Part shown: positions 1-64,000 of the stretch, in pieces
How positions within the stretch are numbered: position 1 is the first letter of the stretch
Layout of the letters: every line of letters starts with the position of its first letter
Assembly (NCBI GenBank): GCA_014360645.1
Contig: JACIXD010000009.1
Coordinates: forward strand, 62,001-126,000
Source: Actinomycetota bacterium
GTDB lineage: Bacteria; Actinomycetota; Geothermincolia; Geothermincolales; RBG-13-55-18
Length of the DNA: 64,000 nucleotides
Direction: 5' to 3'
Made by a program: the position numbers and the translations under genes
The notes under the pieces: generated by a model
Databases searched by the model: none
Told to the model about the DNA's origin: nothing
The model's input: only the letters and a program-made list of their open reading frames with translations

Positions 1-2
1 CC

Positions 3-1241
3 GCATGCCGGTACCGTCTCTTCAGCCTGGTCATTCCCGCCGTTATGGGAGGCCTGGCGGGAAGGTACATGCTCACCGCGGGCTCATTGGCCTTCGAGGA
101 GTTGTGCTCGACCTGCGCCGGGATCGGGAACATGATCGCCGCCTCCAGCCTGGGCGCCTCCCCCATGCTCACCCCCGGCGGCATGCCGCACTGGGACACG
201 GTGCTGCACGAGATGCTGGAGGGGGAGAAGAGGGGCGAGCCGGTGCTCATGGCCTACGCCATTACCGAGCCCTCTGCCGGGACCGACGTGGAGGAGCCGC
301 GTTTTCTCGCCCGGGCGAGGATCGGCATGGAGGCGAGGAAGGTCCGGGGCGGTTACCTGCTCAACGGCCGCAAGTGCTTCATCTCCGGGGGGAAGGAGGC
401 GAAGTACCTCACCGTGTGCGCGGCCACGGACCGCGAGCGTCCCCTCGAGACCTGGACTGTCTTCCTGGTTCACCGGGACATGGAGGGTTTCTCGGTGCCC
501 AGGGTGGAGCCCAAGATGGGCCAGCGCGCCTGTCACGCCGCGGAGATACTCTTCGAGGACGTCTTCGTCCCGGACACCCACGTCATGGGCTACGAGGGCG
601 ACGGTATGTCCACCGGCATCCTCACCATCATGGCCGCCTCCCGCGGACCGGTGGGCGCGGTGGGGACGGGCATAGCGCGCGGCGTCTGCCGGCACTTCCT
701 CGCCTGGGCCAGGGAGCGGAGGAACGGCTCCAGGCCCCTTGACGAACAGCACATCCGCATGGCCGCGGCCGACATGGTGGCGGCGGTCCAGGAATCCCGG
801 GGGCTGGTGCTCAACCACAGCCTGACCGGTGACGCCGTCTTCGGCAGGCTCCTGGTCAACCCGCTGATGAAGGCCATCTTCGCGCTCCCCAGGGAGGTGC
901 GGATTTCCAGGCCTTACCAGGCCTACCTCCATTCCCGCCACGGCAAGGCCACGGCCGCGCGCCTGCTGCGCATGCTGGTGAGCGAGGACGAGATGACCAG
1001 GCTCCTCGCCCTGGCCTCGCTGGCGAAGTTCGCCTGCACCGACAACGCGGTGGCGGTGGCCTCGAGAGCCCTGGAACTCATGGGGGCGGACGGGAGCGAG
1101 GAGAGACGCTGGGTGGAGAAGTGCTACCGCGACGCCAAGGTTACCCAGATCTACGAGGGCACCAACCAGTTGAACCGGCTCACCTATCACGACATCGAGA
1201 TCGGCGGCGACCTCAGGGTGGAGCTGCCGCGACCGCGGTGA
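3..1241 (+). CDS. Acyl-CoA dehydrogenase (5' end outside window)
   Basis: This flavoenzyme should oxidise an acyl-CoA at the alpha-beta bond and pass electrons to ETF or a similar carrier. The frame is already open at base 3, and the residues before the first ATG (base 45), RLFSLVIPAVMGG, read as normal protein, so the start lies upstream of the window. There are 412 residues visible. ITEPSAGTD (about residues 87-95) is the flavin-contact motif, and QIYEGTNQ near the C-terminus carries the catalytic Glu of the MCAD type (visible residue ~385). The segment around residues 255-300 departs from the usual sequence, so the substrate cannot be told. It begins a run of same-strand redox genes, although 323 bases separate it from the next one. 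Confidence 0.9.
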   Translation, partial: ACRYRLFSLVIPAVMGGLAGRYMLTAGSLAFEELCSTCAGIGNMIAASSLGASPMLTPGGMPHWDTVLHEMLEGEKRGEPVLMAYAITEPSAGTDVEEPRFLARARIGMEARKVRGGYLLNGRKCFISGGKEAKYLTVCAATDRERPLETWTVFLVHRDMEGFSVPRVEPKMGQRACHAAEILFEDVFVPDTHVMGYEGDGMSTGILTIMAASRGPVGAVGTGIARGVCRHFLAWARERRNGSRPLDEQHIRMAAADMVAAVQESRGLVLNHSLTGDAVFGRLLVNPLMKAIFALPREVRISRPYQAYLHSRHGKATAARLLRMLVSEDEMTRLLALASLAKFACTDNAVAVASRALELMGADGSEERRWVEKCYRDAKVTQIYEGTNQLNRLTYHDIEIGGDLRVELPRPR

Positions 1242-1564
1242 GGGAGGTGACGTGATGAGGACCTGGGGTTCAGGTCGCCCGGGCACCGCCTCCGCCCTCC
1301 GCATCGCGAGCGCCGGAAAGCGACCCTTCCGCCGCTGGACAGCAGATGGGGTGCCGGCCAGAGCATGGGACGGATCGCCGGCAACGGCCCACGGGGCGCG
1401 CGGCCCCTCTTCCCTAGCGCCGGAGCCGGTATGCATGGAGACGCGCGGGTATTCGCCCCGCGCCCGCAAGGCGGAGGGCGAGAGGAGCACCGTGAGCCCG
1501 TACGCATGCTCGGGATCGCGCGGGCTTTCCAGCCGCCCACGGCGTCCGGACAAGGAGGTGTGAA
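1242..1564. other. Intergenic, no supported gene
   Basis: A 103-codon frame at 1252-1563 follows a good GGGAGGTGA but encodes only Arg/Ser/Pro/Gly-rich sequence with no recognisable fold. The end of this gap holds the AAGGAGGTG ribosome site of the next gene. Confidence 0.6.
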
Positions 1565-2740
1565 ATGTCGGTGCTCTTTACCCCCGGCAGGATAGGAGAG
1601 GTGGAGATCAGGAACCGCTTTGTGCACGCCGCCACCTACGAGAGCATGGCGGAAGAGGACGGCAGGGTGTCCGAGATGCTGCTGCGCCGCTACGCGCGCC
1701 TGGCCCGCGAGGAACTGGGGTTGATCATCCCCGGCATCATGATCGTGCATCCCCTGGGCGACGTGCCGGGTCGCGCCATCGGCATCCACGACGACGCCAT
1801 GGTTCCCGGCCTGAAAAAGCTGGTCGACACGGTCCACGACGGGGGGGCGAAGATCTTTTTCCAGCTCCTGCACGCAGGCGCTCAGACCAACCGCCAGGCC
1901 ATCGGGCGCCCTCCCCTGGCCCCGTCGCGCACCGGCATCAACCCCATGTACCTCAACCGCGCCAGGGCCATGAGCGAGGACGAGATACGAGAGGCGGTAA
2001 GGGCCTTCGGCGCAGCGGCGCGGCGGGCATCGGAGGCCGGGGCGGACGGAGTGCACGTCGCCGCCTCCGGAGGGTATCTGCTCAACGAGTTCCTCTCCCC
2101 CTACTTCAACCGCCGCCGCGACGAGTGGGGGGGCACGGACGAAAAGCGCTTCCGGCTCGTGCGTGAGGTGCTCCTGGAGGTAAGGAGGAACCTCATGCCG
2201 GGGATGGCCATGACCGTCAAACTCACCGCCAACGACTACACTCCTGGCGAGGGGATGACCGCTCCCCTGGCGGCCAGGTACGCGGCCTGGATGGCGGAAC
2301 TGGGGATGGACGCATTGGAGATAGCCTCGGGCTGCACCACCTATTCGGGTTGGCATATCTGGCGCGGAGGGGTGCCGGTGAGGGAACTGGTGCGCGACCT
2401 GCCCGCCTGGCAGAAACCCGCAGCCTGGGTGGCCTTCCGGCGCATGGTGGGCAAGTTCGATTTCGAGGAGGGCTACAACCTGCGGGACGCGGAGGTGATC
2501 AGGGCGGCCATCGGCGACGTCCCTTTCATACTGGTGGGCGGGCTGCGTCGCCTGGCGCACATGGAAGAGGTGGTGGAGAGCGGTAAGGCGGACTTCGTGG
2601 CCCTCAGCCGACCATTGGTGAGGGAGCCTTCGCTGGTGAGGAAGTTCAGGGAGGGCTCCGCCGACGCCTCCTCCTGCATTTCATGCAACAGGTGCTTTGC
2701 GGAGATCGTGCACCGCAGGCCGCTGCGCTGCCGCGCCTGA
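1565..2740 (+). CDS. NADH:flavin oxidoreductase, old yellow enzyme family (dienoyl-CoA-reductase-like FMN half)
   Basis: This is an FMN TIM-barrel ene-reductase of 391 residues, starting at ATG after AAGGAGGTGTGAA. Family marks are the opening LFTPGRIGEVEIRNRF, QLLHAGAQ with the substrate-binding His, and LNEFLSPYFNRRRDEWGG. The C-terminus SCISCNRCF resembles the first cysteines of the [4Fe-4S] site seen in 2,4-dienoyl-CoA reductase and trimethylamine dehydrogenase, but the protein stops there and lacks their FAD/NAD(P)H half. The next gene encodes a separate FAD/NAD(P)H oxidoreductase with ferredoxin domains, which may serve as its electron input. Reduction of an enone or dienoyl-CoA is the likely chemistry. 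The exact substrate is unknown. Confidence 0.88.
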   Translation: MSVLFTPGRIGEVEIRNRFVHAATYESMAEEDGRVSEMLLRRYARLAREELGLIIPGIMIVHPLGDVPGRAIGIHDDAMVPGLKKLVDTVHDGGAKIFFQLLHAGAQTNRQAIGRPPLAPSRTGINPMYLNRARAMSEDEIREAVRAFGAAARRASEAGADGVHVAASGGYLLNEFLSPYFNRRRDEWGGTDEKRFRLVREVLLEVRRNLMPGMAMTVKLTANDYTPGEGMTAPLAARYAAWMAELGMDALEIASGCTTYSGWHIWRGGVPVRELVRDLPAWQKPAAWVAFRRMVGKFDFEEGYNLRDAEVIRAAIGDVPFILVGGLRRLAHMEEVVESGKADFVALSRPLVREPSLVRKFREGSADASSCISCNRCFAEIVHRRPLRCRA

Positions 2741-2954
2741 CCGTGGTCGGGAGCCGGGATGAGGAGACGAGGATCGGGAGACGGCGGATGACGGAGGACG
2801 GGGGCCCGGCACGTGAACGGGCATGTAGAAGCCCGGTCACACCGTGTGAACGGTCACGGGACGGCCGGATCGTACGGCTCATCCTTAGCGCGGGTCGGCG
2901 TTGCTCGCCCGCCGCGGACAAGATCGCGCATCACGAGAAAGGGAGGTCGATTTC

Positions 2955-4721
2955 ATGAGCTGCAAAGGTGATACATCCCTGGGCCTGTCCCTGCGCTGGG
3001 ACGGAGGCGACGAGAGAAGGCTGCGCAAGAGCGCCTCGCCCCGCATAGACAGCGACCGCTGCATCAACTGCGGCGCCTGCCTCAACGCCTGCCCCACCGG
3101 CGCCATACGCGAGGCGCAGCGGCAGATATGCCGCCTGTGCCCGGACTGCGCCGAGGGAGGGATCATGTTCCCCCGCGACATGGAGGCCTTGACCGGCAGG
3201 TCCTGCAGCCTCGCCTGTCCCCTCGGGCACTTCCCGGAGGGATACCTCAACCTCCTCGCCCGGGGAGACTGGAAGGGAGCCTGGGGCCTAATCACCGCCG
3301 TCAACCCCCTTCCGGGGGTTCTGGGGAGGATCTGCGCGCGTCCCTGCGAGGAGGAATGCAAGCGCGGCATGCTCATCGACAGGCCCATGCCCATCCGCGC
3401 CGCCAAGCGCGCCGTGGCCGACTGGGCCTGGGAGAACGGCCTCGCGGAGGGCAGGAGATATCGCCGCAACCTGGACATACGCGTCGCCGTGGCGGGCGGC
3501 GGCCCAGCCGGCGTCACCGCCGCGGCAGACCTGGCATCCCTCGGATACCGCGTCACCATCTTCGAGCGCGCGCCCCGCCTGGGGGGTATGGTGCGCCTCG
3601 CCGTTCCTCCCTTCCGCCTCCCGGATGAGATCTGGGAACGCGAGTTCTCCCTCGCCGTGGGCGAGGGCATCGAGGTGCGTTACGGGACCGCGGTGGGGAT
3701 CTCGCCCTCCTTGGAGGACCTGGAGAGAGAGGGCTTCAGGGCGGTGATCCTAGCCCTGGGGGCGCCGCGCGGCGTCAAGCTGCCCATCCCTGGCAGTAAT
3801 TACCAGGGCGTGCACGACGCCCTCTCCTTCATGGCCGCCGTCAAGCAGGGACGCCCGCAGGAGGTGGGAGAGAACACCGTGGTCATCGGCGGAGGAAGCG
3901 TGGCCACCGACGCGGCCCGCACCGCCCTGCGCAAGGGCGCCCGCACGGTGCGCCTGGTATGCATCGAGCAGGAATGCGATATGCCCGCCCTCTCCTGGGA
4001 GATAGAGGAGGCGCGCCGCGAGGGGGTGGAGATCGTCGCCGGTTTCGCCCCCGTGCGCATCACCTCTTCCTGGATGCGGGCGGAGGAGGTGGAGCTGGCG
4101 AGGGTGTGCGGGATACGCTGCGACGCGCGCGGAAGACCGCTCCCTGAACTGGAGGAGGGGGTGGAGATGAAGCTCCGGGCCGATTGCGTGATCTTCGCCG
4201 TGGGCCAGGCGACGGACGCGACGCTGCTCTCGCGCATGGGCCTGGACCTGGATGAGGGCGGCGGACTGCGCGTGGAGCCGTCCACCGGGGCCACCTCCAG
4301 GCCTGGCGTCTTCGCGGCCGGCGACCTGGTGGGGGGTAGGGGCTCGGTGGTGGAGGCCATGGCCTCAGGCCGCCGCGCAGCGCGCGCGGTGAACGCCTGC
4401 CTGCAGGGCATCGTCACGGACACCTCGGAACGCGGCGTGGTGGGAGCTCCTTTGGAGGAAAAGGTCTTCCCGGTGCGCCTGGAGAAACTGGAGCCGCTGC
4501 GGCTTCCCCATCTGGACCCGGCGGCGGCGCTGGCCTCCTTCGCCGAGGTGGAGCTTCCTCCCGACGCCGGGGCGCTGGAGAGGGACGCGCGCCGCTGCAT
4601 GCGTTGCGGCTACGTGGAGGTGGATCACGACCTGTGCATCGGCTGCGGCACCTGCCGCGCCTCCTGCCCGGCTGGAGACGTCATAACCATGAGCTCGCCG
4701 GTGACGGGAGGTGATCGCTGA
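2955..4721 (+). CDS. GltD/NfnB-like FAD-NAD(P)H oxidoreductase with N- and C-terminal ferredoxin domains
   Basis: A 588-residue electron-transfer flavoprotein of the glutamate-synthase small-subunit type. The ATG at 2955 follows GGGAGGTCGATTTC. Order of domains: an 8Fe-type N-terminal ferredoxin (CINCGACLNACP at residues 36-47, then CRLCPDC), the GltD cysteine region (CSLACPLGHFPEGY and CARPCEEECKRG), an FAD Rossmann motif (VAGGGPAG), an NAD(P)H motif (VIGGGSVATDAA), the FAD motif ending GVFAAGDLVGG, and a C-terminal CMRCG...CIGCGTCRASCP ferredoxin. Family members move electrons between NAD(P)H, flavin and ferredoxin. Its neighbour upstream is an OYE enzyme lacking such a module, and the downstream gene overlaps it by one base (TGATG), so translation is coupled. 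Confidence 0.9.
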   Translation: MSCKGDTSLGLSLRWDGGDERRLRKSASPRIDSDRCINCGACLNACPTGAIREAQRQICRLCPDCAEGGIMFPRDMEALTGRSCSLACPLGHFPEGYLNLLARGDWKGAWGLITAVNPLPGVLGRICARPCEEECKRGMLIDRPMPIRAAKRAVADWAWENGLAEGRRYRRNLDIRVAVAGGGPAGVTAAADLASLGYRVTIFERAPRLGGMVRLAVPPFRLPDEIWEREFSLAVGEGIEVRYGTAVGISPSLEDLEREGFRAVILALGAPRGVKLPIPGSNYQGVHDALSFMAAVKQGRPQEVGENTVVIGGGSVATDAARTALRKGARTVRLVCIEQECDMPALSWEIEEARREGVEIVAGFAPVRITSSWMRAEEVELARVCGIRCDARGRPLPELEEGVEMKLRADCVIFAVGQATDATLLSRMGLDLDEGGGLRVEPSTGATSRPGVFAAGDLVGGRGSVVEAMASGRRAARAVNACLQGIVTDTSERGVVGAPLEEKVFPVRLEKLEPLRLPHLDPAAALASFAEVELPPDAGALERDARRCMRCGYVEVDHDLCIGCGTCRASCPAGDVITMSSPVTGGDR

Positions 4722-5857
4722 TGGAGCGCAGGGAATGGGAGGTCATCGTGGTGGGGGCCGGCCCCGGCGGGAGCACCGCTGCGGCCAGGCTGGCCCAGGC
4801 CGGGGTCGAGGTACTGATGGTGGACAAGGAGCGTTTCCCGCGCGAGAAGCCCTGCAGCGACATCTACGGCCCCTTCGGGGCGAGGACCTACGAGGAGCTG
4901 GGCGTCTACGAGCAGCTGCTGGAGGCCGGCTACCGTTATCCCGAGGTAGTGCTTTCCAGCCCGGACTATACCGCCATCAGCGGGCCCAACCAGAAGGGCC
5001 TGACCTGCCCGCGCCGCATCGGGGACAACATCCTCAAGGAGAACGCTGCGCGCCTGGGCGCCGAGGTGTGGGAGGAATGCTGGGTGCACGACCTGGTGGT
5101 GGAGGACGGCCAGGTGCGAGGGGTCAGGGCCAAGTACCAGGGAGAGTTCACCGAGCTGCGCTGCAACATAGTGATCGGCGCCGACGGCTCCCATTCCTGG
5201 GTGGCCAAGCGCCTGGGGCTCTTCCGCGACGACTACGACCAGGTGTACCTGGCGGGGCGCGCCTATTTCGCGGGGTGCAACCCGCCTCTGCGCGTGGTGG
5301 AGGTGCACTACGACCCGGAGTTCACCCCGGGATTCGTCTGCCTCTCGCCCCATCCCCATTACGGCGACGTGGTGAACATGGGCGTCGGCATCCAGATGTC
5401 CAAGTATGTGGACTCACCGCTGAACGCGGAGGAGATGGTGCGGAAGTTCGTGGCCGAGAGCCCTCACGGCGAGAAGATGCGCGGCGCCAGGCAGGTCTCG
5501 CCCTGGATGGGATGGCGCGTGCCCAGCGCGGGGCAGATCGGCGTGAACCACGCCGCCGGCGCCCTGCTGGTGGGAGACGCGGGGAGCTTCGTGGAGCCCT
5601 TCATCCTGGAGGGCGTGGCCTCGGCGGTGCGCTCCGCGAACTACGCCGCCAAGACCGCCCTGGAGGCCCTGGAGGACGGCGACTTCTCGGAGGCCTCGCT
5701 GGCCCGCTACGCGGAGAAGTGGGAGGCGAAGATGCTCCCCCAGCTCCAGGCGCTGCAGGGCATGGCGGTAACCGCGGCGGACCCCGAGGCCTTCAACCGC
5801 GCCTTCCATGGACTCAAGGACAACCCCGAGGCGATAAGCAAGGTCTTCGGGCTCTAG
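4721..5857 (+). CDS. FAD-dependent oxidoreductase, geranylgeranyl-reductase/monooxygenase family
   Basis: A 378-residue flavoprotein with the N-terminal dinucleotide fold VIVVGAGPGGSTAA, a conserved REKPCSD motif after strand two, the RIGDNILKENAA segment and the second FAD motif ALLVGDAGSFVEPF. This pattern is that of geranylgeranyl reductases and aromatic-ring monooxygenase-like enzymes. The ATG overlaps the stop of the GltD-like gene by one base, so the two are very probably co-translated, and reducing power may come from that protein. The substrate could be a prenyl chain, a lipid or an aromatic compound; the sequence does not decide. It ends the plus-strand run. Confidence 0.85.
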   Translation: MERREWEVIVVGAGPGGSTAAARLAQAGVEVLMVDKERFPREKPCSDIYGPFGARTYEELGVYEQLLEAGYRYPEVVLSSPDYTAISGPNQKGLTCPRRIGDNILKENAARLGAEVWEECWVHDLVVEDGQVRGVRAKYQGEFTELRCNIVIGADGSHSWVAKRLGLFRDDYDQVYLAGRAYFAGCNPPLRVVEVHYDPEFTPGFVCLSPHPHYGDVVNMGVGIQMSKYVDSPLNAEEMVRKFVAESPHGEKMRGARQVSPWMGWRVPSAGQIGVNHAAGALLVGDAGSFVEPFILEGVASAVRSANYAAKTALEALEDGDFSEASLARYAEKWEAKMLPQLQALQGMAVTAADPEAFNRAFHGLKDNPEAISKVFGL

Positions 5858-6184
5858 CCCCCGGGGCCGCGGGCGCAGGCCTCCGTGGGCGATCACCACC
5901 GGAAGGCGGTGCCCCATGCCCGACGAGCGGAGCGCCTCACCCAGGAAGGAAGTCCTATAAGGACGCTCCCGTTGCCGCTGAGAGGGGGTGTGCTCGACGG
6001 CGGGAGATTGCTTCGGTGGCTTGCCCATCACGTGTCGCCCTGCAGCGGGTCGAGGGCATGGATGTCATCTCCCGTCACCAAAGCCTTCCTCGCTAGGCCT
6101 GCCCCGGACGCGCTCCCCGCGGGGCCATAGCCTTTTTCGCGGTTGAGGCCACCCCGGTTGCTTGCAGGAGATGTGACGGCAGGC
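5858..6184. other. Convergent intergenic, nothing seen
   Basis: This 327-base gap lies between convergent genes. I found no coding frame with protein-like composition and no clear hairpin followed by a T run. Confidence 0.6.
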
Positions 6185-6979
6185 CTATCCTCCCTCGAAC
6201 TCGGGCCGACGCTTTTCCAAAAACGCGGTGACGGCTTCCCGGAAGTCCCTCCCCGTCTGGGCCAGCAGCACCTGGTCGCCGTCCATGTGCATCACCGCCT
6301 CGTCCAGGGCCCCCACCAGGGCGTTCACGCTGCGCTTGATCATCTGCAAGGCCACGGGAGGGCGCGAGGCGTAGAGCTCCGCCCGTTCCATCGCCCTCGC
6401 CATCAGCCCGTCCGGCGACGCGACCTCGTCGAGAAAGCCCCAGTCGAGCAGGGTCGAAGCACCCAGCCTCTCCCCCGTCATCAGCCACCTCTTCGCCCTG
6501 GAGGGTCCCACCAGGTGCACGCAGAGAGGAAGGCTTACCCAGCTCAGGGGGATGGCCAGGCCGCTCTCGGGATAGCCGACCTCGCAGTCCTCCGCCCCGA
6601 TGCGGAAGTCGAGCGCGGAGGCCAGGCAGGCCCCCCCGCCCAGCGCCATCCCGTTTACGGCCGCCAGGGTCACCTGGTCCATATCCCGCAGGGCGCGTAT
6701 CATGCGGGGCCCCAACTCGAACCTTCTCCGCCTCTCCAGCAGGGGAAGGGAGAAGGAGGCCGCCTGGGCGGGGTCCTTGAGGTCCGCCCCCACGCTGAAA
6801 TGCTTTCCGGAGCCGGTGAACACCACCACCCGCGTCTCCATGTCCTCTCGGAAAGCGAGGGCGGCATGCTCGATCTCGCGCATCAGCGTCGTGCTCAGCG
6901 CGTTCCCTCGCTCCGGACGGTCGAGGGTGACCACCGCGACCCGCCCCTCCCTGCGGATCTCGAGGTTCTCGTAGCGCAT
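6185..6979 (-). CDS. Enoyl-CoA hydratase/isomerase family protein
   Basis: A 264-residue crotonase-fold protein that would hydrate or isomerise an enoyl-CoA in beta-oxidation. The start is set at the ATG reading MRYENLEI because GAGGAGG lies 7 bases before it; an open extension of 27 codons upstream looks non-coding. Family segments are VTLDRPERGNALS near the N-terminus, the CoA/oxyanion region SVGADLKDPA, and AAVNGMALGGGACLA, which forms the second oxyanion-hole strand. One of the two usual acid residues is not obvious (PESGLAIPLSW in place of the common PEv/tlGliPg), so hydratase versus isomerase or other crotonase chemistry stays open. It stands alone on the minus strand. Confidence 0.87.
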   Translation of the reverse strand: MRYENLEIRREGRVAVVTLDRPERGNALSTTLMREIEHAALAFREDMETRVVVFTGSGKHFSVGADLKDPAQAASFSLPLLERRRRFELGPRMIRALRDMDQVTLAAVNGMALGGGACLASALDFRIGAEDCEVGYPESGLAIPLSWVSLPLCVHLVGPSRAKRWLMTGERLGASTLLDWGFLDEVASPDGLMARAMERAELYASRPPVALQMIKRSVNALVGALDEAVMHMDGDQVLLAQTGRDFREAVTAFLEKRRPEFEGG

Positions 6980-7353
6980 GTGGGATACCTCCTCGCAACT
7001 CTCGCAATGCAGCCGCCGCCGGGCTTGATCGCAGCCGTTACGCCGGCTCAGGATCGCCACAACGATTATATGCGTTCTTTATGTGTTCTTCCGCTGCCAT
7101 ATATGCTCCCCTTTCGGGTATATTTATGGCGTCGGGCTTCGGAGGGGCGTTCACGCCGCATCCCCGGGTCGCATGTGGAGCGTGCCCTTCGGGATGCCTG
7201 GAACGCCGTGGGATTGGAGGACAGTCGCCCCCGGTGACGGCGATTCTCCTCCCGCCCATCCGTCGCTTGCGGGGCCTCGGGCCGGAACGCGGCAGCAGGA
7301 GGCCGTCTCCCTGAATACGGCGTTGTCGCCCAGAGAACAGGCTGGGAGGTAAG
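6980..7353. other. Divergent intergenic with AT-rich patch
   Basis: This region separates divergent genes. Bases 7060-7130 are far richer in A and T than the surroundings and are the natural place for both promoters, but I cannot assign convincing -35/-10 pairs. The rest shows no coding frame. GGGAGG lies 6 bases before the ATG at 7354. Confidence 0.5.
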
Positions 7354-8679
7354 ATGGACTGGGATGAACTGGGTACCGAGGCGGTATCCGCCCTCTGCGA
7401 ATACCTGCGCATAGACACCACCAACCCCCCGGGCAACGAATCCCGCGGGGCGGAATTCCTCGCCGGCATCCTGCGCGAGGAAGGCCTGGAGTACAGTCTG
7501 CTGGAGACCGCCCCCGGCAGGTCGTCGCTGCTGGCGCGCCTGCGGGGGACGAGAGAGGAAAGTCCCCTGCTGTTCCTCAACCACATCGACGTGGTCCCCG
7601 CCGATCCCGAGAGCTGGTCATTCCATCCCTTCTCCGGGGAGATCGCCGACGGCTTCGTGTGGGGCCGCGGGGCCTTGGACATGAAGGGCATGGGGATCAT
7701 GGAGCTTTTCGCCTTCATCGCCGCCGCGCGCGAAAACCTGCCCCTGAAAAGGGATCTGGTCTTCCTCGCCGTCGCCGACGAGGAGGCCGGCGGCTATTCC
7801 GGCGCCCGGGCGCTTCTGGAGGCCTACCCGGAGGAGCTCGCGGCCGGCGTGGTCATAAACGAGGGAGGATACGCCACCATGGACCTGGTGCCGGGAAGAC
7901 CTTTCTTCCTGGTGGCCAGCGCGGAGAAGTACGGCTTCTGGCTTCATCTTCTGCGCCGCGGGGTGGGCGGGCACGGCTCCATGCCCACCGGCCGGGGCGC
8001 CTTGGAGCGCATGGTCCCCGCCCTGGCGCGCCTGCTGGAGGACAGGCGCCCCCTGCGCGTGAACCCCACCATGCTGGCCTTCTTCGAGCGCCTCGCGGAG
8101 CACTGGGAGATCCTGGCACCCTTCCGGGAAGACGGCGACCCCGCCACCCTTGCCCGCCTCATCGAGGAGAACAACCTCACGGCGCTGCCCGCCCTCAACG
8201 CGGTGCTGCGCGACACCGTGAGCCTGAACATGCTCAACGCGGGAGTGAAGATAAACGTCATCCCCGACCGGGCGGAGGCCTTTCTCGACTGCAGGCTGCT
8301 GCCGGAGACGGAGGGAGAGGAGTTCCTCTCCCATATAAGGGAAGCCCTCGCCGACCCCGAGATGGAGGTGGACGTGTTCATGGACATGGAAAGGGCGCCG
8401 GCGTCGCCCCACTCCGGCCTCTTCTTCGACGCCATCGCGGAGGCAGTGGCGCGCAACTACCCCGACGCGGCGGTCAGCCCCTTTATGCTCTCCGGCCTCT
8501 CCGATTCGCGCTTCTTCCGCGCCCGGGGCGTTCCCTGCTACGGCATCATCCCCGCGCGCGTGGGACTCGCGGACCTGGCGCGCATCCACGGCGTCGACGA
8601 GCGAATCGCAGTCCAGGACGTCAGGGAGGGGGTGAGGTTCCTCTTCGACCTGGCCGCCTCCCTTTGCACACAGGGGTGA
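7354..8679 (+). CDS. M20-family zinc metallopeptidase / deacylase
   Basis: A 441-residue cytoplasmic di-zinc hydrolase related to ArgE, DapE and the PM20D1-like N-acyl amino acid hydrolases. Metal ligands can be placed on FLNHIDVVP (His), GRGALDMKG (bridging Asp), VADEEAGG (catalytic Glu and ligand Glu), VINEGG, and the C-terminal RIHGVDE (His). The dimerisation insert lies between, with GHGSMPTGRGAL as the conserved His of the partner-subunit active site. A clear GGGAGG precedes the start. Substrates of this group are acyl-amino acids or dipeptides and cannot be refined here. It has no operon partner. Confidence 0.88.
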   Translation: MDWDELGTEAVSALCEYLRIDTTNPPGNESRGAEFLAGILREEGLEYSLLETAPGRSSLLARLRGTREESPLLFLNHIDVVPADPESWSFHPFSGEIADGFVWGRGALDMKGMGIMELFAFIAAARENLPLKRDLVFLAVADEEAGGYSGARALLEAYPEELAAGVVINEGGYATMDLVPGRPFFLVASAEKYGFWLHLLRRGVGGHGSMPTGRGALERMVPALARLLEDRRPLRVNPTMLAFFERLAEHWEILAPFREDGDPATLARLIEENNLTALPALNAVLRDTVSLNMLNAGVKINVIPDRAEAFLDCRLLPETEGEEFLSHIREALADPEMEVDVFMDMERAPASPHSGLFFDAIAEAVARNYPDAAVSPFMLSGLSDSRFFRARGVPCYGIIPARVGLADLARIHGVDERIAVQDVREGVRFLFDLAASLCTQG

Positions 8680-8745
8680 GATGGAACGGCATCCATGCGG
8701 ACGTCCCGCAAAAGAGCTCCTCTTCGCGCTACCCGTGAACGTAAC

Positions 8746-9180
8746 CTATCTCGGTGCGCTTAAGCCCGTGCTTTCTCGCGTAGGCTCGGGCGAGCCCTGT
8801 AACTCGGCGGCATCTCCGACCAGGACCTCTCCCCGCAGGAGGGCGTCGAGCACGAGGCCGCGCCCTATCTTGCAGCGCACCTCATCCGGGGTCAAGCTGA
8901 TCATGTCCACGAAAGCGGGTTTCCCCCGCCGGAGCAACTCCTATCTCTCCCAGAAGTCCCGGGGAAGACTTTCGGATACGACCTTCAGATCTTGATCGCT
9001 CCACCTCGTCGGGTTACCCGCGACCATGGACCCGAAAAAGATCACCGTAGGCGATTTGGTCGCGGACAGGATGCGGTTCAGGTATTCCTCAATATCTCGC
9101 GGCAGGCTTTTACCGGCTTTCGCGCACGATCTATGGCTCCTCCGCCTTGTTCGAGGTGTGGAACTCATACTGCTTTCCAT
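8746..9180 (-). pseudogene. MNT-type nucleotidyltransferase (antitoxin) relic with in-frame amber stop
   Basis: The frame reads the core of a minimal nucleotidyltransferase: VIFFGSMVAGNPTRWSDQDL corresponds to the usual LFGSrArG-n-sDiDL motif, with the first Ser kept and the Asp pair as D-Q-D. It then meets TAG at 8938-8940 (RDFWER stop ELLRRGKPAF) and continues in the same frame through VDMISLTPDEV and ALLRGEVLVGD, which is normal C-terminal MNT sequence. The N-terminus is also unclear because the first 25 residues from the ATG are Arg/Ser-rich. In MNT/HEPN pairs this protein is the antitoxin. The HEPN relic lies directly upstream. It is almost certainly non-functional. Confidence 0.75.
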
Positions 9181-9256
9181 AGGGAACGCCGTTGGGATAT
9201 CTGGCAGGCATTTAATGACGGTCCAGCTCCAAGGCCGCCTCCATCAGCTCCCCCAT
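9131..9256 (-). pseudogene. HEPN-domain toxin, C-terminal relic
   Basis: Forty-two codons read ALELDRH, stop, MPARYPNGVPYG, then YEFHTSNKAEEP and a second stop. The pattern LD-x-x-[YFI]-P-x-RYPNG...YEFYT-x-x-D/KAEEA is the C-terminal signature of HEPN domain proteins that accompany MNT nucleotidyltransferases. The TAA replaces the usual aromatic codon before the Pro-x-Arg-Tyr motif. I could not trace the N-terminal helices or the RX4-6H active site further upstream, so most of the gene is lost. Confidence 0.65.
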
Positions 9257-9801
9257 TATGACGCGCCGGAACCCGTTAGTTTTCTATCGCATCATCCTAT
9301 GGATCATATTTTCAGGGACACGGAGCAGAGCGGTCGGCTTCATGACGCCTCCCTCATGCGGGAGGCCCATAGCTTTAGCGCGGCGCCCGGCATGTTTTGA
9401 TGGGAAGGTAATTCGGCATCCTCGAAACCTCTCGCGGCAACAGGTACGGCCTTGCGCATTCGGTCCGCTTATGCCTTGCGAGGATACGGTGATCGCGATG
9501 ACGCACTCATCGGCGACGGACGCTACCGCCGTCGCCCCGCTGGTGCGAAAAGAGCGCCTGGTCGTTTTGAGCTCGACCGCCTTCGCCCCGCTCTTATCCA
9601 CCTTTTGTTCGGGTCCGAAGCCCGCTTGCCTTCCATCCGCCGCCGGACGAGGGCCGGAACGAAAAAGCGGACCCGCCGGGCGCAGGGGATGGGGGGTGCC
9701 GATCCCGGCGAATCGCGCTTTTTCACTGTCTGTTCGAGGCGCCGTCTTACTGGTCGCGGCCTTGCGTCCCGGTTTCTCGCCCCGGGATGCCTCCCGGATG
9801 G
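9257..9801. other. Intergenic, probable decayed sequence
   Basis: This stretch lies upstream of the HEPN relic on the minus strand. Frames on both strands are short or have shadow composition. It could hold the missing N-terminus of the HEPN gene or other debris, but nothing here reaches recognition. Confidence 0.5.
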
Positions 9802-10194
9802 CTACCCGGAGATCATCCCCGCCACGAACAACACCACTCCGCTCAGGAAGGGAAAGAACAACACCGCCGTGGGGGCGGCATTACGCCACCCGAAGACAAG
9901 CGCCATTACCGTGAGCGCCATCAGGGCGAAGCCACCCGCATAGTAAGCCCACGCGGGAGAGCGCAGTCCGGGCACCCTCTGGAAAAGGAAACGGGCAGCC
10001 ACGAGCATGCCGGAGAAAGCCGCGATGGCCGCGCAGATCGCAAGCATGGCCAGTCCGTACGCGGTCTGATAACCCAACCAGCCGTTGAAGAGATGCACAA
10101 AACAGACGATGACCGCGGCGACGCTCGAGACCAGCGTAAGGTAATCCCCCGCGGGTTCCGACTCGACATAGCGCACTATCTCGGGGGTGATCAC
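9802..10194 (-). CDS. Small four-helix membrane protein of unknown function
   Basis: A 130-residue protein with about four hydrophobic spans (LTLVSSVAAVIVCFVHLF, AYGLAMLAICAAIAAFSG, YYAGGFALMALTVMALVFGW, AVLFFPFLSGVVLFVAGM) and few charges between them. Such proteins often follow PadR regulators as their target. GTG at 10194 is the only start in this frame because a stop sits just upstream, yet an ATG reading MDELKKG lies in the neighbouring frame 19 bases upstream. MDELKK plus this protein would make a more usual N-terminus, so a one-base frameshift near 10195-10200 is possible. It lies 133 bases downstream of the PadR gene on the same strand. Confidence 0.55.
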   Translation of the reverse strand: MITPEIVRYVESEPAGDYLTLVSSVAAVIVCFVHLFNGWLGYQTAYGLAMLAICAAIAAFSGMLVAARFLFQRVPGLRSPAWAYYAGGFALMALTVMALVFGWRNAAPTAVLFFPFLSGVVLFVAGMISG

Positions 10195-10327
10195 CCTTTT
10201 TCAGCTCATCCACCCTTGACCATCAGTCTCTCCAACATCCTTCATACCCCCTTGTATCGCTTCCGATTCCTGTCCTGGCTCCGGCGATCCGGACGGCAGC
10301 ATTTTCGATCCATGCCGCTCTCGACCG

Positions 10328-10741
10328 CTATACGCACGAGAACTCCCCCTGCAGCCTCCCGTACCTCTTCTCGAACTCGTCGATGAACCTCCTCGCTTCC
10401 TTCAAGCTCTCCGCCCACACGGAGAGCTCTTTCCACCCCTTCTTGGTGAGGTGGTACACCTTCCGCGCCGGGCCTCTGCCCTCCGGCTTCGCGTACTTGA
10501 ACCCCACCAGCTTCCTCGCCTCCATCTGTAGGAGTTCCCGGTAGATGACCGGCAAGGGAAAGCGTTTACCCACCGCTCCCAGCTCCACCAGCTTGCCCAG
10601 GATCGCGTATCCGTGCATGGGCTCCTCGCCCAACAGGAGCAGGATGCTGGGGGTAAGGAAACGCCTGGGTATGGGATTCTGGCCGTCCGGCAGTGGAGCG
10701 CCGCCGCGAGGCTCTTCGTCGCTGCACCTGGTCTTGCCCAT
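10328..10741 (-). CDS. PadR-family transcriptional regulator
   Basis: A 137-residue winged-helix repressor. The PadR signature is clear: RRFLTPSILLLLGEEPMHGYAI for the first helices and turn, YRELLQMEARKLV for the recognition helix region, GRGPARKVYHLTKKGWKEL for the wing, and a C-terminal helix (LKEARRFIDEFEKRYG) for dimerisation. AAGGAG precedes the ATG. An AT-rich upstream region with an inverted repeat suggests autoregulation, and the small membrane protein downstream is the likely co-regulated target. The ligand is unknown; relatives respond to phenolics or drugs. Confidence 0.87.
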   Translation of the reverse strand: MGKTRCSDEEPRGGAPLPDGQNPIPRRFLTPSILLLLGEEPMHGYAILGKLVELGAVGKRFPLPVIYRELLQMEARKLVGFKYAKPEGRGPARKVYHLTKKGWKELSVWAESLKEARRFIDEFEKRYGRLQGEFSCV

Positions 10742-10779
10742 CTTCCCGCTCCTTTCGGAAAGGTCCCGCTCTTAGTGTA

Positions 10780-10830
10780 ACGTTATAATAATATAAACAT
10801 TATGTCAATATTAATTTTATGGATAATATT
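10780..10830 (-). promoter_or_regulatory. Promoter and operator of the PadR gene
   Basis: On the minus strand TTGACA (10808-10803) is followed by candidate -10 boxes TATAAC (spacer 15) or TAACGT (spacer 17). An inverted repeat AATATTA (10807-10813) / TAATATT (10824-10830) overlaps the -35 box. The patch is strongly AT-rich in a GC-rich setting. The operator role is inferred. Confidence 0.55.
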
Positions 10831-10990
10831 AATTATTTGTGACCGATCAGGGGAGAGCGGGGATCGGGAGCCTAGGACTGAACCCCGGATTTACCGCTCC
10901 GGGAGAACCGGGGTCAGCCCTCGAACCCTGGTCTCCCCGCCCCGTTCCGGGGGAAAACGCGGGGCTGGAGAGGCCGCCCCTTACCGCATG

Positions 10991-11020
10991 GAGGCCGGTT
11001 CAAGATCAAAAACCGGCCTC
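10991..11020 (-). terminator. Hairpin after the CrtC-like gene
   Basis: GAGGCCGGTT and AACCGGCCTC form a perfect 10-bp stem with a 10-base loop, directly after the stop of the minus-strand gene ending at 11022. No T run follows, so it is a terminator-like or mRNA-end hairpin rather than a classical intrinsic terminator. Confidence 0.55.
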
Positions 11021-11021
11021 G

Positions 11022-12101
11022 TCACTGCAGGGCGACCATCTCGTGCAGCGTGGTGCCGGCCTCCTCGAAATGGCGTCCCTCGTGCTGCACGCGCAGGGTG
11101 AAGTCGGACTCGAAGCGGAACCAGCCCGGGCGCATGAAGCGGTTGATGAGCTTTCGCACCGCCGCGTTGAGGATGAGGGGGTGGCCCATCTCCCGCAACA
11201 GGTCGTTGCAGTCGATGATCCTCTTCACCTCCAGGCGCAGGTACACCTGGCCGGGGATCTCCAGCTCCAGCCAGGCCGGGTAGGTGCGGTTGGCCTTGGG
11301 GTCGAAGACCGCCTCCCCCTCCCTGAGGGTCATCTCGCCCGAGCTCACGATGACCCTGTCCCGGTAGGCCAGCATGAGGGGCTTGGAGGCCACGTTGCCG
11401 AAGCGTTTCCGGGTGCGCACGTAGGCGTAGAGGAGGGTGAAGTCTTCGGTGTAGAGGCGCCCCCAGTACCACCAAGAGATGATGCGCCGCGCGTCGGCGG
11501 TGATCACGTTGTGGTCGTGGTAGCCGATGCCCTTCGCCTCCAGGGTCCGGCCCTCGAACCTCACCTTGCCCTCCACCCGCGCGCGGGGTATGGGGACCAC
11601 CCAGCCGAAGTAGCCGAGGTCGCCGTAGCGAGTGCGGCCCCGGCCGGGCTTCCATCCCGGCACCTCGCTCTTGAAGACGAGGTCCAGCTCCATGCCCTCC
11701 TCGGAGATGTAGAGGTAGTGCGTGGGGAGGTCCCCCTCCTCCGGCCACTCCACCCAGCAGTGGTTCCTCCCCACCCAGGCGTCGCACCTGTCCTCCGCCG
11801 CGCGCAGCTCGGAGGCGGGGAACTTCTTCACCACCGAGAGCTTCTCCCCCGAGGGCTTGTAGACGTGGATCTCGATTCCCGGTTTTCGCGTCATCAACTC
11901 GGAGGCCTGGATGAACCCCACCACCACGTGCCCGTCGTCGAGGCGGGCATCGAAGTACCACCACTCGCCGTAGAACCTGCTCCGCGCCGCCTCGCGGTTG
12001 ACGCCGTTCTCCCGGGCGGTGAGGGGGACGATCTCCCCGTCCTTCTCCCCCGGGCCCAGCCACTCGTCGATAACCGGCTCGATCCTCATGGCACCCACCA
12101 T
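11022..12101 (-). CDS. CrtC/AttH-like lipocalin-domain protein
   Basis: A 359-residue protein of the hydroxyneurosporene-synthase (CrtC) / AttH superfamily, which has two lipocalin-like beta barrels. Visible marks are FYGEWWYFDARLDDGH near the N-terminus, DLGYFGWVVPIPRARVEG, GIGYHDHNVI and WWYWGRLYT; the repeated aromatic pairs and the HDH motif fit the family. Known members hydrate carotenoids or act on terpenoid-like lipids, but no carotenoid genes are nearby, so the substrate is open. No signal peptide is seen. The ATG at 12101 overlaps its purine-rich leader; the ATG at 12089 (MRIEPV) is an equally good start. It is transcribed alone. Confidence 0.7.
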   Translation of the reverse strand: MVGAMRIEPVIDEWLGPGEKDGEIVPLTARENGVNREAARSRFYGEWWYFDARLDDGHVVVGFIQASELMTRKPGIEIHVYKPSGEKLSVVKKFPASELRAAEDRCDAWVGRNHCWVEWPEEGDLPTHYLYISEEGMELDLVFKSEVPGWKPGRGRTRYGDLGYFGWVVPIPRARVEGKVRFEGRTLEAKGIGYHDHNVITADARRIISWWYWGRLYTEDFTLLYAYVRTRKRFGNVASKPLMLAYRDRVIVSSGEMTLREGEAVFDPKANRTYPAWLELEIPGQVYLRLEVKRIIDCNDLLREMGHPLILNAAVRKLINRFMRPGWFRFESDFTLRVQHEGRHFEEAGTTLHEMVALQ

Positions 12102-12542
12102 CCTCTCCCCCGTTAACCTGACACCACGTCAGCATTATAGCACTCCAAGCCGGGATGAAGGCGGCGCCGGTGAGGGCGAATCGGAGTCCATTCCCGACGT
12201 GCGGGTCAGGGGAGCCTTACGGGGAGAGGGTTAAGCCTTTCGAGGGGAAGTGCGAAGGGTAGTTCATGTCGGGTGCGCCGTGCGCGACCGCCTCGCAGCC
12301 GCCCGCGTACGCGAGGTCCGGCGCCGGCCGGCGCGGCCGGGCACGGGTGGACCGGCGACGGGAATGCGCATCAACGCGGTTGAAGACCAGGAGGCGGGGG
12401 CTTTACCGAGGTCGCCGTTGACGTAAGAGGGGCATGTATTCGCGCGTGCTTCCCGAGGGCCTGATGAGAGACCGGCCGCCCCTTACCGCCCCTGCCCGAA
12501 CACCCCCCGGGATCTCTCGGGCGCCCGGTCGAGCGCCGGGGA
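12102..12542. other. Intergenic, nothing supported
   Basis: This 441-base GC-rich gap lies between two minus-strand genes. I see no frame with protein-like composition and no AT-rich promoter patch apart from a short one near 12130-12140. Confidence 0.55.
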
Positions 12543-13397
12543 TCAGGCGGGTTTCACCGCCCTCACCCTTACGCTGCGCACCGCCTCCAGCAGGCGATCG
12601 AGTTCCTGCCGCGGCAGGTCCAGCCCGGCCATTACCGCCTGGGCGGTGGGATCGTTGGCCATGCAGTCGATGGGGAAGACGGATTCCTCCGCCACCTCGA
12701 CCTCCTCGAAGCCGGCTTCCCTGATCATCCCCAGGTATTCCTCTCTCCGCGCCGCTCCGGAGATGCACCCCACGTAGGCGGCGGCCGATTCCCTCACCGC
12801 CGGCGGCAGCTCTCCGTCGAGGACGATATCGGAGACCATGAGGCGGCCGCCCGGCCTGAGGACGCGGAAGGCCTCCTGGAAGACCCTGGGTTTGTCGGGA
12901 GAGAGGTTGATCACGCAGTTGGAGATGATCACGTCCACGCTGGCGTCGGCCACGGGCAGGTTCTCGATCTCACCCAGCCGGAACTCCACGTTGGCGTAAC
13001 CGCCCCGGCGCGCGTTCTCCCGCGCCCTCTCGAGCATCTCCGGAGTCATGTCCACGCCGATGACCCTGCCGCCCTCGCCCACCCTGCCTGCGGCCAGGAA
13101 GCAGTCCAGGCCCGCGCCGGAGCCCAGGTCGAGCACCGTCTCCCCCTCCCGGAGCGAGGCCAGGGCGACGGGGTTGCCGCACCCCAGGCCGAGGTCCGCG
13201 CCCTCGGGAACGGAGCGCAGCTCCTCCCTGCCGTACCCTATCCGCTCGCTGATGTCCTCCGCGGCGCCCGACCCGCAGCACCCCGTCTGCGCCGGTCCGC
13301 AGCATCCTTCCTGCACCGGGGCGCAGCAGGCATCCCCGCCCCTGGAGATGGCGCCGTATCCCTCGCGCACCAGCTTCCTCAACTCCTTATCCTCCAT
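12543..13397 (-). CDS. arsM: Arsenite S-adenosylmethionine methyltransferase
   Basis: A 284-residue SAM-dependent enzyme that methylates As(III). The SAM motif VLDLGSGAGLDC is at residues 88-99. The three cysteines needed by ArsM are present at C73 (GLGCGNP), C161 (SNCVINLSPDK) and C211 (YVGCISGA). The N-terminus adds three Cys-Cys pairs (residues 24-25, 32-33, 40-41), common in ArsM proteins as extra metalloid-binding sites. It lies downstream of the Cys-rich AbrB gene on the same strand, and that protein may regulate it. Nothing else of an ars operon (arsR, acr3, arsA) is in the window, so methylation rather than extrusion is the resistance route visible here. Confidence 0.93.
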   Translation of the reverse strand: MEDKELRKLVREGYGAISRGGDACCAPVQEGCCGPAQTGCCGSGAAEDISERIGYGREELRSVPEGADLGLGCGNPVALASLREGETVLDLGSGAGLDCFLAAGRVGEGGRVIGVDMTPEMLERARENARRGGYANVEFRLGEIENLPVADASVDVIISNCVINLSPDKPRVFQEAFRVLRPGGRLMVSDIVLDGELPPAVRESAAAYVGCISGAARREEYLGMIREAGFEEVEVAEESVFPIDCMANDPTAQAVMAGLDLPRQELDRLLEAVRSVRVRAVKPA

Positions 13398-13508
13398 GGA
13401 TCTTCCTCCTCCTTACAGCCGTCTCTCCTCCCGCGGACTCAACACCGGTCCGGCGGGGGCTCCTCCCCTTCTCGCCCCCGCCCCCCACTCTTCCCCGTGG
13501 CCGTCACC

Positions 13509-13781
13509 CTACAGCACCTCCGCCATCAGCGGGCCCAGCCTCTCTTTGACCATGTCCACCAGCTCGTCCGCCCTGATGAGGCTCATGCAGCAGACCTCCC
13601 CGCCCCTGCTCCAGCTCACCAGCACCAGCTTGTCCCCGGGCCTGATCCCCGCGCGCTCCCTGAACTCCTTGGGCAGCACCATCTGGCCGCGCTCGTCCAC
13701 GCTTATCAGGGACTCGACCCTGCATAAGCTCTCCTTCCCGCCGCCGGCACAGCATTCAGAGCTTCTCGCCCTCGCCGCCAT
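13509..13781 (-). CDS. Cysteine-rich AbrB/MazE-type DNA-binding protein
   Basis: A 90-residue swapped-hairpin AbrB protein: SLISVDERGQMVLPKEFRER then AGIRPGDKLVLVSW is the standard DNA-binding half. Unusually it carries cysteines at 10, 11, 20, 64 and 65 (SSECC, LC, GEVCC), a pattern I associate with the small AbrB proteins annotated as HgcAB-associated, though no hgcAB is present. GGGAGGTGA sits 4-5 bases before the ATG. arsM follows 111 bases downstream on the same strand. A thiol- or metalloid-responsive regulator is a reasonable inference. Confidence 0.8.
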   Translation of the reverse strand: MAARARSSECCAGGGKESLCRVESLISVDERGQMVLPKEFRERAGIRPGDKLVLVSWSRGGEVCCMSLIRADELVDMVKERLGPLMAEVL

Positions 13782-13809
13782 CCCTTCACCTCCCGGGTCA
13801 GAATTAACT

Positions 13810-13834
13810 GATATATCTGGTATATCTGATTATA
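13810..13834 (-). promoter_or_regulatory. Candidate operator/promoter of the AbrB-arsM unit
   Basis: The direct repeat TATATCTG occurs at 13812-13819 and 13821-13828, and GATATA/TATATC forms an inverted repeat around 13810-13826. A minus-strand TATAAT lies at 13834-13829. The site is in a short AT-rich island just upstream of the AbrB start. Assignment as operator is inferred. Confidence 0.45.
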
Positions 13835-14021
13835 TTGAAATAATAGCCAGGTCCTCCAGCAAACGCAAGGGCGGCGGCGGATCATGGCCTTCGTCCCGTT
13901 CCGCCTGAAAGTGCGTGAGCGGGCTCTTCGGTATCAACGGCGGTGGGGGCTTCCCGCGGGAAAGGGGCGTCGTCCCGCCATGCCGACGGCTTCCCGGCCG
14001 TCCGTTCCCCACCGTCACTTC

Positions 14022-14474
14022 CTACTTTTTCCGGGGGGCGGAATACCAGAGAGGGCCTCCCGCCACCCACTCCTCCACGCCGGCCTTCCTGATCTTGCGC
14101 AGGTTCTTGAGGTGGGCGTCCCCGTGCACCGGCACCAGGAAGTCCAGCTTGGAGCACTCCGCGAACCCGGCACACTCCCAGCAGCCCCGGTATGCCTTCT
14201 TCACCGCGCACTGGGCGATGTGGCAGAACTGCGAGCGGGAGCCCGTCTTGCATCCTTTGCAGCGCAGCTTGACCAGGGAACCCAGGAAATCGTAGGCGCA
14301 CCTGTACGCGTCCGCGTCCATGAAGGGAATGACCTCGGCCACCTTTTCGAACCTCGCCTTGCGCAATTCCCTGCGCAGGTCGCGCGCCAGGTCGGGGATG
14401 GTCCCGGTACGGAACGCGCATTCCTCGCAATAGAGACCGCAGTAGGCGGCCATCTGCTCATGCCTTTCGGCCAT
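14022..14474 (-). CDS. DUF3795 family cysteine-rich protein
   Basis: A 150-residue protein of unknown function with the DUF3795 layout: AAYCGLYCEECAF at the N-terminus, then CKGCKTGSRSQFC, IAQCAVKK, GCWECAGFAEC. These cysteines probably bind zinc or an iron-sulfur cluster. The start is set at ATG 14474 (MAERHEQ) with AGAGGA upstream; a longer open frame to 14633 is Arg/Gly-rich and unlikely to be translated. The window encodes a second DUF3795 protein at 16515-16967. No operon partner is evident. Confidence 0.82.
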   Translation of the reverse strand: MAERHEQMAAYCGLYCEECAFRTGTIPDLARDLRRELRKARFEKVAEVIPFMDADAYRCAYDFLGSLVKLRCKGCKTGSRSQFCHIAQCAVKKAYRGCWECAGFAECSKLDFLVPVHGDAHLKNLRKIRKAGVEEWVAGGPLWYSAPRKK

Positions 14475-14713
14475 GGTTCCTCTACTCTCGCGCTTTCTCG
14501 CGCCTCCGTCGTACAACCACCGCGTCTGGCCCGCCGCAGAACCCCTTTTTCGCCTCGCCGTCATCCCGGCATCACCCCGCCGGGGAGCGATAAAGAGCGC
14601 CCTCGCATCCGTCTCCCCGCCGTCATTCGCCACGCGGCGTGAAGGGCCGGGACGGCGCCATGCTTGAACCCCTTCCCATCTTCCCTCCCTTCCTCTTTTT
14701 CCCGGCGTGCCCC

Positions 14714-16090
14714 TCAGGCGTATTCGCTCAGCACGCGCCGGAAATAGGCGTGCCTCTCGTCATCCGCTTTTTTCCAGAGCGGCCTTGCCTTTTTTGCCCA
14801 GGCCCCGAAATCCACCGGGTGCTCGGGGTATGACTCGTAGAGCTTCCTCAGGGCCCCCGCCGCCGCCGCCATCCTCGCCATACGGGCCACCGACTCGAGC
14901 CGGAGCCTGCCCGCGGCGATGCCTCTCGCCAGGGCGGGAAGATCCCGCAGGGTCTGCGCCGGGTCCGACTTGAGCTCGTACTCGAGGTTGAGCGCCCGGG
15001 TGCCCTCCTCGCTGAAGACGCCGGGGACGGAATAGAGAAAGTCTATCTCCCTCGGAGTAAGGGATACCAGCGCCGGCATCAGCGCGGTGAGGAAGGCGAA
15101 TTTCGCCCCCTGGTCACGGAAATAACGCACGTTGTAGGGCCACAGCGCTTCCCGGGTCAGGTCGTCGCGGCTCAGGGCCTCCGAGGCCACCTCGGACGCG
15201 ATGGCGCAGGCCGTGAAGGCGGAGGTGACCCCCTCTCCGCTGAAGGGCTTGTTCATGAAGGCGGCGTCCCCCACCACCATGACCCCGTTGTCCACCAGGG
15301 AGAAGGGGGGGCGGCGGTAGGGGACCCGTCCCGTGGTCGAGCTCTTCGCCACGCCCTTGAAGGGCAGGGTGGCGGCGAAGGCCTGGTGGCGCTTTTTCGC
15401 CCCCTCCAGGCTCGCGGGCATGCCCACCCCCACGATCATCTCCTCGTCGTAGCTGGGGGCGTACCATCCCTGGAAGTGCAGGTAGGAGTTGATGCCCGGG
15501 CGGCGGTCTCCCTCCAGCTCGCCCCAGGATTCCATGTACACCACCAGGGTATCGATATCGTCGATGGGGTCGTTCTCGAACCATGGCGTGGCGGGCAGGC
15601 CGGCACGCACGGCTCCGCCGATCCCCGAAGCGTCCACCACCAACCTGCACGCCACCTCGTATTCACCCTCCGGACCCCGCGCCAGGACGCCGGCGGGAAC
15701 GCCCCCCTCCCTCATCACGCCGACGAACTCCGTGCGCTCCCGAAACTCCGCTCCCGCCTCCCGGGCGTAGGAGATGAGGCGACGCATGAAGCGCGGCTTG
15801 TCCATGTCCAAGGTGACCAGTCGGGCCGTCACCCCTCCTTGCATGCACGGAGGCCACATGGTGACGGTTTCCAGGCGGTGCAGGAGCTCTTCCCCCTCGG
15901 GGAGGGGGATGTCGAACCTCTCGAAAGCCGCCTCCTCCATGTGGAAGGGCCCGATGGCGGTGCCCAGGTTCTCCAGCCCGTCCTTTTCCAGCACCAGGCA
16001 GCGGTACCCCGCCTGCGCCAGCCTCCATGCCAGGTAGGTCCCGGAAGTGCCCGCCCCCACGATGACCGCGTCCGCCTCTTTCCGCGCCAC
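14714..16090 (-). CDS. FAD-dependent oxidoreductase, geranylgeranyl-reductase-like
   Basis: A 458-residue flavoprotein. GTG at 16090 is chosen because AAGGAGG lies 6-8 bases before it; the frame stays open to 16261 but that stretch overlaps an AT-rich promoter zone. FAD motifs are AVIVGAGTSGTYLAWRLA at the N-terminus, LVVDASGIGGAVR in the middle and VMVVGDAAFMNKPFSGEG, with the Pro-Phe-SGEG loop typical of the geranylgeranyl reductase and halogenase-like group. A helical C-terminal region of about 130 residues follows. Unlike the flavoproteins at 4.7 and 26.6 kb it has no ferredoxin partner adjacent. The substrate is unknown. Confidence 0.82.
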   Translation of the reverse strand: MARKEADAVIVGAGTSGTYLAWRLAQAGYRCLVLEKDGLENLGTAIGPFHMEEAAFERFDIPLPEGEELLHRLETVTMWPPCMQGGVTARLVTLDMDKPRFMRRLISYAREAGAEFRERTEFVGVMREGGVPAGVLARGPEGEYEVACRLVVDASGIGGAVRAGLPATPWFENDPIDDIDTLVVYMESWGELEGDRRPGINSYLHFQGWYAPSYDEEMIVGVGMPASLEGAKKRHQAFAATLPFKGVAKSSTTGRVPYRRPPFSLVDNGVMVVGDAAFMNKPFSGEGVTSAFTACAIASEVASEALSRDDLTREALWPYNVRYFRDQGAKFAFLTALMPALVSLTPREIDFLYSVPGVFSEEGTRALNLEYELKSDPAQTLRDLPALARGIAAGRLRLESVARMARMAAAAGALRKLYESYPEHPVDFGAWAKKARPLWKKADDERHAYFRRVLSEYA

Positions 16091-16186
16091 GTCCGTCCTC
16101 CTTCCTCCTTCGCCTTCCTTCCCTCCATCATACCAGCCCGCGGGGTCAGGCCCCGAACCTCGGTATCGTACCATTAATTTCCATGA

Positions 16187-16216
16187 TTCAAGACTCAGGA
16201 CCCGACCCTTTATAAT
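16187..16216 (+). promoter_or_regulatory. Candidate promoter for the 16254-16967 genes
   Basis: TATAAT at 16211-16216 lies 38 bases before the ATG at 16254, within a locally AT-rich patch. The -35 is weak (TTCAAG, spacer 18). Confidence 0.4.
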
Positions 16217-16253
16217 CGATCCAGGCTGTCGCGCACGCGGTAAAGGGGGACCC

Positions 16254-16508
16254 ATGTCCATCGATGCGGCCTGCGAAGAGCTGGAGGCTGCCCTCGGACC
16301 CGAGAACGTATCCCGCGAGCCCGCCGTGCTGGAAGGCTACGCCTGGCAGGCCTTCGACTTGGACGACGTCAGCGACGCCGGTTTCTACATCTCGCTGGAC
16401 CCGGTGGGGACCATCCGCGAGGCCATCGCGCGGAGCCCCGAGATGGCCGCCTTCCTCGCCGCGAGGCTGAAGGAGTTGGGCATGGACGATGAAGGCCGGA
16501 AGGAATGA
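16254..16508 (+). CDS. Small protein resembling the N-terminus of FAD-linked oxidases
   Basis: An 84-residue acidic protein starting at ATG after AAAGGGGGACCC. The segment EELEAALGPENVSREPAVLE and the next few residues resemble the first 30 residues of FAD-linked oxidases of the glycolate-oxidase/alkyl-DHAP synthase type, but no FAD-binding domain follows. The rest (TIREAIARSPEMAAFLAARL) is a predicted helix. It could be a truncated remnant that became a stand-alone protein, or the likeness could be chance. It lies 6 bases before the DUF3795 gene and is probably co-transcribed with it. Confidence 0.65.
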   Translation: MSIDAACEELEAALGPENVSREPAVLEGYAWQAFDLDDVSDAGFYISLDPVGTIREAIARSPEMAAFLAARLKELGMDDEGRKE

Positions 16509-16514
16509 GCGAAG

Positions 16515-16967
16515 ATGGCTGTCGACCGTGATCTGCTGGCGCCGTGCGGGCTCTACTGCGGCGTGTGCGCGGTACGCATCGCCCACCGCGACGGCAACCG
16601 GAAATTCAAGGAAAGGCTGGTGTCGGTCTACGGGGTGAGCTCGCCGGAGGACATCCGCTGCGGGGGGTGCCTCTCCGATGACCTCTTCTTCTACTGCCGA
16701 GTATGCCCCATCAGGGACTGCTGCGCCCGCAAGGGGATCGAGGGATGCCACCGCTGCGACGACTTCCCCTGCGACCTCATCGAGAACTTCCCCCTCCCCG
16801 TGGGCAAGAAGGTCATCATGCGCGCCATCCCCACCTGGAGGGAGCTGGGGACCGAGGCCTGGGTGGAGGAGGAGGAAAAGCGTTACCGCTGCCCGCGCTG
16901 CGGCGCCCCCCTCTTCCGCGGCGCAAGGCGCTGCCGCACCTGCTCCTCCGAGGTGGACGTGGACTGA
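16515..16967 (+). CDS. DUF3795 protein with C-terminal zinc ribbon
   Basis: A 150-residue cysteine-rich protein. The DUF3795 region shows LLAPCGLYCGVCAVR, then IRCGGCLSDD, CRVCPIRDCCARKG and GCHRCDDFPCDLIENFP. The C-terminus adds YRCPRCGAPLFRGARRCRTC, a two-knuckle zinc ribbon. Function is unknown for the family; metal or cluster binding is inferred from the cysteine spacing. It follows the 84-residue gene by 6 bases, and the next gene is convergent with only 19 bases between the stops. Confidence 0.85.
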   Translation: MAVDRDLLAPCGLYCGVCAVRIAHRDGNRKFKERLVSVYGVSSPEDIRCGGCLSDDLFFYCRVCPIRDCCARKGIEGCHRCDDFPCDLIENFPLPVGKKVIMRAIPTWRELGTEAWVEEEEKRYRCPRCGAPLFRGARRCRTCSSEVDVD

Positions 16968-16986
16968 AGGAACGAGCCGGCGGGGG

Positions 16987-18057
16987 TCATCCCCGAGGTC
17001 TTACCTCCACCTCGAGGTCGCCCTCGGGCGAGAGCTCCCATTCCACGCTGCTCTCGGTGCTCCACGCCATCTCGTAGATGCCCTGCGCCAGGCCCACCAC
17101 CATAAGATGGACGGCGGCGTTGTCCAGGCGCATGCGCAGGCCGTCCGAACCCATCCTGAACTCCTTCAGGTTGCCCAGGCCGCGCACGGCGAGCTGCCTG
17201 CGAAAGGCCTCGACGTCGCCTATCTCCCGCGTGGAGTACAGGCCGGATCTGGTGAAGCGGCGCTGGGCCTCCACCACCGTGCGGGGGATGGTCTCCCCGA
17301 GCTCCCTCTCCAGTTCCCCGAAGATGGCGTCGATCACCGTGGGGGCGAAGAAGGCCATACGTCTTCCCGTCGTCCTGCAGGTGATGGTCCCCTGTTCGAG
17401 GTCCCACCTGAAACCGGACAGCTCCCGGGGCACCCCGCAGGAGGAACAGGTCTCGAAGTCTATGTCCCCCTCGCCGTGGGTGTAGGGTCTCATGATCAGG
17501 CGATTCCTGTATTCCTGCGCATGGACGGACCGGAAGATCCGCAGTTCGTAGACATCGTCCTCCAGCTTTCGCGATTCGAAGGAGAGTTCGTAGCCGGTGA
17601 TCGCCTCCATGGCGGCGGCCGGGTCGCACAGCCCGAACACCGCGGAATACGGCTTCTCCACGCGCACCAGGGCGTAATCGTCATCGTCCTGCTGGTAGCG
17701 GTAGTCCAAGAGCTCGAACTTCCCGTAACCCAGGGCATGACCTATGGCCACGAAGGCCCCGAAGATGTCGCCCAGTTTCAGCTCTCCCCTCTGCAGCATC
17801 TCCGTTAAGCCCGGCGGCACCATGCGTGACATGTAGGCTCGCCCCGCGCGCCGGCGCGTGGTGAGTACAATCCTCCCTATGGATACGCCGATCAGGTCCT
17901 CTATGCCCTCGAAGAGCGGGTCCAGGTTCTCGCTCTCGATGAATATGACCACGTGACGCTGGTCTCTCTTCTGAGCGATGAGGCCACATCTCAACCACAG
18001 GTGTTCGGAACTCACGTATTCGGGGACCCCGCATTCCCCGCAGATATTGATGTGCAT
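16987..18057 (-). CDS. Uncharacterised protein with two CxxCG(V)P zinc knuckles (paralogue of 54785-55852)
   Basis: A 356-residue protein I cannot assign to a named family. It begins MHINICGECGVPEYVS and carries a second knuckle, ETCSSCGVPRELSGFRWD, near residue 205. The same two-knuckle design at matching places, followed by the GRR segment and a helical part (IFGELERELGE), recurs in the protein at 54785-55852, so the two are diverged paralogues. The stretch after each knuckle alternates strands and helices with conserved Gly and Tyr residues, suggesting a ligand-binding sensor or scaffold; this is inference. The stop lies 19 bases from the convergent DUF3795 gene. Confidence 0.75.
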   Translation of the reverse strand: MHINICGECGVPEYVSSEHLWLRCGLIAQKRDQRHVVIFIESENLDPLFEGIEDLIGVSIGRIVLTTRRRAGRAYMSRMVPPGLTEMLQRGELKLGDIFGAFVAIGHALGYGKFELLDYRYQQDDDDYALVRVEKPYSAVFGLCDPAAAMEAITGYELSFESRKLEDDVYELRIFRSVHAQEYRNRLIMRPYTHGEGDIDFETCSSCGVPRELSGFRWDLEQGTITCRTTGRRMAFFAPTVIDAIFGELERELGETIPRTVVEAQRRFTRSGLYSTREIGDVEAFRRQLAVRGLGNLKEFRMGSDGLRMRLDNAAVHLMVVGLAQGIYEMAWSTESSVEWELSPEGDLEVEVRPRG

Positions 18058-18384
18058 GGCTATTCCTCCCCGCTGTGACTACCGCCTTTTCTCCAACGCC
18101 CCCTTATAACGTATCTTCTAAATATATCGGATCCAGGAGGACTTTTTGAAGCGGGATTTCCATAAAAGCCGTGAGCCATCCCGAGAAGCTCAAGGACGGC
18201 GGCTTTCCTCGCCGCCGTGCCCCGGGGAAGCCGGTCATGCACGAGGAAGGCCGGTAAGATGGGCGATGACGGCGGTCGACGGCGATCCACTGGCGCCCTG
18301 CGGGCAGGCGGAACTCCCTGTATAGTAGGGGTTGCAGGTGCCATGACGCCGGCGGGTTCGGCGAAGGGGAAAGGAGGCATCGCC
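18058..18384. other. Intergenic upstream of the DUF169 gene
   Basis: This 327-base gap lies between divergent genes. Bases 18100-18135 are AT-rich and may hold the minus-strand promoter. AAGGAGG at 18371-18377 is the ribosome site of the next gene. No coding frame is supported. Confidence 0.5.
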
Positions 18385-19200
18385 ATGGACATCGAGGATT
18401 GCCGGGAAGCGGGGCGGGAACTCTACGAGCGGCTGCATCTGGCCACCTACCCGGTGGCCATCAGGTATGTGAGGGACGAGGCGGAGTTCGGGGAGGGCAT
18501 GGCGCGCCCGTCGGCCTCGGGCCAGAAGTGGAGCCTGTGCCAGGCCTTCACCTACGCGCGACGCTGGGGGATCACCTCCTGCATGGGCCAAGCGGACAAC
18601 TTCTGTGTACCGTCCACGGTCTGGCACCGCTGGGTGGATATACCCTGGGAGGAGTTCATCCAGAGCCAGATCCGCCAGGGCTGGCACCGCGACGAGGAGG
18701 CGGAGCGGAGGCGCTGCGAATACGGGCTCAGGATGCTGGGGGAGGAGAACCTGGCCAGGGCGGCGCAGTACGCAGGTATCATCGCCTCTCCTCTGCCCTT
18801 CACCACGGTGGTCCCGGACAGCGTGCTGGTGTACGGCAACGCGGAGAGCGTCACCCACATCATTCATGCCCTGGCCTACGGCGGGGAGCACTTCCCCACC
18901 TCGTACTTCGAGGGCTTCGGCGAGTCCTGCATGAAGGGCGGGCTGGTGCCCTTCCTCACCGGGGTGCCGCAGGTGGTCATCCCCGGCATGGGCGACCGCG
19001 CCTTCTCCGGGACCTACGACTACGAGATCGCCATCGGGTTTCCGGGCACCCTCCTCGGCGAGGTGGCAGAGAGCCTGTTCAAGGCCGGGGGGCGCCTGAA
19101 CATGGGGCAGCCGGTGCGCACCCTGCTCCCCACCGGGATCACCGAGAGCATCACCCCCGGATTCCAGTACCTGCGCGATAAGATAGACGAGCGCGGATGA
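18385..19200 (+). CDS. DUF169 family protein
   Basis: A 271-residue protein of the DUF169 family, whose members occur mainly in anaerobes and archaea and have no settled function. Features are LATYPVAIRYVRDEAEF at the N-terminus, a conserved KWSLCQAFTYAR and SCMGQADNFCVP cysteine region, PDSVLVYGNAESVTHI, and the C-terminal GMGDRAFSGTYDYEIAIGFP, which is the most typical DUF169 signature. AAGGAGG lies 7 bases before the ATG. The cysteines could hold a metal or cluster. It is upstream of the HdrD-like cluster, with a repeat-bearing gap of 219 bases between. Confidence 0.85.
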   Translation: MDIEDCREAGRELYERLHLATYPVAIRYVRDEAEFGEGMARPSASGQKWSLCQAFTYARRWGITSCMGQADNFCVPSTVWHRWVDIPWEEFIQSQIRQGWHRDEEAERRRCEYGLRMLGEENLARAAQYAGIIASPLPFTTVVPDSVLVYGNAESVTHIIHALAYGGEHFPTSYFEGFGESCMKGGLVPFLTGVPQVVIPGMGDRAFSGTYDYEIAIGFPGTLLGEVAESLFKAGGRLNMGQPVRTLLPTGITESITPGFQYLRDKIDERG

Positions 19201-19263
19201 CGGGCGCCCGCCGGGGACGCTTGAATCGCGGCTCTGCGCGTCGCCGGGCACGGGAGGCGGGCT

Positions 19264-19353
19264 CGATCCAGATTCCGGGCTTGGATCAAATCCAGATTCC
19301 GGACCTGACCCCATGGACTCAATCCAATTTCCGGGCCTGACCCCTTGGATCGA
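19264..19353. repeat. Three tandem imperfect ~33-bp units
   Basis: Units starting near 19264, 19288 and 19321 share the core ATTCCGGRCCTGACCCC followed by TTGGATC or similar; the first is shorter. GATCCA and TGGATC at the unit ends are mutually inverted, so each unit can fold. Related cores appear near 16141 and 54644, which suggests a dispersed palindromic family. Confidence 0.6.
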
Positions 19354-19419
19354 GGAGGGCTTTGATATACTTAGGGGACCAAAACCACGGGGGAGCGATG
19401 GTCACCGGGAGGGAGCGTC

Positions 19420-20646
19420 ATGGATGATCTCAGGCCCGCCAAGCCGTTCAATGAAAAGGCATGCACGCGCTGCGGCCTCTGTTTCAGCGAGTGTCCGGTG
19501 ATGGGCCTGACGGAGAAGACGGCCCGGGAGGAGATCGCGAGGCTCATCGCCGGTGAGCCCACCCGGCAAGTGCTGCGCAAGTGCGCCAGCTGCTTCGCCT
19601 GCGACCACCTGTGCCCCGAGGGCTGCAACCCCACCGAGCTGGTGCTCCAGCGCTGGCACGAGCTTTACGTGCGCGACGGGCTGCCCCTGCGGGCCAGGTA
19701 CTATTCGCCCCACGAAAAGCTCAACTTCCGCACCCACGTGGTGGCCAGGATGCCCGCGGAGGAGCGTGAGCTGCTGCGGAGATGGGCGGACCACTCCCCA
19801 GCCGAGGAGATCCTCTACCCCGGCTGCAACATCATCACCGCCCCCTTCCTCACCAGGACGAAGGCCCTGGATGGCCTGGAGATCCGCGGCACCCTGGACT
19901 ACTGCTGCGGCGAGACCTACTACCGCATGGGCCTCTTCGACGAGGTGCAGAAGGTGGCCCGGCGCCTGGAGAGGTACTTCAAGACCCTGGGCGTGAAGCG
20001 GGTGAACATCCTGTGCACCGCCGGGTGCAACATGTTCATGAACGTGCTGCCCGCCTACGGGGTGGACTTCGGCTTCGAGGTCAGGCCTTACCTCCCGGTG
20101 ATACTGGAGAAGCTCGAATCCGGGGAGCTGGAGATAAAAAAGAGGCTTTCCGGCACCGCCACCATCCAGGAATCCTGCTACGGCAAGCAGCTGGGAGAGG
20201 AGTACATGGACGTGCCCCGCCGCATCTTGGAGCTGGTCGGCCTGGAGGTAGTGGAGGAGGAGAAGCGGCGCGGCCGCGCCCTCTGCTGCGGCATCGCCGG
20301 CGGCTTCCCTCCCGCCTCCGGCTACCACATCATGGACATCACCCTGGCCACGGTGAAGAGCCTGCTGCAGGCCCGCGCCACCGGGGCGGACTACACCGTG
20401 AGCTACTGCGCCGGGTGCCTCCAGATGCTCTCCACCGGCCGGGTGCTCTTCCCGCTGGGTGGACCAGTATACCACATCCTGGAATTGCTCTCCGAGGCGC
20501 TGGGGGAGGAGCCGCAGCACCCCATGGGGTGGAGGGCGCGCGCCTTCCTGGCCGGGGTGATGCGCCATCAGGTACCCCTCACCCTCTCGCGCAAGAGGTA
20601 CCGCATCCCGGAGATACCCGAGGTGCCACCGGGGGCGGCGGAATAG
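19420..20646 (+). CDS. HdrD/GlpC-like iron-sulfur protein with two intact CCG domains (paralogue 1 of 3)
   Basis: A 408-residue protein with two N-terminal [4Fe-4S] motifs (CTRCGLCFSECP and CASCFACDHLCPEGC) and two CCG domains of the heterodisulfide-reductase HdrD type. CCG domain 1 is complete: LYPGCN, YCCGETYYRMG, CTAGCN. CCG domain 2 is complete too: ESCYG, LCCGIAGG, YCAGC. CCG domains bind non-cubane [4Fe-4S] clusters or act on disulfides. No membrane spans are seen. Two paralogues follow at 12 and 17 bases, forming one transcription unit with an acyl-CoA dehydrogenase, so a role in passing electrons from or to that enzyme is a fair inference. Confidence 0.88.
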   Translation: MDDLRPAKPFNEKACTRCGLCFSECPVMGLTEKTAREEIARLIAGEPTRQVLRKCASCFACDHLCPEGCNPTELVLQRWHELYVRDGLPLRARYYSPHEKLNFRTHVVARMPAEERELLRRWADHSPAEEILYPGCNIITAPFLTRTKALDGLEIRGTLDYCCGETYYRMGLFDEVQKVARRLERYFKTLGVKRVNILCTAGCNMFMNVLPAYGVDFGFEVRPYLPVILEKLESGELEIKKRLSGTATIQESCYGKQLGEEYMDVPRRILELVGLEVVEEEKRRGRALCCGIAGGFPPASGYHIMDITLATVKSLLQARATGADYTVSYCAGCLQMLSTGRVLFPLGGPVYHILELLSEALGEEPQHPMGWRARAFLAGVMRHQVPLTLSRKRYRIPEIPEVPPGAAE

Positions 20647-20658
20647 GGGGGCGGGGGG

Positions 20659-22050
20659 ATGGACACGGGGAGCACGCCCTTCCGCTTCTTCCGCGACTTC
20701 CTCTGCGACGGCTGCGGCGACTGCTTCGCCGCCTGCCCCTACCTCGAGCTCCCCCGCGAGGAGGCCCGGCGGGAGATCGCCGACCTCATCGAGCGGGGCG
20801 AGTCGCGCGCCCTGGAGGTCTGCAACACCTGCCACACCTGCGACTCCGTCTGCCCCAACGGCGCCGACCCCTACGAGCTGGTGCTGGAGCGCTGGTGGGA
20901 GAGGAGGCAGGAGGGGCTGCCCGCCGCCGCCCGCCTGGTCACTCCGTCAGAGCCCTGCAACATCTGGTCCTCCCTCAAGGCCATCATGCCCGCGGACGAG
21001 CTGGCCCTGCTGGACGCCTGGGACGACTTCACCCCCTGCGAGGAGATCTGCCTCACCGGCTTCTATACCAGCGTGGTCCCCTACCTGCTGCGGGCGAAGG
21101 TGCTCGAGGGGCTTCCCAAGGTCGTGGGCTCCGAGGCCCTCTTCGGCTGCGCCGGGGACATCTACAAGACGGGGCGCTTCGACCTGGTGGAGCAGATCGC
21201 CCGCCGCCTGGAGCGCGTCTTCGGGGAGATGGGGGTGAAGCGGGTGGTGGCCTCCATGAGCGCCGAGGGCATGGTGCTCAAGCACATCCTGCCCGAGAGG
21301 TTCGGCGCCCGCTTCGACTTCGAAGTGACCACCCTGGACGACTGGCTGCTGGAGAGGCTGCTAGCCGGGGAGATCAAGGTCCGGCATCCCCTGGGCATGA
21401 GGGTTACGGTACACGACAACTGCCTCTCCAAGCTGGAGGGGGGGAGGCTGCAGGAGGTGGTGCGGGAGGTCGTGCGACGCGCCGGCTGCAGCGTGGTGGA
21501 GGCGGCGCACCACGGCGAGCGCTCCATGTGCTGCGGCTTCGGAGCCGCCGCCGCCCGCTTCCGGGTCATGGACATCATGTCCTCCGGCCGCCGCCGCCTC
21601 AAGGAGATCGAGGCCACGGGGGCGGACGCGGCGGTGATCTACTGCCCCGCCTGCCTCTTCATCCTCTCGGTGATCAAGGAGATGGAGGGGTCGAGGATGC
21701 CCTTCTACCATCCCGTGGAGCTGGTGGAGCTGGCGGCGGGCGGGAGCCCGGACCACCGCCACCGGGAGCGGGCCTGGGACATGATGGCGGTGATCTCCAA
21801 CCACCTGGTGAAGTACGCCTTGTTCCCGAGCCACCGGAAGAGCTTTCAGCCCGCTGCCATATCTCCGCAGGTCGAGCCGCTGCCCGAGCTGCCGCGGGGA
21901 GACCGCCTGCGACTGAGGGCGCTCGCCGCCCTCTACCGCAGCCCCGCGGTGCAGAACCCCGTGACGCGGCGCCTCGTCTCCCTGGGGTTCAAGGCGGCGG
22001 TAGGAGCATACGGCGCGGCGCAAAGGAGACGTCTGGGGCTCTCGTTGTAA
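20659..22050 (+). CDS. HdrD-like iron-sulfur protein with degenerate first CCG domain (paralogue 2 of 3)
   Basis: A 463-residue paralogue. Ferredoxin motifs CDGCGDCFAACP and CNTCHTCDSVCPNG are intact. CCG domain 1 has lost its ligands: LYPGCN of the sisters is CLTGFYT, YCCGE is GCAGD, and CTAGC is SMSAEG. CCG domain 2 is intact (DNCLS, MCCGFGAA, YCPAC). A C-terminal extension of about 65 basic, helical residues is absent from the sisters and could contact a partner or the membrane surface. It starts 12 bases after paralogue 1. Such asymmetry would suit a complex in which only some subunits bind the catalytic cluster. Confidence 0.87.
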   Translation: MDTGSTPFRFFRDFLCDGCGDCFAACPYLELPREEARREIADLIERGESRALEVCNTCHTCDSVCPNGADPYELVLERWWERRQEGLPAAARLVTPSEPCNIWSSLKAIMPADELALLDAWDDFTPCEEICLTGFYTSVVPYLLRAKVLEGLPKVVGSEALFGCAGDIYKTGRFDLVEQIARRLERVFGEMGVKRVVASMSAEGMVLKHILPERFGARFDFEVTTLDDWLLERLLAGEIKVRHPLGMRVTVHDNCLSKLEGGRLQEVVREVVRRAGCSVVEAAHHGERSMCCGFGAAAARFRVMDIMSSGRRRLKEIEATGADAAVIYCPACLFILSVIKEMEGSRMPFYHPVELVELAAGGSPDHRHRERAWDMMAVISNHLVKYALFPSHRKSFQPAAISPQVEPLPELPRGDRLRLRALAALYRSPAVQNPVTRRLVSLGFKAAVGAYGAAQRRRLGLSL

Positions 22051-22067
22051 AAAAGGAGGGGGCGGCG

Positions 22068-23267
22068 ATGTGCGGTGATACGGGCGGGTTTGACTTCTTC
22101 CGCTACGAGGACTGCGACCTCTGCGGCGACTGCCTGGCGCGCTGCCGCTACCTGGACCTCTCGCGGGCGGAGGCGGTTGAGGAGATGAAAAGGCTCGTCG
22201 CGGGCGAGCCCACCCGCGTGGTGCACCGCAGATGCATCAGCTGCTATGCCTGCGACGCCTTCTGCCCCCGCGGCTGCCGTCCCTACGAGCTCATCATCGC
22301 GAGATGGCACGAGCGCTACCGCAAGCGCGGGCTGCCGGTGCGTGCCTCCTACCTCATGCCCGCCTCGGAGCCCAACTTCCGCACCGATATGGTAAGGACC
22401 ATGCAGCCCTGGGAGCGGGAGCTGCTGCGAGAGTGGAGGGAAACGCCGCCCGAGGGGGAGCTCGTCCTCTACCCCGGCTGCAACGCCCTCACCCTCCCCC
22501 ATCTCCTGCACGGCCCCCACATGGAGGGGATCACGGTATCGGGTGCCTTCGACCTCTGCTGCGGCGAGATGTATTTCCGCATGGGCCTCTTCGACGTGGT
22601 GGCGCGCACGGCGGAGAGGCTCACCGCCCACTACCGGGGCCGGGACATCGGCACCATGCTCTTCGTCTGCCCCGCCGGGCTCAACCTCTTCCGCAACGTC
22701 CTGCCGGGGCAGTTCGGGGCGGAGTTCTCCTTCCGGACCAGGTATCTCGGGGAGTTCCTGCTGGAGAAGGTGGAGGCGGGCGAGCTGGAGATCAGGCGGC
22801 GCCTCGGCCGCTCCATCGCCGTGCACGACTCCTGCCACGGCCGCATCCTCGGGGAGGAGGTCACGGGATCCGCGCGGCGGCTCTACGGGCTCATAGGCCT
22901 GGAGATGCGGGAGATGGTGGAGGACCCGGCCGAGGGCCTGTGCTGCGGCATGGCCGCGGGCTGCAACCGCTATAACCCCCTGGACATGTACCTGGCGGCG
23001 GTCAGGGAGCTGCGCGCCGCGGCCGGGACGGGCGCCGACGAGCTGGCCACCTACTGCGGGGGCTGCCAGCTCACCCTGTCCATGCTGCGCTGGCTCTACC
23101 CAACCCGCCAGCCGGTTCGCCACCTGCTGGAGTACCTCAAGGAGGCCCTGGGCGAGGAACCCTACCACCCCGCCCCCCGGCGCACCCTGCGCATGTTGGG
23201 CAACGTGGCGGTGAAGGCCTTCCCCCAACTCCTCTCCCCCCGCACCTACCGCATCGAGGCACGGTGA
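22068..23267 (+). CDS. HdrD-like iron-sulfur protein, first CCG domain lacking one Cys (paralogue 3 of 3)
   Basis: A 399-residue paralogue; ATG at 22068 is preceded by AAAAAGGAGG. The frame is open far upstream but that part is the shadow of the two previous genes. Ferredoxin motifs are CDLCGDCLARCR, with the usual Pro after the fourth Cys replaced by Arg, and CISCYACDAFCPRGC. CCG domain 1 keeps LYPGCN and LCCGEMYFRMG but has CPAGLN in place of C-x-x-x-C, so its last Cys is missing. CCG domain 2 is intact (DSCHG, LCCGMAAG, YCGGC). It starts 17 bases after paralogue 2 and is followed 186 bases later by an acyl-CoA dehydrogenase. Confidence 0.88.
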   Translation: MCGDTGGFDFFRYEDCDLCGDCLARCRYLDLSRAEAVEEMKRLVAGEPTRVVHRRCISCYACDAFCPRGCRPYELIIARWHERYRKRGLPVRASYLMPASEPNFRTDMVRTMQPWERELLREWRETPPEGELVLYPGCNALTLPHLLHGPHMEGITVSGAFDLCCGEMYFRMGLFDVVARTAERLTAHYRGRDIGTMLFVCPAGLNLFRNVLPGQFGAEFSFRTRYLGEFLLEKVEAGELEIRRRLGRSIAVHDSCHGRILGEEVTGSARRLYGLIGLEMREMVEDPAEGLCCGMAAGCNRYNPLDMYLAAVRELRAAAGTGADELATYCGGCQLTLSMLRWLYPTRQPVRHLLEYLKEALGEEPYHPAPRRTLRMLGNVAVKAFPQLLSPRTYRIEAR

Positions 23268-23453
23268 TCCACGGTTCATGAGGGACGCGGACGAAGGGGC
23301 AAGACCCCTTGCAGTCAGAGCAGGCGAGAGTCGACGCCTCCGGCTCCGTGGAACCGAACCGCGGTAAGTTGAAGCGCCGCGCGCGGCGGAAGATAATGAT
23401 TGCGGCATGCAGCGGCGACCGCGCCGCCGGGCTTCGAAGAGGAGGGAGATGCC

Positions 23454-24596
23454 ATGGACTTCGCGCTGACCGATGAGCAAAAGGCCCTACAGAAGACGGT
23501 GCACGAGTTCGCGGAGAACGAGATCAGGCCCGTGGCCCGCGAATACGACGAGAGGGGCGAGTTCGCCTGGGACATCGTGCGCAAAGCCGCCAGGCTGGAG
23601 CTGACCTACTCCGGCGTCCCCGAGGAATACGGCGGCCCGGGGCTGAGCATGCTGGACAACGTCATCGTCATCGAGGAGCTGGGGTGGGGGTGCGTGGGCA
23701 TCGCCTCGGCCATCGCCCTCAACCAGATCGCCATCCTGCCCATCCTGCTGGGGGGAAACGAGGAGCAGAAAAGGGCCTACCTGGCGCGGCTCACCGACCC
23801 CGACAACCCCCGGCTGTGCGCCTTCGGCCTCACCGAGCCCGAGGCGGGCTCCGACGCCGCTTCCCTCAAGACCAGGGCGGTGCGCGACGGGGACGAATAC
23901 GTCCTCAACGGCCAGAAATGCTTCATAACCAACGGCGGGGTGGCCGATTTCTACACCATCTTCGCCACCGTGGACCCCGAGAAGAGGTACCAGGGCATCA
24001 CCGCCTTCCTCGTGGACGCAGACACGCCGGGCTTTTCCATCGGCAAGATAGAGCACAAGATGGGTATGCGCGCTTCCCAGACCGCGGAGCTCATCCTGGA
24101 AGACGTGAGAGTGCCGGCCTCCAACGTGCTGCGCGGGGAAGGGCAGGGCTTCTACGTGGCCATGGAGACCCTGGACACCTCCCGCCCCGGGGTGGGAGCC
24201 ATCGGGGTGGGACTGGCGCGGGCGGCCTTCGAGGAAGCCCTCGCCTATTCCAGGCAGCGCGTGCAGTTCGGAAAGCCCATCTGCCGCCAGCAGGCCATCG
24301 CCTTCATGCTCGCGGACATGGCCACCAAGGTGGACTACGCGCGCCTGCTCTGCTACCGCGCGGCCTGGATGCTTGACCGGGGCATGAACGCCATCAAGGA
24401 GTCCTCCATGGCCAAGTACGTGGGCACGGACGTGGCCATGGAGGTGTGCACAGACGCGGTGCAGATCCACGGCGGCTACGGGTACATGAAGGACTATCTG
24501 GTGGAGAAGCTCTTCCGGGACGCCAAGATCCTGCAGATCGTGGAGGGGACCAACCAGATACAGCGCCTGGTGCTCTCCGCCCAGCTCATCAGCTGA
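23454..24596 (+). CDS. Acyl-CoA dehydrogenase (full length)
   Basis: A 380-residue FAD enzyme for alpha-beta oxidation of an acyl-CoA. The start at 23454 (MDFALTDEQ) follows GAGGAGGGAG, matching the usual family length. Marks include FGLTEPEAGSDAASLKT at the flavin edge, the FITNGG loop, RVQFGKPICRQQAIAFMLADM, IHGGYGYMKDY and IVEGTNQIQR with the catalytic Glu at residue 364. It is closer to butyryl/short-chain dehydrogenases than the truncated copy at the window start. It lies behind the three HdrD-like genes, which may act as its redox partners in place of or beside ETF. Confidence 0.93.
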   Translation: MDFALTDEQKALQKTVHEFAENEIRPVAREYDERGEFAWDIVRKAARLELTYSGVPEEYGGPGLSMLDNVIVIEELGWGCVGIASAIALNQIAILPILLGGNEEQKRAYLARLTDPDNPRLCAFGLTEPEAGSDAASLKTRAVRDGDEYVLNGQKCFITNGGVADFYTIFATVDPEKRYQGITAFLVDADTPGFSIGKIEHKMGMRASQTAELILEDVRVPASNVLRGEGQGFYVAMETLDTSRPGVGAIGVGLARAAFEEALAYSRQRVQFGKPICRQQAIAFMLADMATKVDYARLLCYRAAWMLDRGMNAIKESSMAKYVGTDVAMEVCTDAVQIHGGYGYMKDYLVEKLFRDAKILQIVEGTNQIQRLVLSAQLIS

Positions 24597-24603
24597 GACG
24601 GCG

Positions 24604-25932
24604 ATGCCGGGGGCGGAGAAAGGTTCCCGGGAGCGCGGACCGGGAGGAGCGGAGGAAAGAGGCGCCGCCCCGGGACCCGCAAGCGCTTCCATGGCAGCTG
24701 ATGGTAATGGACGCGCCGGGGCAGGGGTCCTCTCCGCCTTCGGGTACCGCGATTTCTCCCTCTTGTGGTCGGGCGCCCTGCTCTCGAACATCGGCACCTG
24801 GGTGCACATGAGCGCCCTCTTCTGGTACGTGAAGGAGCTCACGGGCTCTGATGCCTGGGTGGGGCTGGTGACGGTGGCCAACTTCATCCCCGTCTTCTTT
24901 CTCGTGCTCTTCGCCGGCTCCCTGGCGGACGTCCTCAACCGCAAGGCCCTCATCATCGCCACCCAGGCGGCCATGATGCTGGGCGCCCTGGCCCTGGGGG
25001 TCCTCGCCTCCTCCGGGAGAGCGGACCTGCCGGAGATCCTCGCCATCACCGCCTTTATGGGCACCGCCTTCACCTTCAACTTCCCCGCCTGGCGGGCCAT
25101 CATCGCCGACCTCGTGCAGCCCCGCGACCTCCTCAACGCCGTGGCCCTGGACGCCGCGGAGTTCAACATGGCGCGCTTCATCGGTCCCTGGCTGGGCGGC
25201 ATCATCGTCTCCGCCTGGACGGTCAGCGCCGCCTTCTACGTCAACGCCGCCAGCTTCCTCGCGGTCATCGCCGCCCTCCTGCTCATCAGGACCAGGACCC
25301 CCCGCAACCCGAGACCCCCGCGGGGTACCCTGGCTCACGTGCGCGAGATACTCGTCTATGTGTGGCGCCACCGCTGGGCCTTCAACCTGCTGCTGGTCCT
25401 CGCCGTGGCCTCCGTCTTCGGGCTCCCCTTCATCGTGCTCCTGCCGGGCATGGCCAGAGACGTGCTGAAAAAGGGCGCCAGGGGTTACGGCCTGCTGCTG
25501 GGTCTGGTGGGGCTGGGTGCCGCCGTGGCCGCGCCCTTCGTCACCTGGATGAACCGCCGCTTTCGCGAGAGCGAGATCATAAAGATAACCGCCCTGGGCG
25601 CGGGCGTCTCCCTGGCGGCCTTCTCGCTCTCCCGCGCCTTCTGGCTATCGCTGGTCCTCGGCTTTTTGCTGGGGGGCGCTTTCCTCATGCTCTCGGCGGC
25701 GGTGAACACCGTCCTGCAGGCGCGCGTGGAGCGGGACATGCGCGGGCGCATCATGAGCCTCTACATCTTCGTCTTCCAGGGCATGATGCCGGTGGGCGGG
25801 ATGCTCATGGGTTTTCTGGCCGACCGCTTTTCCGCCCCCGCGGTGCTCTTCGCCTGCGGCCTGGTCTGCCTCATCACCTCGGCGGCGCTCTTCGCGTTCC
25901 CCTCCTTCCTCGGGGAGGCGTTCACCGGATGA
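24604..25932 (+). CDS. MFS transporter, EntS-like (MFS_3)
   Basis: A 442-residue, 12-helix major facilitator of the enterobactin-exporter type. FGYRDFSLLWSGALLSNIGT at about residue 46 begins helix 1, followed by SLADVLNRKALI (the loop 2-3 motif) and FTFNFPAWRAIIADLV with the NFPAW signature common in this subgroup. The second half includes RVERDMRGRIMSLY. The first 45 residues are Gly/Ala/Glu-rich; no good ribosome site precedes the ATG at 24604, and translation may begin at 24694 (MAADGNG). The substrate, perhaps a siderophore or drug, is unknown. It starts 7 bases after the acyl-CoA dehydrogenase stop. Confidence 0.85.
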   Translation: MPGAEKGSRERGPGGAEERGAAPGPASASMAADGNGRAGAGVLSAFGYRDFSLLWSGALLSNIGTWVHMSALFWYVKELTGSDAWVGLVTVANFIPVFFLVLFAGSLADVLNRKALIIATQAAMMLGALALGVLASSGRADLPEILAITAFMGTAFTFNFPAWRAIIADLVQPRDLLNAVALDAAEFNMARFIGPWLGGIIVSAWTVSAAFYVNAASFLAVIAALLLIRTRTPRNPRPPRGTLAHVREILVYVWRHRWAFNLLLVLAVASVFGLPFIVLLPGMARDVLKKGARGYGLLLGLVGLGAAVAAPFVTWMNRRFRESEIIKITALGAGVSLAAFSLSRAFWLSLVLGFLLGGAFLMLSAAVNTVLQARVERDMRGRIMSLYIFVFQGMMPVGGMLMGFLADRFSAPAVLFACGLVCLITSAALFAFPSFLGEAFTG

Positions 25933-26244
25933 AGCCACGACAATCGGGGCCAGGCTGCGAAGAGAGGTGTCGGCCCCCAGATAATAGGTGTCCCATCCCT
26001 CCATCTCGAAGAGGTCGGAGACCATGCGCAGCCCGATCTCGCGCAGCTCCCCCGCCACCCAGGCCGCGATCAGCGCCTCTCCTCTCCTCTCCCCTCCGAA
26101 CACGCGCGGATAGAGCTGCGACATGATGAGCTGGGCGGCGGCGGCGCAGTAATGCTCCTGGGCCACGCTCACACGGTTCAACTGCCAAAGCCTGCCGAGC
26201 TCCCACTGGCTGGGCTGGAAGACATGGAGGTAGATATTCTTTGC
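25924..26244 (-). pseudogene. Cobalamin-binding domain fragment
   Basis: About 107 codons read VFQPSQWELGRLWQ, NRVSVAQEHYCAAAAQL and DLFEMEGWDTYYLGADTS. These are the helical cap and the start of the Rossmann part of B12-binding domains such as those in corrinoid methyltransferase partners and CarH-like sensors. The fragment is cut on both sides: no N-terminal domain or start, and the protein breaks off at the convergent MFS gene before the cobalamin-binding region is complete. The DxHxxG ligand motif lies in the usual place between these segments in true cobalamin proteins but is not seen. It is a relic. Confidence 0.68.
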
Positions 26245-26254
26245 CGGCGCGCCC

Positions 26255-26575
26255 TCAGGCGTATCTGTACGCCACGCCGGTACCCCCGGGAGGATAAGTG
26301 AAGTCCACGGCCCCCGCCTCGCAGGCGATGAAGCAGCTGCCGCATTCCACGCAGACACCGCGGTAGCCCTCCGCCAGCTCCGCCCTGCCGCCGCGCATCC
26401 TCCACAGGTCCATGGGGCATATGGCCACGCAGTTGCCGCACCCCGTGCACCTTTCGGCGTCCAGGAAGATGAAGTCGCGTCCGGAGGGTATCACATCCGC
26501 GAGTGCGAAACGGTCCACGGCCAGCTCGTCCCCGCCGCGCTCCGGCTTCCCTCCTCTCCGCATTCTTCCGCTCAT
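26255..26575 (-). CDS. FixX-like ferredoxin
   Basis: A 106-residue ferredoxin. RCTGCGNCVAICPMDLW (cluster 1) and VCVECGSCFIACEAGAVDFTYP (split motif, cluster 2 region) give the pattern of FixX and ETF-QO C-terminal domains, with the hallmark ending G-x-x-Y-R. ATG at 26575 overlaps the TGA of the FixC-like gene (ATGA), so the two are translationally coupled. Together they would form an ETF:quinone-oxidoreductase-like unit. fixAB/etfAB are not in the window. Confidence 0.88.
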   Translation of the reverse strand: MSGRMRRGGKPERGGDELAVDRFALADVIPSGRDFIFLDAERCTGCGNCVAICPMDLWRMRGGRAELAEGYRGVCVECGSCFIACEAGAVDFTYPPGGTGVAYRYA

Positions 26576-27981
26576 CCCCTCTCCTCCCCCGCGTCGGAAC
26601 CTCCTTCCGCGCCGCGCAGGATGAAGCCCAGTCCTTTGAGGGCGGTGAGGTATCCGCGCACCCTCTCCCCCTCCACCTCCAACAACATGGGGAGGTAGAT
26701 CCTGGCGACCTCCAGGAGGAGGGGCAGGTTCTCCGCCAGCACCGGCAGGGCGCGGGCCACGCATTCCGCCTTCGGCTCCTGCGCGGACATGAAAAGGTTC
26801 ACCGTCAGGTCCACCGCCAGCTCGGTGAGCTCGCGCGAAAGCCCGGGGTCTCCCATCATCTCGAAGAGCCGCCGCAGCTCGCTGCCGCCTACGAACTCCT
26901 TTCCCACCGGGCTCTCCTCCAGGCGTTCCAGGTAGCGGGCCAGGGACGCCGCGGAAACGTCGCCCTCTTCCTCGCATTCCAGGGCCACCTGCGCCGCGAG
27001 CCTCCCCGAGTACATGGCCTGCCAGACCCCCTCCGCGTAGAGAGGCTCGGGCAGGCCGGCGGCGTCTCCCACCAGCATGAGCCCGCCGGTATAGATGTCG
27101 GTGGGCATGCGGTCCATCCAGGGGAGGAGGTGGGCCTGCCACTCCCGGGGCCGGGCGTCCAGGGAGCGCAGCAGGCGCCGCGTCGGCGGTGCCTGAAGGG
27201 AGTCCAGGAGCTCGCGCGCCGGCTTGATGTGGCTTCGGTTGAGGCGCGATACCAGGCTGTTGGTCACCCCGGGGCCGCCCAGGTGCAGTCCGTCGGCGTA
27301 GGCCACGAGGTAGTTACCCCCGATGCCGGGGCCGAAATAGGCCTGGAAACCCGCCTCGTGGATGACGTCGTCCATGCGCTCACGGGACGCCGCGTAATCC
27401 ACCGCGCAGGCGCTTATCACCTGGTCGGGGCGCCACTTCTCCCTCAGGCCCGAGAGGCGCGCCGTGGCGGAGAGCACCCCGTCGGCGCCGATCACCACGG
27501 GGGCGGCGTACTCCTCTCCCCCCTCCAGGACCACCCCGGCCACCCTCCCCGACTCCCGCCGCAAGCCCGTGGCCAGCGACTGGAGCATGAGGGTTGCCCC
27601 GGCCGCCCGCGCCCTCTCCGCCAGCCACTGGTCGAACTCCCGGCGCAGCATGCCCGCGGTGAAGAAATCCCGGGCCTCGGGGTAGCCCATGCGCCGGGAC
27701 GGTCCCGAGGAGATGGAAAACCTTTCCTCCATCTCCGGGGGCGGCGAGAGGAAATGGGCCACGCACAGCCGGTTGTAGCGTATGGAGGGGAGGTCCAGTT
27801 CGGCGATGAAGGGGAAGTCGCGCCAGGCCTTGGTGGAGAGGGCGAAGCCCGAGGCGTTCTTCTCGCCGGGGTACCGCGATCGCTCCAGCAGCAGCACTTT
27901 CATGCCCGCTTCGGCCGCCGTCATGGCGGCGACGCTTCCCCCCGGCCCCGCTCCCACCACGATGATGTCGTACCGCTGCAT
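26572..27981 (-). CDS. FixC/ETF-QO-like FAD-dependent oxidoreductase
   Basis: A 469-residue flavoprotein with IIVVGAGPGGSVAAMTAAEAG at the N-terminus, RSRYPGEKNASG (the FixC K-N-x-x-G motif), DFFTAGMLRREFDQWLAERA, IGADGVLSATARL, and the second FAD motif LMLVGDAAGLPEPL. The neighbouring coupled gene is a FixX-like ferredoxin, making this the FixC member. Such pairs accept electrons from ETF-type flavoproteins and reduce quinone or nitrogenase ferredoxin. Start ATG 27981 (MQRYDII) is preferred to the one 13 codons upstream. Its acyl-CoA dehydrogenase neighbours make ETF-linked beta-oxidation the more likely job than nitrogen fixation; no nif genes are seen. Confidence 0.88.
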   Translation of the reverse strand: MQRYDIIVVGAGPGGSVAAMTAAEAGMKVLLLERSRYPGEKNASGFALSTKAWRDFPFIAELDLPSIRYNRLCVAHFLSPPPEMEERFSISSGPSRRMGYPEARDFFTAGMLRREFDQWLAERARAAGATLMLQSLATGLRRESGRVAGVVLEGGEEYAAPVVIGADGVLSATARLSGLREKWRPDQVISACAVDYAASRERMDDVIHEAGFQAYFGPGIGGNYLVAYADGLHLGGPGVTNSLVSRLNRSHIKPARELLDSLQAPPTRRLLRSLDARPREWQAHLLPWMDRMPTDIYTGGLMLVGDAAGLPEPLYAEGVWQAMYSGRLAAQVALECEEEGDVSAASLARYLERLEESPVGKEFVGGSELRRLFEMMGDPGLSRELTELAVDLTVNLFMSAQEPKAECVARALPVLAENLPLLLEVARIYLPMLLEVEGERVRGYLTALKGLGFILRGAEGGSDAGEERG

Positions 27982-28175
27982 GCCGCTACCCCCGGCTTTC
28001 TCCTGCGTCCATGATAACACCTCCGGGGAAGGGGGAACACGCGGCCGTTACCCGCGGCTCTGCCTCACGCCGGGGCCCACGAAAGCCCTCCCGGCGTCGG
28101 GAGAGAACGCGCAGTCCTGACCGCGCCTCTCGCGAAATGCGCACCGGGAGCGTACTCTCTGCGGCGGCGGGCCTA

Positions 28176-29261
28176 TCAATGGGTGGCCACGTGGCCGAAG
28201 CCGGGTATGGCGAAGGGCGTCGGCAGGAGAGGCCTTTCCCGCTCCGTGAGCCTGATGAGGCGGTTGACGCGTTCCACGCCCAGCGCACGTATCTGCCATT
28301 CCAGCAGGGAGACATGGGGGCGCACGAAACGTTTCCACGCCTCCTTGAGGTAGAAGCTGCGGCGGAAGCGCCGTAGGAAACGGTCGAACTCCCGCTGTGC
28401 GCCCTCGGGGTCGTACACGGCCATTGCCGCCACTTTCCCCGATACCAGGGCTCCGCTGATCCCGAAGCCCATGAAGGGGTCGATGGCCCCGGACATGGTG
28501 CCGCACATGATCAGGTCCCCGCGGAAGAGCCTGTAGTTATCGGGCGTGGCCAGGGGCACGGCTCCCACCTGGTAATCCCAGTCGGCATGCTCCACGCCCT
28601 GGTTGCGCAGCGCAAAGTCCCGGTATCGGCGCAAAGCCTTCTCGTCCACCCTGCGCCCGAAGGAGAAGAGGAGGTCGAAGTAGTAGCCGTTCACCGCCGA
28701 AAGATATCCGTACTCGGTAACACATTCGTCGAACCACAACCAGGCGTAATCGCTGAAACCGATCTCCCCCCTGGACAGCCACATGGACACGGTGACGAAA
28801 GGGATTTCCAGCATCTTGTAGGCCCCAGGGATGAGGCCGCAAGCGATGATGGTGCCCGGCTTGAGCCCCGGGACCTCTTCCGCTCTCAGGGGAGAGGAGA
28901 ACTCGAACTCCACGCCCGCTTCCAGGCATTTCCTGTAGAGCAGGGTATCCAGGCTCCCCGGGCGATCGCCCCTCTCCACGCCGTAAACGGAATAGACCGG
29001 GAATTGGATCTCGGTATCATGGAAGAAAGCCGGGCACTTGAGGACCCGGTGGAAGACAGGGGTTACGTCTATCCCGATATACTCCGAGGTCCTGGCGGGA
29101 TCGATGGGCGTCACGTGGGTGGAGGGATTGTATATCCTCGCCCCGCCGTAGGATCCCTCCGCCTCCCTTACCCGTACCCGGTAGCCCTCCCTGGCCAGGT
29201 TGACGGCGGCCACCATGCCGCTCATCCCGGCCCCAACGATCAGCGCTTCCCTCGCGGCCAT
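28176..29261 (-). CDS. NAD(P)/FAD-binding amine-oxidase-like oxidoreductase
   Basis: A 361-residue protein beginning MAAREALIVGAGMSGMVAA, the dinucleotide-binding fold; GGAGGAGG lies 5-7 bases upstream of the ATG at 29261. The REAEGSYGGARIYNPSTH segment sits where phytoene-desaturase-like enzymes bind FAD. The C-terminal half has DLIMCGTMSGAIDPFMGFGI, the second FAD motif with the usual Gly-Asp replaced by Cys-Gly, so FAD binding may be altered. A C-terminal helical part (RFRRSFYLKEAWKRFVRP) might touch the membrane. It precedes the FixC-like gene by about 200 bases on the same strand. The substrate is unknown. Confidence 0.75.
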   Translation of the reverse strand: MAAREALIVGAGMSGMVAAVNLAREGYRVRVREAEGSYGGARIYNPSTHVTPIDPARTSEYIGIDVTPVFHRVLKCPAFFHDTEIQFPVYSVYGVERGDRPGSLDTLLYRKCLEAGVEFEFSSPLRAEEVPGLKPGTIIACGLIPGAYKMLEIPFVTVSMWLSRGEIGFSDYAWLWFDECVTEYGYLSAVNGYYFDLLFSFGRRVDEKALRRYRDFALRNQGVEHADWDYQVGAVPLATPDNYRLFRGDLIMCGTMSGAIDPFMGFGISGALVSGKVAAMAVYDPEGAQREFDRFLRRFRRSFYLKEAWKRFVRPHVSLLEWQIRALGVERVNRLIRLTERERPLLPTPFAIPGFGHVATH

Positions 29262-29704
29262 CCCAACCTCCTCCGGTCCGGACGGCCCCTCCCAGGACGC
29301 CGGCCGCGATCCCCCTGCGGCTTTCACATATTATGTCATCTCGCGCGCGTCGCGTCACCCCGCGCCCTTTTCCTCCCGGACCATCTCCCCCGCCTTCAAG
29401 GATGAGGATATCGCGCGGAGTGGAACAACCGGCCGGGGCATCGGCCGGATGACACGAAAAACCGGGGGACGCGCCCCGGATTAATTGCCATATTTTACTA
29501 TATGAGCGCGGGGAGACGCATGCACCGGCCCGCTCTTTTCCCGTGCACGGCTGCGCCGCATGGTCCCGTGCCCCGACTTCGGCGCAGAGAGCCGCCCCGA
29601 TTGTCGCTGCCCGGCCCTATAATGCGGAAAGAAGAACGGCGGATCTTCTCTCGCGTCGCCTTAGCTGGCTACGCCGTAAAGGGCTGACCTTACGGGAGCG
29701 TGAA
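29262..29704. other. Divergent intergenic upstream of addB
   Basis: TATAAT at 29618-29623, 82 bases before the addB GTG, is a candidate -10, but no matching -35 is seen at 16-18 bases. A further AT-rich patch lies at 29480-29505. The addB frame is open from 29543, yet its first 54 codons there do not look like AddB. Confidence 0.45.
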
Positions 29705-32700
29705 GTGGAACTCAACCGCCTGACGGAAGAACTGCGGCGTCTCTGCTCCGGCCGTCCGCTGGAGGAGAAATGGCTGCTCGCGCCCTCGCACCGTGCGGGG
29801 CGGCAATGGCTCGACGCCGTGACCCGCTCCGGCACCGCGGTCTTGAACGTGCGGGTGATGACCGTCGTGGGCATGGCGCTGGAGCTGGCCGCCCCGGAGC
29901 TCGAGAGGCGGGGATTGACCTACGCCGCGGGCATGCGCCTGGAGCTGGCCTTAGAGGGCCTGATCTCGCGGCGTGGGGTGGAGGGGGGCTATCTGGCGGG
30001 GCTGGCCGCCAGCCCGGGATTGTCCGGAGTGATGGCCGCCTCCTTCCGAGACCTGCGCATGGCCGGCGTGAAGGCCGGCGACCTCACCCCGTCATGCTTC
30101 GAGGTCGCCGCGAAGGGAGAGGAGCTGGCCTCGCTCCTGGCGGCCTACGAGCAGAGGCTGGCCTCCCTCGCCCTCGCCGACCTCCCAGACGCGCTGCGAT
30201 TCGCCGCCACGCGCCTGAGGGAGGACCCCCATGCCCTCCCCCCGGGATGCCTGGTGGCGCTCCCCGCGTACATGCGCGAGGGGATGCCGGCCCTGGAGCG
30301 CGCCCTCTGGGAGGCGGTCCCGGAGGATAGGAAGGTCCTGCTGGACTACGACCGTCCCTGCGTGGCGCGCGATAGGGATCTCACGGACGCCGCCCTCCTG
30401 GCCTGGGTCGACCGCCCCGCGGAGGCGCCCGCGCCAGCCGGTGACGGCAGCGTGGAGTTCTTCCGCGCCACAGGAGAGGCAAACGAGGTGCGCGAGGTGT
30501 TGAGGCGCTGCGCCGCTTCCGGCATACCCTTCGATGAGGTGGAGATCCTGCACACCGATTACCAGACCTACGTGCCCCTCATCTATGAGATCTGCCATGC
30601 CCTGTGGGAAGACGGCGAGGACATGCCCGTTACCTTCGCCGAGGGCATACCCGTGCGCTACTCCAGGCCCGGGCGCGCGCTGGCGGGATGGCTGTCATGG
30701 GTCCTGGAGGGATTCCCACAGGAAGCGCTGGCGCGCATGCTCGAGGACGGGCTGCTGGAAACGGAAGACGGGGACGGGGTCCGGAATTTCTCGGTCCTTG
30801 CCGCTGTGCTGCGTTCCCTGCCCATCGGCCTGGGCCGCGAACGATACGGCGAGGTGATACGGGGAGAGCTCGACCGCGATCCCTCCCCACGGGAAAGAAA
30901 CGGCCGCTTCGAGGACGGAGATGAGGAAGCCGGGGAGAGGGAGGGGAGCATTCCGGGGAGGAGTTCCGCGCTGCGATCCCTCTCCTCCCTCCTCGACGCC
31001 CTGCTATCCCCCGTCCCCCGCGACCCGGGAGCGGCCGCGGAGCTGCTCGCCGCGGCGGAGGATTTCCTCTCCCGCCGCGTGCGCTGCACGGGCGAGCTCG
31101 ATGAATACGCGCGCAGGAAACTGCTCAAGGGGGTGCGCGAGCTCTCCGCCGGCCTGAGGGATTGCGGCACCGGCGCTCCGGACATCGTCGGCCGGCTCAG
31201 GGAGCTGGCCGACTCCTCGCGCGTGGAGGGGAAAAGCCCGCAGCCGGGTTGCCTGCACGTCGCTTCCCTGCGGGGCGGAGGCCACAGCGGTCGTTCCCAT
31301 GTCTTCATCCTCGGGCTGGACGACGGCCGTTTCCCCGGCGCCGGTCTCCAGGACCCTCTGTTGCTGGATTCCGAACGGGAGGCCATCTCCGACGAGCTCC
31401 CGACGGCTGCGGGGCGCATGGCCGCTGCCATGGAGGACCTCGCCCGGGTCATGGCCGGGCTGCGGGCGAGGGTGACCATGGGGTACTGCTGCCGCGACCT
31501 GGAGGAGGACCGGGAGATGTTTCCCAGCCAGGCCGTCCTCTCCGCCTACCGCATCGTCTCAGGGAACAGGGAGGCGGTACAGGACGACCTCCTAGGTGCA
31601 CTGCGGGAGCCGGCCTCCTTCGCGCCCCTCCGGCCCGGGATGTGCATCACCGAGACGGAATGGTGGATAGTTCGCCTGTGCGGAGACGCTCCCCCGCCCA
31701 ATGCCGAGGAGGCCGTCTTCGCCGCCTACCCCCATCTGGGGCGCGGGAGGACCGCCCGCCTGGCCCGCGAGGGCGAGGAGTTCACGGACTACGACGGCTT
31801 CGTGCCCGAGGCGGGAGCCGAGCTCGACCCTGCCCGTCCGGACAGTCCCGCGCTCTCCGCCAGTCAGCTGGAGACCCTCGGGCGGTGCCCCCTCGAGTAC
31901 TTCTTCGCCTACGTGCTGGGGATAAGGCCGCCGGAGGAATTCGTCTTAGACCCGTCGCGCTGGCTGGAGGCCAACGAGAAAGGAGCCGTCCTGCACGAGG
32001 TGTTCGGGGATTTTCACCGGCACCTGCGGGAGGAGGGGCGGTCGCCCTCCCTTGAGCGCGACTGGGACTTCTTGAGCGGGATGCTGCTGGACAGACTCTC
32101 CCTCTGGGAACGCCGCAAGCCTCCACCCAACCAGGAGGTGGCGCGCGTGGAGCGCGAGGAAATGCTGCGCACCGCCCGCATCTTCCTCATGGAGGATGAG
32201 ATATACTGCCGGGAAAACCGGCCGCTCTACTTCGAGGCGGCGGCGGGCATGGCGAGCTCCGGCGCCGGGAACCCCATCGACCGCCCCGAGGCGGTGCGAG
32301 TGGAGCTGCCCGGCGGCGAGTGCATCCGGGTGAGTGGCCGCATGGACCGCGTGGACGAGCTGGGAGAGCCGGGCAGCGCCCTCTTCTCGGTGCTGGACTA
32401 CAAGACCGGCTCCGCCTGGGGTTTCGATATCGCCAAACCCTTCATGGGCGGGAGGCGACTGCAGCACTACCTCTACATGGCCATGGCGAAGGAGCTCCTG
32501 GGGCGCGTCCACCCGAGGGCAAAGGTGGCCTCCTTCCAGTATTTCTTCCCCTCCTCCCGCGAACACGGCGAGCGCGTCGTCTGGGATGCGGAGTCCCTGC
32601 ACGACGGCCCGCTGGTGCTGGCCTGCCTGCGCGAGATGTTGGCGGGGGGATGCTTCCCTTTCACGGACGACAAGAACGACGTACGGTTCAGCGATTACCT

Positions 32701-32809
32701 TCCCGCCTTCGGAGACGTGGAGGCGCTGGAGAAGAGGTGCAGGGAGAGGCTGGCAGGAACTGGAAACTCCTCCCTGGATCCCTTCCGGAGGCTCAGGGGT
32801 CATGCATGA
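29705..32809 (+). CDS. addB: AddB-like subunit of the RecBCD-type helicase-nuclease
   Basis: A 1034-residue PD-(D/E)XK-nuclease protein that, with AddA, resects double-strand breaks. GTG at 29705 follows GGGAGCGTGAA. The N-terminal half is an inactivated helicase fold (no Walker A where WLLAPSHRAGRQW stands). FILGLDDGRFPGAGLQDPLL is typical AddB. The nuclease domain shows QLETLGRCPLEYFFAYVLGI, EKGAVLHEVF and VLDYKTG (around residue 897). The C-terminal region where AddB usually has three cysteines of its [4Fe-4S] cluster reads FTDDKNDVRFSDYLPAF, with none, so the cluster appears lost. addA follows after 13 bases. Confidence 0.85.
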   Translation: MELNRLTEELRRLCSGRPLEEKWLLAPSHRAGRQWLDAVTRSGTAVLNVRVMTVVGMALELAAPELERRGLTYAAGMRLELALEGLISRRGVEGGYLAGLAASPGLSGVMAASFRDLRMAGVKAGDLTPSCFEVAAKGEELASLLAAYEQRLASLALADLPDALRFAATRLREDPHALPPGCLVALPAYMREGMPALERALWEAVPEDRKVLLDYDRPCVARDRDLTDAALLAWVDRPAEAPAPAGDGSVEFFRATGEANEVREVLRRCAASGIPFDEVEILHTDYQTYVPLIYEICHALWEDGEDMPVTFAEGIPVRYSRPGRALAGWLSWVLEGFPQEALARMLEDGLLETEDGDGVRNFSVLAAVLRSLPIGLGRERYGEVIRGELDRDPSPRERNGRFEDGDEEAGEREGSIPGRSSALRSLSSLLDALLSPVPRDPGAAAELLAAAEDFLSRRVRCTGELDEYARRKLLKGVRELSAGLRDCGTGAPDIVGRLRELADSSRVEGKSPQPGCLHVASLRGGGHSGRSHVFILGLDDGRFPGAGLQDPLLLDSEREAISDELPTAAGRMAAAMEDLARVMAGLRARVTMGYCCRDLEEDREMFPSQAVLSAYRIVSGNREAVQDDLLGALREPASFAPLRPGMCITETEWWIVRLCGDAPPPNAEEAVFAAYPHLGRGRTARLAREGEEFTDYDGFVPEAGAELDPARPDSPALSASQLETLGRCPLEYFFAYVLGIRPPEEFVLDPSRWLEANEKGAVLHEVFGDFHRHLREEGRSPSLERDWDFLSGMLLDRLSLWERRKPPPNQEVARVEREEMLRTARIFLMEDEIYCRENRPLYFEAAAGMASSGAGNPIDRPEAVRVELPGGECIRVSGRMDRVDELGEPGSALFSVLDYKTGSAWGFDIAKPFMGGRRLQHYLYMAMAKELLGRVHPRAKVASFQYFFPSSREHGERVVWDAESLHDGPLVLACLREMLAGGCFPFTDDKNDVRFSDYLPAFGDVEALEKRCRERLAGTGNSSLDPFRRLRGHA

Positions 32810-32822
32810 GCAGGAGGTGACC

Positions 32823-35800
32823 ATGACGGGCCGGCACGGCGGCGGCGAGGCACCCCCGCGTCCTCCCGACCGGGAGCAGCGCGAACTCATCCTGCGCGAG
32901 CTCGACCGCAACATCATCGTGGAGGCGGCGGCGGGCACCGGAAAGACCACCAGCATGACGGGACGGATGCTCGTCCTGCTGGAAAGCGGAAGGTGCCGCG
33001 ACATACGCTGCATGGCCGCGGTGACCTTCACCCGCAAGGCGGCGGCGGAGCTGCGGGGACGTTTCCAAGTGGAGCTGGAGCGCAGGGTCAGGGAGGCGGA
33101 GGGCGAGGAGGGGAAACGCCTCAAGGCCGCCCTCGACCGCGTGGAGCAGTGTTTCATCGGGACCATCCATTCCTTCTGCGCGCGCCTGCTGCGGGAGCGA
33201 CCGGTGGAGGCGGGGGTGAGCCTCGACTTCGAGGAGCTCGACGAGGAAGCGGACGTACGCCTTCGCGAGGAGGCCTGGCACATCTTCGTGGCCGAGCTCG
33301 CGGCCGGGGATCGGGGAGGGCTCCTCGAGAGACTCGCCCGCCTGGGGTTGAACGTCTCCGACCTCGGATCCTCCTTCGCGGATTTCTGCCTCTATCCCGA
33401 CGTGGAGGAATGGCCCACACCCCGGAAATCCTCTGAACCGGACCTCGGTGAGGCGCGAGAGAAGCTCTTCCGCTATGTAGAACGTTTGCGGGCGCTGGAG
33501 CCCCGGCTGCCACGGGAGGTCGGGAAAGACACCCTCATCCCCCGGATGAGGCGCCTGCTCCGCGTCGTCTCTCACCTTGACGACCCCGAGAGGTCGGATC
33601 GCCTCGTGGAGGCCCTGGAGTTGTTCGACTACAAACCCAACCAGGTGCAGAGGGTCTGGACGGCAACCGGGCACTTCACCAGGGAAGAGGCCATAGCCGA
33701 GAAAAATAGGTGGATCGATCTCCGCGACCAGGTGGCGCTTCCTGCGCTGCGCGCCTGGCGGGAATACCGCTACCCCACCGTCCTGGAGGTCTTCCGGAAG
33801 GCGCGCAGGGTCTATGACCACCTGCGGCGGGAGCGCGGATTCCTCAACTTCCAAGACCTGTTGATGAAGGCGGCGGCGCTGCTGCGGGACCATCCCGAGG
33901 CGCGCCGCTATTTCCAGTCCCGCTTCACCCACCTCCTGGTGGACGAGTTCCAGGATACCGACCCCATCCAGGCGGAGGTCATCTTCTTCCTCGCCGCGGA
34001 GGACCCGGAGGAGAGGGACTGGCGCGCTTGCGTGCCCAGGCCGGGGTCGCTGTTCCTGGTGGGCGACCCCAAGCAGTCCATATACCGTTTCCGGCGCGCC
34101 GATATAGCCACCTACGCGCAGGCCAAGCGGATCCTCGTGGAGCGGGGGGGCCTGGCGGTGAACCTGCAGACCAACTTCCGTTCCACCCCTTCCGTCATCG
34201 ACTGGGTCAACGAGGTCTTCCGGCCGGGCGAGCCGTCCGAGGATGAAAAGGGGCGGGCCATGCTGCGCTTTCCGGCCGTGGAGACCCTCCAGTCCCCGCT
34301 CTATGTCCCCCTCCTCCCCTTCAGGCGGGAGGTTGCGTGCGAGCTGGGCGGCATCTTCCGCCTCCCCATCCCGGAGGAATGCGAAAAGAATGAGACCGTC
34401 AGGGCATATGAGCCCGACCTGCTGGCCAGGGTGATAAGGGATTTCCTGGACCGGGGAGCCACCGTCGCGCGCGCGGGCAGCGAACCCCAAGAGGAAGACG
34501 ACCCCCGCGTGCGCCCCGACGATCTCATGATCGTGACGCGGCAGAAACGCAACCTGGGCGCCATGGCCCAAGCCCTGCAGAGATACGACATCCCCCACCG
34601 GGTCACGGGCGGACAGGCACTTAACGAGGTCGAGGAGCTGCGCCTCCTCTACCTGTGCCTCAGGGCGGCCACACGGCCCGAGGACCCCGTGGCCCTGGTG
34701 GCAGCGCTGCGCAGCGAGCTCTTCGGTGTAAGCGACGCCCGGCTCTACGACTTCCGCCGGGCGGGAGGACGCTTCTCTTTCCGGAGCGAGGTGCCCGCCG
34801 GGCTGGACGGGGCGGACGGAGAACTCTTCACAGACGCCTTTTCCCGCCTCAGGCGGTACGCGCGCTGGCTCCACCTCCTCCCCCCCGCTTCCGCCTGCGA
34901 GAGGATCGCGGGGGACCTGGGGCTGTTCGCGCTGGCGGCCTCCCGCCCGGGCGGGAACGCGCAGGCGGGGAGCCTGGCCAAGAGCCTGGAACTGCTCCGC
35001 GCCGCGCAGCGGGAGGGGTGGAGCGTCGCGCATGCCGTGGAATATATCGGCAGGCTTGCCTCGCGCGAGGAAGCCCACGACGGAGCGGAGGCCCTTCCCG
35101 ACAGCCGGCCGGCGGTGAGGATCATGAACCTGCACAAGGTCAAAGGTCTGGAGGCCCCGGTGGTCTTCCTCGCCGACCCCTGCGGGGAATCCGACCACCC
35201 GACCACGGTGCATATAGACCGCTGCGGGGAGAGGATCAGAGGTTACCTGGCCATACACCAAAAGACGTCCGAATATTCCCAAAAACTGCTCGCCCACCCC
35301 CCCGGATGGGAGGAACTGGCGGAAAGGGAAAAGGCCTTCGGGCGCGCCGAGGAGCTGCGCCTGCGCTACGTCGCCGCCACCCGCTGCGGCTCCGCCGCCG
35401 TCATCAGCCAGCGCAAGAACAAGAACGCCGGAAACCCCTGGTGTTATTTCGATACCTTCATCCCCGCCGCGCGGGACATCGCCGACCCCGGGCCCAAAGA
35501 AGCCCCGGTCAAGCCTGCGGCGGCCGTCTCTCCGGAGGAACGCGCGGCAGGGGTGGCGGAGACATCTACCCGCCTCGGCGCATCCCTTTCGCCGACCTAT
35601 CGGGTACTGGCGGCCAAGGAATACGCTCTTTCCCGGCCCGGCGGAGCGGGAATGCCTCCCCCGGCGTCGGCCGCGGCGGCGGCAGGACCCGCGAGGGCAG
35701 GTGAGGGCGGGGACCCGCCCGAACCGGAGGGAGATGAGGGAGACGTGCCCCCGGGAAGGAGGAAGAGCGGAGACCCGGGCGGGAGCACCGACGCGGGCTC

Positions 35801-36353
35801 CGGATCCCCCGAAAGCAGCACAAGTCCCGGGGACAACCTGGAGATCTTATCTGACGCCGAGGGAGGAACGCAGTGGGGCGAGGTGATCCACCTGCTCCTG
35901 CGGGCGGCCATGGCGGAGCCGGGCGCGGACCTGGAGAGGCTGGCGTCCGCCTCCCTCGAAGAGAGGGAGCTGGACCCAGCGCTCGCGCCCCAGGCCGCCG
36001 CCCTGGCGCGCTCGGTCATGGCCTCGGATGTCTGGCGCCGCGCCCTGGACTCCGAGAAGCGGTTGATGGAGGTACCTTTTCAGATACCCTGGGAGGATGG
36101 GGGACTACCGGCCGTGCTGCGCGGGGTGATCGACCTCGCCTTCCGTGAGGCGGACGGCTGGGTGCTGGTGGATTACAAGACCGACCGCCTGCGGCGGGAC
36201 GAAGTGCGGAGAGCCGGCGAGAAATACGCTCCCCAGCTTTCCCTTTACGCCAGAGCCTGGGAGGCGGCCTGCGGCGAGCCGGTCAGCGAGGCCCTGATCT
36301 ATTTCACCTCCACCGGCACCCTGGCGAGGGTAGGGGTCGCTCCCGCCCCGTGA
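32823..36353 (+). CDS. addA: AddA-like UvrD-family helicase-nuclease
   Basis: A 1176-residue superfamily-1 helicase fused to a PD-(D/E)XK nuclease. AGGAGGTGACC precedes the ATG at 32823. Motifs: Walker A AAAGTGKTT (residues 35-43), TFTRKAAAELRGR (Ia), LVDEFQDTDP (II), VGDPKQSIYRFRRAD (III), NLHKVKGLEAPVVFLAD (V region) and LRLRYVAATRC (VI). The nuclease carries GVIDLAF and VLVDYKTDRL near the C-terminus. Between the helicase and nuclease lies a 70-residue Pro/Gly/Glu/Ser-rich linker (about 35640-35850) that is probably disordered. With AddB it forms the recombinational repair enzyme acting at double-strand ends. Confidence 0.9.
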   Translation: MTGRHGGGEAPPRPPDREQRELILRELDRNIIVEAAAGTGKTTSMTGRMLVLLESGRCRDIRCMAAVTFTRKAAAELRGRFQVELERRVREAEGEEGKRLKAALDRVEQCFIGTIHSFCARLLRERPVEAGVSLDFEELDEEADVRLREEAWHIFVAELAAGDRGGLLERLARLGLNVSDLGSSFADFCLYPDVEEWPTPRKSSEPDLGEAREKLFRYVERLRALEPRLPREVGKDTLIPRMRRLLRVVSHLDDPERSDRLVEALELFDYKPNQVQRVWTATGHFTREEAIAEKNRWIDLRDQVALPALRAWREYRYPTVLEVFRKARRVYDHLRRERGFLNFQDLLMKAAALLRDHPEARRYFQSRFTHLLVDEFQDTDPIQAEVIFFLAAEDPEERDWRACVPRPGSLFLVGDPKQSIYRFRRADIATYAQAKRILVERGGLAVNLQTNFRSTPSVIDWVNEVFRPGEPSEDEKGRAMLRFPAVETLQSPLYVPLLPFRREVACELGGIFRLPIPEECEKNETVRAYEPDLLARVIRDFLDRGATVARAGSEPQEEDDPRVRPDDLMIVTRQKRNLGAMAQALQRYDIPHRVTGGQALNEVEELRLLYLCLRAATRPEDPVALVAALRSELFGVSDARLYDFRRAGGRFSFRSEVPAGLDGADGELFTDAFSRLRRYARWLHLLPPASACERIAGDLGLFALAASRPGGNAQAGSLAKSLELLRAAQREGWSVAHAVEYIGRLASREEAHDGAEALPDSRPAVRIMNLHKVKGLEAPVVFLADPCGESDHPTTVHIDRCGERIRGYLAIHQKTSEYSQKLLAHPPGWEELAEREKAFGRAEELRLRYVAATRCGSAAVISQRKNKNAGNPWCYFDTFIPAARDIADPGPKEAPVKPAAAVSPEERAAGVAETSTRLGASLSPTYRVLAAKEYALSRPGGAGMPPPASAAAAAGPARAGEGGDPPEPEGDEGDVPPGRRKSGDPGGSTDAGSGSPESSTSPGDNLEILSDAEGGTQWGEVIHLLLRAAMAEPGADLERLASASLEERELDPALAPQAAALARSVMASDVWRRALDSEKRLMEVPFQIPWEDGGLPAVLRGVIDLAFREADGWVLVDYKTDRLRRDEVRRAGEKYAPQLSLYARAWEAACGEPVSEALIYFTSTGTLARVGVAPAP

Positions 36354-36382
36354 GCGGCGGGGAAGATGGTAAGATAACTGGT

Positions 36383-37042
36383 ATGAACGGTAACGGAAAG
36401 ATGCGCGCAAACCCCCCGCTGATCCGCCCCGCCACGCCCGGGGACGCCGAGGCGGCGGCACGGCTCATCTACCTGGCGGGAAAGAGTCACCTGGAGACCT
36501 CCATCTACGACCTCATGTTCCCGGGGGACATAGAGGAGAAACTGGGTTTGCTGGCCGCCCTTTTCAAGGCGGACCCTCCCTCCTTCTACCATTATTCCCA
36601 CTACCTGGTATGCGAGGTAGAGGGCGAGGTCGCTGGCTGCCTGTGCGGCTACAACGAGGCCCGCAACGGTGACGCGCTGGTACGCGAGGCGCTGGCGGAG
36701 GTGGGCATCGACCGCGCGGAGGGAAAGGCGATGAACGCCCGCATGCAGCCTTTCTACCGCGTCTACCCCGGTCACTACCCGGATTCCTGGGTGATCGAGC
36801 ACGTGGCGGTGTTCCCGGAATTCCGCCGCCGCGGCCTGGTCACGGCCCTCCTCGAGGAGATACTGCGCAGGGGGCGCGAGCGGGGCTACACGTGCGCGGA
36901 GCTGAATATGCTCATAGGCAACGAGCCGGCGCGGGGAGCTTACGAAAAGGCGGGCTTCGTGGCGGTGGAGGAAAAGACCGACGACGAGTTCATGCGCATC
37001 TTCAACAGCCCGGGCATGTTGAGGATGTACCGCGAGCTGTGA
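36383..37042 (+). CDS. GNAT-family N-acetyltransferase
   Basis: A 219-residue acetyltransferase. LIRPATPGDAEAAARLIYLA opens the fold, IEHVAVFPEFRRRGLVTALL is the acetyl-CoA pyrophosphate-binding motif (V-x-P-x-x-R-x-x-G), and ELNMLIGNEPARGAYEKAGF gives the C-terminal Asn and Tyr. A GTG at 36350 overlaps the addA stop by 4 bases and could also be used, adding 11 residues. Acceptor substrate unknown. It is downstream of addBA and may be read from the same transcript. The last 19 bases of its coding end recur 85 bases downstream. Confidence 0.85.
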   Translation: MNGNGKMRANPPLIRPATPGDAEAAARLIYLAGKSHLETSIYDLMFPGDIEEKLGLLAALFKADPPSFYHYSHYLVCEVEGEVAGCLCGYNEARNGDALVREALAEVGIDRAEGKAMNARMQPFYRVYPGHYPDSWVIEHVAVFPEFRRRGLVTALLEEILRRGRERGYTCAELNMLIGNEPARGAYEKAGFVAVEEKTDDEFMRIFNSPGMLRMYREL

Positions 37043-37227
37043 GAGAAGCCGGGGCGTACTTCCCGCACTGCCCGACCCCGGATGGGTATGTCGGGGATGT
37101 GCGTCGCGGCAGGCGGGTCAGGCCGAGGACGTACCGCGAGCTGCGATGGAAGCAAGAACTTCCTTCCACACCGCCCATACCAGGCGAGCGTATCGAAGGC
37201 GCGAGTCCCGACAGGCGGGTCAGGCCG
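37021..37227 (+). repeat. Direct repeats from the GNAT 3' end
   Basis: GAGGATGTACCGCGAGCTG (37021-37039, the last codons of the acetyltransferase) recurs at 37125-37143 with one change. CAGGCGGGTCAGGCCG occurs at 37110-37125 and 37212-37227. The region looks like the result of a small local duplication. Confidence 0.6.
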
Positions 37228-37265
37228 GGGATGAACCGGGATACCTGAGAAAGGGGGGACCGGGG

Positions 37266-37841
37266 GTGAGAAAGAGATGGTCGATGTCCGTGCTGGCGTC
37301 CGTCTCCCTGCTGCTGTTGTCCGCGGCCCTTTTCGCCGGCTGCGGGGGCTCCGGGGAGGGGAAGAACGGCGCGGCCGTAGATCAAGGCGAAACGGCGCGG
37401 GCGTCCTACGAGGACGGGTTCTCGCGCGGGCAGGCCGAGGGTCTTGAGAAGGGCCTCGAGGACGGAAAGGCGGGGAAATACGAACCGCAGGCCCCGGAGT
37501 TGGCGGGAGCGGACGAGGATTTCCTCCGCGGCTACATCCAGGGGTGGTCGGAGGGCTACGAGGAAGGCTATGCGGAGGGGAAGAAGCAGGCCGGCCTCGA
37601 GGACGATGAGCTCGCCGAGGTAGAGGCGGCCATGATCGCCTTCGTGAAGCAGAACTCGGCCCCCGGCCTGGAGTTCAGGATCGACAACATCGTCATCCAG
37701 GGAGACACGGCGGTGGGGAGGGCGGTCTGCACCAGCGAGCGCCTGGAGAGCCCCTACGTGGTGATGGAGAAGGGGGCCTCGGGGTGGCGGGGCGTGGACT
37801 TCGGCACCGGCATCGAGCCCCCCGCCTGGTACCCGTACTGA
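37266..37841 (+). CDS. Lipoprotein with repeated G-x-x-x-G helix, function unknown
   Basis: A 191-residue predicted lipoprotein. GTG at 37266 starts MRKRWSMSVLASVSL with a hydrophobic run and the lipobox LFAGC, so the mature protein is anchored by its Cys outside the cell membrane. The next part has Gly/Glu-rich repeats (YEDGFSRGQAEGLEKGLEDG and EGYEEGYAEGKKQ) with a four-residue spacing of Gly, as in the GxxxG/YxxG helical repeats of certain surface proteins. A C-terminal domain of about 60 residues (FRIDNIVIQGDTAVGRAV) looks like a small beta fold. Translation from a GTG with GGGGGGACC upstream. Role unknown. Confidence 0.75.
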   Translation: MRKRWSMSVLASVSLLLLSAALFAGCGGSGEGKNGAAVDQGETARASYEDGFSRGQAEGLEKGLEDGKAGKYEPQAPELAGADEDFLRGYIQGWSEGYEEGYAEGKKQAGLEDDELAEVEAAMIAFVKQNSAPGLEFRIDNIVIQGDTAVGRAVCTSERLESPYVVMEKGASGWRGVDFGTGIEPPAWYPY

Positions 37842-38384
37842 GAGCCCTGTTGACTCCACGCAAGAGCATGCGCGATTCCGCAGGAGCATGCGCGATTCCG
37901 GTAGAGATATGAGAGCGCATTTTTCGCGTGCCTCGGGGATGATCGCGGGCGACGAACCTCGTTACGGAAAAACGCTGTGTCTCTCCCTTCTTCCCGGTAA
38001 CGACATCCGACCTCACGCCCATGCTTGGAACCCCGTTACCTGAAAGGTGCCGTGCTGCAGCCAGCATAATGCGTACCCGCCGCTCCCGCTTCCAGACAAT
38101 CCTCCTCGGGCCTGGCGAGCCGACTTGCGAGCGTGCGGCGCCTTCCGTCACCCCGCGCAGCCGATGGATCGCGACGCACGCGGCGCTAATGCGCACGGCA
38201 TCATGTTCCCACCCCCCGGAGCCGATATACAGAGAGGCGATGGTCTGCCGGGTCCGAGCCGGCCCCGGAAGGAAGCCTTCCCAGAGATACCCGGAGGTGG
38301 ACGGCGGCGCCTCCCGGTCGGCATTGGAGGCCGGCGCCAAAAGCCGGCGGCACGGGGCCGGAGGCCCAGGGAAGGTCGGCGCTC
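37842..38384. other. Long intergenic with a 20-bp tandem repeat
   Basis: This 543-base gap precedes the histidine kinase. A 20-base unit (CARGAGCATGCGCGATTCCG) occurs twice in tandem at 37861-37900 with one difference. No coding frame has protein-like composition. The region before 38385 gives only a weak GGGAAGG ribosome site. Confidence 0.5.
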
Positions 38385-40769
38385 ATGGGCGGAGAAGAGA
38401 CGGACGAGAGGCACGGCAGGGGGGAAGAACCCCCGGAGGGTGGACTTTCGGGTCAAAAAGACGCCTCCCAAAGCGGTGATGAGCGGCGGGCGGGGGCCGA
38501 CGCCATCGAGAGGTACGCCAGGTCGCTCATCGAATACACCTTCGACCTCATCCTGCTCCTGGACCGCTCGGGCGAAATAGTCTTCGCCAGCCCCTCGGCG
38601 AGGCGTCTGCTGGGATACGACCCCGAGTCGGTGGCGGGGAGGAACGTCTTCGCGTTCCTCCACCCCGATGACCAGGCATGGGCGGCGGAGTTCTACCGCA
38701 CGGGCGTTGACCGCCGCGGCTACTCCCCCTATCTCATGGTGAGGGTCCGCCACCACGACGGCTCCTGGCGCTGGTTCGAGGCCGTGGGCAACAACCTCCT
38801 CGAGGACCCCCTGGTGAGGGGCATCGTGGTGAGCGCGCGCGACATCACCGAGCACCGCCGCCTTGAAGAGGACCTGCGGAGGAGCGAGGCCTACTTCCGC
38901 TACATCACCGAAAACACCCATGACATCATCTCCGTGCTGGACCGCGAGGGCAGGCTGCGCTACGTGAGCCCATCCATAAAGCGGATCTCGGGATACGAGC
39001 CGGAGGAGCTTCTCGGGAGATCCCCCTTCGAGCTGCTCCACCCGGAGGACACCGACCGCGTCGTCGCCGTCTTCTCCCAGGGGATCGAGAACGACCTTCC
39101 CTCCGCGACGGCGGAATACCGCTGGCTGCGAAAAGACGGCTCCTGGCAGGTCTTCGAGGCCTTCGGCATCAACGCCCTCGACAACCCGGCCATCGAGGGG
39201 ATCGTCGTGCATGCCCGGGACATCACGGAGAGGAAGCGCTGGGAGGAGGCCCTGCGAGAATCCGAGGAGAAATACCGCCTCATCTACGACTTCACGGGGG
39301 AGGCCATCTTCACCTACGACACGGACATGAGGCTCATCGGCGTCAACCGCAAGGCATGCGAACTCATAGGGTACGGCGAGCACGAGCTCCTGGGAAAGAA
39401 CGTGCTGGAGCTGAACATCCTCCACCCCGACGACCACGCGCGCGCCATCGACGATATACGGCGCCTTTCCGCGGGAGAAACCGTGCGGGACGAACTGCGC
39501 TTCGTCAGAAGGGACGGCGGCGTGGCCATAGGAAGCGTGACCGGAGCACCGCTTTACGACAGGGAAGGCAGGGTCATCGCCTTCACCAACGTGGCCCATG
39601 ACGTAACGGAACGCAAGCGCGAGGAGTGGCGCCTGGACGAACTGAGGCGCTGCCTCCTCGAGCTGGGCGCGGACCCCATGGAAAACATCGCCAGGATAGT
39701 GGCGGTGGCCGGCAGGGTGATGGGGGAGGGCGCGCTGCGTTACTGCCGCCTCGACAAGGGCGGCCTCACCGTGCTCTACCCCTCGGGGGAAAAGATCGAG
39801 CGGATCTCGGACCGGGAGGCGGCCGCCGCTTACACGTGCTACGAGGACATGCTCACGGATGCCGTGGAACCTCGCGTGATCGAAGACCTGGAGGGAACGG
39901 CGTACGCCCGGGACCCGGACGCGGCGCGGGAGGGGTTCCGTTCCTTCCTGGGCTACCCCGCGCGCCTGCGCGAGAAGACCGTGGGCATGCTCTGTCTTTT
40001 CGGTCGGGAGGCCGGGAGCTTCGCCCCCCCGGACATGCACCTCATGGGGATGCTGGCCCGCGCCCTGGCCATCGAGGAGGAGCGCCTGGTGCACGTGGAG
40101 AGCATCAGGCGCTTCGTGGATATAGCCTCCCACGAGCTGCGCACACCCCTCTCCATCATCAAGGGCTACGCGGATGCCTTCCTGCACGGGGACCTCGCGG
40201 GGATCGACGGGGAAAGCCTGGAGAAGATACGCATCATCAACGGCAGGGCGGACAAGATGGCCAAGACCATAGACGACCTCCTCGACCTCTCGCGCATCGA
40301 GCGGGGGCTCTTCGCGGTGGAGAAGAGGGAGGCCGCGGTGCCGCCGCTTCTCGAGCATGCGGTGGGCCAGATGTGCGAGAAGGGCGCCGGTCAAGATTTC
40401 GAGGTCCGCATCGGCGAGGGGGTGCGGGCGCACGCGCTGGACGCGGAGAAGATCACCGACGCACTGATCATCCTCCTGGACAACGCGGTCAAGTATTCCC
40501 CGCCCTCCTCCCCCGTCCTGCTGGAAGCCAGGCGCGAGGGGGGAGGACTGCTCATCTCCGTATACGACCGCGGGCCGGGGATTCCCGAGAAGGACCGTGA
40601 GGTCATCTTCGAGCGCTTCCATCAACTGGAAGATGCCGCTCATCACGCCTCGAGCGGCCTGGGCTTGGGCCTGTTCATCGCCAGGGAGATCGCGCGCGGG
40701 CACGGGGGCAGCATCTGGTGCGAGGCGAGGGAGGGCGGCGGCTCCGTCTTCAGGATGCTCATCCCTTAA
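38385..40769 (+). CDS. Cytoplasmic PAS-PAS-PAS-GAF sensor histidine kinase
   Basis: A 794-residue kinase. Three PAS domains (about residues 45-160, 165-290 and 295-420), each ending in a PAC motif such as IVVSARDITEHRR, IVVHARDITERKR and TNVAHDVTERKR, are followed by a GAF-like region (430-570). The H-box is ASHELRTPLSIIKGYADA (phospho-His near residue 583). ATP-binding boxes are DNAVKYSPP (N), DRGPGIPEKD (G1) and GLGLGLFIAREIARGHGG (G2). No membrane spans or signal peptide are present, so it senses an internal signal. No response regulator lies next to it, so it is an orphan kinase whose partner is elsewhere. Confidence 0.92.
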   Translation: MGGEETDERHGRGEEPPEGGLSGQKDASQSGDERRAGADAIERYARSLIEYTFDLILLLDRSGEIVFASPSARRLLGYDPESVAGRNVFAFLHPDDQAWAAEFYRTGVDRRGYSPYLMVRVRHHDGSWRWFEAVGNNLLEDPLVRGIVVSARDITEHRRLEEDLRRSEAYFRYITENTHDIISVLDREGRLRYVSPSIKRISGYEPEELLGRSPFELLHPEDTDRVVAVFSQGIENDLPSATAEYRWLRKDGSWQVFEAFGINALDNPAIEGIVVHARDITERKRWEEALRESEEKYRLIYDFTGEAIFTYDTDMRLIGVNRKACELIGYGEHELLGKNVLELNILHPDDHARAIDDIRRLSAGETVRDELRFVRRDGGVAIGSVTGAPLYDREGRVIAFTNVAHDVTERKREEWRLDELRRCLLELGADPMENIARIVAVAGRVMGEGALRYCRLDKGGLTVLYPSGEKIERISDREAAAAYTCYEDMLTDAVEPRVIEDLEGTAYARDPDAAREGFRSFLGYPARLREKTVGMLCLFGREAGSFAPPDMHLMGMLARALAIEEERLVHVESIRRFVDIASHELRTPLSIIKGYADAFLHGDLAGIDGESLEKIRIINGRADKMAKTIDDLLDLSRIERGLFAVEKREAAVPPLLEHAVGQMCEKGAGQDFEVRIGEGVRAHALDAEKITDALIILLDNAVKYSPPSSPVLLEARREGGGLLISVYDRGPGIPEKDREVIFERFHQLEDAAHHASSGLGLGLFIAREIARGHGGSIWCEAREGGGSVFRMLIP

Positions 40770-40916
40770 CGCCCGCCGATAACGCGGGACCGCCGCGTCC
40801 CTCCCTCAAGCCCCTTGCCCGAGGACGAGAACGGGACAGTCCCTACGTGTGCATCAAGGACCGCGAAAGGCCGGACAGTCGGGCGGGCAGGCCCGTGCCC
40901 CCTCCCGCCGTCCGCC

Positions 40917-43259
40917 CTACCTGCCGGTGTAGGCCTCGGAGAAGAGCCATGCCGCGGCCGGCGAAACTACCCCGGGAGAGACATGCCCTCCGCGTATGGG
41001 CTCCCTTCTCTCCCCTTCCCTTCCCAGGTCGAAGTACATGGCCCTCTCGACGACCACGGGCAGGCTGGACATCATGTCCAGTGCCACCTGGGAGGGATTG
41101 CCGTCCGCGGCCAGCGCCGCATTCACGTCGACGGTCATCCTGGCGCGCGGGCCCACACGGTAGGTGGCGGAACGCGTGCCCTCCCCGGGTCCCAACAGGT
41201 ACCTGGCCTCCACGGTGGCGGCCTCGGGGTTGGGGTTCAGGACCAGCACATATTCGTGGATGCCGGGGAAGGCCGAACCCTCGGCGAACATCCACCTCCG
41301 CGACGGCTCCACCGTCCCCGTGGAGACATGCCCGTCGTCCCAGGCGCCGTTATAGCGGAAGTACACGGCCCTCTCGCAGGCGACGGGGCTGTCCGACCTC
41401 ACGCTCACCGATACGTCCGAGGCCGACGCGAAGAGGTCGTTAACCCTCAGGGTGCGGCGTGCCCTGGGGGGCAAGGCAAGTTCCCTGGTGACCTCCTCCC
41501 CCCGCGGCGTGTGGCAGCAGACCCTCGCGGTGGCCGCCTCCGTTCCCGGGTTCGCCACCAGGATCCAGGTGTCAAAATCGCCGGCAACCCTCCCTTCGGC
41601 GAAATACCATTCCCTGGAAAGAGCGCTCACCCCGGGCTTGCTGTGCCCCCCGTCGGCGACAAAGGCGCCTCCCGGCGAGCGGTAGAGGAAATACATGGAA
41701 CGCTCCGCCACCACCGGCAGGTCCGTCTCCACCCTAGCCGCCACCTCGCCCTGGATATAGGCGTTCACATGGTAGGTGCGGCGCGCTCCGGCCGGTATCT
41801 CCAGGTCCACCGCCATCCCATCGCCTCCCTGCGGCAGCAGCTCCAGCCTCCCGCGCGCGGTCCCCTCCCCGAAGTTGGCGATGCAGATATATTCATGGAA
41901 GGGTTGGGAATCCGAGGCGTAGCCCTCGGCGAAATACCACATGCTCCTGGCCTGCGGTGAGCCGAAGGCGTCCGAGCCCCCGTCCATCCAACCATGGTAG
42001 CGGAAGTACATGGGCCTCTCCGCCAGCAGCGGCGTCCCGTCCACGGAGCGCACCTCCACCGCGAGGTTCTTGTTCCTCAGGTTCGGGTTGGCGTTGAGGT
42101 CCAGGGTGAGGCGGGAGGACGCCGCCACCTCGCGGTATATCTTCAGGTACTCGCCCGCCTCGTCGCGGAAGACCACCTCCGCCCAGGTGGAGGAGGAGCC
42201 CGGGTTGGCTATGCTCAGAAAGGGAAAGAAGTTGTACGAAGCGTCCCCGGCGGCGAAGACATCCCGCCTGTCGTGGGGGAAGCAGGGCTCTCCCAGGTCG
42301 GTGTTGTCGCCGTCGCCGTTCCTGTCCCCCGGCACCTTCCCGCACACCTCCGCTGCCGTGAGGCGCGGGTCGCCGGCCCACGCGGGCTGCCCCCAAACGG
42401 CGCCGTTGGTGTTTCCCGGCATACGGTTCTTGCGGTAGGTAACTCCCTCCACCCCCAGGCGATAATGGGAGCCCTGGAGCAGCTCGTATCCGCTCCCCTC
42501 CGCATAGGAGGCGGAGAGATCGGGAACGGTGAGCTCCCCGATGGGCCTGCCGTGGTCGCGGAAGAGCGACTCCAGGTAGGAGGGGGTCGACCCCACGTTG
42601 GCGCTGGCGGTATAGGAGCGCGCCCCCGGCCCCGGCTGCAGGAAGGTGTAGGAGTACTCGTTCACCCGCGCGAGGACCTCCTCCCGTGACAGAAGCGCGG
42701 CCCCTCCGGCCATGTCCGCCGCCTCCGGGCCGGCGGCGAAGCAGGTGTGGCGCATGATCACCATGGCATCGGGCGCCAGCCTGATCTCGTCACGCCAGTG
42801 ACTGCGGTGATCCCCGAACTCCCGCGCCTCGTCCGTTCCCTCCACGGTGTCGGTGCGGGACGCCCACGCCTTGTCCTGGGGAAGGCAGAATCCCCAGCGC
42901 TCGCGGTTCCCGTGTCCGTAATAGACCACCAGGTTGTATCGGCGGTCAGACACGAAGCGGTGCAGGCGGTAGTGGGGGCAGGGGGTGAGGGAGCCGTCTT
43001 CCTCGTAGGCGTCCAGGACGTAAACCTCGAAATCGTATTTCCTCAGCGCCTCCACCGTGGCCTGGAGGTCGGGAACAGAGGCCGCCCGCAGGCTCTCCCC
43101 GGGCGCGAAGGCCATCACCAGGAGGGCTTTGGGCGTGGGGACCGCGGCCGCATTGGAAGCCGCGGGCGAAAAGGGTACCGCCGCCAGGAGAAGAACGAGG
43201 AGCGCGACCGGCATGGACGGGCCACGCAGCCCTCTCGACACCCCCGCAGGTCTCCTCAA
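40917..43259 (-). CDS. Secreted protein: caspase-like (clan CD-type) N-terminus plus WYFAEG/ERPMYF repeats
   Basis: A 780-residue exported protein; TTG at 43259 follows AAAGGAG, and residues 15-39 are a signal peptide ending SNAAA. Residues 42-200 look like a gingipain/caspase fold: ALLVMAF strand, a helix (DLQATVEALRKYDFEVYVLD), then YNLVVYYGHGN with H116 and AMVIMRHTCFAAG with C173, which is the hydrophobic-block-HG ... hydrophobic-block-C layout of clan CD peptidases. The region at 300-350 has NGDGDNTDLGEPC, a dockerin/thrombospondin-like Ca-binding loop. From ~380 to the end four copies of a module (ERPMYFRY...WYFAEG...VANPG) follow. No anchor is seen at the C-terminus. Peptidase activity is inferred only. 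Confidence 0.72.
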   Translation of the reverse strand: MRRPAGVSRGLRGPSMPVALLVLLLAAVPFSPAASNAAAVPTPKALLVMAFAPGESLRAASVPDLQATVEALRKYDFEVYVLDAYEEDGSLTPCPHYRLHRFVSDRRYNLVVYYGHGNRERWGFCLPQDKAWASRTDTVEGTDEAREFGDHRSHWRDEIRLAPDAMVIMRHTCFAAGPEAADMAGGAALLSREEVLARVNEYSYTFLQPGPGARSYTASANVGSTPSYLESLFRDHGRPIGELTVPDLSASYAEGSGYELLQGSHYRLGVEGVTYRKNRMPGNTNGAVWGQPAWAGDPRLTAAEVCGKVPGDRNGDGDNTDLGEPCFPHDRRDVFAAGDASYNFFPFLSIANPGSSSTWAEVVFRDEAGEYLKIYREVAASSRLTLDLNANPNLRNKNLAVEVRSVDGTPLLAERPMYFRYHGWMDGGSDAFGSPQARSMWYFAEGYASDSQPFHEYICIANFGEGTARGRLELLPQGGDGMAVDLEIPAGARRTYHVNAYIQGEVAARVETDLPVVAERSMYFLYRSPGGAFVADGGHSKPGVSALSREWYFAEGRVAGDFDTWILVANPGTEAATARVCCHTPRGEEVTRELALPPRARRTLRVNDLFASASDVSVSVRSDSPVACERAVYFRYNGAWDDGHVSTGTVEPSRRWMFAEGSAFPGIHEYVLVLNPNPEAATVEARYLLGPGEGTRSATYRVGPRARMTVDVNAALAADGNPSQVALDMMSSLPVVVERAMYFDLGREGERREPIRGGHVSPGVVSPAAAWLFSEAYTGR

Positions 43260-43811
43260 TTCATCGGTCTCCTTTCCGGTCTCCCTGCACGCGGTCCGCG
43301 GACGGGGCCCAAAGGCCTTTCCGCAGCATCCCGACCTCGCCCGGGGACCGCGCTTCCGCCGCGCTCAGCATATCGGACGAAGAGGTCGGCCGTCCTTTTT
43401 ACATGTCTGCTCCCGCGGATCACCGGCGATCGCGGCTCTGCCCCCGCCCCATGCACGACCGGTTCTGCCGCCGCCTACCGTAGATGCCGCCGCTCCCCCA
43501 CCTGGGGCGAGGGGGATGACCTAGAGGCCACGGCCGTATCGCGGCCATGATATATCAACGGGACTCCCCGTGTACATGGCCATGACCGGGAACGGCGCCG
43601 CCCGCGTCTTTAGCCCTCGAACACGGCCTTCCCGCATGCGCTGCCTCTTCCGCGGTCCCCGGATAATCGGGAGCCGCGCGCGGACCCGCTGCATCCGGCG
43701 CCGCCGGCGATGTGAAATCTCTGTTACAATCGCGAGATCGGGCTTATCTGCCCAGCCCTCCCTGCCGATACAGATAAATGCTTCATGTATAGATATTGCA
43801 AGGGGGAGAGG
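43260..43811. other. Divergent intergenic, little seen
   Basis: This 552-base gap lies between the secreted-protein gene and a small plus-strand frame. A TACAAT at 43725-43730 could be the -10 for the small gene, but the -35 position is GC-rich. No other coding frame is supported. Confidence 0.45.
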
Positions 43812-44021
43812 ATGCAAAAGAAGGACGCAAAAGGTTTCTTCATCGACTCCAGGCTCAGGGGATCAGGGCTTTTGAAGACCCTCCTGCGAGGATTCCGCCA
43901 CCGCCAGGAAGGGGAAGAGGAGCGAAAGACCCCCTATGAGTACGGACGTCCCGGCCCCCGGGAGACCGCCTCGAGGGGGCGCGACTCCGGAGAGGGCATG
44001 AAAAAAGCGGCCAGCCTCTGA
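43812..44021 (+). CDS. Small basic hypothetical protein
   Basis: A 69-residue frame starting ATG after AAGGGGGAGAGG. It is rich in Lys, Arg and Glu with no Cys and no hydrophobic span (MQKKDAKGFFIDSRLRGSG at the start; KTPYEYGRPGP later). The good ribosome site and non-shadow composition favour a real gene, but no family is recognised. Confidence 0.45.
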   Translation: MQKKDAKGFFIDSRLRGSGLLKTLLRGFRHRQEGEEERKTPYEYGRPGPRETASRGRDSGEGMKKAASL

Positions 44022-44060
44022 ACGACGCGAGCATCCACGGGCGGATAGGGACAGCCCGGC

Positions 44061-45230
44061 TCAGAAAGCCGGAGTGACGGAATAGAGGCAGAGGATGCCG
44101 TGTTGGCGGTTGACCTCGCTCCTGGTCTCCTCACCGTTGAGCACCCGCAGCAGCAGGGCCCGGGTCCCGGCGGCGACCTCCTCCAGCGAGCTCCCCTCCA
44201 GGACCGCGCCGGCGTTCACGTCCATGTCGTCCTCCATGGCCCGGAAGAGACGGCTGTTGCTGGCCACCTTGATCACCGGCACGATGGGGAAGCCGAGGGG
44301 ATTGCCGCGCCCGGTGGTGAAGAGCATGGCATGGCACCCGCAGGCCGCGAGCCCGGCCATGGACTCTACGTCGTAGCCCGGGCCGTCCATGATCACCAGC
44401 CCCTTCTCCCTCGGGATGTCGCCGTAATCCACCACCTCGTTCACGGTGGTGCCCCCTCCCTTGAGGATGCAACCCAGGGACTTCTCGCGGATGGAGCTCA
44501 TACCGCCGTCCATGTTCCCGGGGGCTATGACCTGGGAGGCCAGCGGTCCCAGGATCTCGCGAGCCCTGCGCTCGGCTTCCGCGATCAGCGAGGTCACGCG
44601 CCCCGCGATCTCCCCGTTGCGGGAACGGCGCGCCAGGATATGGGCGGTGCCGATCATCTCCGTGGTCTCGGTGAGGATGACCGTGCCCCCTTCGCCCACC
44701 AGCCAGTCCGCCACCAGACCCACGGCGGGGTTGGCGGTGACGCCGGAGAAGGCATCGGAGCCCCCGCATTCCAGCCCCAGCACCACGCGGTCAAGGGATG
44801 CCTCCTCCCTCTCCGCCCTCTCCGCCTCGCGGAGCAGGGCACGGGCTGCCTCCGCCCCGCGTGCCGCCGCTCTGCGGGACCCCCCGACATCCTGAATGTT
44901 CAGGAACTCCACGCGCCTGCCGGAATGGGAGATGCGCTCTGCCAGGTACTCGGCCTTGATCACCTCGCACCCCAGCCCTACCACCAAGGTCCCGAACACG
45001 TTGGGGTTGACCGCCAGGTTGACCAGGGTCCTGAAATGCCTGCCCAGGTCCTCGCCTCCCCTGCCGCAGCCATGCCCGTGAAAGAGCGGCGTCGCCCCGG
45101 GCACCTCGCGGGCTATGGCCTCCACCACCCCGTTGGCGCAGGCCACGGAGGGGATGACCGCCACGTGGTTCCTGGCACCCACGCCGTCGTCCGGCCTGGC
45201 AAAACCCATGAAGCTCTCCTTCACGGCCAT
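44061..45230 (-). CDS. UxaA-family dehydratase, large subunit
   Basis: A 389-residue protein of the altronate/galactarate dehydratase (UxaA C-terminal) family, which also includes the sulfolactate sulfo-lyase SuyB. Sequence marks are GARNHVAVIPSVACANGVV, FHGHGCGRGGED, GLGCEVIKAEYLAE, GLECGGSDAFSGVTANPAVG and GCHAMLFTTGRGNPLGFPIVPVIKV. The cysteines in these motifs probably bind an Fe(II) or Fe-S cofactor. The small SAF-domain subunit is encoded 46 bases upstream. Whether the pair dehydrates a sugar acid, cleaves sulfolactate or acts on another 2-hydroxy acid cannot be told; no uronate pathway genes are adjacent. Confidence 0.87.
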   Translation of the reverse strand: MAVKESFMGFARPDDGVGARNHVAVIPSVACANGVVEAIAREVPGATPLFHGHGCGRGGEDLGRHFRTLVNLAVNPNVFGTLVVGLGCEVIKAEYLAERISHSGRRVEFLNIQDVGGSRRAAARGAEAARALLREAERAEREEASLDRVVLGLECGGSDAFSGVTANPAVGLVADWLVGEGGTVILTETTEMIGTAHILARRSRNGEIAGRVTSLIAEAERRAREILGPLASQVIAPGNMDGGMSSIREKSLGCILKGGGTTVNEVVDYGDIPREKGLVIMDGPGYDVESMAGLAACGCHAMLFTTGRGNPLGFPIVPVIKVASNSRLFRAMEDDMDVNAGAVLEGSSLEEVAAGTRALLLRVLNGEETRSEVNRQHGILCLYSVTPAF

Positions 45231-45276
45231 CGCCCACCTCCGTTCTCCGTCGCCGCGGGCACCCCTTGGGTTCCCC

Positions 45277-45540
45277 TCATTCGTCCACCGCCAGGTTATG
45301 GGTATGCACCCAGCCCCCTTTCTCTATCCCCCGACTGGCCCGGCCGATCACCTCACCGTACTTGACGATGTCCTCGCCGGGCGCCAGATCGCGCAGGGCT
45401 ACCTTGTGACTGAAGGGGATGTCGTCGGCCGCCGCAAGTTCGCGCCCGTCCGCAAGGCGTACCGTCCCGCCCCGGGCGATATCCTCCAGAGCCACCGCCA
45501 CGTTGTCCGCCGCGTTGATGACCAGGGCATTGGGCTTCAA
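45277..45540 (-). CDS. SAF-domain small subunit of UxaA-family dehydratase
   Basis: An 87-residue SAF-fold protein (ALVINAADNVAVALEDIA, IPFSHKVALRDLAPGEDIVK, then GEVIGRA). In this family SAF proteins are the separate N-terminal part of altronate dehydratase or the SuyA subunit of sulfolactate sulfo-lyase. The large subunit follows 46 bases downstream, so they form a two-subunit enzyme. The HTHNLAVDE tail carries the conserved His-Thr-His-Asn. Confidence 0.88.
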   Translation of the reverse strand: MKPNALVINAADNVAVALEDIARGGTVRLADGRELAAADDIPFSHKVALRDLAPGEDIVKYGEVIGRASRGIEKGGWVHTHNLAVDE

Positions 45541-45873
45541 GGCCGTCCTCCTTCCCGGACATGGACGCCGCTCCCCCGCTCGAAGACCCCACGGAGCTCA
45601 CAGGCGGGCAGCGGCACTCCCGTCGTCTTCCCCGTCGAGCCCAATTTTTTCTTTCTCACGGGCACATGCGCGGCCGCCGAGCCTTTCCTCCAGGCAGGTC
45701 CGCCACGCCACGCCATCTCTTCCTCTCACGCCCATATCACCGCCTATTATAGACCGGGGTGGTGCCGCACGGATGGAGCCTCGGTCCTCATGCCTCTCCA
45801 GAACGGCACCGGGTAAAAGTCCGGCGCGGACCCCAGGGGTCCGCGCCTCAGCCTTTTCCCCATATGGGTACGA
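45541..45873. other. Intergenic between UxaA pair and Hsp20
   Basis: A minus-strand TATAAT sits at 45751-45746, about 205 bases upstream of the SAF gene, without a convincing -35. A long hairpin at 45823-45847 ends the Hsp20 transcript. Nothing else is seen. Confidence 0.5.
45823..45847 (-). terminator. Terminator of the Hsp20 operon
   Basis: GGCGCGGACCCC and GGGGTCCGCGCC form a perfect 12-bp stem around one base, 26 bases past the Hsp20 stop. On the minus strand GGACTTTT follows the stem; on the plus strand CAGCCTTTT follows, so it may act in both directions. Confidence 0.78.
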
Positions 45874-46317
45874 TCAGGAGGAAGCTATGGGGATCTTCTT
45901 CCTTCCCTCGACGGACTTGCCCGCGCCTTTGATGCGGATCTCCAGGACGCCGTCCTTGAGGCTGGCCGAGATGTCCTCCTCCTTCACCTCGCCGGGAAGC
46001 GGCACGCTACGGGTGAAGGATCCGGCCACCCGCTCCCGGCGGTAATAGTTCTTGTCCTCGACCTTCTCCTCGCGCTCGTGTCGCCCGCTGATGGTCAGGG
46101 TGGAGTCATGCAGGTCGATGCTCACGTCGTCGGCCTTGAACTCCGGCAGCTCCATCTTGACCACCATGTCGTCCTTCTCGGAATAGACGTCCATGCTCGG
46201 CCAGTCATGAAAGGTGGGGAAGAGCGTGAAATCATCTATGTCGCTCCAGAACCACCCCCTCGGCGTCCAGTCCCGAAACGCTACGGGGAAGAACGGTCTC
46301 CACCTGATGATAGACAT
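45874..46317 (-). CDS. hsp20: Hsp20 small heat-shock protein
   Basis: A 147-residue alpha-crystallin chaperone that holds unfolding proteins. ATG at 46317 (MSIIRWRPF) lies 8 bases after AGGAGG; a GTG three codons earlier overlaps that site and is rejected. The alpha-crystallin domain covers residues ~40-140 (PSMDVYSEKDDMVVKMELP, YYRRERVAGSFTRSVPLP, LKDGVLEIRI). The C-terminal I-x-I motif appears as KKIPIAS. It is the second gene of an operon behind the zinc-finger gene, with a shared promoter opposing hspR and a strong terminator. Heat induction by release of HspR is the expected control. Confidence 0.92.
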   Translation of the reverse strand: MSIIRWRPFFPVAFRDWTPRGWFWSDIDDFTLFPTFHDWPSMDVYSEKDDMVVKMELPEFKADDVSIDLHDSTLTISGRHEREEKVEDKNYYRRERVAGSFTRSVPLPGEVKEEDISASLKDGVLEIRIKGAGKSVEGRKKIPIASS

Positions 46318-46358
46318 CTCACCCACCTCCTTTCAGGTTTTTCGCGTCTTTCCGACGC

Positions 46359-46571
46359 TCAAACCGGGAGGGTGCTCAACGCGTATCCCCTATCACCGCC
46401 CCGAGGGCCATACTCGACTTCGAGTCCCCTTTCGGATGCCGTGAGCGCCCTGCCGGCCTCCGCGTCGGTACCCTCTTCCAGCCTCGCGTAATCGAACAGA
46501 CAGACCTGACACATGTCGAATTCAATGGAACCGGCGCTCCCGCAGAAGATGCATCTCTCGCGTTCCGCCAA
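46359..46571 (-). CDS. Small zinc-finger protein in the Hsp20 operon
   Basis: A 70-residue protein with one four-Cys finger, ERCIFCGSAGSIEFDMCQVC (C-x2-C...C-x2-C). TTG at 46571 is the probable start because GGAGGAGGT lies 7 bases before it; an ATG at 46598 would place that ribosome site inside the gene. The C-terminal half is low in hydrophobic residues. It is the first gene of the HspR-controlled unit, 41 bases before hsp20, so a heat-stress role is suggested. No family is recognised. Confidence 0.7.
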   Translation of the reverse strand: MAERERCIFCGSAGSIEFDMCQVCLFDYARLEEGTDAEAGRALTASERGLEVEYGPRGGDRGYALSTLPV

Positions 46572-46619
46572 GGGCACCACCTCCTCCAGCATGTCCAAGT
46601 CCCACTAATCTCATTTCTT

Positions 46620-46692
46620 ATGTTAGATTTATTACTATCATATGTCAAGTCTTCTAGTCATAATTGACAGATTATTTCCAAGGGGATATAAA
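46620..46692. promoter_or_regulatory. Symmetric divergent promoters of hspR and the Hsp20 operon
   Basis: Plus strand: TTGACA (46664-46669), 17-base spacer, TATAAA (46687-46692). Minus strand: TTGACA (46648-46643), 17-base spacer, TAACAT (46625-46620). The two -35 boxes are the arms of an inverted repeat TGTCAA-N15-TTGACA (46643-46669), a natural operator for HspR. This is the best promoter evidence in the window. Confidence 0.82.
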
Positions 46693-46698
46693 TAAATC

Positions 46699-47034
46699 AT
46701 GGGTGATGAGGTAAAGATCCCCGGCCAAGGAGATTCGGAACCCCTCTACACCATAGGGGTGGTCTCCCGGCTGCTTTCCTGCGAGCAGAGCACGCTGCGG
46801 CGTTATGAGAGCGCCGGCCTGGTCACCCCCAGCCGGACGGAGGGGAATACCCGGCTGTATTCGAACGAGAACATCGAGACCTTGAGGACGGTACACCGTC
46901 TCATCGACGGCGAGAAGCTGAACGCCAGGGGCGCGCGCATGGTCATGAGCATGCAGCAGGAGATAGACGAGCTCAAGGCCAGGATCGCCGAGCTGGAGGC
47001 GCGCCTGCGCGAGCTCGAGGGCGAGTCATCGTAG
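46699..47034 (+). CDS. hspR: HspR-type MerR regulator, leaderless mRNA
   Basis: A 111-residue MerR protein of the HspR class, the repressor of heat-shock genes in actinobacteria. YTIGVVSRLLSCEQSTLRRYE (helix-turn-helix), TPSRTEGNTRLYSNENIETL (wing) and a long C-terminal coiled coil (ELKARIAELEARLRELE) are present. The ATG at 46699 lies 7 bases after the -10 box at 46687-46692 and has no Shine-Dalgarno sequence, so transcription should begin at or next to the start codon and the mRNA is leaderless. It is divergent from the Hsp20 operon. By analogy it represses both directions and is released by heat, perhaps through DnaK. Confidence 0.87.
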   Translation: MGDEVKIPGQGDSEPLYTIGVVSRLLSCEQSTLRRYESAGLVTPSRTEGNTRLYSNENIETLRTVHRLIDGEKLNARGARMVMSMQQEIDELKARIAELEARLRELEGESS

Positions 47035-47428
47035 CGCGCAGCGAGGCCCTCCCGGGGTCAGGAGTGCACCAGCATCAGCTATCCTTAAAGCACCATGAAA
47101 GGAAGGTGCCCCGTTCCCCATCGCCCGCACCAGATAAGGGGGAACGTATCAGCTTCCTTTGCACAGACCCTAAAGGGAAGCGAGGATGAACCGCCGCCTT
47201 TCTCCGCGTTCACTATTACGCCCTTGCGGGCTTCGGGCTCGTCCCCGTCGCGGCGTGCTGCTCTGGAGCGCCCGTGTCCCGTCCCCATGCCGCCCTCAAG
47301 TACCTGGGATCCGCCCGGTCTTGAAGCCCTTCCCGGGCTGGGGCAGCAGATGCCGCGACCCGGAAGGCCGCCTGCCACCGGCGCTCGCTACGGCACGCCC
47401 CGGCAAGCCGTTGGATTGTCCGTCCGAC
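47035..47428. other. Intergenic, nothing seen
   Basis: This 394-base stretch follows hspR. Frames on both strands have shadow composition and no ribosome site. No hairpin with a T run was found. Confidence 0.55.
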
Positions 47429-47551
47429 CTACTTCTTGCCGCTTTCCTCTTTTTTCTCGAAGGCGTTCTGCGCGTCGCAATTGGGGCATTTTTTCGGCTT
47501 GCAGCGCGAGTCCCTGACGTATCCGCATTTGTTGCACACCCATTCCGCCAT
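47429..47551 (-). CDS. RCKP-type rubredoxin-like mini-protein
   Basis: A 40-residue protein with AGGAGGTGGAGC directly before the ATG at 47551. VCNKCGYVRDSRCKPKKCPNC gives C-x2-C ... C-x2-C with the RCKP motif of the rubredoxin-like domain found in rubrerythrin-type proteins. The rest is a Lys/Glu-rich tail. It is a single iron- or zinc-binding domain, likely an electron carrier or oxygen/redox-linked factor. It stands alone. Confidence 0.85.
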   Translation of the reverse strand: MAEWVCNKCGYVRDSRCKPKKCPNCDAQNAFEKKEESGKK

Positions 47552-47855
47552 GCTCCACCTCCTTGAGTACGAGGAATCCGCCTGTAACCTACCTCGCATG
47601 CCTTGTCTTCGACCGGATCCCAGGCCGGGGGAAACCCTGAGCGGCACCTTTCCCTCCGCTCCGAACCCGGTGCATCACCTACGCGGGGACACTACCGCTC
47701 GACCCGCGCCCGCCCCTCGAGTCGTCCGGGTGACCGGTTAATATTCTGCCCGCACCGCGAGGAGACATAACCTGAACCGGCGTTCAGGGCCGCACGGCCC
47801 TCGAGATCCTCCCCCTCGCGGCATGGCACGGCTCCCAGCCGCCGTCCCGGTGGCA
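47552..47855. other. Intergenic, nothing seen
   Basis: This 304-base gap between two minus-strand genes carries no supported coding frame, promoter or hairpin. Confidence 0.5.
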
Positions 47856-48302
47856 TCAGCGCAGCTTTTCGTAGCGCTCCCTGAACCTGCCCAGGAGCTC
47901 GGACAGCTCATCGAGATTGGACATCCACATGTCCAGGACCTCCCTGCCCTCAGGCGTCAGGTTATAGACCTTGCGTGCCGGGCCGGAGCCGGAATCGTCG
48001 AGGGAGCTCTCGGCCAATCCCGACCTCTCCATCACCCGCAGAAGCCGGTAGAGCATGGAGGGATCCATCCCGCCCGGTCCGATGCCGAATTCCTTCAACC
48101 TGCCCATGAGCTCGTAACCGTGCATGGACTGCTCCGCCAGCAGCAAGAGCACCGCCGGTCTCAGGAACCGCCGTGTGGGGTCCCAGCTCAGACCCGGGAC
48201 CTCCAGGGGCATGCCGCCATGGGCATGGCCTGGCCGCATCATCGCAAAACGGCGAGGGCCTCGCACGGGAATCCCTCCTTCCCAGTCGCGTTCCCTGAAC
48301 AC
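47856..48302 (-). CDS. PadR-family transcriptional regulator
   Basis: A 148-residue winged-helix regulator. RRFLRPAVLLLLAEQSMHGYEL opens the PadR domain, MDPSMLYRLLRVMERSGLAES is the recognition region, and GPARKVYNLTPEGREVLDMW the wing. The C-terminal helix (LLGRFRERYEKL) gives dimers. GTG at 48302 follows GGAGGTGGAAAG. An N-terminal His/Gly/Pro-rich segment of 35 residues is not part of the fold. It has a good upstream promoter and no clear partner gene. It is only distantly like the PadR protein at 10.3 kb. Confidence 0.86.
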   Translation of the reverse strand: MFRERDWEGGIPVRGPRRFAMMRPGHAHGGMPLEVPGLSWDPTRRFLRPAVLLLLAEQSMHGYELMGRLKEFGIGPGGMDPSMLYRLLRVMERSGLAESSLDDSGSGPARKVYNLTPEGREVLDMWMSNLDELSELLGRFRERYEKLR

Positions 48303-48342
48303 CTTTCCACCTCCTCATGATATTGGCATCTGGTCTATAGTT

Positions 48343-48371
48343 ATATTAAGCATATATTGTATTTAAGTCAA
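48343..48371 (-). promoter_or_regulatory. Promoter of the second PadR gene
   Basis: On the minus strand TTGACT (48371-48366) is followed after exactly 17 bases by TAATAT (48348-48343). The patch is strongly AT-rich. A start near 48336 leaves a leader of about 34 bases before the GTG. Confidence 0.7.
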
Positions 48372-48438
48372 TAATGGTATTGGCTTCAGCCTTCGATGAC
48401 ACCCACAGCGTTTGTCCTTTGAGCGTGATCCCCCGGCC

Positions 48439-50226
48439 TCAATCCTCCGGCAGGAGCAGCTCGGTTACGGTTACGGGCTCGTAGCCCGAGGCGCGTAGGT
48501 CGCGTATGAGGGAGGGAAGTGCGCCGGCCTTCTGGGAGGCGTTTACGGTATGCATGACCACGATGGACCCGGGGCGTGCCCTGGACATGATATGCGAGCA
48601 GAGGACGCCGGCGGATATGCCCGTGTAATCCCGGGGATCGATATCCCAGTACACGCTGACGTACTCCAGGGAATTCAGCTGTGCCAGGGCGGCGGCGTTC
48701 CTCGACCCGTAGGGGAAGCGGAAGTAAGGTCGCGCCGCGTACCCGGTGACACTCGCGATGGCCGCTTCCGAGGAGACGACCTCGGAATACCTGGACTCGG
48801 CAGAGAGCCCGGTGAAATCGCGGTGGCTGTAGGAGTGGCTGGCGACCTCGTGCCCCTCTTCGGCCATGCGCCTGACCATATCGGGATATGCCTCGACGTA
48901 TGAACCCAACACGAAGAAAGTGCAGTGCACGTTCTGGGCCTTGAGAGCATCCAGGATGGCGGCGGTCGCCGCGCGATCCCCCTCGGCGTCGAAGGTGAGG
49001 GCGATGCGCCGGCACGCGGTGTTGCCGTTGAATATCTCTCCCGTGCCCAGCGAGCGCGCCAGCTCGTCGCGGTTTACGCTGCGCCACTCCGGGTTGGCGT
49101 TGCGGTAGCGGAAGTACATGGGGCGCTCGGCCACCAGGGGCACGCCGTTGCGCGAGCGCACGGCGATGGAGAAGTCGCCGCGGGAGTCGTCGGACCTCCC
49201 CAGGCCCAGGCCCGGCTCGTGCACGGGGATGGTGAAGCGGGAGTGCGGGCCCAGGTCGAGGTCCTTTTTCTCCTCCACCGTCCCGTCCCCGCGGTAGTAG
49301 GAGATGTCGTAGCGGGCGGCCTCGCCGCCCGGGTTCTGCAGGCAGAGCCAGGTGTCGAAGCCCTCGCGGGAGCAGCCCTCGGCGAAGTACCAGTCCGTGC
49401 GGGGGGCCTCGGCCCCCATGACGTCGTGGCCCCCGGTTATGGCGTTGCGGTAGCGGAAGTACATGGGGCGCTCGGCCACCAGGGGCACGCCGTTGCGCGA
49501 GCGCACGGCGATGGAGAAGTCGCCGCGGGAGTCGTCGGACCTCCCCAGGCCCAGGCCCGGCTCGTGCACGGGGATGGTGAAGCGGGAGTGCGGGCCCAGG
49601 TCGAGGTCCTTTTTCTCCTCCACCGTCCCGTCCCCGCGGTAGTAGGAGATGTCGTAGCGGGCGGCCTCGCCGCCCGGGTTCTGCAGGCAGAGCCAGGTGT
49701 CGAAGCCCTCGCGGGAGCAGCCCTCGGCGAAGTACCAGTCCGTGCGGGGGGCCTCGGCCCCCATGACGTCGTGGCCCCCGGTTATGGCGTTGCGGTAGCG
49801 GAAGTACATGGGGCGCTCGGCCACGATGCCGGCAGTGGACTCGACGGCCAGCGACACGTCGCTTTCGGGCGGGACCACGCCGCGTACGTTCACGGTCACG
49901 CGGCTGCGGGGAGGCAGCGCCTCGTCCCGCTCCAGCACCTGCCCGTCACCGAGCATATACCTGCAGGTGGCAATGGCCGTTTCGGGGTTGGGGTTGAAGA
50001 GGCATACCCACTCCTCGAACCCCATGCGCGTGCATCCCTCGGCGAAGTACCAGGTCTTCCCCGCTTTCCCGCCGCCCGTGACGTCGTGCCCGCCGCTCCA
50101 TGTGCCGTATGCCGCCTTGCCCGTGGCGAGAAAGGCGGCGTTGCAGAAGGCCAGCAGGCACAGGAGAAGGAGAGGCCGGAAGGCAAATACTTGCGCGCGG
50201 CCGTGCGTTGCGTGCGAATCCTTCAT
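48439..50226 (-). CDS. Secreted polysaccharide deacetylase with N-terminal WYFAEG repeats
   Basis: A 595-residue exported enzyme. Residues 17-39 form a signal peptide. Then come one divergent and two identical copies of a 115-residue repeat (WYFAEGC ... NPG ... ERPMYFRYRNA). The C-terminal ~200 residues are a NodB deacetylase: ALTFDAEGD (first Asp and metal Asp region), HSYSHRDF (metal His pair), RFPYGSRN, DIDPRDY and IVVMHTV. It should remove acetyl groups from peptidoglycan, chitin-like or capsular sugars outside the cell, with the repeats as spacer or binding modules. The same repeat family is in the secreted protein at 40917-43259. Its ribosome site is weak. Confidence 0.85.
   Translation of the reverse strand: MKDSHATHGRAQVFAFRPLLLLCLLAFCNAAFLATGKAAYGTWSGGHDVTGGGKAGKTWYFAEGCTRMGFEEWVCLFNPNPETAIATCRYMLGDGQVLERDEALPPRSRVTVNVRGVVPPESDVSLAVESTAGIVAERPMYFRYRNAITGGHDVMGAEAPRTDWYFAEGCSREGFDTWLCLQNPGGEAARYDISYYRGDGTVEEKKDLDLGPHSRFTIPVHEPGLGLGRSDDSRGDFSIAVRSRNGVPLVAERPMYFRYRNAITGGHDVMGAEAPRTDWYFAEGCSREGFDTWLCLQNPGGEAARYDISYYRGDGTVEEKKDLDLGPHSRFTIPVHEPGLGLGRSDDSRGDFSIAVRSRNGVPLVAERPMYFRYRNANPEWRSVNRDELARSLGTGEIFNGNTACRRIALTFDAEGDRAATAAILDALKAQNVHCTFFVLGSYVEAYPDMVRRMAEEGHEVASHSYSHRDFTGLSAESRYSEVVSSEAAIASVTGYAARPYFRFPYGSRNAAALAQLNSLEYVSVYWDIDPRDYTGISAGVLCSHIMSRARPGSIVVMHTVNASQKAGALPSLIRDLRASGYEPVTVTELLLPED
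49096..49824. repeat. 345-bp tandem repeat, two identical copies plus partial third
   Basis: Copies start at 49096 and 49441, each 345 bases and identical in every base I compared, including codon third positions. A third start at 49786 matches for 39 bases and then diverges. The unit encodes 115 residues of the deacetylase repeat region. Confidence 0.92.
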
Positions 50227-50271
50227 CTGACGACACTCTAGCAGAACGGGCGGAAAAAGCGAAGCCGGAGG

Positions 50272-50530
50272 CTTCAGGGTCCGACTGGATCTCCTCGATC
50301 TCCACCTGCATGGCCTCCTCCGACGCGGGCATGGCCGCCGCTATTGGCTTCCTGAACTCTACGGGGTCCACGCAGGCCTCCGGCGCCAGGACACCCTTCT
50401 CGTCTATGGACCCGTCCAGGAGCATGGAGGCGAAGACTGCCGGGAGGTCCCGGTCCGGTCGTCCATACCTGACCTCCACCCGGGAAGAGGCGGGGCCCGA
50501 TGTCCACCTCGGCATGTCCCGGCTCGAAGA
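50272..50530 (-). pseudogene. Saccharopine-dehydrogenase-family C-terminal relic
   Basis: The minus-strand frame reads VEVRYGRPDRDLPAVFASML, then GSIDEKGVLAPEACVDPVEF and ASEEAMQVEIEEIQ. The GVLAPEACVDP motif and its spacing are the C-terminal signature of saccharopine dehydrogenase / trans-acting enoyl reductase proteins. There is no start, no Rossmann domain, and the frame runs on into the deacetylase leader. It lies between two minus-strand genes, 45 bases after the CoA ligase stop. Confidence 0.6.
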
Positions 50531-50554
50531 GGCGAACCTGCCCAAAAACGGTCC

Positions 50555-51910
50555 CTACTGCTGCTCGTAGAGCTTCTCGAAGACCTGTCCCTTGTAGGTG
50601 GAGCGCTCCAGCTCGCCCGGTTCCGCCCAGATTATCTCCGGGGTGAACTTGGCCTTGACGTGGAAGGCCTCCTGCATTTCCTTCTCCAGCTCCGGGAGCT
50701 TGTCGGCGGGATAGTCCTCGCCGCGCTCGATCTTTATCTTCAGCGGCGGCACCACCCGCGGCGGTTTCTCGGTGAGCACGATGCGGAACTGGCCGGTCAC
50801 CCTGGGCACGAAGCCGCCCACCACGCCCTCCACCACGGCGGGATAGACGATGACCCCCTTGACCTTGAGCATGTCGTCGGTGCGGCCCACCACCTTGTAG
50901 CGGATGCCGGTCCTGCCGCAGGGGCAGGGAGAGGTGAAGACCTGGTGTATGTCTCCCAGGCTGGTGCGCAGCCAGGACATGCCGTCCCCCTCCATGGCGG
51001 TGAAGATGGCCTCTCCCTCTGCCCCGTCCTCCAGGGGTATGGGCTCCTTCGTCTCCGGATCCACCAGCTCGTAGAGGGCGAGGTCGTCGGCGGTCCAGTG
51101 CATGCCCTGGTACTCGGGGTGGTCGCAGGAGACCCCGAAGCCCGCCCCGGCATCGAAGAGCCTGGCCTCGTAGGCCTCCTCCAGCCGCTTGCGCACCTCC
51201 GGTATCCCCGCTCCCGGCTCACCGCCACAGAAAAGGGTATGCAAGCCCAGGTCCTTGGGGTCCCTGCCCTGCTCCTTGCATTTCTCGATGAGGTAGTCCG
51301 CCAGGGAGGGGGTGCCGGAATAGACGGTGCCCCGGAAGAGGGTCTGCATGAGCAGGATGCGGTCGGTGCCCGCCTCCGCCCCCACCGGGATGGCCATGGC
51401 CCCCAGGCGATGGCAGCCCATCATGGTGGGGATGCCGGCGATGACCATGGAGAGGGCGAAGCAGAAGAGGATGCGGTCCCGCGAGCGCACGCCGGCCCTC
51501 CACAAGCCGCGCACCATGGCCTCGCCCCATACATCTACCATATCGTGCCAGGTCATCGGATAGGGGGTGGGGACGCCGGTGGTGCCGGTGGTGGTGGCCA
51601 TGATGTTGAGGTCGTCCACCCGCACCGGCATGATCTGGTCGAGGACCGCCAGGATGTCGCCCCCGTACTCGAAGACCATGGCCCGTAGGCCCTCCTTGTC
51701 GAAGAGGGGGACGGCCTTCGCAAAGTCCTCGAGGTTCGCGATCTTCTCCGGCGCCACTCCCCATTCGTCGAACTTCCTCCGGTAAAAGGGAGCGTTGTCG
51801 TACAGCCGCCGCAGAAACACCCTCAGCTTGGCGAGCTGGATCTCCCGCATCTCGGGGGTGTTCAGGATTGGCTCCATCTCCATATTCCAGTAAGGGCGCT
51901 CTTCTTCCAT
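50555..51910 (-). CDS. Phenylacetate-CoA-ligase-like AMP-forming ligase
   Basis: A 451-residue adenylating enzyme of the PaaK/coenzyme F390 synthetase family, which would join an aromatic or other carboxylic acid to CoA using ATP. The start at 51910 (MEEERPYW) has AAGGGGAAGGAC upstream; the frame is open to 52030 but that part is not conserved. Motifs are NAPFYRRKFDEWG, ATTTGTTGVPTPYP (the P-loop-like motif), MGCHRLGAMAIPVG, FCGGEPGA, and GRTDDMLKVKGVIVYP with the C-terminal hinge. It has no other aromatic-degradation gene beside it except the nitronate monooxygenase, which is divergent. Confidence 0.88.
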   Translation of the reverse strand: MEEERPYWNMEMEPILNTPEMREIQLAKLRVFLRRLYDNAPFYRRKFDEWGVAPEKIANLEDFAKAVPLFDKEGLRAMVFEYGGDILAVLDQIMPVRVDDLNIMATTTGTTGVPTPYPMTWHDMVDVWGEAMVRGLWRAGVRSRDRILFCFALSMVIAGIPTMMGCHRLGAMAIPVGAEAGTDRILLMQTLFRGTVYSGTPSLADYLIEKCKEQGRDPKDLGLHTLFCGGEPGAGIPEVRKRLEEAYEARLFDAGAGFGVSCDHPEYQGMHWTADDLALYELVDPETKEPIPLEDGAEGEAIFTAMEGDGMSWLRTSLGDIHQVFTSPCPCGRTGIRYKVVGRTDDMLKVKGVIVYPAVVEGVVGGFVPRVTGQFRIVLTEKPPRVVPPLKIKIERGEDYPADKLPELEKEMQEAFHVKAKFTPEIIWAEPGELERSTYKGQVFEKLYEQQ

Positions 51911-52319
51911 GTCCTTCCCCTTTTCCCATCCGACCTCATGACCTTCGGAGTTCTGCATCCATCTGCTATTTACCCCGAAAGGCGCGGTTTCACACTCAGC
52001 CCGGGTCCTCCTGCCTCCGACCGCGGCCACCGGCCCCGCCGCGCACGACCTCCATTTGGAGCGGTTACCGCCGGTGTTTTCTGGAATATGGTATATTATG
52101 CCATGTTCTCCTGTTCGAGTTTGCTCGCGCCTGCACCCTCCCGCCTCTGGGACCGCGCCGTCCCGCCCCCGTCGAACCTGTCCGCCCGCTTTCGGACTTT
52201 CGACTTCAGGTAGGGGCAGGGCGGGATTATAATGGGCTTCGGTGAGGCCTGCGGGGAGGGAGAACCGCCGCGCTTCGGCGCTATGTCACGGCCTCCACCC
52301 GGAAAGGAGAGGGGTAACC
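51911..52319. other. Divergent intergenic with two AT-rich spots
   Basis: TATAAT at 52228-52233 lies 87 bases before the nitronate monooxygenase ATG, with no good -35. A second AT-rich spot around 52082-52100 (GGTATATTATG) may serve the opposite gene. No coding frame is supported. AAAGGAGAGG at 52302-52311 is the ribosome site of the next gene. Confidence 0.45.
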
Positions 52320-53468
52320 ATGGGAAAGAGAGTCTTGCGCACCAAACTCTGCGACATGCTGGGCATCGAGTATCCCATCCTCAGCGCGGGCATGGGACCC
52401 AACCTGCTGGGCGAGGAGACCGGCGCCCCGGTGGACCTGGTGGTGGCCGTCTCCGAGGCGGGGGGCATGGGCGTGTTGGGTGCGAGCGGGTATTCGGTGG
52501 ACGAGATGCGCGACGCCATCCGCGAGATAAAGTCGCGCACCGACAAGCCCTTCGGGGTGGACCTGCTCCTGCCCAAGAACATCACCGACCTCCCGGACAC
52601 CGGTGCCCCGGGAGAGGTTCCCCTGGACGAGCTGCTCAAGAACCTCCCCCAGTCCCACCAGGACTTCATCGCCAAGGTGAAGAAGGACCTCAACCTGCCG
52701 GATGTGGAGATCATGGTGAAGATGAACTCCACCACCATGATGCCCCACGAAGCCATAAAGGTGTGCCTGGAGGAGCGGGTGCCCCTCTTCGCCGCCGGCC
52801 TGGGCAACCCCGGCTTCATGGTCGAGGATGCCCACGCCGTGGGGACCAAGGTGCTGGCCATCACCGGCAACATCAAGAACGCCAGGCGCATGGCCGACGC
52901 GGGGATCGACCTCCTGGTGGCTCAGGGCCACGAGGCGGGCGGGCACACCGGCCGCATCGGCACCATGGCCCTGGTGCCCGGCTGCATCGACGCCGCCTAT
53001 CCGGTCCCTGTGCTCGCCGCGGGGGGCATCGGGGACGGTCGCGGCCTGGCGGCGGCGCTGGCCATGGGCTGTGTGGGCGTCTGGGTAGGCACGCGTTTTC
53101 TGGCCACCGAGGAGGGCGGCGCCCCCGCGGTCATCAAGCAGCACATCGTGGAGGCTAGCGACGAGGACACCCGCGTGAGCACCATGTTCACCGGCAAGAC
53201 GCTGCGTTCCATCAAGAGCCGCTTCATGGACCTCTGGGACGAGTCGGGCCTGCAGCCCCTGCCTTTCCCCCTGCAGATGCTCATCGCCTCGGCCCTGCTG
53301 GCCGCCTTCATCAAGGGCAACCGCGACGAGTACATCGGCGGTTTCGCCGGGCAGGTGGCGGGCATCGTCAAGGAGATCAAGCCCGCCGCCCAGGTGCTGG
53401 AGGAGATGGTGGAGGAAGCGGCGGACATCCTCACCAGGAAGCTCCCCGAGAGCGTGCAGGTGGAATAG
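52320..53468 (+). CDS. Nitronate monooxygenase / 2-nitropropane-dioxygenase-like FMN enzyme
   Basis: A 382-residue FMN TIM barrel. YPILSAGMGPNLLG and SEAGGMGVLGASG open the fold, VAQGHEAGGHTGRIGTMALV contains the catalytic His region, and VLAAGGIGDGRGLAAALAMG with GVWVGTRFLATEE forms the phosphate-binding end. ATG at 52320 follows AAAGGAGAGGGGTAACC. Family members oxidise alkyl nitronates or, in many anaerobes, act as enoyl reductase-like or unknown FMN oxidoreductases. It stands alone on the plus strand. Confidence 0.88.
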   Translation: MGKRVLRTKLCDMLGIEYPILSAGMGPNLLGEETGAPVDLVVAVSEAGGMGVLGASGYSVDEMRDAIREIKSRTDKPFGVDLLLPKNITDLPDTGAPGEVPLDELLKNLPQSHQDFIAKVKKDLNLPDVEIMVKMNSTTMMPHEAIKVCLEERVPLFAAGLGNPGFMVEDAHAVGTKVLAITGNIKNARRMADAGIDLLVAQGHEAGGHTGRIGTMALVPGCIDAAYPVPVLAAGGIGDGRGLAAALAMGCVGVWVGTRFLATEEGGAPAVIKQHIVEASDEDTRVSTMFTGKTLRSIKSRFMDLWDESGLQPLPFPLQMLIASALLAAFIKGNRDEYIGGFAGQVAGIVKEIKPAAQVLEEMVEEAADILTRKLPESVQVE

Positions 53469-53516
53469 GGTCCGCCAGCCGGGAGATGCGCCGGAGGAAC
53501 GCAGGCGGGACCGCTC

Positions 53517-53684
53517 CTACGCCGACTTCGCCGCGCGCGCGGCCACCGTCTCCTCGAGCAGGGCGGCGTTGCGGTCCGCCAAGGTGATCAACGCCCCGCG
53601 CCTGCACAGCTCCTCCGCGAGCGCCCGCCCGATTCCCGAGGCGCCGCCGGTGATGATGGCCGTCCTGCCGTTGAAATCGTCCAC
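53517..53684 (-). pseudogene. Short-chain dehydrogenase, N-terminal fragment
   Basis: Fifty-five codons read VDDFNGRTAIITGGASGIGR, then ALAEELCRRGALITLADRN and stop. This is the first beta-alpha-beta unit of an SDR with the TGxxxGIG NAD(P)-binding motif. The catalytic Ser-Tyr-Lys part is missing, so it is a truncated relic. It lies convergent to the nitronate monooxygenase. Confidence 0.75.
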
Positions 53685-54111
53685 CCGCGACCACCTCGCG
53701 CGTCCCGCTCTCCTCGCAGACGGTCCTGCCGTGGGTTACCGACCTCGAAGGACCGGCGGTTTACCGGCCCCGGTGCCGGCCCCGTTCTGCGGTCCGAGCG
53801 GCCTGCGTCCCGGGTCCGGCCCGCGGCCGGAGCGGCCTCTCCGATGCCCGGCAGTCTCGGCACGTACCTCCACCTCCGTCAAGACCGAAGCTCCGGGAAG
53901 GCGAAGTTTCCCACCGCCAGGGAGATGAAAACGGATTGCCGGCATCTATACTGCGACGCCCATGTTTGCAGATATGCAACATCACCATAACCAACCGTTA
54001 ACCGGCGGTGGCGAAACAACCACTGCGAGAAAAAACGAAAAGAGCCCGGACAGGCCGGCTCTCCGGGAGAGGCAAAAGTCGCGCGACCCGGCGCCGAAAA
54101 AATAGGGCAAG
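53685..54111. other. Intergenic debris
   Basis: This stretch lies between two gene relics. Bases 53975-54005 are AT-rich. No frame is recognisable on either strand. Confidence 0.5.
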
Positions 54112-54621
54112 GCTTCGGGAAAGGACGGAGCCATCTACTGCGGCGTCGGAAGCAGGGTCGTCGCCCTGTACCCCGAAGGCTCGCAAAAGTGGTCATACGA
54201 GATCGGGGGAACCGTGGACATGCCCGCCGTAGACCTCGACGACACGGTCTACGCCGGGAGCACGGCCGGGAAGCTGGTGGCCCTCACCGCAACGGGGAGC
54301 TCAAATGGGAGACGGCGGTGCCGGGGAATATCTGCACTCCCACCGCCGCGAAGGACGCCCTGTACTGCGGAGCTTCTCCGCTGGTGCTCTATGCCTTCGA
54401 CAAGGAGGACAACAAGCTCTGGGAGGTCAGGCCGGAGGGAGACCTGCCGTTATATGAAGGTCTTTCCGACTGGGCGAACACCCTGGATTACCCCTCCATA
54501 GGAGACGACGGCACCCTGTACGTGGGCTCGTTCCCCTATCCGGGTATAACCTCCGCCGATGGGAAAGGACGGTACCCTCTTCACCGTGCAGGCGGACGGC
54601 ACCATATACGCCTTCAAGTGA
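54112..54621 (+). pseudogene. PQQ-like beta-propeller protein fragment with two frameshifts
   Basis: Pieces in three frames join into one propeller sequence: AIYCGVGSRVVALYPEGSQ and VYAGSTAGKLVALTA in the first, NGELKWETAVPG, ALYCGASPLVLYAFDKEDN and DDGTLYVGSFPYPG in the second (shift near 54300), and KDGTLFTVQADGTIYAFK then stop in the third (shift near 54560). Repeats of the form G-x-hydrophobic-YALxxxG-x-x-KW are those of PQQ/WD40-like propellers, often secreted. There is no start or signal peptide. The normal gene has been truncated and is inactive. Confidence 0.78.
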
Positions 54622-54643
54622 AAGACGCGGGAGGAGGCGCAGC

Positions 54644-54714
54644 GCGGTCAGGCCTTTGATCCCCAGTCATCTACCATATATTGCCATAGAATCAGGGATC
54701 AAGGACCTGACCGC
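54644..54714. repeat. 20-bp imperfect inverted repeat
   Basis: GCGGTCAGGCCTTTGATCCC (54644-54663) pairs with GGGATCAAGGACCTGACCGC (54695-54714) at 18 of 20 positions across a 31-base AT-rich loop. It lies just past the propeller relic. The arms carry the GGTCAGG core also found in the 19.3 kb repeats. Confidence 0.7.
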
Positions 54715-54784
54715 ATTCCTGCCGTGGTTGGCCGGGCTTTCGACCATCCGGCGGGGACGGGGACTCCGGCATCAGGAGCCGGCC

Positions 54785-55852
54785 CTATCTCTTTCTTGCC
54801 AGCGAGATCTCCAGGCAGCCTTCCCCCTCCTCCATGCTCTCCACCGTGCAGGCGGAGTCCTCGAAAACCTCCACCAGGCCCCAAATCCGTCCCGCCACTA
54901 TGGGGGGAGAGTACGGGTTCACCACCCTCAGGCGAAAGCCCTCGGCCCCGCGCGCCAGCAACACAGGCCTTCCCCAGCTGCGCAGGGGGAACTTCGCCAG
55001 CTCCGCCTCCATGGAGGTATCGCCCCTGATCCCGGCGTAATATTCCCTCGCGTAGTCTCGCGAGACCTCGGTGATCACCTCGCCGATCTCCTCCCCCAGT
55101 TCCTCGCGCAGCACCCGCACCACCGCCACGATCCCGTTGGTGTTATGGAGCACGAAGCGCCTGCCGCTAAGCCTCTCGACGATGAGGGCCCGGTCGGCGT
55201 CCCACTCGAACTGACGGGAGACCTCCAAGGGCACCCCGCATTCGGAGCAGCGCCGGTACTCCAGCTCACCCTCATGGGTGAAGGGTATCCCCAGCTCCAC
55301 CTCCTGCTCGATGCGTTCCTCGATCTCCGGCTCTCCCTCCACGGCGCGGATCTCAATGAGATCCCGCCCCCTTTCTTCCCGCCAGTGCGGCTCCCCTCGC
55401 CTCTCCTCCATGGCCTCGAACACCCCCGCCCAGTCCCCCATGGCCATGGGACGGTTATAAGTCCTTCCGGTCTCGATCACCAGCTTCTCGCCAGCGCGGT
55501 ACTCCGCCGGCGATGCGAAGCCCAGTCCCCAGTAAGCGCAGAACCTCGCGATCAGGCCGTAAACGGTCATGGGGTCGGCATCCCTGCCCGCCGCCCTGAG
55601 GTTGTGTGCCAGCGAGGCGGCGTAACGCTTCCCGTCCTTCCGCTTCCCCTCCAGCACCAGGCGCGAGATGTCGAAGCCGATACGGCCGGAGATGGCTGGG
55701 AAGAGGTTCCCGAGCTCATCCGTGTCGTAAAGGGTGCCGCGGATATGGGGAGGGTAAGCGGCGGTGATCACCCCGTTGGCATGCCATACGTTGCCTTTCC
55801 CGATACCCGCGGGAAGGCCGCATGTGCCGCAGATCCTCTTTTTCTCCACCAT
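54785..55852 (-). CDS. Uncharacterised protein with two CxxCG(L/V)P zinc knuckles (paralogue of 16987-18057)
   Basis: A 355-residue protein of unknown function. It starts MVEKKRICGTCGLPAGIG, followed by a W-H-A-N-G stretch, and has a second knuckle RRCSECGVPLEVSRQFEWD near residue 200, both at the places used in the 16987-18057 paralogue. After the second knuckle both proteins share a GRR segment and a helix of the form LREELGEEIGEVI. Other parts have diverged. No catalytic motif is seen. The ATG at 55852 is preferred over the GTG five codons upstream. A metal-dependent sensor or adaptor is possible. Confidence 0.75.
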   Translation of the reverse strand: MVEKKRICGTCGLPAGIGKGNVWHANGVITAAYPPHIRGTLYDTDELGNLFPAISGRIGFDISRLVLEGKRKDGKRYAASLAHNLRAAGRDADPMTVYGLIARFCAYWGLGFASPAEYRAGEKLVIETGRTYNRPMAMGDWAGVFEAMEERRGEPHWREERGRDLIEIRAVEGEPEIEERIEQEVELGIPFTHEGELEYRRCSECGVPLEVSRQFEWDADRALIVERLSGRRFVLHNTNGIVAVVRVLREELGEEIGEVITEVSRDYAREYYAGIRGDTSMEAELAKFPLRSWGRPVLLARGAEGFRLRVVNPYSPPIVAGRIWGLVEVFEDSACTVESMEEGEGCLEISLARKR

Positions 55853-56088
55853 CCGAAAACCCCTCACCTTCGCATATCACTTCTCCGCGCCGTGCCTCGA
55901 TCCCTTTCTCCCGGACCAAGACCCCTCCTCGACGAGGGCGGGCCCCGGGACGCACCCACTCTCCGGGAAGGAGGAGGATGCGGTGTGCCGCAGGTCAGGA
56001 CAGCGACACGTATCACGCCCACTGTGCGCCTCCGTTTATCACCACCGGTGGAGTAAGGCCCGCCGGCCGCACTTCCGGCTCGTGCCGC

Positions 56089-56904
56089 CTAGTCGAACTT
56101 CACGTGAGCGCGTATCTTCGCGTACGCCTTTTCCAGGAATTGGGGATCATCGACGGCGATGCTTATCGCTCCCTCGGGACAGACCGCCGCGCACCTGCCG
56201 CAGGCGCGGCAGCGCTTCCCGATGACCGCACGGCCGTCCCGGACCTCGATGGCCGCGATATAGCAATGCCGAACGCACTTCCCGCACCCCGTGCATGCAT
56301 CGCCGACCGTTATGGTAAGGCCTTCCAGGACGGGCTGTATGGGGTCGAGCCACTCGGCGGGCGTATAGCGGGTATATCGGGTTATGCAGCAGCACTCGCA
56401 GCAGAAACAGGTGGTGAGCATGCGCGAGCGGTCCCTGACGTCGAAGATGAAGTTGTCCACCCTCGCCTTGCCCACCACCGGCACCAGTCCTGCTTCCACC
56501 GCCCGGCGGGCGTGCGCCCTGGCCTCCTCGACGCCCACCTCCCGTCCGGGGAAACGCTTTATCAGCAGGGCGTCGTCGCCCATCATCAAGCACCCTATAT
56601 CCCTGGGGTAGTGCTTGCACTTCCACCCCTCGCGGCAGCCGCAGTAATCGATGATCACGCGGTGCGAGGCCTCCTCGATGAAGCGGTCGAGAAGAGCGAG
56701 GGGCAACGGCGCGTCCTCCGGGAGCTCGATATCCGCGTTGATGGGCAGCCAGCGCAGCTCCGACTTGTCCTCGCGCAGCCAGGGATGCACCTTGTTCAGG
56801 CCAGGGATCTTCATCGCCGTGCGCAGGCCGAACTCCGCCGCCCGCACCACCCCTTTCCTGAGTCCCCTCCTGAGGCTCTCATCCAGCCCGGACGCTTCCG
56901 CCAT
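56089..56904 (-). CDS. Ferredoxin with Cys-rich CFCCECCC motif
   Basis: A 271-residue iron-sulfur protein. The N-terminal 70 residues are helical. Then come IIDYCGCREGWKCKHYP, the motif TTCFCCECCCITRYTRY, and a C-terminal 2[4Fe-4S] ferredoxin: CTGCGKCVRHCYIAAIEV and RCRACGRCAAVCPEGA. The clustered C-x-C-C-x-C-C-C is reminiscent of ferredoxin-like proteins of anaerobes that bind extra clusters or a corrinoid partner. The start at 56904 (MAEASGLD) is 8 bases after AGGAG. It stands upstream of the zinc-knuckle gene on the same strand with 236 bases between. An electron carrier role is inferred. Confidence 0.82.
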   Translation of the reverse strand: MAEASGLDESLRRGLRKGVVRAAEFGLRTAMKIPGLNKVHPWLREDKSELRWLPINADIELPEDAPLPLALLDRFIEEASHRVIIDYCGCREGWKCKHYPRDIGCLMMGDDALLIKRFPGREVGVEEARAHARRAVEAGLVPVVGKARVDNFIFDVRDRSRMLTTCFCCECCCITRYTRYTPAEWLDPIQPVLEGLTITVGDACTGCGKCVRHCYIAAIEVRDGRAVIGKRCRACGRCAAVCPEGAISIAVDDPQFLEKAYAKIRAHVKFD

Positions 56905-57010
56905 CGCCATCACTCCTTTTCCGTCCGACCCGACCTCCCCGAACCGCTCACCGTCTCGGAAAACCCGTGCTTCTTTTCTTGCCGCCCGCGGTGCCGGAGG
57001 GGCAGCGGTA

Positions 57011-57484
57011 TCAGCGCCCCACCTTCATGAAGGTGGCCATGCTCAGGGCGACGAGCGCGCCCGCGCCGTCGCGCACCTCCGCCTCGCAGACCGCCACGTC
57101 CCCGTCCTCGGCCACCACCCGTCCCTTGCCCGTCAGCGTGCCCGCGCCCGCCGGCGCCAGGAAGTTCACCTTCATCTCCACCGTCACCACCCGGCGCGAG
57201 CCGCGCCGAAAGAGGGTGGCCAGGGAAACTCCGGAGGCCGCGTCCGCCAGTGCGAAGACGACGCCGGGGTGGACGTGACCGTTTTCATCCATGTGCCCGG
57301 TATCCACGCGGAGCCTTATGACGGCGCCGCCTCGCGACAGCTCCGCCACCTCCATCCCCAGCAGGCGGTAGAAGGGGGCATGCCTGGCGCGGTCCTCGAT
57401 TATCTCTCGGAATCCCTCCTCGAGGTCCTCCCGCCGCCCCCTCTCCCCGCGGCGACCACCGTCCGCTCCCCCGCTTCCGATCAC
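57011..57484 (-). CDS. PaaI-type hotdog thioesterase
   Basis: A 157-residue hotdog-fold acyl-CoA thioesterase. FYRLLGMEVAELSRGGAVIR begins the fold. The active-site region is HVHPGVVFALADAASGVS, with the conserved Asp in LADAASG, followed by VTVEMKVNFLAPA. It would hydrolyse short or aromatic acyl-CoAs, releasing CoA in stalled beta-oxidation or phenylacetate-type pathways. GTG at 57484 lies after GGAGGTGCACGGCAAGG. The CoA ligases and dehydrogenases in the window give it plausible substrates. Confidence 0.87.
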   Translation of the reverse strand: MIGSGGADGGRRGERGRREDLEEGFREIIEDRARHAPFYRLLGMEVAELSRGGAVIRLRVDTGHMDENGHVHPGVVFALADAASGVSLATLFRRGSRRVVTVEMKVNFLAPAGAGTLTGKGRVVAEDGDVAVCEAEVRDGAGALVALSMATFMKVGR

Positions 57485-57643
57485 CCTTGCCGTGCACCTC
57501 CGAAAGATCTCTTTTCGCCACCCACGGCTGCTCGCCGCCTACCCTCCGGGGCCCCATGGCCGGCGAGACGGGGGGCAGGACCCCATGCAGTCGTATCCCG
57601 ACCTCCCCGCGGGTCCCGCCTTCAGGGCAGCGACCTTTTCACC

Positions 57644-57946
57644 TCACATGATCTCTTCGAAAAGGCGCTGCCTCTCCTCCTCCAACAGGTTCTTGAGCTC
57701 CCGCCCGCATTTCTCGCTGCACGTCATGAAGATGATGTCCCATCCCTCTTGTCTGGCCTGCGAGCCGTCCGCGGTCACCATGCACTCCAGCTCTCTGCCC
57801 CCCGCGGGCAGATGTACCACCGAGGCCTTTCCAACCGCCTCCCGGTACCTTAACTCCTCCTTGAGGCGCACGCCGAGTCCGTACACCTCCGCGCCGGAAG
57901 GGATCTTCTTCCTGCACCAGGCGCATCTGTATGCCTGACCGCCCAT
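57644..57946 (-). CDS. Small zinc-binding hypothetical protein
   Basis: A 100-residue protein. YRCAWCRKKIPSGAEVYG at the N-terminus and FMTCSEKCGRELK near residue 78 form a C-x2-C ... C-x3-C site, probably one zinc ion. The rest is charged and helical at the end (LLEEERQRLFEEIM). It has AAGGCGG upstream. It is the first of the minus-strand genes before the thioesterase, with 159 bases between. Function unknown. Confidence 0.72.
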   Translation of the reverse strand: MGGQAYRCAWCRKKIPSGAEVYGLGVRLKEELRYREAVGKASVVHLPAGGRELECMVTADGSQARQEGWDIIFMTCSEKCGRELKNLLEEERQRLFEEIM

Positions 57947-58257
57947 CGCCTACCGCCTTTCCCTGCCTCCTCGGGCAACGCCTCTCGCCGACATGCGCCG
58001 GGGCTCTTGCCGCCATACCGTACCTGCAGGACACCGCAAGCGCGCGTCCCTTCCACGGCACGGCGAGCTCCATGATCATCGACGGGCCGCCGGCACCCTT
58101 TCCAACATAGAACAAACATGCATGCCGTTCAAACCCCAGCCCGGTCAACCCAGCCACCGCGCCCGGAGCCCGTTGCCGGGCCGACCTTTACGCAAAAGGG
58201 TATATGCCTATAAACTTTGGGGGTGAGCTCTTCGGGCGCGGGGAAGGAGGTATGGTC
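57947..58257 (+). promoter_or_regulatory. Divergent intergenic with candidate promoter for the MBL gene
   Basis: Plus-strand TTTACG (58187-58192) and TATAAA (58209-58214) are 16 bases apart, 44 bases before the ATG at 58258. AAGGAGG at 58244-58250 is its ribosome site. Nothing else is supported in this 311-base gap. Confidence 0.5.
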
Positions 58258-59214
58258 ATGGGAGAGACGGTGAGCCTAAGGGAGATCGACCAGGTGGAGA
58301 TCCTATCCCTGTCGGACAACTACAACGACCTGGTGTCCATGGATTCAAGCGACATCGTCACCAGGGCGATGCCCGTAAAAGACCTTCAGGTGCGGGGGTC
58401 GGTGCTGGCCGAGCACGGCTTCTCGGCCCTGGTGAAGGCGGTGGCCGAAGAGGGATCCCACGAACTGCTCTTCGATTTCGGCCTCTCCCCCGTGGCCGTG
58501 CCCTACAATATCGAGCAGTTGGGGGTGGACCTCTCGCGCGTGGAGGCCGCGGTGCTCTCCCACGGGCACATGGACCACTTCGGAGCCCTGATCCCCGTCA
58601 TCTCCTCCCTTCCCGCCAGGCCGCTGCCCCTCTACGTCCACCCCGCGGCGTTCAAGGAGAACCGCTACCTCAAGGTGGGCGAGGTGAGGATCAAGTTCCC
58701 CCCCGCCGACCGCGCCGCCTGGAAGGAAGCGGGCGCTGAGATTGTAGAGAGCACGGAGCCCACCCTCCTGGCCGGGGACACCGTGCTCTTCCTGGGCGAG
58801 ATAGAGCGCGTGACGGACTTCGAGCGGGGGATGCCCAACGCCTATTGCGAGATCGAGGGCGGCGAGTGCTGGGATCCCATCGAGGAGGACACCGCCGTGG
58901 TCATGAACCTGCGGGGCAAGGGGCTGGTGGTGCTCTCCGGGTGCGCCCATTCCGGCATCGTGAACACCGTCGCCTATGCCCGCAAGGTCACCGGGGTGGA
59001 CCGGGTCCACGTGGTCATGGGGGGTTTTCACCTCACCGGGCCGGCATTCGAGCCCATCATCGGGGAGACCATCGCCGGGCTCCGTTCCTTCGACCCCGAT
59101 TATGTCGTCCCCACCCACTGCACGGGACGCAAAGCGGTGATGGCCTTTGAGCAGGCCATGCCCGGGAAGTTCATCCTCAACATGGCGGGGACGCGCCTCA
59201 CCTTCCGGGCTTGA
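58258..59214 (+). CDS. MBL-fold metallo-hydrolase (dihydropterin-synthase-like)
   Basis: A 318-residue metallo-beta-lactamase-fold enzyme. LSHGHMDHFGAL carries the HxHxDH metal motif; later ligands are seen in SGCAHSGIVNTVAYA and GGFHLTG, with VVPTHCTG at the C-terminal His. The early part (LSDNYNDLVSM) and AHSG pattern are those of archaeal 7,8-dihydropterin-6-methyl-4-aminobenzene-5-phosphate synthase-like proteins, but function across the group varies. ATG at 58258 is chosen over one at 58252 because the ribosome site touches the latter. It is monocistronic. Confidence 0.86.
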   Translation: MGETVSLREIDQVEILSLSDNYNDLVSMDSSDIVTRAMPVKDLQVRGSVLAEHGFSALVKAVAEEGSHELLFDFGLSPVAVPYNIEQLGVDLSRVEAAVLSHGHMDHFGALIPVISSLPARPLPLYVHPAAFKENRYLKVGEVRIKFPPADRAAWKEAGAEIVESTEPTLLAGDTVLFLGEIERVTDFERGMPNAYCEIEGGECWDPIEEDTAVVMNLRGKGLVVLSGCAHSGIVNTVAYARKVTGVDRVHVVMGGFHLTGPAFEPIIGETIAGLRSFDPDYVVPTHCTGRKAVMAFEQAMPGKFILNMAGTRLTFRA

Positions 59215-59450
59215 GTATACCCGACCGGGTCGCTCCGCGGTGTCGCCGGTAAAAAAGGCCACTCAGGCCGTGTGCGGAAGAGGGCGTCATGGCCTGGCGA
59301 GCATGTCGTGGTCGTCATCGCCGCCTGACCTGCATCCCACCGCGCGCGGCGAAGAGCAAGGTCTCATCGGGGGCAGAGCGGCCGCGCCGTCACCTCCGCC
59401 GTCGCCTTCTTCCTGCAGCGTACGCGGAAAGGTACGGGTGAACTCGCGGC

Positions 59451-60376
59451 TCATTCCAGCACGGCGCCGCGAGCGGCCGAGGTGACCTGCCTCACGTAAC
59501 GGCGCATGAAGCCGGGGGCAGAACACGCCGGGGCGGCCGGCGCTCCGCAAGGCGCGCGTCGATCCCCTCGGCGGAGAGCCTGACCGCGAGAGAGCGCCCC
59601 GGTATGTCGATGTCTTTTTCGTCTCCGTCCCGCAGGGCGGCCGTCGGGCCTCACGCCGCAGCCTCAGGCGATACGTGTCCAATGCACGGCCCGGTGGTCG
59701 CCCCCGAGAACCGGCCGTCGGTGATAAGCGCCACGCGCTTTAAGCCGTGCAGCTCCAGGCCCATGGCCTCCGCCAGGCACTGGAAGGTGCTGGCGGTCCC
59801 CATCAATTCGCAGGACCCGCAGGTAGCGCAGGTGGCCGCGGCAAGTTCGCCCAGCAAGTCCGGGTAATCTTTATGGAAGATGCTTCCGGTGCTCCGCGGA
59901 GAGAACCTCATGGCGAAGGCGCCCGGTCCGCCGGTGAGCATGATGGTGGGCAGGTCCAGGCACGCCGCCGCCATGATCGTGCCCGGGATGATCTTGTCGC
60001 AGGAAGCGATGAGCACCAGGCCGTCGAAGAGCATGCTCCGGGCATGCGTCTCCACCATGTCCGCGATGAGCTCCCGCTGGGGGAGCACGAAGCGCATGCC
60101 CTCGTTGCCCTCGGTAAAGCCGTCGCAGGGAGCGGGCACGTCGAACTCGAAGGGTATGCCTCCCGCTGCATGCGCCCCTTCCTTGACGCGCTCCGCCAGC
60201 GCCCGCAGGTGCATGTGCCCGGGGTTCATCTCGGTGTGGGAGTTGGCCACCGCGATGAGCGGCTTTTACTTGAGCTTGTCGATGTCCGCCCCAAGGCCGT
60301 GTATGATGGCCAGGCGGGCGATGCTCATCGGGAAATCGTACTCATCGAATATCGGTCGGCTCCTGGGCTAGCTCAT
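59451..60376 (-). pseudogene. ilvD: ilvD (dihydroxy-acid dehydratase) with deletion, stops and frameshift
   Basis: The minus strand reads M-S-stop then PRSRPIFDEYDFPMSIARLA, a TAA after ADIDKLK, AVANSHTEMNPGHMHLRALA, LIASCDKIIPGTIM and CATCGSCELMGTAST with the Fe-S cysteines. At LELHGLKRVALITDGRFSGA it jumps from the first third of IlvD straight to its last third: about 250 residues are deleted. A TGA after HVSPEAAA, then the normal C-terminal sequence (DGDEKDIDIPGRSLAVRLSA) and a final frameshift before GFMRRYVRQVTSAARGAVLE follow. Intact IlvD is about 555 residues. The gene cannot make the branched-chain amino acid enzyme. Confidence 0.9.
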
Positions 60377-60434
60377 GGAATCCTCCACGACAAAGGGATA
60401 CCGTTGTTCAACGGGCACCTGCCCGCAGGGACGG

Positions 60435-61265
60435 TCAGAAGACGCTGTAATCCCTCAAGACCTTGACGCGCTCCAGGATGCGGGGGAGTATCTCTCCCGA
60501 CTTGCCCACGATCCCCACCTCTACCAGGTCCTGGAAATAGCACCCGGTGGCGTTTATCTCCACCAGGCGCGCTCTCGCCTTCCGGGCGTATTCCGGGATA
60601 TAGGCGGCCGGATAGACCATGCCCGAGGTGCCCAGTATGAGCAGCACGTCCGCGTTCTGCGCCTCGCTTATCGCCAGGGGCATGTCCTGCACCGGCTCCC
60701 CGAAGCCCACCACGTCGGGCCGGCAGACTCCCCCGCACCTGCACTTCGAGGCCACCCGCACGATGCCCTGGATGTTCCCGCTGCGCAGCATCTCCACGAG
60801 CTCCCGCCCCATGGCAAAGAGCTCCTCCCGCTCCAGCATGGTGCGGTTGCCGCAGACCAGGCATGCGAGGCGGAAGATGTTCCCGTGCACCTCGATGACC
60901 CGCGTGTTGCCGGCCTCGCGGTGCAGGTTGTCGATGTTCTGGGTGATCACCGCGCGCAGGATCCCCATGCGCTCCAGCTCGCCCAGAGCGTAATGGCCCG
61001 GGTTGGGGCGGGCCCGCTCCAGCACCTCCACCATCTCGGACACGAAATCCACCGCCGCCTGGGGCACCTTCGCGCCGCTGAAGATGGAGGTGAAGATGTC
61101 TCCTCCCCCCAGTTCCACGGGGTCGAAGCGGTCCCACAATCCGCCGGGGTCGCGGAAGGTGGGGATGCCGCTCTCCGCCGAGACCCCCGCTCCCGAGAAG
61201 GCCACCAGCCTCTTCGCCCTGGCTATGTAGATCGCCGCTTCCTCGATCTGCCTGTTGAGGTCCAA
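60435..61265 (-). CDS. Sir2-family NAD-dependent protein deacylase
   Basis: A 276-residue sirtuin that removes acyl groups from lysine using NAD. FSGAGVSAESGIPTFRDPGG (residues 23 onward) and TQNIDNLHREAGN are the NAD-binding motifs; the catalytic His is in VIEVHGNIF. Zinc ligands are CLVCGN and, further on, CRCGG. ILGTSGMVYPAAYI and VEINATGC complete the Rossmann fold. TTG at 61265 has GGGGAGCTGATC upstream. In bacteria sirtuins often keep acetyl-CoA and propionyl-CoA synthetases active, and an AMP-forming acyl-CoA ligase is encoded just upstream on the same strand (33 bases), so control of that ligase is a fair inference. Confidence 0.92.
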   Translation of the reverse strand: MDLNRQIEEAAIYIARAKRLVAFSGAGVSAESGIPTFRDPGGLWDRFDPVELGGGDIFTSIFSGAKVPQAAVDFVSEMVEVLERARPNPGHYALGELERMGILRAVITQNIDNLHREAGNTRVIEVHGNIFRLACLVCGNRTMLEREELFAMGRELVEMLRSGNIQGIVRVASKCRCGGVCRPDVVGFGEPVQDMPLAISEAQNADVLLILGTSGMVYPAAYIPEYARKARARLVEINATGCYFQDLVEVGIVGKSGEILPRILERVKVLRDYSVF

Positions 61266-61298
61266 GATCAGCTCCCCGTGCGTTCTCCGCTCTTTCCT

Positions 61299-62969
61299 CT
61301 AGCGGTTTTCCTGCTGCATCATCGCCTTCAGCTCGCGCTTGAGGATCTTCCCCACGCCGCTGGTGGGCAGGGCATCGAAGAACTCTATTCTCTTAGGCAC
61401 CTTGTAGGGCGCCACGTTCTCCCTCAGGAAGGCGAGGATCTTCTCCTTTTCCTCCTCGCTCTTCTCGATCCCGGGCTTCAGCACCACCGCCGCCATCACC
61501 CGTTCGGAGCCCGGCCGGTCGGGGTCCGGGAAACCGAACGAAGCGGCCATCTCCACGTCGGGGTGCTTCATGAGCTCGTCGTCAAGCTCGCGGGTGAACA
61601 CCTTGTATCCGGAGACGATGACCATGTCCTTGAGGCGGTCCACCACGTAGAGGTAGCCGTCCTCGTCCATGCGTCCGAGGTCGCCGGTATGCATCCAGCC
61701 GTCCCTCAAGGCATGGGCCGTCTCCTCGGGGCGGTTGTAATATCCCTTCATCACCTGGGGGCCGCGCACGCAGATCTCCCCCGTCTCCCCCAGCGGCACC
61801 GGCTCCCCCGTCTCGGGATCGACCAGTTTCAGCTCCGTGTCCGGGTAGGGTATGCCCACCGATCCCACCTTCTTCATCCCGTAGCGCGGGTTGCAGACGG
61901 TGACGGGAGAGGTCTCGGTCATGCCGTAGAGCTCGATGAACTTGTTGTCGCCGACGACGCGGTTGATGTCCGGAATGCTCTCGGGCGGAAAGGGCGCCGC
62001 GCCGCTGATGCAGTATTTGACCCCGCTGAAGTCCAAGGCCCTGAAGTCGGGCCTCTTGAGCAGCTCGAAAAAGATGGTGGGGACGCTGATGATGGAGGAC
62101 GGCCGGTGCTTCTTTATGGCACCGACGATGAAGTCCAGGTCACGCGGGTTGGGCACGCAGATCTGGCCCAGGCCGCCCTGCAGGAGGCCCGCGGCCATGG
62201 CCAGGCCGGCCATGTGGAACATGGGGAAGGCGGATATGCCTACCTCGCCGGTGTAGCCGGGCTCGTCCGCCCAGGTGAGGGTCTGGTGGCAGTTGGACAT
62301 GAAGTTGCGCTGGGTGAGGACGGCCCCCTTGGAGGGTCCCGTGGTGCCCCCGGTATACATGATGAAGATGGTGTCGTCCATCCCGCGCGGCACCAGGACT
62401 GTGTCCTCGGGCATCCCCTCTATGGCGTCGAAGAAGGAGATCACCTCCTTGCCCGGTATCTCCTGCACCTGCACGGGGGGGAATTCTCCGGGCATGAAAT
62501 CGGTGGTCCCCGCGACGATCACGGTGGAGAAGCCGCACCTGTCCGCCACCGGCGCGATGGCCCCAAAGAGCAGGTCCATGGTGAGCACCACTTTGGCGCC
62601 CGAGTCGTTGAGCTGGTGCTCAAGCTCATGGGGGGTGAGCAGGGGGCTGACGCCGGTGGTTACGCACCCCGCCTTCTGAGCCGCGACCACGGCGATATAA
62701 TGGGCGGGGATGTTGAGGGCGTGCAGGCCGATGACGTCGTCGGGCTGGAGCCCGATATCGATGAAATACGCCGCCAGCCGGTTGGAGAGCCGGTCCACGT
62801 CCTTGAAGGTGAGGATGTTGTCCATGTAGATCAGCGCCCGGTTGTCCCCCACCCTCTGAGCCGCCTCCACGAACTTCTGGGCGAAGGTCTTGTCCTCGTA
62901 CTCCAGGTGGGGCGGCACGTGAGGGTCATAGTGCCTGAGCCACGGTTTCTTCGCATAGACGTCGGTCAT
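61299..62969 (-). CDS. Long-chain-type AMP-forming acyl-CoA ligase
   Basis: A 556-residue acyl-adenylate-forming enzyme that activates a fatty or aryl acid to its CoA ester. The AMP motif IMYTGGTTGPSKGAVLTQRN, the A5 motif IELYGMTETSP, A7 GWMHTGDLGRMDEDGY, A8 RLKDMVIVSGYKVF and the catalytic Lys in TSGVGKILKRELK are all present. AAAGGGGTGGATCC precedes the ATG. It is followed by the sirtuin gene 33 bases downstream, which could deacylate its active-site Lys. It is the most typical fatty-acid activator in the window and would feed the acyl-CoA dehydrogenases. Confidence 0.93.
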   Translation of the reverse strand: MTDVYAKKPWLRHYDPHVPPHLEYEDKTFAQKFVEAAQRVGDNRALIYMDNILTFKDVDRLSNRLAAYFIDIGLQPDDVIGLHALNIPAHYIAVVAAQKAGCVTTGVSPLLTPHELEHQLNDSGAKVVLTMDLLFGAIAPVADRCGFSTVIVAGTTDFMPGEFPPVQVQEIPGKEVISFFDAIEGMPEDTVLVPRGMDDTIFIMYTGGTTGPSKGAVLTQRNFMSNCHQTLTWADEPGYTGEVGISAFPMFHMAGLAMAAGLLQGGLGQICVPNPRDLDFIVGAIKKHRPSSIISVPTIFFELLKRPDFRALDFSGVKYCISGAAPFPPESIPDINRVVGDNKFIELYGMTETSPVTVCNPRYGMKKVGSVGIPYPDTELKLVDPETGEPVPLGETGEICVRGPQVMKGYYNRPEETAHALRDGWMHTGDLGRMDEDGYLYVVDRLKDMVIVSGYKVFTRELDDELMKHPDVEMAASFGFPDPDRPGSERVMAAVVLKPGIEKSEEEKEKILAFLRENVAPYKVPKRIEFFDALPTSGVGKILKRELKAMMQQENR

Positions 62970-63394
62970 GGATCCACCCCTTTCTTTCCCGGGCGAACCG
63001 CCCGTGTCTCCCTCCTGCCTTGCCGAAAGAAGGTATGCGGAAACGGGCCTTCCGGCATGTTCCCCGGAGCGGGGTCCGTTTCAACCGTATCCGCTGACAT
63101 CCGAAGCCTTATACCCGACCGCGCCCCGCCCCCTCCCCTCGGGCCGTTTCGTACCGCTTATTCTAGCATACGGTTCTCGGAAGTCCTCTCGTCCCGCCTC
63201 CGGGCGCGCTGCGGCGCCATCCATGACGCCACGCCGGCTCTTCCGCCATAAGCGGCGGTCAGGACCTCCGTCCCCCCGCACCCGCCGAGCGGCCGAGGAG
63301 GGAAAACCCGTCCTGGCTCATGCGATTCGCCTCTCCCCGGCCGGTGAGGATATACTATTGATGGCAGACAGGTCGCCGAAAGGGAGGTGGGCTT
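62970..63394. other. Divergent intergenic, little seen
   Basis: TATACT at 63351-63356 lies 39 bases before the acetyltransferase GTG and may be its -10; the -35 position is weak. AGGGAGG at 63381-63387 is the ribosome site. No other coding frame is supported. Confidence 0.45.
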
Positions 63395-63847
63395 GTGCTG
63401 GAGATAAGACGAGCATCCGCGGAAGACGAAAAGGATATCTTCCGGCTGGCGAGGGAGCTGGCCGACGCGGTGGGGTTCGCGGAACAAGCCCCCCTCATCG
63501 ACATAGGGATATGGTCCAGGACCCTCGAGAAGATGCTCTCCTCGCCGGACTGGATGTTCCTCCTGGCCTGCGAGGACGGCGAGGCGGTGGGGCTGCTGAT
63601 ATTCTTCATCCGCCCCACGCTGGCCAGCGGCCTCAACCGCGCCACCATCACCGAGATGGTGGTATCCGAGAAAGCGCGCGGCAAGGGGGTGGGGCGAAGG
63701 CTGGTGGAGGAAGCGAAGAGGATCGCCCTGGAGAGGGGATGCACCGTCTTCGACGTCTCCACGGAGCTGGACAACGCGGGCGCCGAGGGCTTCTACACCA
63801 GGATGGGCTTCACGCGCCGGCGCCATTACTACGAGGCCCAACTCTGA
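63395..63847 (+). CDS. GNAT-family N-acetyltransferase
   Basis: A 150-residue acetyltransferase. MLEIRRASAEDEKDIFRLA opens the fold; TEMVVSEKARGKGVGRRLVE is the acetyl-CoA-binding motif (x-x-R-x-K-G-x-G-x-x-L); FDVSTELDNAGAEGFYTRMG gives the C-terminal Asn and Tyr. GTG at 63395 lies 7 bases after AGGGAGG. Acceptor unknown. The last 153 bases of the window after it hold no gene. Confidence 0.88.
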   Translation: MLEIRRASAEDEKDIFRLARELADAVGFAEQAPLIDIGIWSRTLEKMLSSPDWMFLLACEDGEAVGLLIFFIRPTLASGLNRATITEMVVSEKARGKGVGRRLVEEAKRIALERGCTVFDVSTELDNAGAEGFYTRMGFTRRRHYYEAQL

Positions 63848-64000
63848 ACGATGCCGGCAGCTCATGCGGGGCGGCCAGGATCAGGCGATGAAAGCATGGC
63901 CGGGGAAACGCGTCTCTCATCTTGAGCATAGGCCCGGCTTCCCGCAGATTCTCGCCGGGACCCGTGATTTCCGCCCCGATCATTCATCTTCTTGCGCTTC

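Follow-up and report, generated by a model that had tools for sequence, protein, structure and literature searches.

A gene of the analysed window, a 64,000-nucleotide stretch of an actinobacterial genome, encodes a 780-residue protein, probably a protease that is bound to the surface and belongs to a family not yet described. The N-terminal domain looks like a caspase-fold (clan-CD-like) domain by structure prediction, and the C-terminal part is a tetrad of ASRAH repeats (Table 1). Computation supports the export-type N-terminus, the fold, the placement and conservation of the His and Cys dyad, the identity of the repeats, and the four-copy architecture. The preferred reading, with a probability of about 0.6, is an active cysteine protease that the ASRAH tetrad keeps at the cell surface.

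Table 1. Features of the gene and its product, with positions in the window
Feature	Position	Strand	Basis
Complete gene	40917..43259	(-)	780 aa, TTG start; AAGGAG at 43274-43269, about 9 nt upstream of the start
Signal-peptide-like N-terminus, residues 1 to about 39	43143..43259	(-)	Basic start and hydrophobic run
Caspase-fold-like domain, residues about 41-300	42360..43139	(-)	AlphaFold, Foldseek, C14/C25 profile comparison
H116-G117, putative catalytic His-Gly after strand 3 (residues 110-114)	42909..42914	(-)	Model and invariance; H116 codon 42914-42912, within VVYYGHGN
C173, putative nucleophile after strand 4 (residues 166-170)	42741..42743	(-)	Model and invariance; codon 42743-42741, within AMVIMRHTCFAAG
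Calcium-loop-like linker DRNGDGDNTDLGE, D312-E324	42288..42326	(-)	Conserved in 9/9 family members
ASRAH repeat 1 (residues 335-436), without first-strand Trp	41952..42257	(-)	HMM i-E 7.5e-17
ASRAH repeat 2 (441-549), carries FHEYICIAN	41613..41939	(-)	HMM; signature from PMC2739507
ASRAH repeat 3 (551-654)	41298..41609	(-)	HMM; DUF5719 match at 564-624
ASRAH repeat 4 (656-768)	40956..41294	(-)	HMM
Lone C-terminal W-strand WLFSEAYTGR (771-780)	40920..40949	(-)	Conserved in 8/8 orthologues; predicted strand

The host, an actinobacterium of hot-spring type, lies near Candidatus Solincola, and the nearest named record encoding the N-terminal domain is Ca. Solincola daggyaiensis (86% identity). 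The signal-peptide-like N-terminus, which is also present in homologues with an intact 5' end, indicates that the protein is probably exported, in line with the original prediction. A frameshifted or truncated C-terminus was considered and ruled out: all orthologues finish in the same strand, so the end of the protein is natural. A multi-PAS/GAF histidine kinase (window 38385-40769, +) lies tail-to-tail with the gene. This convergent layout is kept in three related genomes, which marks the caspase-like gene as an ordinary resident gene. A link in function between the kinase and the caspase-like gene is possible.

MEROPS clan CD comprises endopeptidases with P1 specificity, in which the sheet order is 2-1-3-4 and the His and Cys lie close in space. 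Clan CD peptidases have a β1-α1-β2-α2-β3-β4 core with the dyad at the ends of β3 and β4 (PMC4357240), and their hallmark is a His-Gly ahead of the Cys, each following a hydrophobic strand (PMC4357240, PMC12445089). The alignment and the AlphaFold model place both motifs of the N-terminal domain in this way. Residues 36-330 were modelled from an alignment of nine sequences, and the best model reached a pLDDT of 82.9 and a pTM of 0.86, with mean pLDDT ranging from 62.6 to 82.9 over the five models. Predicted core strands span residues 44-49, 78-83, 110-114, and 166-170. The modelled order is strand, helix, strand, helix, strand with H116, helices, strand with C173, helices, strand. In the model, the placement of H116 and C173 and the succession of core elements match the clan CD core of PMC4357240.

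Structure searches with Foldseek lead to the same fold. Against the PDB, the top eight matches are SAVED-CHAT, caspase-9, C11, caspase-1, C11, caspase-3, caspase-3, and caspase-7; the caspase-fold matches have probabilities of 0.85-0.99, E-values of at least 1.7e-3, and query TM-scores of 0.22-0.37. An independent viral library gives an executioner caspase, a C11 protease, and two further caspases as its four best matches, and five of its first six are caspases, a metacaspase, or C11. The best E-value across both libraries is 1.4e-3, with none under 0.001. Azoreductases and phage autolysins rank lower in these searches. The argument for a caspase fold is the agreement of the two libraries, neither search being conclusive alone. 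The original prediction had named structure prediction as its check, and the models favor it: the predicted His and Cys follow consecutive core strands, and caspase-fold proteins lead both libraries.

A profile of the family, in two query versions, was compared with profiles of C14, C25, C11, and CHAT that had been derived from actinobacterial genomes. Scores with C14 were 25.0 and 31.1, where shuffled profiles gave at most 21.5 and 17.5, and none of 100 shuffles reached the observed value. Scores with C25 were 31.7 and 29.7, with shuffled maxima of 22.0 and 21.5 (0 of 60 shuffles). Reversed decoys for C14 and C25 stayed at noise level. The local hhalign alignment with C14 pairs YYGHG with the caspase GHG and RHTC with DAC, so that His and Cys are in register. 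Known clan CD families score 11.6-38.4 against one another in the same comparison; the distance of the N-domain family from C14 and C25 is thus similar to that between those two. C11 and CHAT scored at noise level. No C14, C25, C11, or CHAT match passed the Pfam cut-off in the protein (hmmscan) or, with these four models, in its whole genome, and searches of Pfam, NCBIfam, and PDB sequences returned no peptidase match to the protein. As no Pfam or NCBIfam peptidase model matches, the domain looks like an unrecognised clan-CD-like family.

Nine homologous N-domains come from 8 of the 15 genomes of the host's own taxonomic family (7 besides its own). H116 is invariant across the eight members whose sequence includes it, and C173 across all nine; L038 is cut off before the His and is left out of the first count. 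The family is probably dispensable, being unseen in the other 7 of the 15 genomes, some of which are incomplete. Because the searched collections sample a single phylum, the family may extend further than these counts show. One distant relative (L047), from another class, turned up in a set of about 300 genomes of this phylum; it has 24-28% identity in the N-domain, and H116 and C173 are still invariant once it joins the alignment. Its C-terminal domain is a different one, Cu_amine_oxidN1, so the conservation of the dyad is independent of the repeats. The original prediction had H116 in VVYYGHGN and C173 in AMVIMRHTCFAAG, each behind a hydrophobic block; both residues lie where it put them, and their invariance in homologues goes beyond chance.

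The L047 protein, encoded at 811-2055 (-), pairs a caspase-like part with a copper amine oxidase N-terminal domain; it was found in 1 of 36 genomes of its class. Another actinobacterium has a short, weak match to the N-domain profile (L048; G261:C11:37079-37237, -; E 8.5e-4), which covers profile positions 229-281 and has one stop inside. Queried with the L047 domain, plasmids gave no relatives.

The N-terminal domain is followed by an Asp-rich linker, the calcium-loop-like segment already pointed out from the sequence. It is present as described, and the pattern VPGDxN(G/A)DGDN(T/S)DxGEP is kept in all nine family members. The linker may bind calcium.

The repeat had been taken for an undescribed one. 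It belongs instead to the ASRAH superfamily (ASRT PF07100, DUF5719 PF18986), published by De Souza, Iyer, and Aravind in 2009 (PMC2739507). Its hallmarks are a Trp in the first strand and an Asn ending strand 2, and small-molecule or sugar binding was predicted for it; the structure behind that work is 1nc7 (TM1070), in which the His and Cys of the ASRT strand SHEshChhN contact ligand (PMC2739507). ASRAH tetrads fused to amidase were described in the same paper (PMC2739507). A literature search on DUF5719 found no paper. The HMM confirms the four expected copies and adds the lone C-terminal strand. In repeats 2-4 the first-strand Trp is invariant (W111, W221, W326; A2 numbering), repeat 1 is without it, and W441 is the Trp of the lone strand. 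The Asn ending strand 2 (N22, N132, N240, N345; A2 numbering) is invariant in 8/8. In repeat 2, FHEYICIAN resembles SHEshChhN and retains an HExxCxxN signature, with the Cys in 8/8 and the His in 6/8 orthologues. A paralogue of the same architecture (L039) passes the Pfam ASRT cut-off, as do sister proteins. AlphaFold models residues 331-780 with a pLDDT of 81.1 and a pTM of 0.84, and 1nc7_B matches this model with a Foldseek probability of 1.00, a TMt of 0.68, and 23% identity. The top Foldseek matches of the repeat model were discarded as multi-domain artefacts, with hundreds of columns and an rmsd above 20.

The Trp strand is missing at the front of the tetrad, and an extra one stands at its end, residues 440-447 of the repeat model. 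Its motif pattern is EWEWEWEW, a circular shift of the WEWEWEWE found in others of the genome. This arrangement suggests that repeat 1 may be completed by the C-terminal strand, which would close the four domains into a ring. All five proteins of the genome that end in a Trp strand start without a recognisable one. About one third of the other ASRAH proteins also seem to start without it, for which the crude pattern is part of the cause. Apart from the 780-residue protein, the five comprise L132, L140, L110, and L121, whose lone terminal W-strand reads WYFAEGYTGS or similar; they suggest a class of circularly shifted tetrads.

A search of the whole 3.38 Mb genome found 116 pieces matching the repeat. 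In the fetched regions, 52 open segments of at least 150 aa carry repeats, 30 of them exactly four copies, the 52 including a few fragments of one gene or segments running off a region edge. Most of the 30 non-repeat parts scanned carry known, mainly secreted domains. The partners include five subtilases, two YkuD (L,D-transpeptidases), two SpoIID, a polysaccharide deacetylase, and Amidase_3, as well as NlpC/P60 with SLH, CAP, GH39, M28, PGA_cap, 5'-nucleotidase, and beta-propellers. Within the window, a second polysaccharide deacetylase with ASRAH/DUF5719 repeats (48439-50226, -) bears the same module as the caspase-like protein. About 50 ASRAH ORFs, mostly in fours and on many unrelated domains, are a large expansion for a 3.4 Mb genome. 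The tetrad is thus a genome-wide module carried by dozens of other secreted proteins, which the original prediction could not see. Its general use on exported proteins makes it natural to read the attached caspase-like domain as an enzyme.

Inactive members exist among caspase-fold proteins at large. The domain could accordingly be a caspase fold devoid of peptidase activity that serves the ASRAH tetrad as a scaffold for binding or as a structural cap; the narrowness of the family fits this, and proteolysis is inferred. The dyad is invariant in every homologue that covers it, even in one that has no ASRAH tetrad, which is unexpected for a pseudo-enzyme. This reading is unlikely, and an active enzyme is favored over it because H116 and C173 are both conserved. 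The C80 family of clan CD is self-cleaving. By analogy, the His/Cys pair might make a single cut in its own chain, such as one close to the Asp-rich linker, and release or activate the tetrad. Internal processing and activation by calcium or a ligand have precedents in clan CD (PMC4357240), and the linker VPGDxNGDGDNTDxGEP is conserved. Yet the sequence reveals no conserved cleavage site, and the L047 relative is without the linker, leaving self-processing decidedly unlikely.

A different alpha/beta fold, flavodoxin-like or of a hydrolase resembling N-acetylmuramoyl-L-alanine amidase, would make the HG and C motifs coincidental. The lower-ranking azoreductases and phage autolysins and the marginal Foldseek E-values all allow for it. 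Against it, caspase-fold proteins top both libraries, and hhalign sets His and Cys in register with C14; such a fold is very improbable.

Under the preferred reading, that of an active surface protease, H116 would activate C173 to attack peptide bonds within the caspase-fold domain of an exported cysteine peptidase. The conserved Asp-rich loop would join this domain to the tetrad of ASRAH beta-sandwich domains. By binding a glycan or related small molecule, the tetrad may retain the enzyme at the cell envelope, paralleling its presumed use on many other surface enzymes of the same genome. Gingipains process the cargo of their own secretion system. A broader proposal by analogy is that the 780-residue protein founds a new clan CD family that processes or retains the roughly 50 other ASRAH surface proteins, with the closed-ring tetrad as a shared envelope-attachment system; this is quite unlikely. 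The protein likely adds an unrecognised branch to the caspase-fold proteases. Moreover, a little-studied, putatively sugar-binding domain emerges as a module that an uncultured lineage of actinobacteria has reused heavily in its secreted proteins.

The N-domain shares with the C14 and C25 families of MEROPS clan CD the order of HG then C at the ends of consecutive core strands, a caspase-like fold by prediction, and profile scores above shuffled controls. Like gingipain (C25), the protein appears to be secreted, judging by its signal-peptide-like N-terminus. In contrast to C14 and C25, the domain has no Pfam match, a large variable insert between His and Cys, and a C-terminal ASRAH tetrad, and Thr rather than their Ala precedes the Cys in most members. 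The L047-type protein shares the HG and C motifs; unlike the 780-residue protein, it has no ASRAH repeats, no Asp-rich linker, and a shorter His-to-Cys insert. With the ASRAH superfamily, the repeats share the first-strand Trp, the Asn ending strand 2, and a 1nc7-like fold. They differ in being fused to a clan-CD-like domain and in the shifted Trp strand of their tetrad.
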